A stretch of DNA of 47,055 nt, taken from the NCBI GenBank assembly GCA_014382805.1, contig JACNIZ010000220.1, positions 1 through 47,055 on the forward strand. The letters run 5' to 3'. The notes under the pieces are model-generated. The model was not told where the DNA came from. It searched no databases and saw nothing but the letters and a program-made list of their open reading frames with translations. The DNA is from Planctomycetota bacterium (GTDB lineage Bacteria > Planctomycetota > UBA1135). A program made the translations under genes and the position numbers. This document shows positions 1 through 47,055 of the stretch, one piece after another (position 1 is the first letter of the stretch; each line of letters starts with the position of its first letter).

Positions 1-522
1 AGTTACCCGCCTCCCGCACGGCCACGGCGTATTGGCGGGGCCCGCGGCGCCGCTACCTGCCTTGCGGGGCATGGCCATCATGGAGCGAATCAAGCGGTCC
101 GCTTCGCGACCGTGAGCGGCAAGTTTGAGCACTCGGAACGCGCGCAGAATCCGAAACACGCGAATCCCCATGAAATAATGCGCCGCCGGAAACAGCGCGA
201 CTAAATACGTCGGCAGGTCGGCCAGCAGGTCGACGACGCCGAAAAAACTGCGTGCATAATGCAACGGCCGTCGCGTGCAAATCAGCCTAGCGACGTATTC
301 CAGGGTGAAGAGCGCGGTGAAAATCCATTCCGCCGCCCCAAGCTGAGTTCCCCATTCGTCGCGGATTGACGCAACGCTTTCGAGCATGACCACAGCCACG
401 CTGGCCAGGATCAGAATGATCAGCCAGACGTCGAAAGCCCGGCCTTTGGGCGTATCCGCCAGGAAAATGATCCGCCACATGCGCTCGCGCCATGGGGATA
501 GTTGTGGGCTGGAATCGGTCAT
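1..522 (-). CDS. Voltage-gated-type ion channel (Kch-like), N-terminal part, truncated by window edge
   Basis: Minus-strand frame from ATG at 522: MTDSSPQLSPWRERMWRIIFLADTPKGRAFDVWLIILILASVAVVMLESV...; S4-like RVFRILRAFRVLKL. Open to window edge, so absent from the ORF list. Confidence 0.75.
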   Translation of the reverse strand, partial: MTDSSPQLSPWRERMWRIIFLADTPKGRAFDVWLIILILASVAVVMLESVASIRDEWGTQLGAAEWIFTALFTLEYVARLICTRRPLHYARSFFGVVDLLADLPTYLVALFPAAHYFMGIRVFRILRAFRVLKLAAHGREADRLIRSMMAMPRKAGSGAAGPANTPWPCGRRVT

Positions 523-595
523 GATGTTGAGCCGTTTTTCTGGGCGGCGCCCGAATCGGCGGCGCGGCGCTAGATAGCTTAGACTGTCGGTTGCC

Positions 596-982
596 ATGAG
601 CAATCACAACCGCGATCACAACCGAGCCGTTTGGTTCGACATTCCTGTAGCCGACCTAGACCGGTCGGTCGATTTTTATAGTGCGGTACTTGATTGTGAG
701 GTGAGCGTTGAGTGCACTGACGAATTATCATTCGGCGTGATCGCGCACGACGAAGGCAATGGCGGCTGCTTGGTCCCTCGCTCCAATGAAGTTTCGCGGG
801 ATGGCGGAATTTTGCTGTATTTGAATGTGCACGGTCGCATTCGCGACGCGGTGGCAAAGTGCGCCGAGCATGGCGGCGAACTCGTCAACGACGTTCATTC
901 GATCGGTCCGCACGGTTTCCGCGCGATTTGCCGCGATAGCGAAGGCAATCGCATCGCGCTGCATTCCGAAGTGGATGCTTGA
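596..982 (+). CDS. VOC family (glyoxalase/bleomycin resistance-like) protein
   Basis: 128 aa; VWFDIPVADLDRSVDFYSAVLDCEV...FRAICRDSEGNRIALHSE is the typical VOC pattern. Confidence 0.85.
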   Translation: MSNHNRDHNRAVWFDIPVADLDRSVDFYSAVLDCEVSVECTDELSFGVIAHDEGNGGCLVPRSNEVSRDGGILLYLNVHGRIRDAVAKCAEHGGELVNDVHSIGPHGFRAICRDSEGNRIALHSEVDA

Positions 983-1103
983 TAGTGTTTGAAGATTGGG
1001 CGGGCGACGCTTGTATGCCGCCCGCCGACGCGGCCAAATTTGTTCCGAGGTAAATAAATATCGACTACCTCACAATTTTTTGACGACATAATGTGCCTTT
1101 GCG

Positions 1104-4100
1104 GTGTCACTCTTATTAATGGATCCAAATTCGTCAAACCATAAGCTAGAGCATACCCTCGAGCAATCGAGGTGGCTCAAAGCTTTGGCTGTACATTTGG
1201 TCGGTCCTGACAACGCCGAAGATTTACTGCAAGACGCCTGGGTGCGAGCACTGGAACGCCCCCCTCGACAGTCGAAAGTCCCGCCATCTTGGATGGCACG
1301 CGTGCTAACCAACCTCGGCTTGAATTCGAAACGAAAGGACCAGCGTCGGCGTCGGCGCGAAATCCTTGCGGCGCAGGAGCAGACGTCGGAAATGCTTGCC
1401 AGCGACGAGGCGGTTGAAGTTTTGCAAGTGCATGAGCAACTGGTGCATGCACTGCGCGATCTGCGTGAGCCTTATCGAACTGCAGTGATTTTGCGCTTCT
1501 ACGAAGGGCTGTCGAGCAAACAAATTGCCAAGCGTTTGCAGGTGCCCCCATCTACCGCCCGCAATCGATTGGCGAAAGGCTTGGCGGAATTGCGACGAAT
1601 CTTGGAATCCAGACACGGAGCAGATTGGCGCGATAGCACGCTAACTGCGCTTTTCTTAACCCCGGGCTCGCTAGTTCCGCCCTCTGTGGCGGCGATTGGA
1701 TTGGAGACTGTATTAATGACTATGAACAGCAAACTAATTGTCGGAGTTGGAGCGATTGCCTTAATCGTTGGTTTTTTCTTTTGGCCGGAAAATACTGGGA
1801 CTGAAACGGAAAATGCCGACGGAATTCAAGAGGCCGAACTTCTAAGCGAGATTCAAGCGGAAGTACAGCCGAGCGAGCTGGCCTTACTTGAAAAACAAGA
1901 GAGTGAAGTAGACATCCGCGCCGAGGCGGCTGCACCCAATTTTGGCGTGAAACTTCGAATCGTGGATGAAACTGGCACTGCAATTCCATCTGCCCGCATT
2001 CGCGTTTTTAAAACCAATAGAGGAGCGCGTTCTCTCTCAAGGAGGCCGATTGACATCTACTTCCCAAATATGGATCCCGATGTAATCGCAATCACCAATC
2101 AAGAGGGAATAGCGACTATAGGAGACCTTCCTCGTCGAACGGATCTAGCCTTCTTTGCCGACGCCAGCGGATTTGCAGGCCGAGTTCGTGTGGAAAATTT
2201 ATCAGCGGATCCCGCTGCAATTGACCTCGGAGATTGGATTCTCGAATCGGGGAGATTCTTAGCTCTTCAGTTCGTCGACAGCAAGGGTAATTCAATCCCA
2301 TCAGCGCGAGTCGAGTGCATAGGAAGAACCCCGCAACTGGAGTTCACCATGCTGAATTCGTTAGCATTTACCGATGAAAACGGCGTAGCTTTTTTTGAAA
2401 ACCTAAATAAGAGTGCCAACCTAATCCTAACTGACCCGGCGGGCTTTCTTAGTTACCAAGAAAGAGACTTCACCGTCTTTGACCAGCCAACGGCCTCACG
2501 GAGAATTGTACTTGAACGCGGTGGCTCCATTGAACTTACCGTGTATGAAGAAGATGGCTCCCCTGCCAAGGGCGTTGGAGTCTATAAAGAGGTCGGTGGT
2601 TTCCAAACGCCGTTAGTGCGCCTCCAGCCACACCTAACCTCTTTCCAAGGAGTCACTGCCGCAGATGGGAAGTTTTTGGTTAGCGGATTGGAAGAAGAGC
2701 GCGCCTCACATGGCATCGCAATCCGTCGCGGGCAAGCCTGGGCAGCTTCGGCCGGTATGAAGGCGGGAGAAAAGCTGAATTTGGTCGTACCTGGAGTTCA
2801 TGAAATAAACGGTCGAATTTTGCTCCGAAACAACACTCCGGCGGCCGGAGGAACGGTGATTTTAATAAACGAAAATGAACCCAGTTTGCCGCCAGATTTC
2901 GAATGCGAACTTGGTGACGATGGAAGTTTTTCGACCACACTTTCCACGGGGAGTTATCGCATTGCCAGCTTTCACAAATCCGGCACCTTGATGAAATCTA
3001 CCGGAGTATTACTTGAAGAAAATATTGACCTCGGTGACCTTCATTTGGCCGATCCGACCGCATTAGTGCTGCGCATTGAAAACGGAAGTGGCGAAGGATT
3101 ACCGGCCGCAAAGGTAAGTTTTCCGCTTCCACAATGGGCGACTACGCGACCGAATCCAGGGAATTCTAGCGACATCCAGGGAATGCTATTTTTTAGTTCA
3201 AATCCGTTGCTCAATAAAGCTGGCCTTGCATCAGGAGAGGTCGGGGTTTGGAATATCTCACATCTCCCGACTGGCTCATTCACCTTCCAAATAACTTGCC
3301 CCGGGTATCAAGCAAAGGATCTACAGGTCGAATTGGCTGCTGGGCAAACTGTACATGAGACTATTCAGCTCGAAGCTACAGCAGAGTTGATCCTCTCCGT
3401 CATGAATTCGGATGGGCGTCCGGCCTCTGGGGTTTCAGTTGCCGTTAGTCCAGCTGGGCATGATTCTCAATGGCAGGCGAATGGACTACAGAAGCCTAAG
3501 TACCTGCCCCAAAATTCGCAAACGGATAAGGATGGCAAAGCGCATTTCAAAAACATCGGCGTGGGTAGTTGGAACATAGGCCGATGGCTTCCTTCACGTT
3601 CAGGTTTCTTTTGGGGAACTACTTTGATAAATCCTGGCAGCAATCATTTCCAAATCCAAATGCCGGAATTGCATGGGGTGGAATTCAAAGTAGTTGGCCC
3701 GAATGGACCAGTGCCCGAAACTCCGGTTCGACTTCGGCGTAAACTGCCGAAAACCGACCCAATTTCCCCAATCACTGAATATGACCGCGGTGGATATCGT
3801 TCTACTACAGATCAGAATGGAATTTGTACCCATAAAGAGCTAGAAGCGGACGAATACCAAATACAAATTTTTCCACCTGGGTTGTTCCCGCTGCAAGAAG
3901 AAATTCAAATCAATGCATCCTCAACTAGTTTCACCTTTCGCTTTACAGGAACCTCAATCTCTGGAGCTATCGCCAATGCGCCGCAAGGTTCGCGGGTTTA
4001 CCTTGCCAACTTCTTGAATGAACCGGATGAGCAGGAGCAAGCTCTTCTTCTGGTTAGGAGTCAATACTGGGATTCCGATGCAGACGATATCATTGCTATT

Positions 4101-4574
4101 GGCAGCAACCTTCGTCATGGTATGACATCACCTGATTCGCAAGGGTTTTTTGAATTCAATGGAGTTCCCGATGGGATCTATTACCTAATTGCAAGAGCAC
4201 CTGGATACATTGCGGCCAATCCTCGGCGAATCCATGTCAAGGGCGAGGATCTATCAAATCAAAATTTCGTACTTGCACAAGCGGGAAGCGTCAGTGTGGA
4301 ACTGACTGGAATGACAGAGTTCCGTCGGCGTCATCCCGAGACACAACTCTATTTGGAGGTGTCCAGTTTGAGCGGCAAACGGGTGAGCTCGAACCCGCCG
4401 TTAATCACCCAAGACGGTAAGTATTCTTTCTCGCCGCTAGAATCGGGGGAAGCCATAGTTTCCATGCGCTATTGGAACAACGTCACTATGACCAAGGGCG
4501 AAACCATTCCAGTTGTGGTCATTCCCGGCCAAGCCAGCGTTGTGAGAGTAGACGCGAGAAATTTCTCGCCATAA
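1104..4574 (+). CDS. ECF sigma factor - single TM - carboxypeptidase regulatory-like repeat fusion protein (start GTG 1104 or ATG 1119)
   Basis: N-terminus has sigma region 2 (NAEDLLQDAWVRAL) and region 4 (LREPYRTAVILRFYEGLSSKQIAKRLQVPPSTARNRLAKGLAELR); TM KLIVGVGAIALIVGFFFW; then repeated modules of the form VKLRIVDETGTAIPSARIRV... / ...GIATIGDLP. Confidence 0.85.
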   Translation: MSLLLMDPNSSNHKLEHTLEQSRWLKALAVHLVGPDNAEDLLQDAWVRALERPPRQSKVPPSWMARVLTNLGLNSKRKDQRRRRREILAAQEQTSEMLASDEAVEVLQVHEQLVHALRDLREPYRTAVILRFYEGLSSKQIAKRLQVPPSTARNRLAKGLAELRRILESRHGADWRDSTLTALFLTPGSLVPPSVAAIGLETVLMTMNSKLIVGVGAIALIVGFFFWPENTGTETENADGIQEAELLSEIQAEVQPSELALLEKQESEVDIRAEAAAPNFGVKLRIVDETGTAIPSARIRVFKTNRGARSLSRRPIDIYFPNMDPDVIAITNQEGIATIGDLPRRTDLAFFADASGFAGRVRVENLSADPAAIDLGDWILESGRFLALQFVDSKGNSIPSARVECIGRTPQLEFTMLNSLAFTDENGVAFFENLNKSANLILTDPAGFLSYQERDFTVFDQPTASRRIVLERGGSIELTVYEEDGSPAKGVGVYKEVGGFQTPLVRLQPHLTSFQGVTAADGKFLVSGLEEERASHGIAIRRGQAWAASAGMKAGEKLNLVVPGVHEINGRILLRNNTPAAGGTVILINENEPSLPPDFECELGDDGSFSTTLSTGSYRIASFHKSGTLMKSTGVLLEENIDLGDLHLADPTALVLRIENGSGEGLPAAKVSFPLPQWATTRPNPGNSSDIQGMLFFSSNPLLNKAGLASGEVGVWNISHLPTGSFTFQITCPGYQAKDLQVELAAGQTVHETIQLEATAELILSVMNSDGRPASGVSVAVSPAGHDSQWQANGLQKPKYLPQNSQTDKDGKAHFKNIGVGSWNIGRWLPSRSGFFWGTTLINPGSNHFQIQMPELHGVEFKVVGPNGPVPETPVRLRRKLPKTDPISPITEYDRGGYRSTTDQNGICTHKELEADEYQIQIFPPGLFPLQEEIQINASSTSFTFRFTGTSISGAIANAPQGSRVYLANFLNEPDEQEQALLLVRSQYWDSDADDIIAIGSNLRHGMTSPDSQGFFEFNGVPDGIYYLIARAPGYIAANPRRIHVKGEDLSNQNFVLAQAGSVSVELTGMTEFRRRHPETQLYLEVSSLSGKRVSSNPPLITQDGKYSFSPLESGEAIVSMRYWNNVTMTKGETIPVVVIPGQASVVRVDARNFSP

Positions 4575-4631
4575 TTTTCGGCAAAAAGTTGCAACATTAT
4601 CTAGGCTGGCGGTGAGTTATTCAGGAAATCG

Positions 4632-7600
4632 ATGAAAACGCCTGACCCCAAGACCGCCAGCCTGGAAGAACTGCTCGCCCATTCCGGGTGGGTGCAAGCT
4701 CTTGCAAAATCGCTGCTGGCGGACGAGCATCAGGCGGAGGATGTATCGCAGCAGACCTTGATGGTGGCGCTGGAGCGTAAACCTTACGGCGGTGCTGGCC
4801 TGCAAGCTTGGTTGACTCGAGTTGCTCGCGGAATTGCACTTAATCTGCGACGCGGTGAGCGGCGGCGATTGGCGCGTGAGGAAAAGGTCGCTCAAACAGG
4901 CGCGACGGCTGCATCCAGCGATGAAATCGTCGCATGGGCGGAGTGCATGCATGAGTTGGCACTTGCAGTTTCATCACTGGACGAGCCGCATAGAAGCATC
5001 ATCGTGCAGCGCTACTTCGATGGCTTGCCTTTGCATGAAATCGCTTCGCGCCTGGGAATGCCCGCCAGCACGGTGCGCTCAAATTTGCGCCGCAGTTTGC
5101 AAAAGCTGAAGTTTGAATTGCAAGCTCGCTCCGGCAAAGAAAGCCACCTTGCAGGCTTAGCGATTTTGGCAGCACCCATATCTGGAACTACCGTACTCGC
5201 GAGTGCCGGCTCGATCTCATTTACCCCTTGGATCACACACCTTTTGCTCATGAGCACAAAAACCAAAATCGCATTCAGCGCAGCGCTGTTATTATTGATT
5301 TCTTGGGCGGTATGGCCGACGCCTCGACTTTCGCCGCCGACAATTCAGACTGTTGGAAATGCGGATCCAATAGCATCTACCTCAATCCTGAAAGAGAACG
5401 CAACCATACCTCAAGGCGAGGCGACTGACGAGAGCCTGAGGGTTGAGCTGCTCGAGGAATCGAATTCAATTGAGGCAGTGTTCCACGTTCAAGTCTTGGA
5501 TCTAAATGGACGCGCAATTCCTCAAGCCCATGTAGAAGCAAAGAACATACACCAGGATTGGATCAAGCTCATGGGCTTCAAGGGATGGGACGCTTGGTTT
5601 CACATTGCCCCCAGCAAAGAAAAAGCCCTGACTGATGAGTTCGGGCGTGCAACCCTAAATAATCTAAACAATTCAGATCCCGTCATTATTTACGCTTTCA
5701 AAAGTGGTTTTGCTATTGCAGGCAAGCTCCATGACAGCACGCCGGGCAAACCAGAGCAAGACTGCGGCATTCTTAGCCTGTCTCCAGGTGGACAGATAAA
5801 GCTTCGCGTATTGGACAATAAAAACAAGCCCGTGGAAGGTGCAGTCATCAGCCTTCAAACCGATCCCACGGAACCAGTAGGCACTCTTTATTTTCAAAGT
5901 GGACCAACCGACGACAAAGGAGAGAAATCTTTCCCTCACTTGCTGAATCGATTGCATCGCCTGGAGATCAACGCTCCTGGGTTCATTCCTTTCCAGCAGG
6001 ACGATTTCCAGCCCATTGCATCTAGCGATCAATGGAGGCAAATCACGCTTGAGCGTGGCAGTGCCATCAACGGAATAGTTTTCAACTCAAATCATTCCCC
6101 GGCAGCTGACGTCCCCATCTACTTACTTCGAAAAGAGGATTCCAGCTTTGACCGGCCACACCAATTTTATGGGCATTCGGCAGTAACCCAAACAGACGTT
6201 AATGGTGAATTTGAAATCTCTGGCCTCGATGATAAAGAGGCGGAATATAAAGCCCTAGCTAAAGTTAGCCCGACCATCTGGACAGCTTCAGATCCGGTCA
6301 GTCCAGGGGGTGTGGTGAAACTGTCCCTGCCAGACTACTATTCCATTCGCGGCAAGATTGTCATTGAAGACGGAAGCCCAGCCCAACGAGCATCTATCGG
6401 ATTTGTGAATGTGGATCACCCTGGCGATGTGAATGAAGTTTTTTATCCAACCTCTTCAAACGGATCCTTTCAATTAGCAATCGCCGCAGGCACATATGGC
6501 GCTATGGCTAGGAACCGAGAAGGCCGAAAACTACTTTCACCATTTGAAGTTTCCGCAGATGTTGATCTGGGCGAGATCACCATTTTTCCAGGAGTTCCCT
6601 TGACTATCACCACGTTATCTTCCATTGATAAAAAGCCAGTTCCGTTCCCAAGCCACATACTTGATGTTGAAGTTCCCTACTTTGGGAAGGGAATAGTCAT
6701 AGGGCCGAACGATTGGAAAAGGCAAATCAAGCACGCCGCTCGAGCAAGGCGCTTCAGCCGCGACCAATTCCTTGAGGACCATGTCGCAATTATCAAATAC
6801 CTTCCCCCGGGGAATCACGATTTATCCGCACACGCTACCGGATATCTCAGACAGCCATTTAAGGTGATCCTGGAGGAGGGTAAGCCAAAAGCGATCACGC
6901 TTTTCTTGGAACCGACATTAGAAGTAACTCTGATCATCAAGGACAAGAATGGGCTTCCAGTTCAAGACCAAGAGTTTCTAATGAACTCCTTCCGCCCGGA
7001 TGGCAAAGCCGACGAAGATCGAAACTCGGAAAGGTCCTCCACCAACGCAGCAGGAAAGGCCATCTTTAATCAGTTAAGCAAAGGATGGTATTACTTGTGC
7101 CAAGGAAGCGGTCCAACAGAAGTGCGAATGACTTCCCTTGAAATCGTCTCTGGAGAAAACATCATTGAGTATCAATACCCTACCCAGCCAAATTTAACGG
7201 TGCGACTTTCGGATGCTTCCGGTCCAATCACTGGCACGGAAATCCAAATACTGAAACAACTCGACGACAATTCCCCGTGGCCTAAGCGGGCGCAATTGGA
7301 TTCCAAAGGTGAAGCACATTTCTCCAATATTTGGCCTGGGAATTATCGAATAATGGCCGAAGTCCATGGCAGTCTGCGAGTATTCAAAGTAGTTGAGCTA
7401 AATAAAGAATCTGAAGTTGTCGAGCTACAACTAAGTGGGATCACCATAAAAGGAAAGATCCCTTCCGAAAACCTAACCCTGCTGGGAGGATTGCGGGTGA
7501 GCATCCATGGACATGGGTTGCCAATATCAAAAATAAAAGATGCCGACCTAGCTGTGCTTGGACAAACAAACTATAAATCGTCCCTACATGGAACGGCAAT

Positions 7601-8036
7601 GGTCGACGAAGACGGAAACTTTATCATCCAAAATGTACAACCAGGCCTCTACGAAATTTACATGGATGCCAAGGGCTACCGGAGCTCAGGGACAACCGAA
7701 ATAGAGGTTTATACCCAGGATCTCATCGCGCCAGATCTTTCACCATTAATTATGGAATCGGTGCTCATACTCCAGGTGATTGATTCCGCTGAATTCGTGG
7801 CGACCAATTCAGTACATCTATTCTATGGAAAACTGTTTAACGATGCTGGAGTGTTGGTAGCCAATACTAGCTTCAGCGATGACGGCGAGAAGAAATTCGA
7901 TCGTCTAAATCCAGGAAAATACGACCTAAAAATCTACTCCGTTATTCTGCGAGGGGGCAAGGAAACACTTGTCGATACTATTCCTGTTCAAGTCGGTGGA
8001 CCTAGCACAGTGACCACAACTCGATGGCCGTTGTAG
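4632..8036 (+). CDS. ECF sigma factor - single TM - carboxypeptidase regulatory-like repeat fusion protein (tandem paralog)
   Basis: Region 2 (HQAEDVSQQTLMVAL), region 4 (LDEPHRSIIVQRYFDGLPLHEIASRLGMPASTVRSNLRRSLQKLK), TM KIAFSAALLLLISWAVW, then VLDLNGRAIPQAHVEA-type repeats. Confidence 0.85.
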   Translation: MKTPDPKTASLEELLAHSGWVQALAKSLLADEHQAEDVSQQTLMVALERKPYGGAGLQAWLTRVARGIALNLRRGERRRLAREEKVAQTGATAASSDEIVAWAECMHELALAVSSLDEPHRSIIVQRYFDGLPLHEIASRLGMPASTVRSNLRRSLQKLKFELQARSGKESHLAGLAILAAPISGTTVLASAGSISFTPWITHLLLMSTKTKIAFSAALLLLISWAVWPTPRLSPPTIQTVGNADPIASTSILKENATIPQGEATDESLRVELLEESNSIEAVFHVQVLDLNGRAIPQAHVEAKNIHQDWIKLMGFKGWDAWFHIAPSKEKALTDEFGRATLNNLNNSDPVIIYAFKSGFAIAGKLHDSTPGKPEQDCGILSLSPGGQIKLRVLDNKNKPVEGAVISLQTDPTEPVGTLYFQSGPTDDKGEKSFPHLLNRLHRLEINAPGFIPFQQDDFQPIASSDQWRQITLERGSAINGIVFNSNHSPAADVPIYLLRKEDSSFDRPHQFYGHSAVTQTDVNGEFEISGLDDKEAEYKALAKVSPTIWTASDPVSPGGVVKLSLPDYYSIRGKIVIEDGSPAQRASIGFVNVDHPGDVNEVFYPTSSNGSFQLAIAAGTYGAMARNREGRKLLSPFEVSADVDLGEITIFPGVPLTITTLSSIDKKPVPFPSHILDVEVPYFGKGIVIGPNDWKRQIKHAARARRFSRDQFLEDHVAIIKYLPPGNHDLSAHATGYLRQPFKVILEEGKPKAITLFLEPTLEVTLIIKDKNGLPVQDQEFLMNSFRPDGKADEDRNSERSSTNAAGKAIFNQLSKGWYYLCQGSGPTEVRMTSLEIVSGENIIEYQYPTQPNLTVRLSDASGPITGTEIQILKQLDDNSPWPKRAQLDSKGEAHFSNIWPGNYRIMAEVHGSLRVFKVVELNKESEVVELQLSGITIKGKIPSENLTLLGGLRVSIHGHGLPISKIKDADLAVLGQTNYKSSLHGTAMVDEDGNFIIQNVQPGLYEIYMDAKGYRSSGTTEIEVYTQDLIAPDLSPLIMESVLILQVIDSAEFVATNSVHLFYGKLFNDAGVLVANTSFSDDGEKKFDRLNPGKYDLKIYSVILRGGKETLVDTIPVQVGGPSTVTTTRWPL

Positions 8037-8057
8037 GTTTTTTCGCTTTGGACTACC

Positions 8058-8990
8058 TTAGGCGAACATGCCGGACATTCGTGCGCCCAAGTTCCCGAAA
8101 CCATGCACCAGTGCTGGCGCCAAAACGGAATTGGTTTTTTCTCTTAGAAAGCCGAAGTAGAGCGTGGTCATCGTAGAAAGTCCATGCCGCCACTGGAAAT
8201 GGTAAACGCCTGAAAAATAATCCACTGAATTCAAAACATGGACGGCGCCAAATAAGGCGGCGGCAAGGAATAGGCCGGGGCCAAAACGAGTCCCCCATAG
8301 AGACCAGCGTCGGTGAAAAACTAAATTTAGGCGGCCTTGCACGTAGCCGCGGAAAAACAATTCTTCACCGAAACCTGATCCGATTAGCACCCAAAAAACG
8401 GTCCATAATTTGGGTGCAATTTCTGCATGATTCAGCAACGCCCAACACGTCGGCGCGATCGCGATCAAGAGGAATAGGGTTAGCAGGGATTTATCAAGCC
8501 GTCGGCCGCGCGGTGATGGTGTATTTGAATTCAGCCTCAGTAGCCAAACCAAAACCATGGCGACACACAGGTTCAAAACGGAATTCACGATGACTCCGGA
8601 CCACGAAGTTTTGCTCGACTGTGGGCTAAATCCAAACCCCCACAAAACTACTCCACCTAAGCCGAGCAACACCAAACAAATAGCCGCCGGTCGAATGGAA
8701 AATAGAAAACCACGATTTGGCAATCCAAAAGCTCCAATCAAGCCAGACGTGCCCATCGCCGACCGGCTCCGCCCGGCAAAAATTATCATCAGCGCCGACG
8801 TCAAAATCATGAATACGCCCGGCGACAAATTCACCCCGCTTTGGACTTCCAACTGGCCCAACTCGGTAAACCGCCGAAACCACCTAAACCCGACGTGCAT
8901 GCAAACAAATGCAAGGCACACTTCAAGCAAAGCATAAAGTTTGGTTTTCAATGCGAGTTTGGAGCTGGAAAAGTCGCTAAAGCCATTCAC
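8058..8990 (-). CDS. CPBP family intramembrane glutamic endopeptidase (CAAX/Abi-like)
   Basis: Multi-TM protein with EELFFRGYVQGRL and FGAVHVLN motifs; GTG start directly follows the upstream gene's TAG. Confidence 0.85.
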   Translation of the reverse strand: MNGFSDFSSSKLALKTKLYALLEVCLAFVCMHVGFRWFRRFTELGQLEVQSGVNLSPGVFMILTSALMIIFAGRSRSAMGTSGLIGAFGLPNRGFLFSIRPAAICLVLLGLGGVVLWGFGFSPQSSKTSWSGVIVNSVLNLCVAMVLVWLLRLNSNTPSPRGRRLDKSLLTLFLLIAIAPTCWALLNHAEIAPKLWTVFWVLIGSGFGEELFFRGYVQGRLNLVFHRRWSLWGTRFGPGLFLAAALFGAVHVLNSVDYFSGVYHFQWRHGLSTMTTLYFGFLREKTNSVLAPALVHGFGNLGARMSGMFA

Positions 8991-9959
8991 CTACCAACCC
9001 ATCACCAAGGCGAAAAACAACGGCGCAACGATGGTCGCGTCAGATTCAATGATGTGCTTCGGTGTATTCACCCCCAGTTTGCCCCAAGTGATTTTTTCGT
9101 TGGGAACCGCACCTGAATAACTGCCAAAGCTGGTAGTTGAATCGCTAATTTGGCAAAAATATCCCCACAAAGGAACATGATCTCGCTGCAAATCCTGATG
9201 CAGCATCGGCACCACACAAATGGGGAAATCACCGGCTATGCCACCGCCAATCTGAAAAAATCCGACCGAACTCTGCGGTGCATAATTGCTATACCACTCC
9301 GCCAAATCCATCATCGCTTCAATGCCGCTTTTCACCGTCGACGGCTGGGCCAGTCCCTCCATGCAAGCCGCCGCAAACATATTCCCCGAAGTCGAATCTT
9401 CCCATCCGGGTGTCCAAATCGGCAGGTTTTTTTCCGCAGCAGCCAATAGCCACGAATCCTCTTCGGGGATTTGGTAGTACTGCTTCAATTTACCACTTAA
9501 CAGCATTCGATAGAGAAACTGGTGCGGGAACAAGCGCTCGCCGGCATCTTCCGCAGCCTTCCACTCCTCCCTTAAGGCACGTTCAATGCGTCGCATCGCC
9601 TCCTCTTCGGGGATGCAGGTGTCAGTCACTCGGTTCAAATGCTTGTCGAGCAATTCTTGCTCCTGCTGCGCAGTCAAATCACGATATCCGGGAATGCGCA
9701 AGTAATGGTCATGAGCAACCAAATGAAACACGTCTTCTTCCAGATTTGCTCCGGTAGTGCTGATAGCATGCACCTTGCCTGCCCGGATCATTTCGGCAAG
9801 AGAACGGCCCAATTCGGCGGTACTCATAGCGCCAGCCAGGGTCACCAGCATCGATCCGCCCGAATCCAAGTGCCGACGGTAATCCCGCGCCGCATCCATC
9901 AACGCTGCGGCATTGAAGTGGCGGAAATGCCGGGTCAAAAAGGCGGTAATTTCACTCAT
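8991..9959 (-). CDS. Deoxyhypusine synthase family protein (possible homospermidine synthase-like)
   Basis: GSMLVTLAGAMSTAELGRSLAEMIRAGKVHAISTTGANLEEDVFHLVA...; GGGIAGDFPICVVPML; PNEKITWGKL retains the DHS active-site lysine context. Confidence 0.88.
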   Translation of the reverse strand: MSEITAFLTRHFRHFNAAALMDAARDYRRHLDSGGSMLVTLAGAMSTAELGRSLAEMIRAGKVHAISTTGANLEEDVFHLVAHDHYLRIPGYRDLTAQQEQELLDKHLNRVTDTCIPEEEAMRRIERALREEWKAAEDAGERLFPHQFLYRMLLSGKLKQYYQIPEEDSWLLAAAEKNLPIWTPGWEDSTSGNMFAAACMEGLAQPSTVKSGIEAMMDLAEWYSNYAPQSSVGFFQIGGGIAGDFPICVVPMLHQDLQRDHVPLWGYFCQISDSTTSFGSYSGAVPNEKITWGKLGVNTPKHIIESDATIVAPLFFALVMGW

Positions 9960-10019
9960 GGCTAAATTCTAGGTCTTCCCACCGGTGGGCAAAAGAGCGA
10001 CAATGGCGCCTCAAGCTCG

Positions 10020-11999
10020 ATGGATACCCCCACCACCCTAACCACCCCGAATCAATCCACGCCGACCTCCGGCTGGACGATTCAAATGGCCGATGATTTG
10101 TACCGCGTCTCCGGCTGGAGCGAGGGTTATTTTTTCGTCGCCGAGGACGGCCGAGTGAAGGTGCGGCGCCATGCATCCGACCCCAATGGCGTCGCGCTGG
10201 ATGAAATTCGAGAAGGCTTGCGCCAGCGAGGCTTTTGCACGCCTCTAGTGGTACGCTTCAATGACATCCTGCGCGACCGCCTCGATCAAATTGCCGACGC
10301 CTTTAGTCGCGCCATGGAGGAGGAACAATACCGTGGGGATTATCGGCTCGCCTTCCCGATTAAAGTCAACCAGCAACGCCACGTCGTCGAAGAAATTTAT
10401 CGTCACGGCGAGCGCCATGGCTTTGGCTTGGAGGTTGGCTCAAAGCCGGAGCTCTTTGCCGCGCTGCCGTTGACCGCCGGCGACTTCGAGCGTCCTATCA
10501 TTTGCAATGGTTTCAAAGATGATCGCTACATAGAAGCGGTCATTCTTGGCACCAAACTTGGCCGCAACATTATTCCTGTAATCGAAGATTATTCTGAACT
10601 GGAACGAATCCTTCGTTTTGCCAAGAAGCACGATGTGCGACCACATATAGGTGCTCGTGTCAAACTTTCCACCCCTGGCGTCGGCAGATGGGAGGCCTCT
10701 TCGGGTTCACAGGGCAAATTTGGATTGTATATCAGTGAGCTTTTGGCCATGCACCAAGAGCTACGCGAGCATGGCATGGAAGATTGCCTAGAGCTGCTGC
10801 ACTGTCACGTCGGCAGCCAAATTCACGACATTCGTGTCGTCAAAAATATGATTAACGAGCTGGGCCAAATTTATGTTGAGCTCCAGCGCATGGGTGCCGG
10901 TTTGCGTTATTTGGACGTTGGTGGCGGCTTAGGTGTAGATTACGACGGCAGTCAGCGGGCAGTGGAATCTTCGGTGAATTATTCGCTTCAAGAGTATGCC
11001 AACGACCTGGTAGCGCGCGTCGGCAATTTGTGCAACCAAGCAGGCATCGAACATCCAACCCTAATTACCGAAAGTGGGCGCGCGATGTCCGCTCACCATA
11101 GTGTATTGATCACAGATGTGCTCGGTTCTAGCAGCAGTGAACGCATCAATTGCTTGGATATTTCCCTAGAAGAATGGCCAAATGAGGAAGATGCGCCACA
11201 GCCGATTCTTGATTTGCACCAAGCCTGGTCAACTTTGGATGCGGCGAACTATTCAGAAAATTATCATGACGCACAACAGGCGCGTGATGACTCGATCAAT
11301 CTGTTCGCCCTGGGCTACATTTCATTGCCCGCTCGTGCATTGGTGGAACGCATGTATTGGTCCACTTGTTCCAAGGTGCGCGGCTTTGCGCGCATTCTTG
11401 ACGAAGACCACGAAGACTTAGAATTCTTGGAAGATGCCCTACGTGCAACCTACTTCACGAACTTTTCTCTATTCCAATCTTTGCCCGATTCATGGGCGAT
11501 CGAGCAACTCTTTCCAGTGATGCCCCTGACCCGATTGACCGAGGAGCCGACGCGGCGTGCGGTTTTGGCCGATATCACCTGCGACTCCGATGGGAAAATT
11601 GAGAATTTCATCGGCGAATCCGAGAATCGCCAAACTCTGAACTTGCATGAACTGGTACCAGGTGAATCCTATTTTTTAGGAGTGTTTTTGGTCGGGGCTT
11701 ACCAAGAAACACTTGGCGATTTACATAATCTGTTTGGTGATACGCACGTCGTTCATATTAACTTGGAGGACGATGACGGTTGGTCGGTTGAAGAAACTGT
11801 AGAAGGAGATACGGTTCGCGAAGTTCTGTCCTACGTTCAATACGATGTGGAAGACATGGTGCGTGATTTTCGCAAGGACTGCGAAAAAGCGGTACGCGCT
11901 GGCCGTTTGAACATTACCGAAGCGCGCAACCTATTGCGCTTTTATGATCAGGGATTGGCGGGTTACACTTACCTTGAGTCAGATAATTTAGACGATTAA
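10020..11999 (+). CDS. speA: Biosynthetic arginine decarboxylase
   Basis: 659 aa; YRLAFPIKVNQQRHVVEEIYRHG, HCHVGSQIHDIR, LRYLDVGGGLGVDYDGS; typical SpeA. Confidence 0.95.
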   Translation: MDTPTTLTTPNQSTPTSGWTIQMADDLYRVSGWSEGYFFVAEDGRVKVRRHASDPNGVALDEIREGLRQRGFCTPLVVRFNDILRDRLDQIADAFSRAMEEEQYRGDYRLAFPIKVNQQRHVVEEIYRHGERHGFGLEVGSKPELFAALPLTAGDFERPIICNGFKDDRYIEAVILGTKLGRNIIPVIEDYSELERILRFAKKHDVRPHIGARVKLSTPGVGRWEASSGSQGKFGLYISELLAMHQELREHGMEDCLELLHCHVGSQIHDIRVVKNMINELGQIYVELQRMGAGLRYLDVGGGLGVDYDGSQRAVESSVNYSLQEYANDLVARVGNLCNQAGIEHPTLITESGRAMSAHHSVLITDVLGSSSSERINCLDISLEEWPNEEDAPQPILDLHQAWSTLDAANYSENYHDAQQARDDSINLFALGYISLPARALVERMYWSTCSKVRGFARILDEDHEDLEFLEDALRATYFTNFSLFQSLPDSWAIEQLFPVMPLTRLTEEPTRRAVLADITCDSDGKIENFIGESENRQTLNLHELVPGESYFLGVFLVGAYQETLGDLHNLFGDTHVVHINLEDDDGWSVEETVEGDTVREVLSYVQYDVEDMVRDFRKDCEKAVRAGRLNITEARNLLRFYDQGLAGYTYLESDNLDD

Positions 12000-12003
12000 G
12001 CAC

Positions 12004-12912
12004 GTGAACCATAAAATTTCCGACGGTTCCCGCACGCCGTATAGCGGTCGATTTTTGGATTTACCAGACCATCTTGCCGATCCCAAAACGGCACGCTTTG
12101 TCGTCATCCCGGTCCCCTATGACGGCACTTCCACCTGGCGCAAAGGCGCGGATCGAGGCCCCGAAGCTTTGTTGCAGGCATCTGCGGCGGTCGAATGGTA
12201 TGACATTGAAACCAAGCTGGAAGCGGCGCAAGTCGGAATCATGAGCGAAAATGCGCTTGCGGTAGATGGCTTAGATCCTCAATCCATGTGCGAGCTCGTG
12301 CAAGCTCGGACTAGCCATCATTTACAGAAAAATCGCATCCCAGTTATTTTGGGTGGTGAGCATTCCGTAAGCATCGGTGCGATTCGAGCGGCGGCTATAG
12401 CCAGTCCCGATCGTTTGGGTGTATTACAGTTCGACGCCCACGCCGACACTAGACCTGATTACCGCGGCTCGCCATACAACCACGCTTGTGTCATGGCCCG
12501 CGCTCGCGAAGTGGCGGATGTGGTGCAAGTCGGCATTCGATCCATAGAACAGCACGAGCTTAAAGGTTTAGATTTGCAGCGAGTATTCTGGGCCCATGAA
12601 ATCATGCAGGGTCAAGATCGTAAATGGATGGACCACGCAGTCGAGTTGCTGCCACAAAATGTTTACATTACGGTCGACTTGGATGGTTTTGATCCGTCGC
12701 TAATGCCGGCAACTGGCACTCCAGAACCTGGCGGTTTGGATTGGTACACGGTGAACGAATTAATCCGCCGAGTCCTTGCCAGCGGACGCCGCCTAGTAGC
12801 CTTCGACGTCAACGAATTGCTGCCCATCGATGGTCAGCATGCAAGTGATTTTCTTGCAGCAAAATTGGTGCATCGCATCATGTGCATGCAGGTTTCCGCA
12901 AGTGGCGGCTGA
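12004..12912 (+). CDS. speB: Agmatinase
   Basis: Ureohydrolase motifs GGEHSVSIGAIRA, LQFDAHADTRPDY, VYITVDLDGFDPSLMPATGTPEPGG. Confidence 0.93.
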   Translation: MNHKISDGSRTPYSGRFLDLPDHLADPKTARFVVIPVPYDGTSTWRKGADRGPEALLQASAAVEWYDIETKLEAAQVGIMSENALAVDGLDPQSMCELVQARTSHHLQKNRIPVILGGEHSVSIGAIRAAAIASPDRLGVLQFDAHADTRPDYRGSPYNHACVMARAREVADVVQVGIRSIEQHELKGLDLQRVFWAHEIMQGQDRKWMDHAVELLPQNVYITVDLDGFDPSLMPATGTPEPGGLDWYTVNELIRRVLASGRRLVAFDVNELLPIDGQHASDFLAAKLVHRIMCMQVSASGG

Positions 12913-12964
12913 AGTTTGCTTTTTGAAGGCTTTTCAATTCTCCAAATAAGCTCGGAAATTATGC

Positions 12965-13426
12965 CTAATTGGACCGCCTCTGACGCTTCCAAACAATGAC
13001 CACAAGCCAGGTCAAATACGCCTGAATTTGAAGCGGCATGTCAGTCGGCAGGAGAATTTCAGCGCGGCGGTTAAGAAACCCCTCCGGTTGGATCCTGCCG
13101 ATCACTTTGCTCCCTTTGAGCAATTCAAACTTACGCGTAAACCAGGACCCAGGAGCAAGTACATATCTAGATTGGCCAATTTTCACTTCGTAGGAACGCA
13201 ATATGAACCCACGCTTTCTGGCGCTGGCAACGACCTCTCCACCTTCCTCGGTCAAGAAGAAGTCTCCTGACAAAATGCCCTCGCGGCCGATTTCAAAAAT
13301 ATCGTCTTGGAGTATCAACTTCCCTTGGGAGCGGAAGCGAGGAATCTCTAGCTCGGCAACTAGCGCATCGCCATCAAAGAACTTGTAATTCCAAGAGAAC
13401 CGACCATTTGGGCGGGCGTTTAGCAT
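12965..13426 (-). CDS. Hypothetical beta-rich protein, 153 aa
   Basis: Coherent 153-aa ORF; GxFFLTEEGGEVVASARKR...YVLAPGSWFTRKFELLKGSKVIG resembles the tubby/LURP-like style but is not recognised with certainty. Confidence 0.55.
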   Translation of the reverse strand: MLNARPNGRFSWNYKFFDGDALVAELEIPRFRSQGKLILQDDIFEIGREGILSGDFFLTEEGGEVVASARKRGFILRSYEVKIGQSRYVLAPGSWFTRKFELLKGSKVIGRIQPEGFLNRRAEILLPTDMPLQIQAYLTWLVVIVWKRQRRSN

Positions 13427-13598
13427 GATTTAAAGAGTCCGCGCTAGAACTGGCGAATTAACCTCTTAGTCTAACTCCGCTGGCATCCAATTTTCGACCA
13501 CCACCCTTACCTCGCGCAGCCTAAAATTGCGAGGGGCGTTTTCCTAATAATAAGATCCAGCCTGCCGAAAACCTTTCACCCGCTCTCAACCAACCGCC

Positions 13599-14219
13599 AT
13601 GAAGTCCCCCGTCAGCAAATTGCTCCTTATCATTGTTATTCTAGTCTTGCTGCAAATATGGACCGGCTACAAGAGATCGAGAAATGAGGCGGCGGAGACA
13701 GCGTTTGCTGAATTGAACCAAATGCTTCGGGCAGGGCCAATTGGGGAACTCAGCCTAGCCAATAATCCTGAGTCCTCAGGCGACTTATCCGGTCCAGATG
13801 AAACAGCTCATATCCGAACCTTGCTTAATAGCAAAAGCCACTGGAATTATTTAGAAGATCTCGCCGCCGTACATGACCAGTTTGTATTTGATCCACGTCG
13901 GCGTAGCGTTTACTTTTTGCACCCGCGCGCAGCCAATCCTAAAGAATCGTGCCTAGGCCGGGTAACGATTACTGAAAATGGGAGTGGAAGTCATGCTGGC
14001 CACGCCGGAATGCCGCCCTATTTATTGTTGGAAACCCTGAAATGGGACCAAAATGCGTTACGAATTGAGGGCAGTATACTCAACAGCATTAACTGGCAGC
14101 CAAACTTAAATGGGACAGAGGTCGTTGCTGGCCAGCAGGTAGCGTTTCGGGTAGACGTCGATCGATTCGAGGACCGGACCATCGGCTTCGTGGAGCTCGG
14201 AGCGCCTTTAATCGAGTAG
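13599..14219 (+). CDS. Hypothetical membrane-anchored protein, 206 aa
   Basis: N-terminal TM (LLLIIVILVLLQIW), soluble remainder; stop overlaps the qNor 3' end by 12 nt (convergent). Confidence 0.55.
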   Translation: MKSPVSKLLLIIVILVLLQIWTGYKRSRNEAAETAFAELNQMLRAGPIGELSLANNPESSGDLSGPDETAHIRTLLNSKSHWNYLEDLAAVHDQFVFDPRRRSVYFLHPRAANPKESCLGRVTITENGSGSHAGHAGMPPYLLLETLKWDQNALRIEGSILNSINWQPNLNGTEVVAGQQVAFRVDVDRFEDRTIGFVELGAPLIE

Positions 14220-16586
14220 TTTGCCAGACGATTCGGAAGCGTCCGGGGTCATCGCTAATACCGTCGGCGGGGCGACGAATGGAACTGTTGCGGCTTGAGC
14301 ATTTTTTAATCGGAAGCCGCGTGTGACCATGAACCAAATTAGCGGAATGACACCGCCGCAGACGAACCATGCAACGCCGACTCCGCGTAACCAAGTAAGG
14401 GTTTGGAAAACGCTGCCGCTTTGATAATCCTGCGAACGGGCGTAAGCGTAGCCAACTTGCATCGAAGCGAGCAATTGATGCAGACCAACCGGGAAGAGGT
14501 CGAGTACTACCATCAGAACGAGTCCTAGGTTTAACGACCAAAAAACACGCCGCAGCAATTTTGCGTTCCAACTTTGCGGCCCGATGACCCAACGTCCGCA
14601 AAACAACATGGAAGCAATGGCTAAATTTCCATAAACGCCGAACAGCGCCGCATGACCATGATTGACGGTTAAGTAAGTGCCGTGTTGGAAATAATTGACT
14701 ATGGGCAAATTGATCATAAAACCCATCACCCCGGCGCCCATGAAGTTCCAGAAGTTGACGCCAATAAGGAATAAAAATGGCTCCGCCAAACCGAAGGTGG
14801 CCTGCTCCCCGCCACTTTTCCGCAACGCACTCACTGCGCCGCCGGGCATGTTGCGGAAACGCCAAGCTTCCACCGTCAGCAAAACCAACGGCACGATTTG
14901 CAGCGACGACAATACGCCGCCCAACGCAACTGTTTCAATGGATTTGGCGTTCCAATAAAAATTGTGGCTGATGCCGATCAAACCGGAGCCAAGGAACAAT
15001 ACCGCTGACAAATAAACCACGCGGGCGGCAACCATGTGGCTTACGAATCCCATCAAATACAAAAAATAGGCGGCAATGATAGTAGTGAACAGTTCAAAAA
15101 ATGCTTCCACCCACATATGGATAGTGCACCAGCGCCAGAAGTCGGCGATGACAAAATTCGTGTCGGGGTTGGCAACAAAACTGGCGGTGAACATAAAGAT
15201 AATGCCGACTATGGAATACACCATCCAGTTTGGTAAGGACCACGATTGCTTTTTCCGCAGCAGCGGCCAAACCCCGCGTGCGGTAATCCACAGCCAAACC
15301 ACAAACGCGGCATAAAGCAAATAATGGAAGACTCGACCGAACTGGGCGAATTCCCAACCTTGCAAACCAAACCAGCGCCAGTATTCTCCGAGCAAACCGT
15401 GCACACCCAAAGGAATGCCGAAAAAAGTGCCAGCGGCGACGACGACCAGCATCCAAAACAAAACGTTAATCCAAGCTAATTGGCGTTTGGGTTCAGGGCG
15501 GCAGATCAGGGGTAATACCCAAATGGTGGCGGCGATCCAACACACTGCGATCCAGAGTATTGAAATTTGGGAGTGCCAAGCGCGACTGATGGTCAGCGGC
15601 AGCACCTCTGAAATATCCAAACCCATTGCGCCGAAAATTCCGACGAAATCGCCGATGGTAATCAAGCCAGCTAGGACTTGCACACCGAACAGCACGGCGG
15701 CGACGGCGAAAAATTTATAACAAGCGCGCTGGGTTGGCGTGGGCTCGAATTTTTCGACCAGCTTAGTCGTCGCCAGCGGAGGCGTTTTCGTTTGCTGCGC
15801 TTCGAAAATGGCCTCACGATCCATCTTGCCGTAAAAGTAGAGCACGATCCCAAGCGAAAGCACTAAAGCAAGTGCGCCAATCACGCTCCAAAACACGACT
15901 CCCGACGTGGCGGTATTACCCGCTAATGGGTCATGCGGCCAGTTATGAGTGAAACTGTAGTCGTAGCCGGGACGTTGCGCAGCGCACAACCAACCACCCC
16001 AGAAAAAAAATGCACTGAGGTCGGATATTTCGTTTTCATCGGTGATGTAATTTTTTGTGGCGAATACTTCGTCGCCCGCAAGTTCGCCACCAGCACCAAA
16101 TTTCTGCGCATAATAATTACGCAACTGAGTGTAAGCCGCCGCTTGAGCATTGCTCAAGGTCACCGTGTTGGTGGCTTCGTTGTAGCGATTCTCCTTGAGC
16201 TCGGCTTGCACCAACGCCTGCACTATCATGCTGCGCTCGGAATCATCCGGCACTTTGTTACGCCAACCGGCGTCGTAAGTCTGATTCATCCACTGGGCAG
16301 TCAAATTGAGCGATTCAGCGGTGAAATCTGGGCCGCGCATGCCGCCGTCGCCGAGAAAACTGCCGTACTCCATCAAGCCATAGCGGAAGAACACTTGTTG
16401 GCCATCCGTGATGGACTTGGCTTCAAAAACCACTTCGCCAGACTCAGTTTTAAAGTCCGCAAGCGGCGGCGCATATTGATAAGTCTTAAAGCCGATGTAC
16501 CCCACCACCGCCACGCTGACCGCAACGATGATGACGAATACTTTCCACCAATGCTGGCGCCTATCGATCCATTTGATGATATTCAT
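14208..16586 (-). CDS. norZ: Quinol-dependent nitric oxide reductase (qNor, single-subunit NorB/NorZ)
   Basis: 792 aa; long N-terminal extension VFFRYGLMEYGSFLGDGGMRGPDFTAESL plus NorB-like core HMWVEAFFELFTT, VNHGHAALFGVYGNLA. Confidence 0.93.
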   Translation of the reverse strand: MNIIKWIDRRQHWWKVFVIIVAVSVAVVGYIGFKTYQYAPPLADFKTESGEVVFEAKSITDGQQVFFRYGLMEYGSFLGDGGMRGPDFTAESLNLTAQWMNQTYDAGWRNKVPDDSERSMIVQALVQAELKENRYNEATNTVTLSNAQAAAYTQLRNYYAQKFGAGGELAGDEVFATKNYITDENEISDLSAFFFWGGWLCAAQRPGYDYSFTHNWPHDPLAGNTATSGVVFWSVIGALALVLSLGIVLYFYGKMDREAIFEAQQTKTPPLATTKLVEKFEPTPTQRACYKFFAVAAVLFGVQVLAGLITIGDFVGIFGAMGLDISEVLPLTISRAWHSQISILWIAVCWIAATIWVLPLICRPEPKRQLAWINVLFWMLVVVAAGTFFGIPLGVHGLLGEYWRWFGLQGWEFAQFGRVFHYLLYAAFVVWLWITARGVWPLLRKKQSWSLPNWMVYSIVGIIFMFTASFVANPDTNFVIADFWRWCTIHMWVEAFFELFTTIIAAYFLYLMGFVSHMVAARVVYLSAVLFLGSGLIGISHNFYWNAKSIETVALGGVLSSLQIVPLVLLTVEAWRFRNMPGGAVSALRKSGGEQATFGLAEPFLFLIGVNFWNFMGAGVMGFMINLPIVNYFQHGTYLTVNHGHAALFGVYGNLAIASMLFCGRWVIGPQSWNAKLLRRVFWSLNLGLVLMVVLDLFPVGLHQLLASMQVGYAYARSQDYQSGSVFQTLTWLRGVGVAWFVCGGVIPLIWFMVTRGFRLKNAQAATVPFVAPPTVLAMTPDASESSGKLLD

Positions 16587-16644
16587 TGGATTGACCTAAG
16601 GAAACTCTAGTTCATTCGGGTGGTGGCGCCGAGTTGAGTCGCGG

Positions 16645-16665
16645 TCATCTTTACACAAAAGATGA
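16645..16665. promoter_or_regulatory. Candidate operator: TCATCTTT-N5-AAAGATGA inverted repeat upstream of qNor
   Basis: Perfect 8-bp arms with 5-nt spacer in the intergenic region 5' of the qNor start at 16586. Confidence 0.4.
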
Positions 16666-16720
16666 ATGAGGCCAAGAAAAATCAACGCCAGCACCTGCAA
16701 TTTTCAACTTAAATTGCGGC

Positions 16721-18769
16721 TTACAAACGACCTTGCGCGGCCAAAATCGGCCTCAGTCCCTCCATCAGCAAGTCAAGTTCTTGGTCGCGTAAGGCTTGCT
16801 CCTTATCACACAAAGCTTCCTCCGGGCGCGGGTGACATTCGACGATGATGCCGTCGGCGCCGGCTGCTACTGCGGCTAGGGCTAAAGGAACCACTAAATG
16901 GCGTTGACCGGCTGCATGCGACGGGTCGACAATGATGGGTAAATCCGTCATAGTTTTGAGCACCGGAACTGCACTGATATCCAGGGTATTGCGGGTTGCT
17001 GTTTCGAAGGTGCGGATGCCGCGTTCACACAAAATCACGCGTTGATTTCCACCAGCTTTGATGTATTCCGCCGCCTGCAAAAGCTCCTTTAACGTCGCAC
17101 TCATGCCCCGCTTCAGCAGCACCGGCCGACGTATTTTGCCGAGCTGCTTCAGCAATGAAAAGTTCTGCATATTGCGTGCGCCTACCTGCAGCATATCCGC
17201 TTTTGCGGCGATGGCTTCGACGTCTTCTGGTTGCAGCACCTCGGTTACCACGGGCATTTCGAACTCACGACCTGCTTCGACCAGCAGATCCAAACCTTCA
17301 AAACCTAACCCTTGGAAAGAGTGCGGCGAACTGCGCGGCTTGAATGCACCGCCGCGCATAATTTGGGCACCACGAGCTTTGACCATCGCCGCAGTATCGC
17401 GAATTTGTTTGCGGCTCTCCACCGCGCACGGCCCCAAAATCAAGGTGAAATTGCCGCCACCTACCGCCACCCCACCGACCGAAATACTCGGCCGTGGCTT
17501 GGCTTTGACATGGCGCGCTATTGTCACCTTCGCTGGCGTTTCCACCTTTGCCTTCCACAAAGTCGATGGAATTTTGCTTGGCTCCAAACGGTGCTCGACA
17601 GCACGCGACGGATAAGTACCTAAGACCTGTACATGGTTGCACGAACTGCGTAATGCGGCCAGCGCCTCTTGCACGTTTTCATCCTCCTGGTGACCAGCTA
17701 GGTCGGCCAGGAACATGTACTCCCACGGCGTCTCCGGCTGCGGACGACTTTCTAGGCGAACTAAGTTTACGCCGTGATCAGAAAACGCCGCCAAACTATT
17801 GCTCAATGCACCACAACGGTCTTCAACCGCAAAGTGAATGGTAGTTTTAGACGGCATCTTTCGGCTTGCATTCTCCGGTTTGGTCGCCAGTAACAAGAAC
17901 CGTGTTTGGTTGTGAGCATGATCGGCTACATCGCGTCGCAACACGTTGAGGCCGAATCGTTCGGCCGCCTCACTGGAGCAAATGCAGCCGATCTTTGGAT
18001 CTTTTGCATCACGCACTGACTGAGCAGCGCCTGCAGTATCAAAGTAGTGCGCAGCCTTGGCCTGCCGAATGTCACCGAGCAAGCGCTGGCACTGCTGCAA
18101 GGCAACCGCATGACTGCGAATAATCCGCAAGTCGGCAACTTCCGCCCCGGGTAACGCGGCCAAACAATGTTCGACTTCCCATACCTCTTCGTCCACCACC
18201 GCAATGTCGCGCGTGGCCAGCAGGTGATTGACCTCGCTGATGCTGCCAATCAAAGTATTTTCCACCGGCAAAAGCCCATAATCAATTTCGCCGCGTTCCA
18301 GCGCTGTGAACACATCGGCAAAACTGGATAAGCCGACGTGTTCCGCAATCGAATGAGTGCGGTGGGCGAACAATTTTTCAATCGCGAGGTCGCTGTAACT
18401 GGTTGCCACGCCTTGATAGCCGACGCGGCAAGTGGTGGTCTTTGGTTTTTCGGATAGCAGCGGTTCTTGGCTACGACGCGAGTAATTCAGCACCTCGCGC
18501 AGGATGCGGCCAGTGAAATAGCTCGACAAGCCCAAATTCTGTGATTCTTCCGCCCATTCGTTGGCCACTTCAGCCTCTCGATCGGGATCAAACAGTTGGG
18601 CCTCGTCCTGGTTGGATTTGTGCTGGGCAATGTCATGCACAGCATCCATGCGTTGCCGTAGCAGACGGATGAGTTCCTTGTCGACCAAATCAATGCGCTG
18701 GCGCGGACTGTCGGCGTCGGGATTATTCTGCTGACCTGGATTGTCAGGGTTGGGTAGGAGCGGTTCCAT
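16721..18769 (-). CDS. pheA: Trifunctional chorismate mutase - prephenate dehydratase (with ACT) - DAHP synthase (type I-beta) fusion
   Basis: [53 protein letters not shown]...[62 protein letters not shown]...[16 protein letters not shown]...[12 protein letters not shown]. Confidence 0.92.
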
Positions 18770-18797
18770 GGTGGTTTCTGTGGTGGGTGGACAACAA

Positions 18798-18832
18798 AAA
18801 AGCCCACCCGCATGGGCTGCGGGTGGGCTTTT
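18798..18832 (-). terminator. Intrinsic terminator/attenuator in the 5' leader of the pheA-type fusion
   Basis: Minus strand AAAAGCCCACCCGCAGCCCATGCGGGTGGGCTTTTTT: 10-bp perfect GC-rich stem (GCCCACCCGC/GCGGGTGGGC), 7-nt loop, U-tract, about 30 nt before the start codon. Confidence 0.85.
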
Positions 18833-18850
18833 GATGGTTAGACAACTAGA

Positions 18851-18982
18851 TCATGGTTGTCCGGGCAAGCAGCCTCCCGCGCGACACCTGTTAAACAGAT
18901 ATCGTCCGGCAAACCCACTAAACTGCAGGTCGCTGCCGTTATTCTTCGCGCGGCGGAGAAGTTGCTTCACGGAGGGCATCAT
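18851..18982 (-). CDS. Putative attenuator leader peptide (43 aa)
   Basis: MMPSVKQLLRRAKNNGSDLQFSGFAGRYLFNRCRAGGCLPGQP*; cluster of Phe/Tyr codons (F21, F24, Y28, F30); ends just 5' of the terminator hairpin. Confidence 0.45.
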   Translation of the reverse strand: MMPSVKQLLRRAKNNGSDLQFSGFAGRYLFNRCRAGGCLPGQP

Positions 18983-19044
18983 CCTCCATATCGGCTGAAA
19001 CGCAACAATCATTTGGGAAAATAAATAAGGTTCGCCGTTAATCT

Positions 19045-21948
19045 ATGGCCATGGCATTCCCCCGCCTTCTGGCTTGGCTTTTATTATCCCTTGCGACGTC
19101 AGCCTGCACCCAGGAGCAAAGGTCGACGCAATCGCCGCGCGAGAGTATTTCTCTAGCCGGCGAATGGCAAGTGAAGTTGGATCCGCAAAACCTTGGTTTT
19201 GACGAGCGCTGGTTTGCATCACCGATTTCCGCCGACGTCATTTCATTACCGAACACGACGGATCTTGCTGGTATCGGGTTTAAGTTGAATGAGGAATCCA
19301 TGTCCTACCCAGCTGAATTTGTTGATTCAGTTTGGCCGGGGCGTGGAGCGACGCAGCGATTGGATGAATCAGGACATTTGGTGCGCGATCCGATGTACGT
19401 CGGCAAGGCTTGGTATCAGCGTGAAATTGTAGTGCCGAAAAATTGGCAGGCTAAGTTGATTCAATTGCAGCTCGAGCGAGTGATGTGGCAATCGCAGGTT
19501 TGGGTGGATGATACCTTCGTTGGTTCGTACGACAGCTTGGCTACGCCGCATGAGTTCGAATTGAATTCGCTCAGCCCTGGGACTCATCGCCTGACGATTT
19601 GTGTGGACAATGGCATGATTCATGACATTGGAATTATTGGACATGCTTATGGACCGGAAACGCAGACACGGTGGAATGGGATTTTGGGAGATATGGAATT
19701 GATTGCGACGCCGTTGATACGCTTGTCGAAATTGCGGGTATTCCCTCCTGCGAATGGCAAGCCCTTGAAAGCGGAGGTTAGAATTGAGGGTCCAAGCAAG
19801 GAATTAGTGAAGGGAAAGCTGGTGTTCAAAGTTTGGGATGAAACAAGATCCTATTTATTAGGCCAACGCTCGATTGAAGTTAAGATCGGCGGCAGCAATG
19901 GGGATAGAAAGGGCGGAGTCATTGTATTAAGCCTGAACATGGCCTCGCAGTTATTGAGCTGGGATGAATTCACGCCCAATCGATACATATTCGAAGCCAC
20001 TCTCCGAGGCCGGGGAATCATCGATCAATTGCAAACTCGATTTGGCATCCGTGAATTGGAAAGGAAGGGGCGTCGAATTCTCGTCAATGAACAACCGATA
20101 TTTTTGCGCGGTACTTTAGATTGTGCGGTTTACCCGCAAACTGGACATCCGCCGACTAGTGTGAGGGAGTGGCAGCAGAACTTGCAGGAGATTAAAAATC
20201 ACGGCTTTAATCACGTGCGTTTTCATACTTGGTGCCCGCCTGAAGCTGCGTTTGAGGCGGCGGATCGCATTGGCATGTATTTGTGTCCAGAAACGGCGTT
20301 TTGGGTGGATAACTGGACGTCGGAAATTGGGTTGAAGCCGAAATTATTGGGTGGGGATGATGAAATTACGGATTATGTGCGCAAGGAAATTGGGCGCATT
20401 AGCGCAACCTATGGCAACCATCCGTCCTTTGCATTTTTCTGCATAGGAAATGAATTCGGCATGGATTCTGATTGGGAAACCGTGCAGGAACTCGTCGCCG
20501 AAGTCAAAAATTATGATCCGCGCCATCTTTACAACGGCACCACGGCTCGTAAGCACGTCGCCGCCGACGACTTTTGGGTTACGCATCGCACCGATCAAAG
20601 CGTGCGCGGAACTGGGCCGCCGCACACTGACTGGGATCATGCCGCCGCCATCGCGACCACTGAGCTACCGGTGATTTCGCACGAAACAGGGCAGCATCCG
20701 GTGTTCCCGGACTACCCCGATCTGCTACCAAAATTCACTGGCCCATTGCGTCCGCATAATTACCAACGGCTTTGGAACGAACTCAAAGAGGCGGGGTTGG
20801 AAAATCAAATTGCAGACTTTGAATGGGCTTCGGCGCGCTTTCAAATGGTGCAGTACAAAGCCGAACACGAAGGCATGTTGCGCACTCCGCAGTTAGCGGG
20901 TTACCAACTCTTAATGCTCAACGATTTCACCGGCCAAAGCGAAGCGCTGGTCGGAATTTTGGATCCATTTTTGCAGTCCAAGGGCGTCGTCACCAAAGAA
21001 GAATTGCTGCAATGGAACTCGCCGACGGTACCGTTGGCGCGTTTTGAGCGATATGTTTGGACGTCTGCCGAAACCTTTCAAGCCGACTTGCAAGTGCGGC
21101 ACCACGGGCGACGTCCTTTAGCTCCGACCGCCGTGACCTGGTCGCTTTCCTCTTCAGATCACCAGTTCCATGTGCAAAAAACCATTTCCAGCGACGAAAT
21201 CCCTCTAGGCGGAATCACTCCGCTTGGCACCATTTCCGTGCCTCTCGATTCGATCACTCAAGCGACCGCACTGACGCTGAAAATTGAGATCGCGAATTCG
21301 AGTAATCAGTGGAAAATTTGGGTGTACCCACCCAACTCGTCCGCGAATTCCGCCGACCCGGCGGATGCGACGGATGCGACGGATGCGACGGATGCGACGG
21401 AAAATCAAATCGTGATAACCGAAAGCTGGAGTCCGCAAATTCAACAAGCGCTTGCCGACGGCGGAAAAGTGCTGCTGTTAGCACATGGCCTAAAAAACTC
21501 AGCAAGCAAACCAACTAAGTTCGGCTCGGTGTATTGGTCGGCAGGCTGGTGGGGCGACGCGTTTTCGCACTTAGGTTTGCTTTGCCAACCGAATCACCCA
21601 GCTTTGGCAGAATTCCCCAACGACGGCCACAGTGATTGGCAGTGGTATGACCTCTGCAACAACGCGACCACCTTCAAACTCGAAAATGCTCCGGCCGATT
21701 TCCGCCCGATTGTGCAATTAGTGCCAGATTTCCACCACAACCAATTGCTCGGGCAGCTCATCGAATGCAAAGTTGGCGTCGGCAAGCTGATGATCTGTGG
21801 CTACGACCTCAGCACCGACTTGCCCAATCGCCATGCAGCGCGCCAACTCCGTCGCAGCCTGCTGAAGTACATGCAAAACGATTCTTTCGAGCCCCAATTT
21901 GAATTGGAATTAACAGTGCTCGGTCAGCTACTCACCGCGGCCAATTAA
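19045..21948 (+). CDS. Glycoside hydrolase family 2-like protein, exported lipoprotein-like signal
   Basis: Signal plus Cys LATSAC; GH2 layout: SLAGEWQVKLDP, sandwich domains, FCIGNEFGMDSDW (acid/base), PVISHETGQ (nucleophile). Confidence 0.82.
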   Translation: MAMAFPRLLAWLLLSLATSACTQEQRSTQSPRESISLAGEWQVKLDPQNLGFDERWFASPISADVISLPNTTDLAGIGFKLNEESMSYPAEFVDSVWPGRGATQRLDESGHLVRDPMYVGKAWYQREIVVPKNWQAKLIQLQLERVMWQSQVWVDDTFVGSYDSLATPHEFELNSLSPGTHRLTICVDNGMIHDIGIIGHAYGPETQTRWNGILGDMELIATPLIRLSKLRVFPPANGKPLKAEVRIEGPSKELVKGKLVFKVWDETRSYLLGQRSIEVKIGGSNGDRKGGVIVLSLNMASQLLSWDEFTPNRYIFEATLRGRGIIDQLQTRFGIRELERKGRRILVNEQPIFLRGTLDCAVYPQTGHPPTSVREWQQNLQEIKNHGFNHVRFHTWCPPEAAFEAADRIGMYLCPETAFWVDNWTSEIGLKPKLLGGDDEITDYVRKEIGRISATYGNHPSFAFFCIGNEFGMDSDWETVQELVAEVKNYDPRHLYNGTTARKHVAADDFWVTHRTDQSVRGTGPPHTDWDHAAAIATTELPVISHETGQHPVFPDYPDLLPKFTGPLRPHNYQRLWNELKEAGLENQIADFEWASARFQMVQYKAEHEGMLRTPQLAGYQLLMLNDFTGQSEALVGILDPFLQSKGVVTKEELLQWNSPTVPLARFERYVWTSAETFQADLQVRHHGRRPLAPTAVTWSLSSSDHQFHVQKTISSDEIPLGGITPLGTISVPLDSITQATALTLKIEIANSSNQWKIWVYPPNSSANSADPADATDATDATDATENQIVITESWSPQIQQALADGGKVLLLAHGLKNSASKPTKFGSVYWSAGWWGDAFSHLGLLCQPNHPALAEFPNDGHSDWQWYDLCNNATTFKLENAPADFRPIVQLVPDFHHNQLLGQLIECKVGVGKLMICGYDLSTDLPNRHAARQLRRSLLKYMQNDSFEPQFELELTVLGQLLTAAN
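21362..21400 (+). repeat. 9-bp in-frame tandem repeat (cggatgcga)x4 plus cgg, encoding DATDATDATDAT
   Basis: Exact tandem copies read directly from the sequence. Confidence 0.95.
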
Positions 21949-23113
21949 TTTCCGTCCAACGAAAGCCACCGGGTCGGGATTGGTCTGCAATCAAAATTGC
22001 CGACGCCTTGCCAGCCTCATTCGGCGCCTGCAGGGCACGGGAAATGGTGAAACTAACTTTCCACTCCCCCTCCTTGATCGGCGCCACCGTCACTGGGCTC
22101 AACCACTGCCTATCCAAAAAAGTGCTGCCTTGCGGTCCACGTCGTAAGCCATTGATCACCAACATGCTGTCGCGCGGGGACATGGAATTTGAAATTCGGT
22201 TCATTGCTGGGTGCATGTACGCATTGCCTTCGTCGTAAAAACAACGCCACGTGCACTCGGCGAACTTGAAGACTTCATCCTTGACCCGCTGTACTTCGGT
22301 CAGCGCTTGTTCACTACCAGGTAAAAAACTACGCGCGTCGAGCAATTTGACGTCGGACCGCCAGCGCAGTTGTTCCAAAAACCAATATTTGTGCCCGGCG
22401 CCGAAGGTGATCAGAATCCGCTTGCCCGGATGGCGTTTGATAGCCTGATCGATCAACGCATAGTGAGCTTCATTGATTTGCGTCCAACCGCCGACGCCAA
22501 TTCGAGAATTTAGCCAATGATCGTACGGCAGCAGCGTTCCCTTGGTTACATGGTCATATTGCGGCGAGTGAATCACCATAGGGTCGGCGTCGGCGAGGGC
22601 GTGCGGCGCGGCCCACTTTGCCACCCAAGCCTCCGCTTGGCGATAAGCGCTCCAATCGGTTTGGCCAACTTCACCTTCTTTGCCTGCTTTTTCAAATTCA
22701 GCAATCACTTTCCCCCTAGCCGACGCCATCGCCGACGTCCACGCTGCGCATGGCTCCAACTCAAATTTCAACTCATCCATCAGCGGCAACACCACGTCGG
22801 TGTATTCAGGGAAGCGTTTGATACGAGCATCTTCAATCACTTTTTTTTCCCGCCACAGCTTGGACGCCGCTGGCCAGAGGTTCGGTGGAATTTCACAAAG
22901 CACCACATCCGGCTGAATGCGACGAATCGTTTCGCGCACCTCATCCAAACCCCAAAGCTCGCTATTGCGATGGCCACCGTGAATCATGCCTAACACGATG
23001 ACTTCACACATTGCCGGCGGCGCCACCGGCGGTTGTTGCGCATCGGCGACAGGTGAACTGGCGCTTTGCTGTGCAAGGGCAAAATGCAAAATGGCGATGC
23101 AGAGTAGGTTCAT
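21932..23113 (-). CDS. TraB/Tiki/ChaN-fold-like exported protein
   Basis: Signal peptide; CEVIVLGMIHGGHRN, PDVVLCEIPPNLW, GKRILITFGAGHKYWFLEQLRWR. Confidence 0.6.
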   Translation of the reverse strand: MNLLCIAILHFALAQQSASSPVADAQQPPVAPPAMCEVIVLGMIHGGHRNSELWGLDEVRETIRRIQPDVVLCEIPPNLWPAASKLWREKKVIEDARIKRFPEYTDVVLPLMDELKFELEPCAAWTSAMASARGKVIAEFEKAGKEGEVGQTDWSAYRQAEAWVAKWAAPHALADADPMVIHSPQYDHVTKGTLLPYDHWLNSRIGVGGWTQINEAHYALIDQAIKRHPGKRILITFGAGHKYWFLEQLRWRSDVKLLDARSFLPGSEQALTEVQRVKDEVFKFAECTWRCFYDEGNAYMHPAMNRISNSMSPRDSMLVINGLRRGPQGSTFLDRQWLSPVTVAPIKEGEWKVSFTISRALQAPNEAGKASAILIADQSRPGGFRWTEINWPR

Positions 23114-23115
23114 TT

Positions 23116-23601
23116 TTATCTTCTTAAATTCAAAGAGTAGTAGTCGTATTCACTTTCAAGTTTCCAGCCTAGCTGCCGATACAAGGCCGCCGCGTTGCCA
23201 TTTTCTTTTTGCGTTTCCAGTGCCATACCGGCCGCTCCATCGGCGACCGCAAATTTCTGTGCCTCCGCCATCAAAGCCTTAGCGACGCCATTACGCCTGC
23301 AATTCTCATGCACAAACAAATCATTCAGGATCCAAATTCGGGCCATGCCTACGCTGGTGAACGTCGGGTAAAGCTGAGTGAATCCGGCCGCCTCGCCGTT
23401 CAGCGTCGCCAAAAACACTACCGAATCACCCGCACGCAGGCGCTGTTGCAAAAACTCGCGCGCTTTTTCAGGCGCAGAGTCCTGCTGATAAAAAACCCGG
23501 TAGCAATCGAACAATCCCGCCAGCGTGTCCAGGTCGTTCAGATCGGCGCGGTGCAAACTCAGGTCCGTCGACTTCATGCCATTGAGTCTAACGCCTGGCA
23601 T
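23116..23601 (-). CDS. GNAT family N-acetyltransferase
   Basis: WILNDLFVHENCRRNGVAKALMAEAQKFA...ALETQKENGNAAALYRQLGWK. Confidence 0.9.
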   Translation of the reverse strand: MPGVRLNGMKSTDLSLHRADLNDLDTLAGLFDCYRVFYQQDSAPEKAREFLQQRLRAGDSVVFLATLNGEAAGFTQLYPTFTSVGMARIWILNDLFVHENCRRNGVAKALMAEAQKFAVADGAAGMALETQKENGNAAALYRQLGWKLESEYDYYSLNLRR

Positions 23602-23625
23602 AATAGAAATACCCAGACTAATTCC

Positions 23626-24441
23626 ATGCGCTTTTCCCTACTCCTGCCTCTTTTGTTTGCCGCTTGCCAAACTCCTGCTCCCGAACCCCAGGAGAAAATT
23701 GAATCCCCTCAGCCCGTTGCCACTTTTGAACAACAGTTGGCGAAAAATCACGCTACTTGGATGGAGCAAGCACCGGCGCTGATTCAAGATCAGCCTGGGG
23801 ATTGGGTGCTCATCGCCGACGGTGCGGTCCAGGGAACATGGAGCGATGCCGACTCCGCGTGGGAGCAAGCGCAGGCTTTGCCAGAGAAATGGTTACACGC
23901 CTATCTTTATCGCGCCGGCATAGATGACGTCGAAATTACTTTTCAACTCTCGCCGTTTACCAGTCAGCGCCCACACTGGGTGCAACTAGGGAGACAGATC
24001 CGCATGCCGTGGAAGTTGACGATTGCCGCCGTGGACAATACTTGGTATCGCGACGACAAAAAAGTGTCCTGGGGATCCATGGAGGCGCAGCTGCAGTTAG
24101 AAAATGCAAGTGGCTCCAAGCAGCATCGTGTTCAAGCGGTGGCAAGCAATATGTTTTTGCACGATTTGACCCTACGCGCTGCTGACGCACAAGCATTGGG
24201 TTTGGGAAGAATCACTGCGCCGCTGCAAGCATTTTATGGCGACGCCAGTCGACCTTGCGAAAAGGTTGTTTTACGTTTGCGCATACCGGAATTGGACATC
24301 GATGAAATCGCGGTTGCTTTTGTTTTTCGCGAAGCTGATACGCCGAGCGAGCTCCAGGAAAGCCTTGACGGTTTAATTATCGAACAGCAAAATCTCGTTG
24401 ACGTGCACGCCTTCGTTGGCACTGTTCCGCAGCATGATTAA
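23626..24441 (+). CDS. Hypothetical lipoprotein (internal ATG of the 23209 ORF)
   Basis: Lipobox-like MRFSLLLPLLFAAC at the in-frame ATG at 23626; upstream extension is antisense to the GNAT gene. Confidence 0.7.
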   Translation: MRFSLLLPLLFAACQTPAPEPQEKIESPQPVATFEQQLAKNHATWMEQAPALIQDQPGDWVLIADGAVQGTWSDADSAWEQAQALPEKWLHAYLYRAGIDDVEITFQLSPFTSQRPHWVQLGRQIRMPWKLTIAAVDNTWYRDDKKVSWGSMEAQLQLENASGSKQHRVQAVASNMFLHDLTLRAADAQALGLGRITAPLQAFYGDASRPCEKVVLRLRIPELDIDEIAVAFVFREADTPSELQESLDGLIIEQQNLVDVHAFVGTVPQHD

Positions 24442-26928
24442 GCGAGCGTAACGTGCCTGAGTAGGCGGGAACTTGTGCTCCACTCCACTGGAAGAAGATG
24501 CCTCAACATTGGCTGATGCATCGATCGCTTGCTGCCACTTTTCACCGTCGACGGAAAGTTCTAGCTGGTATTGGTAGTGGCGGTAGCCGTCGTTGTAAAA
24601 GTAAAACTTCGCTCGTTGCAGAGTTTGCACGGCCTCTAAATCAATGGTCAAGGTGGCTGGAGATTCGCCGCAATGCCAGCCAGATTCATTGCCAATGATT
24701 CCATCCACCGCGCCCTTGGCGGTCATGTTGCCTTGATGTCCGGCCGACGAAACGATGGGTTTTCCGGTCGCCATGCTGCGGAATAATTGCGCACGAGGGT
24801 CGATGAATTCCGACGCGGTTAAGGTCGGCGTAGTGGATTTCCCGCGAACGACAAAGTCATCAAAAGACAATGGCGATGCCATGCCAGGTCCTTGCAGCTT
24901 GATGTTTAATTCGTTTTGCACGTATTCAAAATGGAAACGAATACGGAAATCATAGACCCCTGCTTGCAGATCGGAACGACCGTGAGCTTCGCGATTGCCA
25001 CGCGAAACCGCAACCTCCGTACCGCCTAAAGTTAACTCCGCCGCGCCATCATTTGCGCGCACAAAAAAAGTGTATTCGCCATCGCTCGGCAGTTGCAATT
25101 TACCGGTCAATTCCAGCGAATACGGACGCCATTGCCGCCGCGGCAACCATTCCAATCCCGCCTCGGGCAGCGCCGGAATGCGCGTATCGATGTGGCCTAG
25201 TTCGGCGACGCGGGCAAATAGTTCACGATTGACTTCTTTGATGCGGGCATTACCAGTGCCAGCAAAATTCCCCTTAGCTCGCACTCCAATTTGATCAACG
25301 TCTAGCACCTCGCCAGTGCCCAACGGAATCGGCCAAGCTGCACGCCAATGGTAGGCGAGGTCTTTGTCCGGAACTGGATATGCATTCGACTTTTGCTTCG
25401 CGGTAACAATTGCTTCCGCCAAATTTGGGCGCAGCATGCGTTGCACCACTCGGTCTAAGCTACCGCGTCTGCTCCTAAAGCTATCGACGCTCAAGTCCTC
25501 TTCCGCATTCCACATCCGAGAGGAAACCGCAGCCAAAATTTCATAACTAGCCCCCAAAATCGCATCGGGGCGCTGCTCCCAAACGCACATTTGCGCACCG
25601 AGCACAGCGGCAGATGGATCTAGTCGAAATTCCGGACCGCCCAAGCGTTGCCGCAAATGAAACACATCCCAATCCAGCGCGCGTTGCAAAGACGGCACCC
25701 AACATTGCGACGGCACCACGTAAAGCGGATCCCATCCACAATTCACGATTTCATAACCGTTGTCCACCAAAGCCTGCGGTGATTGAAAAGTCAAATTCCA
25801 AGCCATCACCAAAACATCTTTGGGAATTGGCGCAGCTTCGGTACCCGTGCCATGAAACCCCTCCCAAATCACCGGCCGACGTCCGCGCTTGCGCACCATT
25901 TCGCACACCCGTCCTACAAAGTGGCAATACAGCTCGCCGACGTCGCCTTTGATCGCGCGCGGCAGAAAATGTTTTTGCACATACTCGTCGTATTCAGGCA
26001 GCGTGCGCAAATGCCCAGCGGAAACTTCGTCGGCACCTAGATGGATGTATGGACTGTGAATAAAGACGTCGCAAACTTCGCCGATGAGTACATCTAAGGC
26101 TTGATAGGCACGCTCACTGGCCATGTTGACCACACCGGTTGAGCGCGGTTTGCCGGTTTTTGCGTCGATAGTTCCAAACAGATCCGGCCGCGCGCGCACC
26201 ATGACCCCGGCGTGGGCGGGCATGTCCATTTCCGGCACCAAGACGATTCCCCGAGCTTGCGCAAAGGCGACCAAATCCACCAGTTCCTGACGCGTGAAAT
26301 GCAAGCGTTCACCATTCCTGCCGACGCTACCCAACTCTGGATAAGCAGTACTCGGAAAGGTGAAATACTGGTCGTCGCTCAAATGCAGGTGCACGCGATT
26401 CAAGCCCGTCAGCCAGGCTAGCTCCACCACTTCGCGCACGTCAGCGATGGTGTGTGGAAACCGCGCGACGTCGATCATGATGCCGCGCCATTCTGCTTCG
26501 GGCATATCCACAAATTCAAGCTTTGGGACCGACCAGCGAAATCTCTTGTCGGATTCACTCGGATCACCATCGTCCGGTTTCTGGTTAACTAAGCGCAACA
26601 AGCGCGCCGCCCCATTCGCCAGGCCAGCCTGATCTGAGCCAGCGATGACCACTTTATTGGTCATCGCGTCGATCAAAAATGCCCCAGTTTTAGCAATCTC
26701 ATGGTCTAAGGGATTGAGCATCAACTCAATCACAGACTTTGATTCTGTGGTCTTAGCAATGGCTAAATTCAACTGCGAGCCGCTGATACGCATCAACCCA
26801 TCTTGCAACGCCTGCGCCACTGGCATCGCCACCTCGGCGGTGGGCTGCAACACCGTATGTTCGCTGAAGACGAAGTCTGTCGTCTGCGCAGCGCAAAGCA
26901 AACCGAGTGCCATTTCACAAAAAAGCAT
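24373..26928 (-). CDS. GH20 beta-N-acetylhexosaminidase with PA14-like and C-terminal F5/8-type domain
   Basis: WRGIMIDVARFPHTIADV, HLHLSDDQYFTFPS, HLGADEVSAGH (catalytic Asp-Glu); GEYTFFVRANDGAAELTLGG (PA14-like); C-terminus ARYARLIML...VHVNEILLF. Confidence 0.92.
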   Translation of the reverse strand: MLFCEMALGLLCAAQTTDFVFSEHTVLQPTAEVAMPVAQALQDGLMRISGSQLNLAIAKTTESKSVIELMLNPLDHEIAKTGAFLIDAMTNKVVIAGSDQAGLANGAARLLRLVNQKPDDGDPSESDKRFRWSVPKLEFVDMPEAEWRGIMIDVARFPHTIADVREVVELAWLTGLNRVHLHLSDDQYFTFPSTAYPELGSVGRNGERLHFTRQELVDLVAFAQARGIVLVPEMDMPAHAGVMVRARPDLFGTIDAKTGKPRSTGVVNMASERAYQALDVLIGEVCDVFIHSPYIHLGADEVSAGHLRTLPEYDEYVQKHFLPRAIKGDVGELYCHFVGRVCEMVRKRGRRPVIWEGFHGTGTEAAPIPKDVLVMAWNLTFQSPQALVDNGYEIVNCGWDPLYVVPSQCWVPSLQRALDWDVFHLRQRLGGPEFRLDPSAAVLGAQMCVWEQRPDAILGASYEILAAVSSRMWNAEEDLSVDSFRSRRGSLDRVVQRMLRPNLAEAIVTAKQKSNAYPVPDKDLAYHWRAAWPIPLGTGEVLDVDQIGVRAKGNFAGTGNARIKEVNRELFARVAELGHIDTRIPALPEAGLEWLPRRQWRPYSLELTGKLQLPSDGEYTFFVRANDGAAELTLGGTEVAVSRGNREAHGRSDLQAGVYDFRIRFHFEYVQNELNIKLQGPGMASPLSFDDFVVRGKSTTPTLTASEFIDPRAQLFRSMATGKPIVSSAGHQGNMTAKGAVDGIIGNESGWHCGESPATLTIDLEAVQTLQRAKFYFYNDGYRHYQYQLELSVDGEKWQQAIDASANVEASSSSGVEHKFPPTQARYARLIMLRNSANEGVHVNEILLFDN

Positions 26929-26988
26929 GGCTGCAATTTACTCGCCGTTGAATTGCCAAAACAACGAATCGCCAGACAATTTAGACTT

Positions 26989-27535
26989 CTAACACGACCA
27001 TTTAGCCATTCTTTTCACCGCTAATTCACCGGCGCACCTCGTAAATTGCGCGTGTTCGGAACCGTAAACACCCTCCAAAATTGAGGTCGCCTTAAGGTAT
27101 GCCTCCACAGTTTCAGGCAAGCAGGTGGCAGCATGCAGCTCCTTTCCGCGCCGCCAAAAAATAACAGCGACGGCCGGGCTTTCTTCCGGATAGCTTTGCA
27201 GCGTGTTTTCCAGTGCTAGGTCCAAGGTGCTCATCGCGGCATCGAATTGATTTGTGTGAATTAGGCAGCCAGCGTATTCGCGTTGGCACAGCGTGTGATA
27301 AATCGACGACGTGCTAGCGGTCGCGGCACAGGCGGCGAATGATTTGATAAGCAGTGCCGACGAAACTTTGCTCCAAATTTTCACCTAGCTCCGCGGGCGG
27401 TCTGAGAGTTGCAAAATCAACCGCTGAATTCAAATCCACATTCAATGATGGGTCATCCGCCGCTTGATCCAACGCTTGCATTCACGCCGAACACTGTTGC
27501 AAATGGCTCTCAATTTCCGCCTTAGCATCCTACTC
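26989..27535 (-). pseudogene. Remnant of an N-terminal zinc-finger Ser/Thr kinase with C-terminal TPRs; kinase domain missing
   Basis: Frame 1: DAKAEIESHLQQCSA(TGA)MQALDQAADDPSL..., expected HLxxCxxCxxxL with C->stop; other frame: TPR-like REYAGCLIHTNQFDAAMSTLDLALENTLQSYPEESPAVAV... Confidence 0.6.
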
Positions 27536-27537
27536 CG

Positions 27538-29247
27538 TTACGGCTCAATCGTTACCGCCTTCACCGACGAGCTGAACTCCGGCAAACCACCGCTGGGATT
27601 AGCAATTGCTGCCATCCAAAAAGTCCGGCCGACATGGATCAAAGGCAGGCCACTGGGTAATGAAATCTGACCATTGGCGGATCCATTTCCGTCCAAGGTG
27701 CCATGCAAATCACTGTAGGTCGGAAATAGATAATTACCAAAAAATGAGTCTCGCACCACGTGATCCAAAGTCAGCGGGATGTCTACCCCATAAGTGGTAG
27801 GTCCAGTACCAGTCACTGAAATGAGCGTTTTGTAAGCAAAAGATGCCGCTGTTTGAGGGAAATTGAAACTGAGATTAATCACGCCTCCACTGGATGCGGA
27901 AACCGAATGAGTTGAGAGGGTGAGGTATGGATTAAAGGCATAGATATATGCAGAGCCACCATCACTCACCCCAGAAGGATCGGTGTTTAACGCGCCAATA
28001 ATGACGTCGGCGTAACCATCTTGATTGATATCACCAGCACCAGAAACTGAATCGCCAAAGTGATCGTAGTCAGCAGCGGCGACTAGCTGATGAAGCTGGG
28101 TGCCGTCTACGCCAGAATAAATATAGATTCTGCCACCAGGCCCTTTTTGAGAGCCCATGATGACATCGTCAAAACCGTCACCGTTGACGTCGCCAGCGCC
28201 GGAGACGGAAATTCCCAGCTTGTATTCGACCAGCGAACCGTCTACTTCAAAATGCAACGCGCCGGTTTTTCCTGAATACACTTGGACCAATCCGGCAAAG
28301 CCATTCTGTTCGGTATCACTAACGATAAAGTCGGCATAGCCATCACCGTCAACATCACCGGCGCCGGAGACGGCATAACCAAGGGTTTCATCAAAGAAGC
28401 CGCCAATGTGATGGATTACTGTGCCGTCCTGTCCGGAGTAGACGTTGACGTAACCATCATCTGAAAATCCGTCAGTGGCGCCAACAATGAGGTCAGCGTA
28501 GCCGTCGGCATTTACATCGCCTGCACCGTCAACGGAATGGCCTAAATGGTCATCAGCATTCGGTCCTTCAAATTGATAAATCAAACTGCCATCGATTCCG
28601 GAATAGACGGACGCGGTGCCAGCTTCCGTGCGTCCGCCTGGATCGGCATAATTGGCACCAATGATGAAATCCGCTCGGCCATCGCCGTTGACATCGCCGG
28701 CACCAGCTACGGAAATCCCCATGAGATCTACATCCGTTAGTCCATAGTATTCATAGAGCAGTAGACCCGTGGCTCCCGAATAAACGAATGCGGCTCCAGC
28801 TTTGTCCAGCCCGCTCCAGTCGGTGTAGTAAGCGCCGACAATGAGATCGTCATGTCCATCACCATCGACGTCGCCGGCACCGTCTACGGAGTTGCCGAAG
28901 AACTGGTAAAAATGAGTGCCGTCGAATTGGTGCAACAGCGAACCATCTGCGCCAGAATAAACGAAGGCCGAGCCGACATAATCCACCCAAAACGGTTTGG
29001 CTCCGCGGGCACCAACGATGACATCGGGAATGCCGTCAGCATTTACATCCCCCGCATTGGCAACCGAACTGCCCATGTAATTGCGATAGCTGGTGCCGTC
29101 GAATTGGAACAGAAGGTTGGTTTCTCCTCCGACAGATTGCGCATTTAGCGCTTGAGGAAGCAGGGTGAAGCAGACGCAGAGGAGTAGGTGTTTGGCCATG
29201 GACAGTTTGGAGGGTATTGGAAACAGGAACCGAACTCCCGCCTCCAA
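27538..29247 (-). CDS. Exported FG-GAP/integrin-alpha-like beta-propeller protein
   Basis: Many tandem repeats of the form GxSVxGAGDVNGDGxxDxIxGAxxxD...AxVYSGxDGxLxxxFxG. Confidence 0.93.
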   Translation of the reverse strand: MEAGVRFLFPIPSKLSMAKHLLLCVCFTLLPQALNAQSVGGETNLLFQFDGTSYRNYMGSSVANAGDVNADGIPDVIVGARGAKPFWVDYVGSAFVYSGADGSLLHQFDGTHFYQFFGNSVDGAGDVDGDGHDDLIVGAYYTDWSGLDKAGAAFVYSGATGLLLYEYYGLTDVDLMGISVAGAGDVNGDGRADFIIGANYADPGGRTEAGTASVYSGIDGSLIYQFEGPNADDHLGHSVDGAGDVNADGYADLIVGATDGFSDDGYVNVYSGQDGTVIHHIGGFFDETLGYAVSGAGDVDGDGYADFIVSDTEQNGFAGLVQVYSGKTGALHFEVDGSLVEYKLGISVSGAGDVNGDGFDDVIMGSQKGPGGRIYIYSGVDGTQLHQLVAAADYDHFGDSVSGAGDINQDGYADVIIGALNTDPSGVSDGGSAYIYAFNPYLTLSTHSVSASSGGVINLSFNFPQTAASFAYKTLISVTGTGPTTYGVDIPLTLDHVVRDSFFGNYLFPTYSDLHGTLDGNGSANGQISLPSGLPLIHVGRTFWMAAIANPSGGLPEFSSSVKAVTIEP

Positions 29248-29411
29248 TAAGGCGTAATTTTACGACAAAAGGCACAATTTTGCTCCCTTACTTGCCAAGT
29301 CAAATTTGGTTTGATTGACAAGAACCTGGACTCTCCCTGCCCTACAAGCAAGACGGATAGAATGTTCGGTTCAAGCCCCCGTGGCTACACCCGCGTCGTG
29401 CGGCGGAAAAG

Positions 29412-31289
29412 ATGGCGACCACACCCCAAGAAATCCCACTGCAACAAGTTGATGAAGTCGTGATTCGCTTTGCCGGCGATTCAGGCGACGGAATGCAGCT
29501 GACGGGCACCCAATTCACCGATACGTCGGCGCAAATGGGTAACGATTTGGCGACTTTTCCCGACTACCCGGCGGAAATTCGAGCTCCAATTGGAACTCTG
29601 TTTGGAGTTTCCGGCTTCCAGGTGCGCTTTGCTTCCAAGGACATCCACACCCCAGGCGATCAACCCGACGTTTTGGTGGCGATGAACCCTGCGGCGTTGA
29701 AGGTAAACCTCAGCGACCTCAAGGAAGGAGGCTTGTTAATCGTCAATACGGGCAATTTTGGCCCGCGTGATTTGGTCAAAGCCAAATACGACGCCAATCC
29801 ACTCGACGATCCGACCCTGGCCGAAAATTACCAGCTGATTGCGATCGACCTGAACGCAGCCACGCTCAAAGCGGTCGAAAGTACCGGCCTATCTAGCAAA
29901 GATGCTCAGCGCTGTAAAAACCTGCTGGCCTTGGGCATGCTTTATTACGCCTATTCGCGGCCGCTGGATCACACCGAACGCTGGCTAGAAAAGAAGTTTG
30001 GTAAAAAGCCGCAAATACTTGAGGCGAACATACTTGCGCTGCGTGCTGGGGCGAATATTTCGGAAAATTCCGAGCTATTCAAAACGGTTTACCAAGTTGG
30101 TGTAGCGCCGCTGCCGTCCGGCACCTATCGCAACATCGGCGGCAATCAAGCCACCGCAATGGGGCTGGTCGCCGGCTGCAAACTGGCGAATCTGCCGCTG
30201 TTTTACGGCTCCTACCCCATCACCCCCGCCTCCGACGTGCTGCATGCGCTGTCGCGCTTCAAGAATTACGGCGTGACTACGTTTCAGGCGGAGGATGAAA
30301 TTGCCAGCATATGTACTGCCATTGGAGCTAGTTACGCCGGATCCATGGGGATCACTGGCACCTCGGGCCCCGGTCTAGCTTTGAAAACCGAAGCCATGGG
30401 CCTGGCGGTCATGACCGAAATCCCGCTGGTGGTCATCGACGTCCAGCGCGCCGGCCCTAGCACTGGACTGCCGACCAAAACAGAGCAAGCTGACCTGCTG
30501 CAAGCCGTGTTCGGCCGCAACTCTGAAGCGCCGATGCCGGTGCTCGCCCCCGCCACACCGGCGGACTGCTTCCAGACTGCGATCGACGCGGTGAGAATTG
30601 CCACCACCTATATGACCCCGGTCATTTTGTTGAGTGACGGCTATATCGGCAATGGTTCTGAGCCGTTTCGGATTCCGTCGGCGGAATCTTTGAAGCCGTT
30701 CCCGGTCAAGTTCACTACTAAAGCGTCCTGGGCCGAAAACGCTGACACCGAGGACGCGCCGTTCCACCCCTACTCGCGTGATCCGCGAACGCTGGCTAGA
30801 CCATGGGTCATCCCTGGCACCGTCGGCTTGGAGCACTGCATCGGAGGCTTGGAAAAAGCCGACCTTACCGGCGACGTTTCATACGACGCGGAAAACCACG
30901 AGCGCATGGTGCTATTGCGCGAGCAGAAGGTCATGGGCATCGCTGACAGCTACGAGCCGTTGGAAATTTTCGGCGACGACGAAGGCGAGCTAATGGTACT
31001 CGGCTGGGGCTCAACATACGGCGCTATTCGTGGCGCGATGAGTCGCTGCCATGAGCTTGGACTTTCGGTTTCGCAAGTTCACCTCCGTAACGTGTGGCCG
31101 CTACCGAACGACCTTGGCGGGATCTTGAAGCGCTTTAAGAAGGTGCTCATTCCCGAACTCAACCGCGGACAACTGTGCCGTTTGATCCGCGCCGAATACC
31201 TGATCGATGCGATTTCGTTGCCAAAGGTTCAAGGCAAGCCGTTTACCACGACCGAACTGGCTAACCACATCGAGCAGCTGTTGAGCTAG
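29412..31289 (+). CDS. korA: 2-oxoacid:ferredoxin oxidoreductase, gamma-alpha fusion subunit
   Basis: VVIRFAGDSGDGMQLTGTQF (gamma) and GSYPITPASDVLHALSRFKNYGVTTFQAEDEIASI...GTSGPGLALKTEAMGLAVM (alpha). Confidence 0.93.
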   Translation: MATTPQEIPLQQVDEVVIRFAGDSGDGMQLTGTQFTDTSAQMGNDLATFPDYPAEIRAPIGTLFGVSGFQVRFASKDIHTPGDQPDVLVAMNPAALKVNLSDLKEGGLLIVNTGNFGPRDLVKAKYDANPLDDPTLAENYQLIAIDLNAATLKAVESTGLSSKDAQRCKNLLALGMLYYAYSRPLDHTERWLEKKFGKKPQILEANILALRAGANISENSELFKTVYQVGVAPLPSGTYRNIGGNQATAMGLVAGCKLANLPLFYGSYPITPASDVLHALSRFKNYGVTTFQAEDEIASICTAIGASYAGSMGITGTSGPGLALKTEAMGLAVMTEIPLVVIDVQRAGPSTGLPTKTEQADLLQAVFGRNSEAPMPVLAPATPADCFQTAIDAVRIATTYMTPVILLSDGYIGNGSEPFRIPSAESLKPFPVKFTTKASWAENADTEDAPFHPYSRDPRTLARPWVIPGTVGLEHCIGGLEKADLTGDVSYDAENHERMVLLREQKVMGIADSYEPLEIFGDDEGELMVLGWGSTYGAIRGAMSRCHELGLSVSQVHLRNVWPLPNDLGGILKRFKKVLIPELNRGQLCRLIRAEYLIDAISLPKVQGKPFTTTELANHIEQLLS

Positions 31290-32293
31290 GTGCACATCAT
31301 GACTGAAACTCTTACTTACAAGAAAAAGGACTTTTCCTCCGATCAGGAAGTGCGCTGGTGCCCTGGCTGTGGCGATTACGCGATTCTGAATGGCGTGCAA
31401 CAAGCCTTTGCTTCGTTTGGTGTGCCGAAAGAAAAATTCGCGGTGGTTTCGGGCATTGGCTGCTCAAGCCGCTTCCCGTATTACATGAGTACTTTTGGTT
31501 TTCACAGCATTCACGGCCGTGCGCCGGCGTTTGCAACTGGCATCAAGATTGCAAATCCTGATTTACATGTTTGGGTAGTCACCGGCGACGGCGACGCGAT
31601 GTCGATCGGTGGCAATCATTTGATTCACGCGATGCGGCGCAACCTGAACCTAAAGATAATGCTGTTCAACAACCGCATTTATGGATTGACCAAAGGGCAG
31701 TATTCACCAACGACGGTGCCCGGGTTGAAAACGCCCTCGTCGCCTTACGGCGCGCTGGATACTCCGGTTAGTCCGATGGCTTAGCCCTGGGCGCTGGCGC
31801 TAGTTTTGTTGCCAGAACGGTGGACACTCAAGTCCCGCACCTGAAGGGAATCTTGCAAGCGGCACATGAACATAAAGGTTTTGCCTTCATTGAGATTTTG
31901 CAAAACTGCGTGATCTTTAATGACGGTGCTTTTGATCACGTCGCTGGCCGCGAAGTTCGCGACGACCGCCAAGTCGACTTACGTCCTGGGCAGCCACTGG
32001 TTTTTGGCAAAGAAAATCAAAACGGTTTGCGCTTCACGCCGGACTCCATCGAACTGTGCCCGCCTGAGGAAGCCACGATTTGGAAAGCCGACGGCGCAAC
32101 TGGTGCCAACGCTTATCGCATTTGCCAAGGCGCTGAAGATGACAAGATTCCGGTTCCCATCGGAATTTTCCGCCGGGTCGAACGACCGATGTTGGATGAA
32201 TCCATTCACAATCAGGTCAAAGCCGTTACCCAGGACTTGGGTGAAGGAACCTTGGAATCACTACTGCAAAGTGGTGATACTTGGAAGGTCTAG
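31290..32293 (+). pseudogene. korB: 2-oxoacid:ferredoxin oxidoreductase beta subunit, interrupted by an apparent 1-nt frameshift at ~31781
   Basis: 31290-31784: VRWCPGCGDYAILNGVQQAF...GLTKGQYSPT...SPMA*; the -1 frame from 31781 reads LALGAGASFVARTVDTQVPHLKGILQAAHEHKGFAFIEILQNC..., the canonical continuation. Confidence 0.9.
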
Positions 32294-32314
32294 GTTAGCC
32301 AACTAGAGCTTGCT

Positions 32315-33205
32315 TTACTGTTCCTTGTCCTGCAGATGCTGTAGGACAGTGCTCAAGCGTTCCAGATTGGTGGCGTCTAAATCTCCAAATTCCAGGCCCA
32401 CCAAACTACCCTCAACGGTATTTTTCATCCAGGATGCGGTGCATTCAATGCCAAATGGTTTGGCACTGCCGTCCTCCAAAAACGCCTCCAAATATATAGA
32501 CGTGCCGCGTTCAAACTCGGCGTTGCACTTCAAGCAAACACCGCCACGACTTATGTCTTTGAGCTTGCAAGGAAATGGCTCACTATTTGGTCCATCAGCA
32601 TTCATTTGATGAACAAAACCGGGCAGGTTGACGACGTAGCGTTTGTGCAAGCGACCTATAGCACCCTGCCCAGCGGGGCGAGTGAGATGCAGTACGTAAG
32701 TAGCGGGTAGGCGTACCGAGTCATTCATTTGCAACTTATAGCTAATCGCCGACTTGATTCCACGGTAAGTCACATCCAACATACAGCCCAACTCGCCAAA
32801 CGATTTTTTGGCTGGCGGGCAAAAAATTGCAACTTCGCCTTTTAAGCGGCGCAACACTACACCTCGAATTCGCTTGCCGGCTTCATTCTGGATCCATACT
32901 CGTCTAAAGACATCTGGTTCGTCACTGGCGCGGGTCAAACCTAATTTTTCAGTCGCGTTGGCCAGTGCGTCAACCAGTTGAAAAGAAAGTTCCAAGTTAC
33001 CCGCGTGGCCAGTGACGGCTTGCTGGGCGACTTCTTCAAACTGTACTCGGTTTTCTAAAACAGCATCCATGTCGTCGCAATAAAGTTCTTTCGCAGTATC
33101 ACTCAGAATGGAAATCAATTTCCTCGACAAGCCATGGCGACGAGCAATAGTTGCAAAACTCGCCTCTTTCTGCTCATGAATTTCAGCAACAGGTTTGGAA
33201 TTCAT
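32315..33205 (-). CDS. PilZ domain protein
   Basis: C-terminus CKLKDISRGGVCLKC...VGLEFGDLD. Confidence 0.75.
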   Translation of the reverse strand: MNSKPVAEIHEQKEASFATIARRHGLSRKLISILSDTAKELYCDDMDAVLENRVQFEEVAQQAVTGHAGNLELSFQLVDALANATEKLGLTRASDEPDVFRRVWIQNEAGKRIRGVVLRRLKGEVAIFCPPAKKSFGELGCMLDVTYRGIKSAISYKLQMNDSVRLPATYVLHLTRPAGQGAIGRLHKRYVVNLPGFVHQMNADGPNSEPFPCKLKDISRGGVCLKCNAEFERGTSIYLEAFLEDGSAKPFGIECTASWMKNTVEGSLVGLEFGDLDATNLERLSTVLQHLQDKEQ

Positions 33206-34053
33206 TCTTGCACCTTCTTATCACTTGATTCCCGAGCTTGGGCCAGTAGCTTCCATAAGTTGGCGTCGCCAGGAGCATACACCAAAGCTTGCTCAAAGTC
33301 GTCGGCTGCCTTAGTTCGGTTCCCTAGATCCAAATAAATGCGACCGCGATTCTTGAAGAACAGAGAATTCTTTCTATCGATTTTGATTGCAGTATTTAAG
33401 CCAACAAACGCCAGTTCCGCCCGCCCTAATGCGTAGTTCGAGGCAGCGGCATTGGCATGCGCACTCGCCATTTCAGGCTGGATACGAATAGCAATTTGAA
33501 AATCCTTGATCGCAGCTTGGAAATTCCTACGTTCCGCATGAACAATGCCACGACTATTATATGCCTCGGCGAAATTTGGATCCAAGTCAATGGCTTTACT
33601 AAAGTCCGCTTCCGCTGCGCCAAGTTTACCCTGGACGTGGTATATGAAACCACGGTTGTGAAATGCTATTGCCAATTGTGGCTGCAACCGAATAGCTTCG
33701 TTACAAGAGACGATTCCGTCGGCATAATCTTGACATGCAATTTGCACCAAAGCATATTCCATGTGCCATTGCGCTTGCTCCGGATTCAGAGCCAATGCGC
33801 GACTATAAGCGCTTTCCGAGGCAATGTGCTGATCCAAAAAATACAACGCCTTGGCGCGGCCGGCCTGAAGTTCAGCCGTTTCATTTTCTTGAAGAGCCTG
33901 GTTGAAGGTGCTTAAGGCCGTCTGGTAATCGCGCCGCGCGAGTTGACTCCAGCCGTCTTCTGAAGCAGCTTGCGGTGTAGCGCAGCCTACAGCCAGAATC
34001 GCGAGGATCATGCTGGCGCGTGGTGGAAATTTGTACAGGAAGGAGTTTTTCAT
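33202..34053 (-). CDS. TPR repeat lipoprotein (pilus-cluster associated)
   Basis: Lipobox-like ILAVGCA; repeats AIAFHNRGFIYHVQGKLGAAEADFSKAIDLDPNFAEAYNSRGIVHAERRNFQAAIKDF. Confidence 0.85.
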   Translation of the reverse strand: MKNSFLYKFPPRASMILAILAVGCATPQAASEDGWSQLARRDYQTALSTFNQALQENETAELQAGRAKALYFLDQHIASESAYSRALALNPEQAQWHMEYALVQIACQDYADGIVSCNEAIRLQPQLAIAFHNRGFIYHVQGKLGAAEADFSKAIDLDPNFAEAYNSRGIVHAERRNFQAAIKDFQIAIRIQPEMASAHANAAASNYALGRAELAFVGLNTAIKIDRKNSLFFKNRGRIYLDLGNRTKAADDFEQALVYAPGDANLWKLLAQARESSDKKVQE

Positions 34054-34963
34054 GCCACTGAATTAGCGTTGCGGACCAGTCGAGCTGTATTCCAAGCTGC
34101 TGCGCTCTATTGGTGTCGTAATTCACACTCCCCTTGGGCTTGTCAGAAAATTTAACCTCTAATTTGCGCTCGCCATTGGACGGTATCGACCGCTGCGAAC
34201 TTGAGCCGTGCGATAGCTCTTTTTCGCCTGTGGGCATGGACATGCCATGGCGGTCATCCCATATCTTTTTTGATCCCAACTTCAATTCGGTCACGCTGCC
34301 AGCACGATCTGCACTAAGTGAAAAGGACTTCATTTGGATGGTTTCGTCGGCCGAGCTAAATAAATCCACCTGGAAGGAATGGCTGGATTTGCGTTTCGCT
34401 GAATCGGCGCTTTTTTGTTCATTCAAGGGGCCGCTCTTTTCTCCGGAGCCGCTCAGCCTGGCCCGTAATGTGGTCAAGTGAAGTTCACCGCCGCGCCCAG
34501 CGGCCCAGGAAACGATTACGCGAATGCGCTTAAGGTTGGTGGAGCCATCTTTTTCTGGTTTAGTAGTATCGGGGTTTGCAGCAGCGACATTTTCAATCTC
34601 GACTCGACGTCGGAAACCGGCGAGGTCGGCCAGCTCACTGCCATCCAAGTGAATGGGAGGGGAATTATCTAGGCCGTCGTAGTCATCTATGTCGTCGTAT
34701 TTAAAGCGGTTTTTTTCTTCATCACCAAAGCTACCTTTAGGCTTGTCTGGATCTTCAAATTCCTTCGAGACGATTTCTTCCATCAAGGCGTCGGCATAAA
34801 TAACAGCGACGTCTTGAAAAGACTGGTCCACGCTTTGATTCGAAACTTCAGAATACAGGCCAACCAGTGGCGGTATGGCGATGCTCAACATGATTATCGC
34901 CGACACAACTTCTAACAAGCTGGTGCCAGTATTGCATCGGTTACGCCGAGTGGATTTCACCAT
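33881..34963 (-). CDS. Prepilin-type (PilV/GspI-like) minor pilin with unusual C-terminal module; 3' end probably frameshifted (expected stop ~34050)
   Basis: NTGTSLLEVVSAIIMLSIAIPPLVGL prepilin-like N-terminus; last ~57 aa overlap the TPR gene in another frame. Confidence 0.7.
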   Translation of the reverse strand: MVKSTRRNRCNTGTSLLEVVSAIIMLSIAIPPLVGLYSEVSNQSVDQSFQDVAVIYADALMEEIVSKEFEDPDKPKGSFGDEEKNRFKYDDIDDYDGLDNSPPIHLDGSELADLAGFRRRVEIENVAAANPDTTKPEKDGSTNLKRIRVIVSWAAGRGGELHLTTLRARLSGSGEKSGPLNEQKSADSAKRKSSHSFQVDLFSSADETIQMKSFSLSADRAGSVTELKLGSKKIWDDRHGMSMPTGEKELSHGSSSQRSIPSNGERKLEVKFSDKPKGSVNYDTNRAQQLGIQLDWSATLIQWHEKLLPVQISTTRQHDPRDSGCRLRYTASCFRRRLESTRAARLPDGLKHLQPGSSRK

Positions 34964-35727
34964 TGCACCTTGAAGCTCAAAGTGGATTTGGAGCCATCCA
35001 CAAAGTTGAGAATTAACGTGTAGGATCCGCTGCCCTTTTGCTTGCCCTTAAAACTAAGAATGACGTCTTCGCTTTCCTTGCTTTTGATCGTTCTACGACT
35101 TGCCGAGGAGCCAAATTTTTGCGTTCCGGTCGGCAGGCTCTTCCCTTTGCGATTAGACCAAATGGTATGCTTATCAAAGGTAAATCCGCTTAATAGCTTG
35201 CTCGATTGATCGGCGCTCATTTCGAACGATTGTAAAACTGCTTCTTTCGATGATGAGCTATAAAACTTCAGCTTGATTCGACTTGAGCCCGACTTTTCGG
35301 CCGATGCGCTGGTCTTGCTTTCATCAAGCGGGCTAGCTTTTCCCGCATCATCGTCGTCGTCAGAATCCTGCGACGACAATATCGTCAAGACTCGGGTCAC
35401 GCCAGCATTGCCGCGCTGCGATTTCGACGTGTACAGATCTCCTGACTTGGCCACGCTGTAGGTTCCGCCCGCAAAGTTGACAGGTATGCTCAATCCTTCT
35501 TCCACACTGGCGGCGTGCCAGAGGCCAGCTTCGGCGATCCATTGCGCCTGAACTGATTCCACCGAAATAACCGCTTGCATACGTTGCGAGCCAAAGGCTT
35601 CGGATAGCGCAACTCCGCACAATAGAAGGATCAACATTGCGGCGACGACAGGGACCAACACCGACCCGCCTTCAGCCGATGCGTCACGACCTGTAGAAAA
35701 ATTCCTGATCGGGCGGATGCATTTCAT
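34957..35727 (-). CDS. PilX-like pilus accessory protein with the same C-terminal module
   Basis: EGGSVLVPVVAAMLILLLCGVALSEA TM N-terminus, QWIAEAGLWHA; C-terminus shares the IWxxRxGxSxPTG module with the 34963 gene. Confidence 0.7.
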   Translation of the reverse strand: MKCIRPIRNFSTGRDASAEGGSVLVPVVAAMLILLLCGVALSEAFGSQRMQAVISVESVQAQWIAEAGLWHAASVEEGLSIPVNFAGGTYSVAKSGDLYTSKSQRGNAGVTRVLTILSSQDSDDDDDAGKASPLDESKTSASAEKSGSSRIKLKFYSSSSKEAVLQSFEMSADQSSKLLSGFTFDKHTIWSNRKGKSLPTGTQKFGSSASRRTIKSKESEDVILSFKGKQKGSGSYTLILNFVDGSKSTLSFKVQW

Positions 35728-36233
35728 AACCCTATCCGTCTTGGAAAAATTGGCATGCGCACACGCTGGAAGGCTTTGCCAGCAGTTAGGGTGAAATCAA
35801 CTTCCACCAAATGTAGGTCTGCCGATACTTTGGCGGCTTTGCCATCCTTCGCCCAATACTTGAAGGTGAACTCAGACAATCCACTGGCCAGCAAATCACC
35901 ATTGCGAGTCAGGTTTTTTCCGTCATACTTATATTCAATGCTACTGCCAAGAGAGTCTTTGAACTGAAAAGCGTTGGCGGAAAACTTGGCGATGTCTTCG
36001 GTGCTCTGCAAATCTCTAACTTCATTGCTTAGCCGTTGAATGGCCAAGTTACTTTTGTAAGACATATCAATTGCTGGCACCGCCCGTGCATATACCTTCA
36101 TCGACTCCATGATCGCGAAAGAAGAAACACCGCCAACTATGCTCAAAATCACCATGACCATGATTAGTTCAATCAGCGTGTAGCCCCCGTTTTGGAGTTT
36201 GCAATGCCGAATAGGAGCATAACCGCGCATCAC
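35724..36233 (-). CDS. Prepilin-type N-terminal cleavage/methylation protein (GspJ/MshO-like)
   Basis: NGGYTLIELIMVMVILSIVGGVSSF. Confidence 0.85.
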   Translation of the reverse strand: MMRGYAPIRHCKLQNGGYTLIELIMVMVILSIVGGVSSFAIMESMKVYARAVPAIDMSYKSNLAIQRLSNEVRDLQSTEDIAKFSANAFQFKDSLGSSIEYKYDGKNLTRNGDLLASGLSEFTFKYWAKDGKAAKVSADLHLVEVDFTLTAGKAFQRVRMPIFPRRIGL

Positions 36234-36757
36234 TTCACCCTCACCAGGCCGGTGTTTTTGGTAACGCTTACTATTGATCCGCCGGTCAAGCTGAGGGTAA
36301 AATCGTCCACCAATAGCGCGCCTTTGCTATCGCTCGGAGCTCCGGCAGCGTTGAACCATAATTCATTCCCGTCCAAGGATATGGCAACTATTCCGACGCC
36401 GTCGGCCCCTAACTGCAGCACCATTGGGCTCCGAGTTAATGGATCTGATAACGGCTGACGGAATTTTTTACCCGGTTTGCTTGGATCGTCCACGAAAACC
36501 TGGATCAGGTCATTGGCAACGTCGACGACCGCATAAGTGTTGTTTCCGCTTCCCATCGCCCAACGCTGCGCGTGCACCAAAACTGTGCGAACTCTGGTTG
36601 CTGCCACATTTTCCTGCGACGCCTTGAGCCCATGGATCGAGGTCACTGCCGCTCCTGAGAGTATTACCAATAGAACCATGACTATAGTTAATTCAATCAA
36701 AGTAAAGCCGTCGACATGAGCAACGTTTTTACTTCTCTGGGACTGAAAAATTTCCAT
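36230..36757 (-). CDS. Prepilin-type N-terminal cleavage/methylation protein (GspH/FimT-like)
   Basis: DGFTLIELTIVMVLLVILSGAAVTSIHGLKA. Confidence 0.87.
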   Translation of the reverse strand: MEIFQSQRSKNVAHVDGFTLIELTIVMVLLVILSGAAVTSIHGLKASQENVAATRVRTVLVHAQRWAMGSGNNTYAVVDVANDLIQVFVDDPSKPGKKFRQPLSDPLTRSPMVLQLGADGVGIVAISLDGNELWFNAAGAPSDSKGALLVDDFTLSLTGGSIVSVTKNTGLVRVK

Positions 36758-36803
36758 TTGTCTACAAATCTGAAATGCAAATCAAGGTGCCTACAGAATC
36801 TCC

Positions 36804-36821
36804 CCGACAAGCTATTGTCGG
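36804..36821. other. Intercistronic hairpin CCGACAA-GCTA-TTGTCGG between pilC-like and pilin genes
   Basis: Perfect 7-bp stem, tetraloop, no U-tract. Confidence 0.6.
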
Positions 36822-36873
36822 AAATTCAGTGAAATTTCTTGAGCCCCGCCCTAAATTCGCCCGCTTGAACGGT

Positions 36874-38139
36874 TTATTCCACGACCTTGACCATATCCCA
36901 CATGGGCAGAAAAACCGCCAGGGCGACGAACAGGACAATTACCGCCAGGACTAAAGTGAGCAATGGTTCAATCAACGTCGCCACCGTTTTTGTTTGGTAG
37001 CGCAATTCCTTCTTAAAGCGCCTGACAACCGCAAAACAAGCTCGTTCCATTGATCCCGTGGATTCTCCATTGGCCAACATCTGCCTGGCCTCTTGTGGAA
37101 AACAATCGGATTTCTCCATACCTGTCGTCATGGTTTCGCCCACCGAAATTTCAGTGGCGACATTTAAAATATCTTGCTTGATTTTGGAATTTCCAGTGGT
37201 GCTTGCGGCAGTCTGCAGTGCCTCCAAAATCGGCACACCAGCCTGAGTGAACAATCCAAGAATTTGAATAACTTGAAGGGTGATTGCGGTTTGAACCAGC
37301 TTGCCAATGACTGGAATTTTCAAAATGATTCGGTCCATTTTGCGCCGAACCTTTGGCCGTCGAAACAAGGCTTTTAGTGCAAAACCGAGGGCAACTAATC
37401 CGCCAACGATAAACAAAAGGTTGTTGGAAATAAAATCACTGCCATTAATCAAGATTTTGGTCGCCAGGGGTAATTCCGAACCGAATCCGGAATAAAACGT
37501 GGCGAAGCGTGGAACCACAAACACCATTAAAACTACGATGGCAATGCACAAGGTAACAATCACGATTGCCGGGTACATAATGGCCGATTTAAGATCCGAT
37601 CGCACCTCCATATCCGCCTCTAAATATTCGGCCAGATTCTCTAGCATATTGTCCAGAGTGCCGGATTTTTCACCTGCCGAAATCGTTCCGGTGTAAACAG
37701 CCGGAAACACACGTGGGTGCTTCTCCATTGCCTCCGAAAGGGAAATACCACTTTCCAAGTCGACGCAAATCCCGGCCAAGACACGCTTGAAGTTTGGGTT
37801 TTTTATCAAACCACGAACCGACTTCAAAGCTCCCATAATTGGTATACCTGCACTCAACGATCCACTCAGTTGCAATGAAAATTGCATTAATTCCTTGCGG
37901 CTTACCTTAGTGCCACCCTTTTTTCTTTGCTTAGCGGTGAGCAGGGTCCGCCCCGACCCTTTGCTTTCCCCTTGTGTGTTCCCTATCGCATACTCAGCAA
38001 CGGCTACCGCGCTCACTGAAATAGGGAACAGCCCGTCGCGCTGCAGCAAAGTCAGAGCTTCGCGCTTGGAGTTTGCTTGAATGACTTTTTCAATGACGGA
38101 GCCCGCCTCATTTCGGGTTCTGCATGCAAAGGAGGTCAT
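36874..38139 (-). CDS. pilC: Type II secretion/type IV pilus inner-membrane platform protein (GspF/PilC)
   Basis: ELMQFSLQLSGSLSAGIPIMGALKSV...GVPILEALQTAASTTGN...IEPLLTLVLAVIVLFVALAVFLPMWDM. Confidence 0.92.
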   Translation of the reverse strand: MTSFACRTRNEAGSVIEKVIQANSKREALTLLQRDGLFPISVSAVAVAEYAIGNTQGESKGSGRTLLTAKQRKKGGTKVSRKELMQFSLQLSGSLSAGIPIMGALKSVRGLIKNPNFKRVLAGICVDLESGISLSEAMEKHPRVFPAVYTGTISAGEKSGTLDNMLENLAEYLEADMEVRSDLKSAIMYPAIVIVTLCIAIVVLMVFVVPRFATFYSGFGSELPLATKILINGSDFISNNLLFIVGGLVALGFALKALFRRPKVRRKMDRIILKIPVIGKLVQTAITLQVIQILGLFTQAGVPILEALQTAASTTGNSKIKQDILNVATEISVGETMTTGMEKSDCFPQEARQMLANGESTGSMERACFAVVRRFKKELRYQTKTVATLIEPLLTLVLAVIVLFVALAVFLPMWDMVKVVE

Positions 38140-40325
38140 GCGGTCAGATCCTCACTTTTTTCCACATTCACAGTTCCGATAATGCGAGCGACTTCCTCCA
38201 CAGTGGTCAAACCTTCTGAAAGTTTTTGAATACCGTCCGAACGTAAATCCATGACTAGCGCTCTTTCGGCTTCGATTTCGATCTCGTCGCGATTGCCTGC
38301 ACCGAGTAGGGCGGAACTCAACCCAGCTGTCATCTCCAGCATTTCATACAACCCCAAACGGCCTTTATAGCCTGTATTTAGGCATTGGCTGCAGCCTTCG
38401 CCCCGCATAAAGCTAATTTCCGCCGGATCCTGAATGCCCAATCCCGCGATTAAGCGAGGCTCCGGCTTGTCTTCGGTGGCGCAATTGCTGCAAATCCTAC
38501 GCACCAGACGCTGCGCCACCACTGCCTGCAAAGACGACGTAATTAAAAACGGAGGAATGCCAATCTCGCTCAAACGCACGATGGCGCCTGCAGCACTATT
38601 GGTATGCAGAGTGCTCAAAACCAAGTGGCCAGTCAGTGCCGCTTGTACTGCTAACTCAGCGGTTTCAGCATCGCGAATTTCGCCGAGCATGATCACGTCA
38701 GGATCTTGGCGCAAAATGCTGCGAAGTCCAGCGGCGAAGGTCAGACCAGCTTTGGGATTCACTTCGGTTTGGCGCAACAGGGGCATGCGCTTTTCGACGG
38801 GATCTTCCACTGTCACAACATTACGCTCAATCGTGCTCAACCGATCTAATGCAGCGTAAAGCGTGGTGGTCTTGCCGCTACCCGTTGGGCCAGTCACCAA
38901 TATCATTCCGTGCGGCTGCTCGAGCCCGGATTTTAGCTTTGATAGCGCCACGGAGGGAATCCCGAGATCGTCTAAACCGATCATGTCATCCCCGGAAAGC
39001 AGTAGTCTCATTACTACATTTTCACCGTGAACTGTTGGGATAGTCGAAACTCGAACGTCGATGTTGCCCTGACTAATTTTCATTCCAAAGTGACCATCTT
39101 GCGGCCGCCGCGTATCGGCGATATCCAACTTCGACATTACCTTCAAGCGCGAAACTATCGGAGCGTGTTGCTGGCGCGGATGAACTGACTTTTCATGCAG
39201 GATTCCGTCGACGCGCACTCGGACGCGCCCGAGATCGCGCTCAGGCTCGATGTGAATATCACTCACCCCGCTTACCGCAGACTCCTCGATAATTGAGTTT
39301 ACTAAGCGCACAATCTCGTTGGAGCTGCAAGCTGCTTCGAGTTCGTCCTCTTCCGTGGTCTCCTCCACCTCCTCAACCTTAGCCTCAACTTCGGTTGGAT
39401 CATCACTTTGGCGACGAATGGATTCCAACAGCTTTTGCATGCACGTTTTGGCAAGTAAACATGGGTCAACTTGAGAATTGGTACGCAAGCGCACCTGGTC
39501 GATGACCGCCAAATCCATTGGGTCAACCATGCCCAGGGTCAAAATGCCGTCCATGGAAAATAGGGGGAACACTTGGTTGCGGAAAATCAGCTCCCTCGGC
39601 AAGATCTCGTTGTTGCCACTGCAAATTTCATAGGACAACGTATTCGCATACGGCACACCTAGCTCCATAGCATTTGCGCATGCAATTTGCTCATCCAACA
39701 CCGCGCCAGAATTGAGCAAGGCGCGGTCTAGTGGCAGCTTGGTGCCAGCCGCCTTATTCAGAACTTCGGTTAACTGTTGCTCGTTCAATACCCCATCGCG
39801 AACCAACCGAACTGCCCAAGCAGGAACCGACCTTGTTAGCAGTGATAAATTTGCCTCGAGTTCAGCAGAGCCATCTTTAGCCTTAGTGTCGCCTTGGGTA
39901 ATTGCATTGCACCGCAGCCATAACGCATGCAAAAGCTTCGAATCAGAGTCCACAAGCTCAATGTAGATTTGATACAACGGTTGCGCGCTGATCATTTTCA
40001 CTTTGCGCACCGACCCGATCAGGTAGGGCAATCCACCTTTGTCGGTTTTTGGCAAGTCAGCTGTATCTGTGAACTCCAATTTCAATTCAGCATTCTTCGG
40101 CAAAAAAACTGGCGACAAAATATCTATCCCATCTTCACGAACCAATTGAACGCTCACCGCAACTGGACCGCGCCGTCGGCTTAGGACCACCTGCTCGGCC
40201 GAATTCTCTTCAACGGAGATGTAAGCCCTAGGCTTAGCCTCCACGCCAGAAGACGCGGCTGGGGCGGATAATGCCTCAGGGATTGGGTTCATGAAATTTA
40301 GTGGATGAGCGAGCACCCCCACCAT
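38136..40325 (-). CDS. pilB: Type II secretion/type IV pilus assembly ATPase (GspE/PilB) with extra PilZ-like N-terminal domain (likely start ATG 40292)
   Basis: Walker A GPTGSGKTTTLYAAL, GEIRDAETAELAVQAALTGHLVLSTLHTN, zinc C-x2-C (CSNC/CSQC); N-terminal ~140 aa are beta-rich and PilZ-like, then an MshEN-like region. Confidence 0.92.
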   Translation of the reverse strand: MVGVLAHPLNFMNPIPEALSAPAASSGVEAKPRAYISVEENSAEQVVLSRRRGPVAVSVQLVREDGIDILSPVFLPKNAELKLEFTDTADLPKTDKGGLPYLIGSVRKVKMISAQPLYQIYIELVDSDSKLLHALWLRCNAITQGDTKAKDGSAELEANLSLLTRSVPAWAVRLVRDGVLNEQQLTEVLNKAAGTKLPLDRALLNSGAVLDEQIACANAMELGVPYANTLSYEICSGNNEILPRELIFRNQVFPLFSMDGILTLGMVDPMDLAVIDQVRLRTNSQVDPCLLAKTCMQKLLESIRRQSDDPTEVEAKVEEVEETTEEDELEAACSSNEIVRLVNSIIEESAVSGVSDIHIEPERDLGRVRVRVDGILHEKSVHPRQQHAPIVSRLKVMSKLDIADTRRPQDGHFGMKISQGNIDVRVSTIPTVHGENVVMRLLLSGDDMIGLDDLGIPSVALSKLKSGLEQPHGMILVTGPTGSGKTTTLYAALDRLSTIERNVVTVEDPVEKRMPLLRQTEVNPKAGLTFAAGLRSILRQDPDVIMLGEIRDAETAELAVQAALTGHLVLSTLHTNSAAGAIVRLSEIGIPPFLITSSLQAVVAQRLVRRICSNCATEDKPEPRLIAGLGIQDPAEISFMRGEGCSQCLNTGYKGRLGLYEMLEMTAGLSSALLGAGNRDEIEIEAERALVMDLRSDGIQKLSEGLTTVEEVARIIGTVNVEKSEDLTA

Positions 40326-40408
40326 CCCAGGCAGAGGGACGATAGGTTCCGTTTGGTATATCGACCTGTTTAGGGTCGGCCTTTAATTCAAGACTAAACT
40401 CATCAGCG

Positions 40409-41380
40409 TTACCGTTTTCGGTGACGCTTCAACGCCGACGCAACCAATTGACGGGTGAAGCCTTCGTGGCCGGCCGGGTCGTGACTCAAGCATAAATCGG
40501 CGCTAGCGGCGTCGGCGGGTGGATAATACAAACCGCAATTGGGGTTGATCTCCAGCATATAGGGCGTTCCGTCGGGGGATACGCGAATGTCGCAACGGCC
40601 AAAACTGGCTCCGTTTAGCTCCAAAAAGAAGCGTGCAGATTCATCTCGAATGCGTTTGTTCAACTTAGGATCGTTCACCGGCACTGCGCTCAGGCCGCTG
40701 TAATCCTCCCATTTTAGATCGGAATGCTTAAAAGTTTCGCCACTGGGGAATTGGTATTGAATGGGTGTATAGGTGGTCGGTTTTTTGGGATTCTTGGGAT
40801 TTTCCGCCACCAAAACTGTGCATTCCGTGCCCGGAATATATTCCTCGATCAAAGCCGCACCATGTTTAGAAATGATTTTATTCGCCTGCCGACGCAACCC
40901 GGCCAGCGTTTGTACTCGCGAATGACGACTGAGATCAATGCTCGAATAACTGCAATGATGCTTCACAAATAGCGGAAAGCGCAGTTTCTCCGCCGCTCGA
41001 TCTACCTGCTCCTCATTCTTGACAATTCGCCAGGCTGGGGTTTCGATCCCCAATCGTTTACACGCTGCCTTCATTTGCCGACGTGTAGGCTCAAAAAACT
41101 GGGTTGTCGCGCCGGTGAATGGAACTCCATGCCTTTCTAAAGTGCGCACCACTTCAACACCCGGGCTTTCTTGATCAGCGGCGCCGTCGCAAAGGTTAAA
41201 GTATAGGTCGAAGCCCTCTTTAACCAGCGCGTTTACTTTTTTAACGGATGTGTATTTATCATCTAAGACTGCAAGCGTCCAATCTTCGTCTGGCAAATAA
41301 GGACGCGGATCGCATGGCCAGTCACCATCAGGCAAAGGACCTGAGTCTAATTCTTGGTTTGTCAGTAAGCAGATGCGCAA
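40409..41380 (-). CDS. ATP-grasp (D-Ala-D-Ala ligase-like) protein
   Basis: FDLYFNLCDGAADQESPGVEVVRTLERHGVPFTGATTQ...GRCDIRVSPDGTPYMLEINPNCGLYYP. Confidence 0.85.
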   Translation of the reverse strand: MRICLLTNQELDSGPLPDGDWPCDPRPYLPDEDWTLAVLDDKYTSVKKVNALVKEGFDLYFNLCDGAADQESPGVEVVRTLERHGVPFTGATTQFFEPTRRQMKAACKRLGIETPAWRIVKNEEQVDRAAEKLRFPLFVKHHCSYSSIDLSRHSRVQTLAGLRRQANKIISKHGAALIEEYIPGTECTVLVAENPKNPKKPTTYTPIQYQFPSGETFKHSDLKWEDYSGLSAVPVNDPKLNKRIRDESARFFLELNGASFGRCDIRVSPDGTPYMLEINPNCGLYYPPADAASADLCLSHDPAGHEGFTRQLVASALKRHRKR

Positions 41381-41415
41381 AACTTGTTTTACGAAGGTGG
41401 GGCAAGAGGTTGTTA

Positions 41416-43002
41416 CTACTTCAAGCCTAACCTTGCAGCCAAGTTATGCAAATTACTGCGATGCAAGCCTAGTTCCTTCGCAGCTTGTGACCATACACCA
41501 TGATTACGTTTTAATGCCGCGAGTATTACCTGACGCTTGAATTCAACTAGCTGCTCACTTAATGGACGACCATCAATGGCTTTCATGTCAGGCGCAGCTA
41601 ATTGTTGATGGCTATACCTATCTTCAGAGTCGGCCTTTGATTTAGTTTTGACGAAGTCCTGCCCTAAATGGCGTGGCCGAATCCATACCGGCTCTCCTTT
41701 GGCCGATGATTTTGCTGCTTTGAGCACTGCTCTAGAGATGACATTCTCTAATTCACGAACATTTCCAGGCCACGCATAGGCCATTAATGCCTGCGGGGAA
41801 TCACTGTGCAATCGAACCGGTCCCAAACCCAATTGGCGGCGTGCTTGATCACAGAACGAACCTGCCAGCAATGGTATATCGTCCTTCATGTCGGTTAAAC
41901 GCGGCGTATGAATCCGGCAAACGTCCAAACGATGCAAAAGATCAGCACGGAATGCTCCCGCTTGGACCTCACGAACCAGTTCACGGTTCGTCGCCGAAAA
42001 AACGCGAACATCTACGTGTAAATGACGATCGGAGCCGACCCGCTGAATCTCTCCGGTTTGCAAAACGCGCAATAATTTCGGTTGAATGGAAAGTGGTAAT
42101 TCGCCGATTTCATCCAAAAATAGGCAGCCACCGTCCGCAACTTGAAATTTGCCACGTCGCTCATTGCTTGCCCCAGTAAAAGCGCCTTTAATATGACCAA
42201 ATAACTCGCTTTCCACAACGGATTCGGGCAGGGCCGCACAATTAACGTAAACCAACGGCTTTTTGGAGCGCCAAGATTCAGCATGCAACGTTCGCACGAC
42301 GAGTTCCTTGCCGGTGCCTGTTTCTCCGGTGACGAGTACCGGATAGTCTGATTGCGCAAAGACGGAGATTTCCTCGCGCAATGCTTGCAATCGATCGCTG
42401 CGCCCGAGGAGGCCACCGCCCCGACGCTCCAATATCCCATGAACTAAATCTTGGGCCACCAAACCATTGTTTCGAGCACTCCGTTCTAGCGCCTCCATAA
42501 TTTCCGAGGTATGAAGAGCCGCCCCCGCCAAAGCCCCTAGTGCGGACAAAAAGGATGTGCTGATTCCGTCGAAAGCATTCGATGTTAAAGAATCTAGGGT
42601 TAGCGTTCCTACAAGTTGGTTTTGAACTCGGAGTGGGATGCCCAAACAAGCGTGGATGTGGTCGCTTAGGTTGGGTGCACCTTCCACTAGGCCCTCAAAT
42701 GGATCAGGCAGCGGGCTATTTATTGGAAAGCGTGTTGGCTGTGGTTGTCGGCAGACCTCGGCTAGCCGTGGATGATCCGCTACCACAAATTGTCGGCCAA
42801 GCGCGTCGGGCACCAGGCCATGAGTGGCGAGAGGATGTAAGGCCTCTCCCTGCAAGCGCAGCAAAGTTACCGCGTCGGCTGGTAGGGCTTGGCGAACCGC
42901 ATCGACTAAGCGTTGGTATCGGTCCTGGCTTTGCAAACTCGAACTCAGGTCGAGAGCAATCTGAAACAGGAGGTCAAATTCGTCAATTGTTACCTTTTTC
43001 AT
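41416..43002 (-). CDS. norR: Nitric oxide-responsive sigma54 activator NorR (GAF-AAA-HTH)
   Basis: GAF N-terminus; GETGTGKELVVRTLH, GAFTGA, GGCLFLDEIGELPL; Fis-type HTH SQAAKELGLHRSNLHNLAARLGL; divergent from the nor operon. Confidence 0.93.
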   Translation of the reverse strand: MKKVTIDEFDLLFQIALDLSSSLQSQDRYQRLVDAVRQALPADAVTLLRLQGEALHPLATHGLVPDALGRQFVVADHPRLAEVCRQPQPTRFPINSPLPDPFEGLVEGAPNLSDHIHACLGIPLRVQNQLVGTLTLDSLTSNAFDGISTSFLSALGALAGAALHTSEIMEALERSARNNGLVAQDLVHGILERRGGGLLGRSDRLQALREEISVFAQSDYPVLVTGETGTGKELVVRTLHAESWRSKKPLVYVNCAALPESVVESELFGHIKGAFTGASNERRGKFQVADGGCLFLDEIGELPLSIQPKLLRVLQTGEIQRVGSDRHLHVDVRVFSATNRELVREVQAGAFRADLLHRLDVCRIHTPRLTDMKDDIPLLAGSFCDQARRQLGLGPVRLHSDSPQALMAYAWPGNVRELENVISRAVLKAAKSSAKGEPVWIRPRHLGQDFVKTKSKADSEDRYSHQQLAAPDMKAIDGRPLSEQLVEFKRQVILAALKRNHGVWSQAAKELGLHRSNLHNLAARLGLK

Positions 43003-43030
43003 AACTGTTACTTTTCAAACAACTTCATGG

Positions 43031-43047
43031 GTTGTCAATTTTACAAC
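43031..43047. promoter_or_regulatory. Candidate NorR binding site GTTGT-N7-ACAAC
   Basis: Perfect 5-bp arms; contains the GT-N7-AC core known for NorR enhancer sites; ~80 nt upstream of the sigma54 promoter. Confidence 0.6.
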
Positions 43048-43127
43048 TTTTTATCGTTGAAATTGGCTTAAATAAGGCATTTCGCGAATTATTTTTTTCT
43101 TTTGAGGATTAATCCACCATTTACAGT

Positions 43128-43143
43128 TGGCACGGAGATTGCA
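43128..43143 (+). promoter_or_regulatory. Sigma54 (RpoN) -24/-12 promoter TGGCACGGAGATTGCA
   Basis: Exact match to the TGGCAC-N5-TTGCA consensus, ~24 nt upstream of the hemerythrin start. Confidence 0.9.
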
Positions 43144-43166
43144 TTATTCGAATAACAAAAGCCACC

Positions 43167-43712
43167 GTGAGCAGTCACCCCTCTACCCCCGATTTAGTCA
43201 ACCTACTGGTTGACAAGTATCACCGCCATTTACGGCAGAGTGTGAGGGAGCTGATTGAATTAGCTCCGCAATGGGACAGCTTTCAAAAGCAATTTTCAGG
43301 AACTCCCATGTGTTGGTGCAAACTCCTCACCACCTGGTGGGGCGAGGTTAAGCAGCACCTAGAAAAGGAAGAGATTTCCATTTTCCCAGCTTTTGTTTCT
43401 GGACGGGCCAGCCACCTGGCGCCTCAGCTCCGAACTTTGGAGCTCGAACATAACGACCACCGCCAATTGATGGTGACGCTAGCTATTTCCGTCGACGAGG
43501 GAATCAAGCTACTCGAAACCCTCCCGGTATCGGCCGGAACCGAATGTTCGTCACTTCCACAAGTTCAGCGTTTCGCTGAGCTCGCTGGCGAGATGGTGGA
43601 AATGTTAAACGAGCACATCAATCTCGAGGACAGGGTGTTATTCCCCTTGGCCCTCGGACTTGATTTCTCCGATCACCAAGAAATCAACCCCAACCCTAAT
43701 TCCCCCGAATAG
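43167..43712 (+). CDS. Hemerythrin-domain (HHE, YtfE/DnrN-like) NO-response protein (GTG start)
   Basis: VDKYHRHLRQSVREL, HLEKEEISIFPAF, LELEHNDHRQLM, LNEHINLEDRVLFPLA. Confidence 0.9.
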   Translation: MSSHPSTPDLVNLLVDKYHRHLRQSVRELIELAPQWDSFQKQFSGTPMCWCKLLTTWWGEVKQHLEKEEISIFPAFVSGRASHLAPQLRTLELEHNDHRQLMVTLAISVDEGIKLLETLPVSAGTECSSLPQVQRFAELAGEMVEMLNEHINLEDRVLFPLALGLDFSDHQEINPNPNSPE

Positions 43713-43713
43713 C

Positions 43714-44448
43714 ATGCTAACTAAATCAGCAGCAAAAGCATTTTTCCTTGGAGGGACCGCTCTGTGCAGCATCGCCTTTGTCCTGTTATCCATGGACACC
43801 TTGGCGCAGTTTCCTGAGCGCTCCAATCAAGATGAAATGACTGAGTCCGTTGTACGCGGACACATGATCTGGAACAAAAACAACTGCATGGGTTGCCACA
43901 CCTTGCTAGGTGAAGGTGCTTACTACGCACCCGAGCTGACGCAAGTAGTGAAGCGACGCAGCGACGTTTGGCTAACCGAATTCCTTAAAGATCCGGAACG
44001 GATGTTTCCTGGTCGCCGCAAAATGGTGAAATACGATTTTTACGATGCGGATGAGGTCGGCGCTGAAGAGGCCAAGAAGAACATTGATGACACTTTGGCA
44101 TTTTTCCATTGGGTTGCTCGCATTGACACCAATGGCTTCCCCGCTGAGCCGGACATGGCGCCAGCGAATGCGCTTGCAACCGCACCCATCGCTGCCAATT
44201 CAATCTTGAATGCAGCTCCTGAATACGTCAAGTCGGTCTGTATTGGCTGTCACTCCATTGAGGGCCAAGGCGGAACCGTCGGCCCAGCATTGGATGGCGT
44301 CGCCGATCGTTTTGATGCCGAATACCTGCGCAAGTGGGTGGCCGACCCACTGTCGGTAAAACCAGATACCACCATGCCAAATCTCGGACTTAAGGGCGAG
44401 CAACTGGATGACATTCTCAACTTCCTCGGCACCTTGAAGGAGAATTAA
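43714..44448 (+). CDS. norC: Nitric oxide reductase NorC subunit with extra C-terminal cytochrome c domain (diheme)
   Basis: N-terminal TM, NNCMGCHTLLGEGAYYAPELTQV (canonical NorC), plus second SVCIGCHSIEGQGG...TTMPNLGL. Start ATG 43714 rather than 43660. Confidence 0.9.
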   Translation: MLTKSAAKAFFLGGTALCSIAFVLLSMDTLAQFPERSNQDEMTESVVRGHMIWNKNNCMGCHTLLGEGAYYAPELTQVVKRRSDVWLTEFLKDPERMFPGRRKMVKYDFYDADEVGAEEAKKNIDDTLAFFHWVARIDTNGFPAEPDMAPANALATAPIAANSILNAAPEYVKSVCIGCHSIEGQGGTVGPALDGVADRFDAEYLRKWVADPLSVKPDTTMPNLGLKGEQLDDILNFLGTLKEN

Positions 44449-44450
44449 GG

Positions 44451-45860
44451 ATGCGCTTTCAAAGTCAAAAAATCGCTTGGTACTTCTTTGCGGCTTGCAT
44501 GGGCCTGTTCGTCCTGCAACTCATCTACGGCTTCATTCTCGGCTTCGACCGCATGGGTTGGGAAGGCTTGCATGAAATCATTCCGTTCAATGTGGCGCGG
44601 GCAACGCACACCAATCTACTAGTAGTTTGGTTGTTGGCCGGCTTTATGGGTGCTGCTTACTACATCATCCCCGAAGAAGCGGACCGCGAGATTTGGAGTC
44701 CCAAGCTGGCTTGGATCCAATACTTCTCCTTGCTGGCCGTGGGCGTGGTTGCCATCATCGGCTATCACTTCAACATCTGGGAGGGCCGGAAGTTTCTCGA
44801 GATACCACGACCGCTGGACTACCTAGTCGTCGTCAACGTACTTGCATTCCTGTTCAACATCTTGATGACGATTTGGAAAGGCAAGCGCATGACGACCACC
44901 GCGATGGTGTTGTTCTTCGGCTTGCTAACCGCTGCTTTGCTTTACCTGCCTGGCATGTGGACCTTCGACAACCTGGTGCATGATTCTTACTTCCGTTGGT
45001 GGGTTGTTCACCTGTGGGTAGAGGGTGTTTGGGAATTGATCATGGGCGCGATTCTGTCGTTTTTGCTGATCAAACTCACAGGTGTCGACCGCGAGGTAAT
45101 CGAAAAATGGCTGTACATCATCGTCGGCTTCACCTTCCTCAGCGGCATTCTTGGCACTGGCCACCACTACTACTTCACCGGCGGCCCAAGTTACTGGTTG
45201 ATGATCGGTGGCGTGTTCTCTGCTCTAGAACCGCTCGCTTTCCTAGGCATGGCTTTGTACGCAATTGCAATGGCACGCCGCGGGGGTCGCAAGCATCCGA
45301 ACAGGATTGCTTTGTCATGGACGATTGGTTGCGCGGTAATGAGTTTCGTCGGCGCCGGCGCGTTGGGCTTTGCTCACACATTACCGCAAGTCAACCTTTG
45401 GACTCACGGCACATTGGTTACCGCAATGCACGGTCACATGGCTTTTTGGGGAGCTTACTGCATGTTGATTCTGGCTCTGATTAGTTACGCGTTGCCAGAA
45501 ATGACTGGCCGCAAGAACTACAAAGGCTGGATGCCGGAATGGGCATTCTGGTGCTCCAACATTGGCATGATCTGCATGACTGGCGCATTTGCAGTCATGG
45601 GCGTTGCTCAGGTTTACTTGGAACGCAAAGCAGGCATGGACTTTTTGGACGTGCAAGAAGGTCTGGAGGTTCACGCCTTCGCACTCATCCTGGCTGGTGC
45701 TTTGTTCACATTTGGCATTGTGCTGTTCGTCAAAAACTTCATCTCATACGGCTTGCCGTCGGATGAGGCGATGATCGCCAACGCCAGTGAAGCTGATGCA
45801 ACAGCGTCTGACAGTGGCAGTACCGACGCCATCGATGGCGCCGCCGCCCCGCAGGCATAA
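44451..45860 (+). CDS. norB: Cytochrome c-dependent nitric oxide reductase NorB subunit
   Basis: WWVVHLWVEGVWELIMGAILSF, GTGHHYYFTG, HGTLVTAMHGHMAFWGAYCMLILALISYALP. Confidence 0.95.
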   Translation: MRFQSQKIAWYFFAACMGLFVLQLIYGFILGFDRMGWEGLHEIIPFNVARATHTNLLVVWLLAGFMGAAYYIIPEEADREIWSPKLAWIQYFSLLAVGVVAIIGYHFNIWEGRKFLEIPRPLDYLVVVNVLAFLFNILMTIWKGKRMTTTAMVLFFGLLTAALLYLPGMWTFDNLVHDSYFRWWVVHLWVEGVWELIMGAILSFLLIKLTGVDREVIEKWLYIIVGFTFLSGILGTGHHYYFTGGPSYWLMIGGVFSALEPLAFLGMALYAIAMARRGGRKHPNRIALSWTIGCAVMSFVGAGALGFAHTLPQVNLWTHGTLVTAMHGHMAFWGAYCMLILALISYALPEMTGRKNYKGWMPEWAFWCSNIGMICMTGAFAVMGVAQVYLERKAGMDFLDVQEGLEVHAFALILAGALFTFGIVLFVKNFISYGLPSDEAMIANASEADATASDSGSTDAIDGAAAPQA

Positions 45861-45874
45861 CCCTTGTTACTGAA

Positions 45875-45907
45875 GACGGATTGCCGTTGTCACTTCGGCA
45901 ATCCGTC
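45875..45907 (+). other. Intercistronic 12-bp hairpin between norB and norQ
   Basis: GACGGATTGCCG-TTGTCACTT-CGGCAATCCGTC, perfect arms, no downstream U-tract. Confidence 0.8.
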
Positions 45908-45919
45908 ACCCCCATTCCG

Positions 45920-46705
45920 ATGGCTCCTTCATCAATGATCCCTTTCTACCAACCGGTCGCCAACGAGCTCGAACTGTTCGAACATTGCTGGCGTCAACGC
46001 TTGCCGCTGATGCTGAAAGGCCCGACTGGCTGCGGCAAGTCGCGCTTTGTGGAACACATGGCCGCGAAGTTAGACATGCCTTTGACCACCGTCGCTTGTC
46101 ACGATGACACCAGTGCCGCCGATTTACTTGGGCGTTGGTTAGTGCGCGGCGGTAACACCGTTTGGCAAGATGGACCGGTCACGCGCGCGGTACGCCAAGG
46201 CGGAATTCTGTACTTGGATGAAATCGCCGAAGCACGTCCCGACGTCGTCGTTGCGCTGCACCCGCTGACCGACCACCGTCGCCAAATTCACTTGGAAGCG
46301 CACGGTGAAGAAATTCAAGCAGCCGACGATTTCATGATGGTGGTGTCTTTCAATCCGGGCTATCAGCGCGGCTGGAAAGAACTGAAACCGTCCACGCGGC
46401 AACGCTTTGTGGCCTTAAGCTTCGACTACCCCGAGCAAGAACTGGAAGCTGGCATCGTAGTTGGCGAAACCGCTTGTTCCCCCGACGTCGCCAAACGCTT
46501 GGTCAAATTGGCCGGCAAACTGCGCGGCTTGGACGAGTTGGGTTTGGCCGAAAAGGCATCAACCCGCTTGTTGGTGGATGCCGCTCGCTTAATCCAATCT
46601 GGACTTCCGCCACGCGCCGCTTGCGTAGCCGCGATCTGCGAACCACTCTCCGACGAAACCGACGTGCTGGAAGCGCTGCGCGAAGTTTGTGCGCTAGCGT
46701 TTTAA
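45920..46705 (+). CDS. norQ: NorQ/CbbQ-type MoxR AAA ATPase (start ATG 45920 or 45935)
   Basis: LKGPTGCGKSRFVEHMA, GGILYLDEIAEARPDVVVALHPLTDHRR, MVVSFNPGYQRGWKELKPSTRQRF. Confidence 0.92.
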   Translation: MAPSSMIPFYQPVANELELFEHCWRQRLPLMLKGPTGCGKSRFVEHMAAKLDMPLTTVACHDDTSAADLLGRWLVRGGNTVWQDGPVTRAVRQGGILYLDEIAEARPDVVVALHPLTDHRRQIHLEAHGEEIQAADDFMMVVSFNPGYQRGWKELKPSTRQRFVALSFDYPEQELEAGIVVGETACSPDVAKRLVKLAGKLRGLDELGLAEKASTRLLVDAARLIQSGLPPRAACVAAICEPLSDETDVLEALREVCALAF

Positions 46706-46741
46706 TTCCGTGAGTTTCCAATCGTCGGCGTTACCAAGTAG

Positions 46742-47055
46742 ATGACTCAGCGCTCCGAACCTCCGGAACTGCACCTAGAGTTCGCTGAAGAATTTTTCGG
46801 CGCACTGTGGAAACGTTTGCGCAAACGCAAATTGGACCCGGGACCCAACGCCGCTCGCTTTGTTGAGATGGAGGTAGCACTTTCGGCGGTAGTGCAAGCC
46901 TTTGCCGGCGGGGTAGTCCGCGTGGCCGAAGCCGAAGCAAGTGGAGGCGTGCAACGGCAAGTGGCCTTGCTACCCCGGTGGATTGCACTGAGTCATGAAC
47001 CGCAGCAAAAACGCGACTTTCTTTTTACAAGAGCCGCCATTTTAGGTGCGGTCAT
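46742..47055 (+). CDS. norD: NorD N-terminal fragment, truncated by window end
   Basis: ATG 46742: MTQRSEPPELHLEFAEEFFGALWKRLRKRK... open to window end, directly downstream of norQ. Confidence 0.75.
   Translation, partial: MTQRSEPPELHLEFAEEFFGALWKRLRKRKLDPGPNAARFVEMEVALSAVVQAFAGGVVRVAEAEASGGVQRQVALLPRWIALSHEPQQKRDFLFTRAAILGAV

Follow-up and report, generated by a model that had tools for sequence, protein, structure and literature searches.

Organization of the two genes

The window analyzed here (the whole stretch of DNA, 47,055 nucleotides from a Planctomycetota bacterium) contains two adjacent genes on the forward strand, ORF1 (1119..4574, 1151 aa) and ORF2 (4632..8036, 1134 aa), both of which are open throughout and encode an ECF sigma factor, a linker, a transmembrane (TM) helix and a long beta-sandwich array in a single chain, as judged from ORF translation and Pfam and, for ORF1, hydropathy. 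A preliminary description had started ORF1 at GTG 1104, but alignment with relatives makes the ATG at 1119 more probable, and the residues of ORF1 are numbered from it below. In ORF1, sigma70 region 2 lies at 1167..1349 (PF04542, residues 22-82) and region 4 at 1434..1592 (PF08281, residues 111-163), followed at 1614..1715 by a linker that, in the alignment of relatives, consists of the family motif GxDWRxxCLxLxxP and then an Ala/Val/Pro-rich stretch. The TM helix (SKLIVGVGAIALIVGFFFW) occupies 1728..1784 and the array, of the CarboxypepD_reg or transthyretin-like type, 1935..4571. The same order is found in ORF2, with region 2 at 4677..4868 (PF04542, residues 16-79; AF2 pLDDT mostly >90), region 4 at 4953..5111 (PF04545/PF08281), the linker with its conserved motif at 5133-5249, the TM helix at 5256..5309 (AF2 helix 209-226) and an all-beta array at 5472..8033, identified by Pfam and by AF2 strands from residue 281 onward.

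The pair is preceded by a glyoxalase-like ORF (596-982) and followed by a convergent gene for an Rce1/CPBP-type intramembrane protease homologue (8058-8990, minus strand). Several other features were observed further downstream, including a polyamine cluster at 8991-12912 (a deoxyhypusine-synthase-like protein, arginine decarboxylase and arginase-family genes), a NorB-like nitric oxide reductase with a fused cytochrome-c-like N-terminal domain (14211-16586, minus strand), and a single protein combining chorismate mutase, prephenate dehydratase, ACT and DAHP synthase domains (16724-18769, minus strand).

The sigma domain

Both proteins have intact regions 2 and 4, in agreement with the preliminary description: Pfam Sigma70_r2 and Sigma70_r4/r4_2 matched above the gathering cut-off at 5e-08 and 6.6e-13 in ORF1 and at 3.7e-07 and 2e-12 in ORF2. 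The N-termini fall in the NCBIfam sigma70-ECF superfamily (TIGR02937 above cut-off), and their sigma content is limited to these two regions, which is of the ECF type. The N-terminal AF2 model of the sigma part (pLDDT 84) matched SigE, SigL, AlgU, sigma-E and SigW in Foldseek; these are domain-level matches to solved ECF sigma factors, the overall TM-score being low due to differing relative placement of the domains. A profile search with the sigma part also retrieved SigW (1.5e-28), as well as SigE and SigL from RNA polymerase (RNAP) complexes. Thus, the N-terminal domain is an ECF sigma factor by sequence and fold, and is predicted to bind core RNAP. The fold and the family-wide conserved sigma residues are retained in 64 diverse members, and the GxDWRxxCLxLxxP motif after region 4 is present in both ORFs and also in a member that has the sigma part only.

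No anti-sigma gene adjoins the pair among the neighbouring ORFs, as the preliminary description had noted, and Pfam detected none built into either protein; specifically, zf-HC2, the zinc-finger anti-sigma family, had no match in either window protein. Neither anti-sigma nor WD40, SnoaL or TPR families were among the 25 commonest families of 44 full-length members, and neither an autoinhibitory domain nor confident docking was predicted in the AF2 models. One might suppose an ordinary ECF system whose anti-sigma factor is encoded at an unlinked site, the membrane part being secondary, and three zf-HC2 proteins are indeed encoded in the genome; however, all three adjoin other sigma genes (contigs C399, C83 and C401), which, together with the lack of any anti-sigma domain in the fusions, makes this the most improbable of the explanations considered here.

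Membrane helix, topology and array

A strong hydrophobic helix is located about 30-45 residues beyond the sigma part of the window ORFs (in ORF1 at residues 204-222, KD 2.05), so the single helix of the preliminary description holds for both proteins, by hydropathy in ORF1 and by AF2 in ORF2. Among 128 relatives, the 6 residues N-terminal of the helix include K or R in 81% of members and D or E in 2%, the C-terminal flank is net acidic, and no further TM segment occurs within the array. Because basic residues precede the helix, an acidic flank follows it and no other helix is present, this positive-inside signature predicts that the array is extracytoplasmic and the sigma part cytoplasmic. The preliminary description had proposed the same orientation with a surface array, of which the extracytoplasmic placement is retained as a prediction, the location being the periplasm or beyond. 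A two-helix topology, with the hydrophobic Pro-rich stretch just after sigma region 4 as a second TM segment, was considered and is not favoured by the charges or by AF2, both of which back one helix; that stretch is modelled with low confidence and was left out of the TM count. The consensus order in aligned members is sigma2, sigma4, a GxDWRxxCLxLxxP-like motif, the Ala/Val/Pro-rich stretch, [M][ST]xKxK, TM, FWP, an acidic linker and the array.

The arrays comprise about 850 residues per ORF, and their CarboxypepD_reg-like repeats, already noticed in the preliminary description, were matched by Pfam over several stretches each (6.4e-31 in ORF1 and 1.4e-35 in ORF2); a CarboxypepD_reg match was also found in 39 of the 44 full-length members. 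The AF2 model of the array is all-beta and resembles Cna-B-like pilins and TIE stalk proteins. In addition, about 20 free-standing, sigma-less, TM-anchored arrays were found in the same genome (loci L243-L262, on contigs C350, C214, C205, C301 and others), with N-termini of the form M-N-R/K-TM-WP; they outnumber the fusions there.

Family size and distribution

The two genes had been regarded as diverged paralogs with specialised inputs. Their adjacency and paralogy stand, whereas a view confined to the pair is too small: the genome itself (an assembly of 402 contigs, 84.6% complete) carries 12 intact fusions, 750-1160 aa in length; two of them form another tandem pair on contig C377, and tandem arrangement is frequent in the family. 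A thirteenth copy, L045 (G000:C18, 1524-4812), has its frame broken inside sigma region 4 and is either a pseudogene or the product of a sequencing error. Up to dozens of fusions occur in genomes of the same family and order, and a sample of the phylum gave a match at E<=1e-28 in 119 of 294 genomes. A genome scan with a single window protein as query gave no match. The named matches were mainly Planctomycetota MAGs plus the complete genome of Planctomycetes bacterium Poly30, a cultured organism (CP036434; loci L263-L292), in whose single chromosome 69 matches were detected (threshold about E<=1e-30); the frame spans 577-1263 aa in 68 of these. The Poly30 sigma-array fusions form an unusually large paralogous sigma family for one complete chromosome. 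Given at least 12 members in the window's genome, about 70 in Poly30 and the spread through the phylum, an isolated gene pair is ruled out as a reading. With the 12 intact copies in one genome and 205 fusions in total in the loci examined, chance origin of the sigma-TM-array architecture cannot hold.

The family sigma factors are set apart from canonical ECF sigma factors, those scoring above about 130 bits being nearly all fused and those below about 110 bits mostly lacking an extension. Early termination affects just 3 of about 208 family sigma ORFs, and no split sigma/array gene pairs were detected as intermediates. The single truly sigma-only member, L043 (7660-8220, minus strand), is a 186-aa sigma factor that ends just past the GxxW..CL motif, lies beside a GGDEF-like gene and has no neighbouring array. 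Two further members are unusual: L048 encodes a 248-aa sigma factor plus TM helix with almost no array, and L107 is a 717-aa fusion in a MAG labelled Deltaproteobacteria (GL140), which may reflect transfer, misbinning or mislabelling. A search upstream of the fusions for a shared ECF promoter motif, as expected for autoregulation, yielded nothing above expectation.

A candidate internal translation start

In 122 of the 205 members, an ATG is found a few codons 5' of the membrane helix, and Met residues are concentrated 4 and 6 residues before the helix among the 128 relatives. In the discovery set, GGA was the Gly codon at position -4 in 24 of 29 members (compared with a 19% background among Gly codons), and a Shine-Dalgarno (SD) match of at least 5 nt occurred in 18.7% of members vs 4.0% of synonymous-codon shuffles, in which the protein sequence is unchanged. 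The fixed test was then repeated on 75 unseen fusions from newly fetched loci, 46 of which had the Met. In these held-out genes, SD matches of at least 4 nt reached 89% vs 27% in shuffles (z=11.8), those of at least 5 nt gave z=10.2, and Gly codon -4 was GGA in 35 of 39 (P=1.4e-21); family-wide, the SD excess over synonymous shuffles amounts to z=12-15. GGAG-type tetramers peak at -12 from the ATG (57/122), and the mRNA around the pre-TM start is less structured than its synonymous versions (z=9.9, n=122), the negative controls (other Mets and members without a start codon) being flat or opposite. SD sequences are reported to be normally depleted inside genes (PMC5100845), so this enrichment runs against expectation.

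Together, these features suggest that many family genes also yield a sigma-less, membrane-anchored array from the internal pre-TM start, which would resemble the free-standing array proteins since their N-termini are like the pre-TM start of the fusions. The preliminary description had assumed one chain per gene and named separate translation of the sigma and repeat parts as grounds for refutation, which the family data partly bear out: the frame is indeed kept continuous, yet strong evidence in the nucleotide sequence points to an extra in-frame start shortly before the TM helix. As only 3 of about 208 sigma frames stop early while the start signature is present alongside, both products appear to be kept. 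We therefore consider it probable, from codon-level statistics, that one frame specifies two proteins across this widespread family, a tethered ECF sigma receptor and a sigma-less copy of the receptor from a selected internal start.

Alternatively, the genes might yield nothing but the full-length protein, with the pre-TM Met and GGAG left over from an ancient fusion or serving to pause translation during membrane insertion. Translational pausing has been associated with SD-like sequences within genes, GGAG is present in the window at ORF1 only, and 50 of the 205 members have no start codon at all at the pre-TM site. However, the SD enrichment is tied to the start codon rather than to the helix (z=11.9 with ATG, z=5.6 with GTG/TTG and 0/50 in members without any start codon), is placed at initiation spacing (-12) and is not seen at other internal Mets, and the open mRNA structure follows the start codon in the same way. 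The 0/50 result in particular disfavours a pausing element. Under the relic view, synonymous sites would have decayed among proteins whose median sigma identity is about 39%. Inheritance of the codons by descent is also not favoured, as the SD signal persists when redundant sequences are removed at 45-60% identity, and a conserved HTH Gly codon used as a control is GGC in 16 cases and GGA in 1. Coarse single-linkage thinning left SD in 14 of 40 cluster representatives, a figure that reflects lineages with weak SD. A full-length-only product is thus judged unlikely. Among more distant C-terminally extended ECF sigma factors (G103, G201 and G173), no clear pre-TM ATG motif was detected in the few long-frame loci.

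The signature differs among lineages. Outside the window's order, SD matches of at least 4 nt precede 52 of 63 internal starts and 11 of 75 sigma starts, compared with 6 of 26 internal starts in the window's taxonomic family and 1 of 10 candidates in its genome. SD is hardly used in the window's lineage even by ordinary genes (27% vs 18% background) and was found at 3 of 19 free-standing arrays; the open-structure signal is kept in the window's family (z=4.1, n=20). In Poly30, both SD (z=2.2) and fold (z=2.5) stand out only weakly (n=16), and the pre-TM position is devoid of a start codon in 15 of 31 members. In the window, the candidate start of ORF1 is the ATG at 1716..1718, with an SD-like GGAG at 1703..1706 (9 nt 5' of it, recognised from the sequence and family statistics) and low local structure (matched in openness by 4% of synonymous variants); its predicted product has 952 aa and the N-terminus MTMNSKLIVG. 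The candidate of ORF2 (ATG at 5250..5252, N-terminus MSTKTKIAFS, predicted product 928 aa) has no SD, and its local fold is ordinary (30% of synonymous variants are as open). A second start that gives a sigma-less anchored array beside the full-length tethered sigma factor is hence well supported at the family level, and the evidence in the window is modest: the start is plausible for ORF1, and ORF2 offers the ATG only.

The prevalence of SD at the array start over the sigma start outside the window's order (52/63 and 11/75), as well as the excess of free-standing arrays over fusions in the window's genome, might be taken to mean that the array is the real product, with a sigma part that is vestigial or serves as a scaffold near the anchor. 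The sigma fold and its conserved residues in the 64 diverse members, and a continuous frame in about 205 of 208, argue against this, and it appears very unlikely.

Proposed mode of action

The best overall explanation of the established anatomy, topology signature, intact sigma fold, family expansion and lack of a neighbouring or built-in anti-sigma factor is a tethered one-chain ECF sigma factor with a second, sigma-less product and activation by release, to which we assign a probability of roughly 0.6. The sigma factor would lie in the cytoplasm, tethered by one TM helix to an extracytoplasmic stack of transthyretin-like beta-sandwiches, and the tether would hold it off RNA polymerase in a latent form. 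An event at the array (ligand, tension or envelope damage) may cause the protein to be cut, an RseP-type protease acting by regulated intramembrane proteolysis being the likeliest agent, and the freed sigma factor could then act. The sigma-less form might determine how much array there is per sigma, or associate with the full-length protein. Release by proteolysis is the leading guess as to activation, by analogy, because known one-chain ECF sigma factors are activated by proteolysis (IutY by Prc and RseP, ECF52 as a proposal) and the genome encodes an RseP-type M50 protease, and we hold it tentatively, at slightly under even odds. The protease itself is weak evidence, since M50 proteases are, to our knowledge, near-universal. 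Neither a ligand nor a cleavage site came to light, and no target promoter or motif indicating autoregulation was found.

The sigma factor may also be active while tethered, in the manner of the membrane-bound one-component regulators ToxR and CadC, a change in the array such as oligomerisation freeing its surface in place without cleavage. No recognisable cleavage site and no dedicated protease tied to the genes were found, the AF2 models show no autoinhibitory domain and no confident docking, and the free-standing arrays and the predicted short form could be partners, all of which is in line with activation in place. On the other hand, a tether would hinder two things that a sigma factor needs to do, namely binding core RNAP and initiating at target loci, and IutY, an experimentally studied one-chain ECF sigma factor, works by Prc/RseP cleavage (PMC8999054). 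Activation in place is the main rival to release, though a rather unlikely one.

Planctomycetota are rich in ECF sigma factors, and the family described here bears on their control without anti-sigma factors. It is large, with about 70 genes in a single cultured genome, and joins sensor, anchor and sigma in each chain. If the proposal is true, the stoichiometry of receptor to sigma would be fixed within each gene, many times over in a genome, and the second protein should become scarcer or vanish on a silent GGA-to-GGC change or once a single ATG is lost. Where such a gene is annotated as one 'sigma-70 family' protein, a second envelope protein may go unnoticed.

Comparison with known systems

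Among described systems, ECF52 SCO4117 of Streptomyces (Actinobacteria) combines an ECF sigma factor, a TM helix and an extracytoplasmic sensor-like domain in one chain, and release by proteolysis has been proposed (PMC5826349, PMC8999054). The window family similarly has a TM helix followed by an extracytoplasmic region, whose sensing is only predicted. As far as those accounts go, ECF52 has a zinc-finger (ZAS) anti-sigma domain between sigma and TM that the window family does not have, contains a Pro-rich stretch and a carbohydrate-binding module in place of a long TTR-like array, and is described with no mention of an internal start. In IutY (ECF243, Pseudomonas putida), a sigma factor is fused to a membrane-anchored C-terminal part and is activated by Prc and RseP cleavage (PMC8999054); that part is a FecR-type anti-sigma factor of iron cell-surface signalling, which the window family lacks. 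Planctomycete WD40 ECF sigma factors (the ECF57 group; Tuwongella) are also reported to be expanded and to carry large C-terminal repeats, some ECF sigma factors appearing in Triton/SDS fractions (PMC8567305, PMC8999054). For ECF57, regulation via protein interaction is proposed there, whereas no WD40 match was found in the window family. ECF41 and ECF42 have a SnoaL_2 or TPR C-terminal extension, neither of which was found in the window family.

Pro-sigma-K has an N-terminal pro-sequence and no extracytoplasmic sensor array, and is not an ECF sigma factor. What it has in common with the proposal for the window family is activation of a sigma factor by intramembrane proteolysis, as known for Bacillus subtilis (PMC6242693). 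For Cas11b, a single frame was shown experimentally to encode both the full-length protein and a version shortened at the N-terminus (PMC11899642), whereas the second product of the window family is predicted from codon-level signals and its short form would be a membrane-anchored array.

The window family thus appears to have the layout of ECF52 and IutY without their defining anti-sigma domains; it is set apart by domain tests, and a group in the 2021 classification may already exist for it. No description of sigma-CarboxypepD_reg fusions or of an internal start in ECF genes was found in the limited literature searched. The architecture alone has precedents in ECF52 SCO4117 and IutY, and the novel element, if confirmed, would be the internal start.
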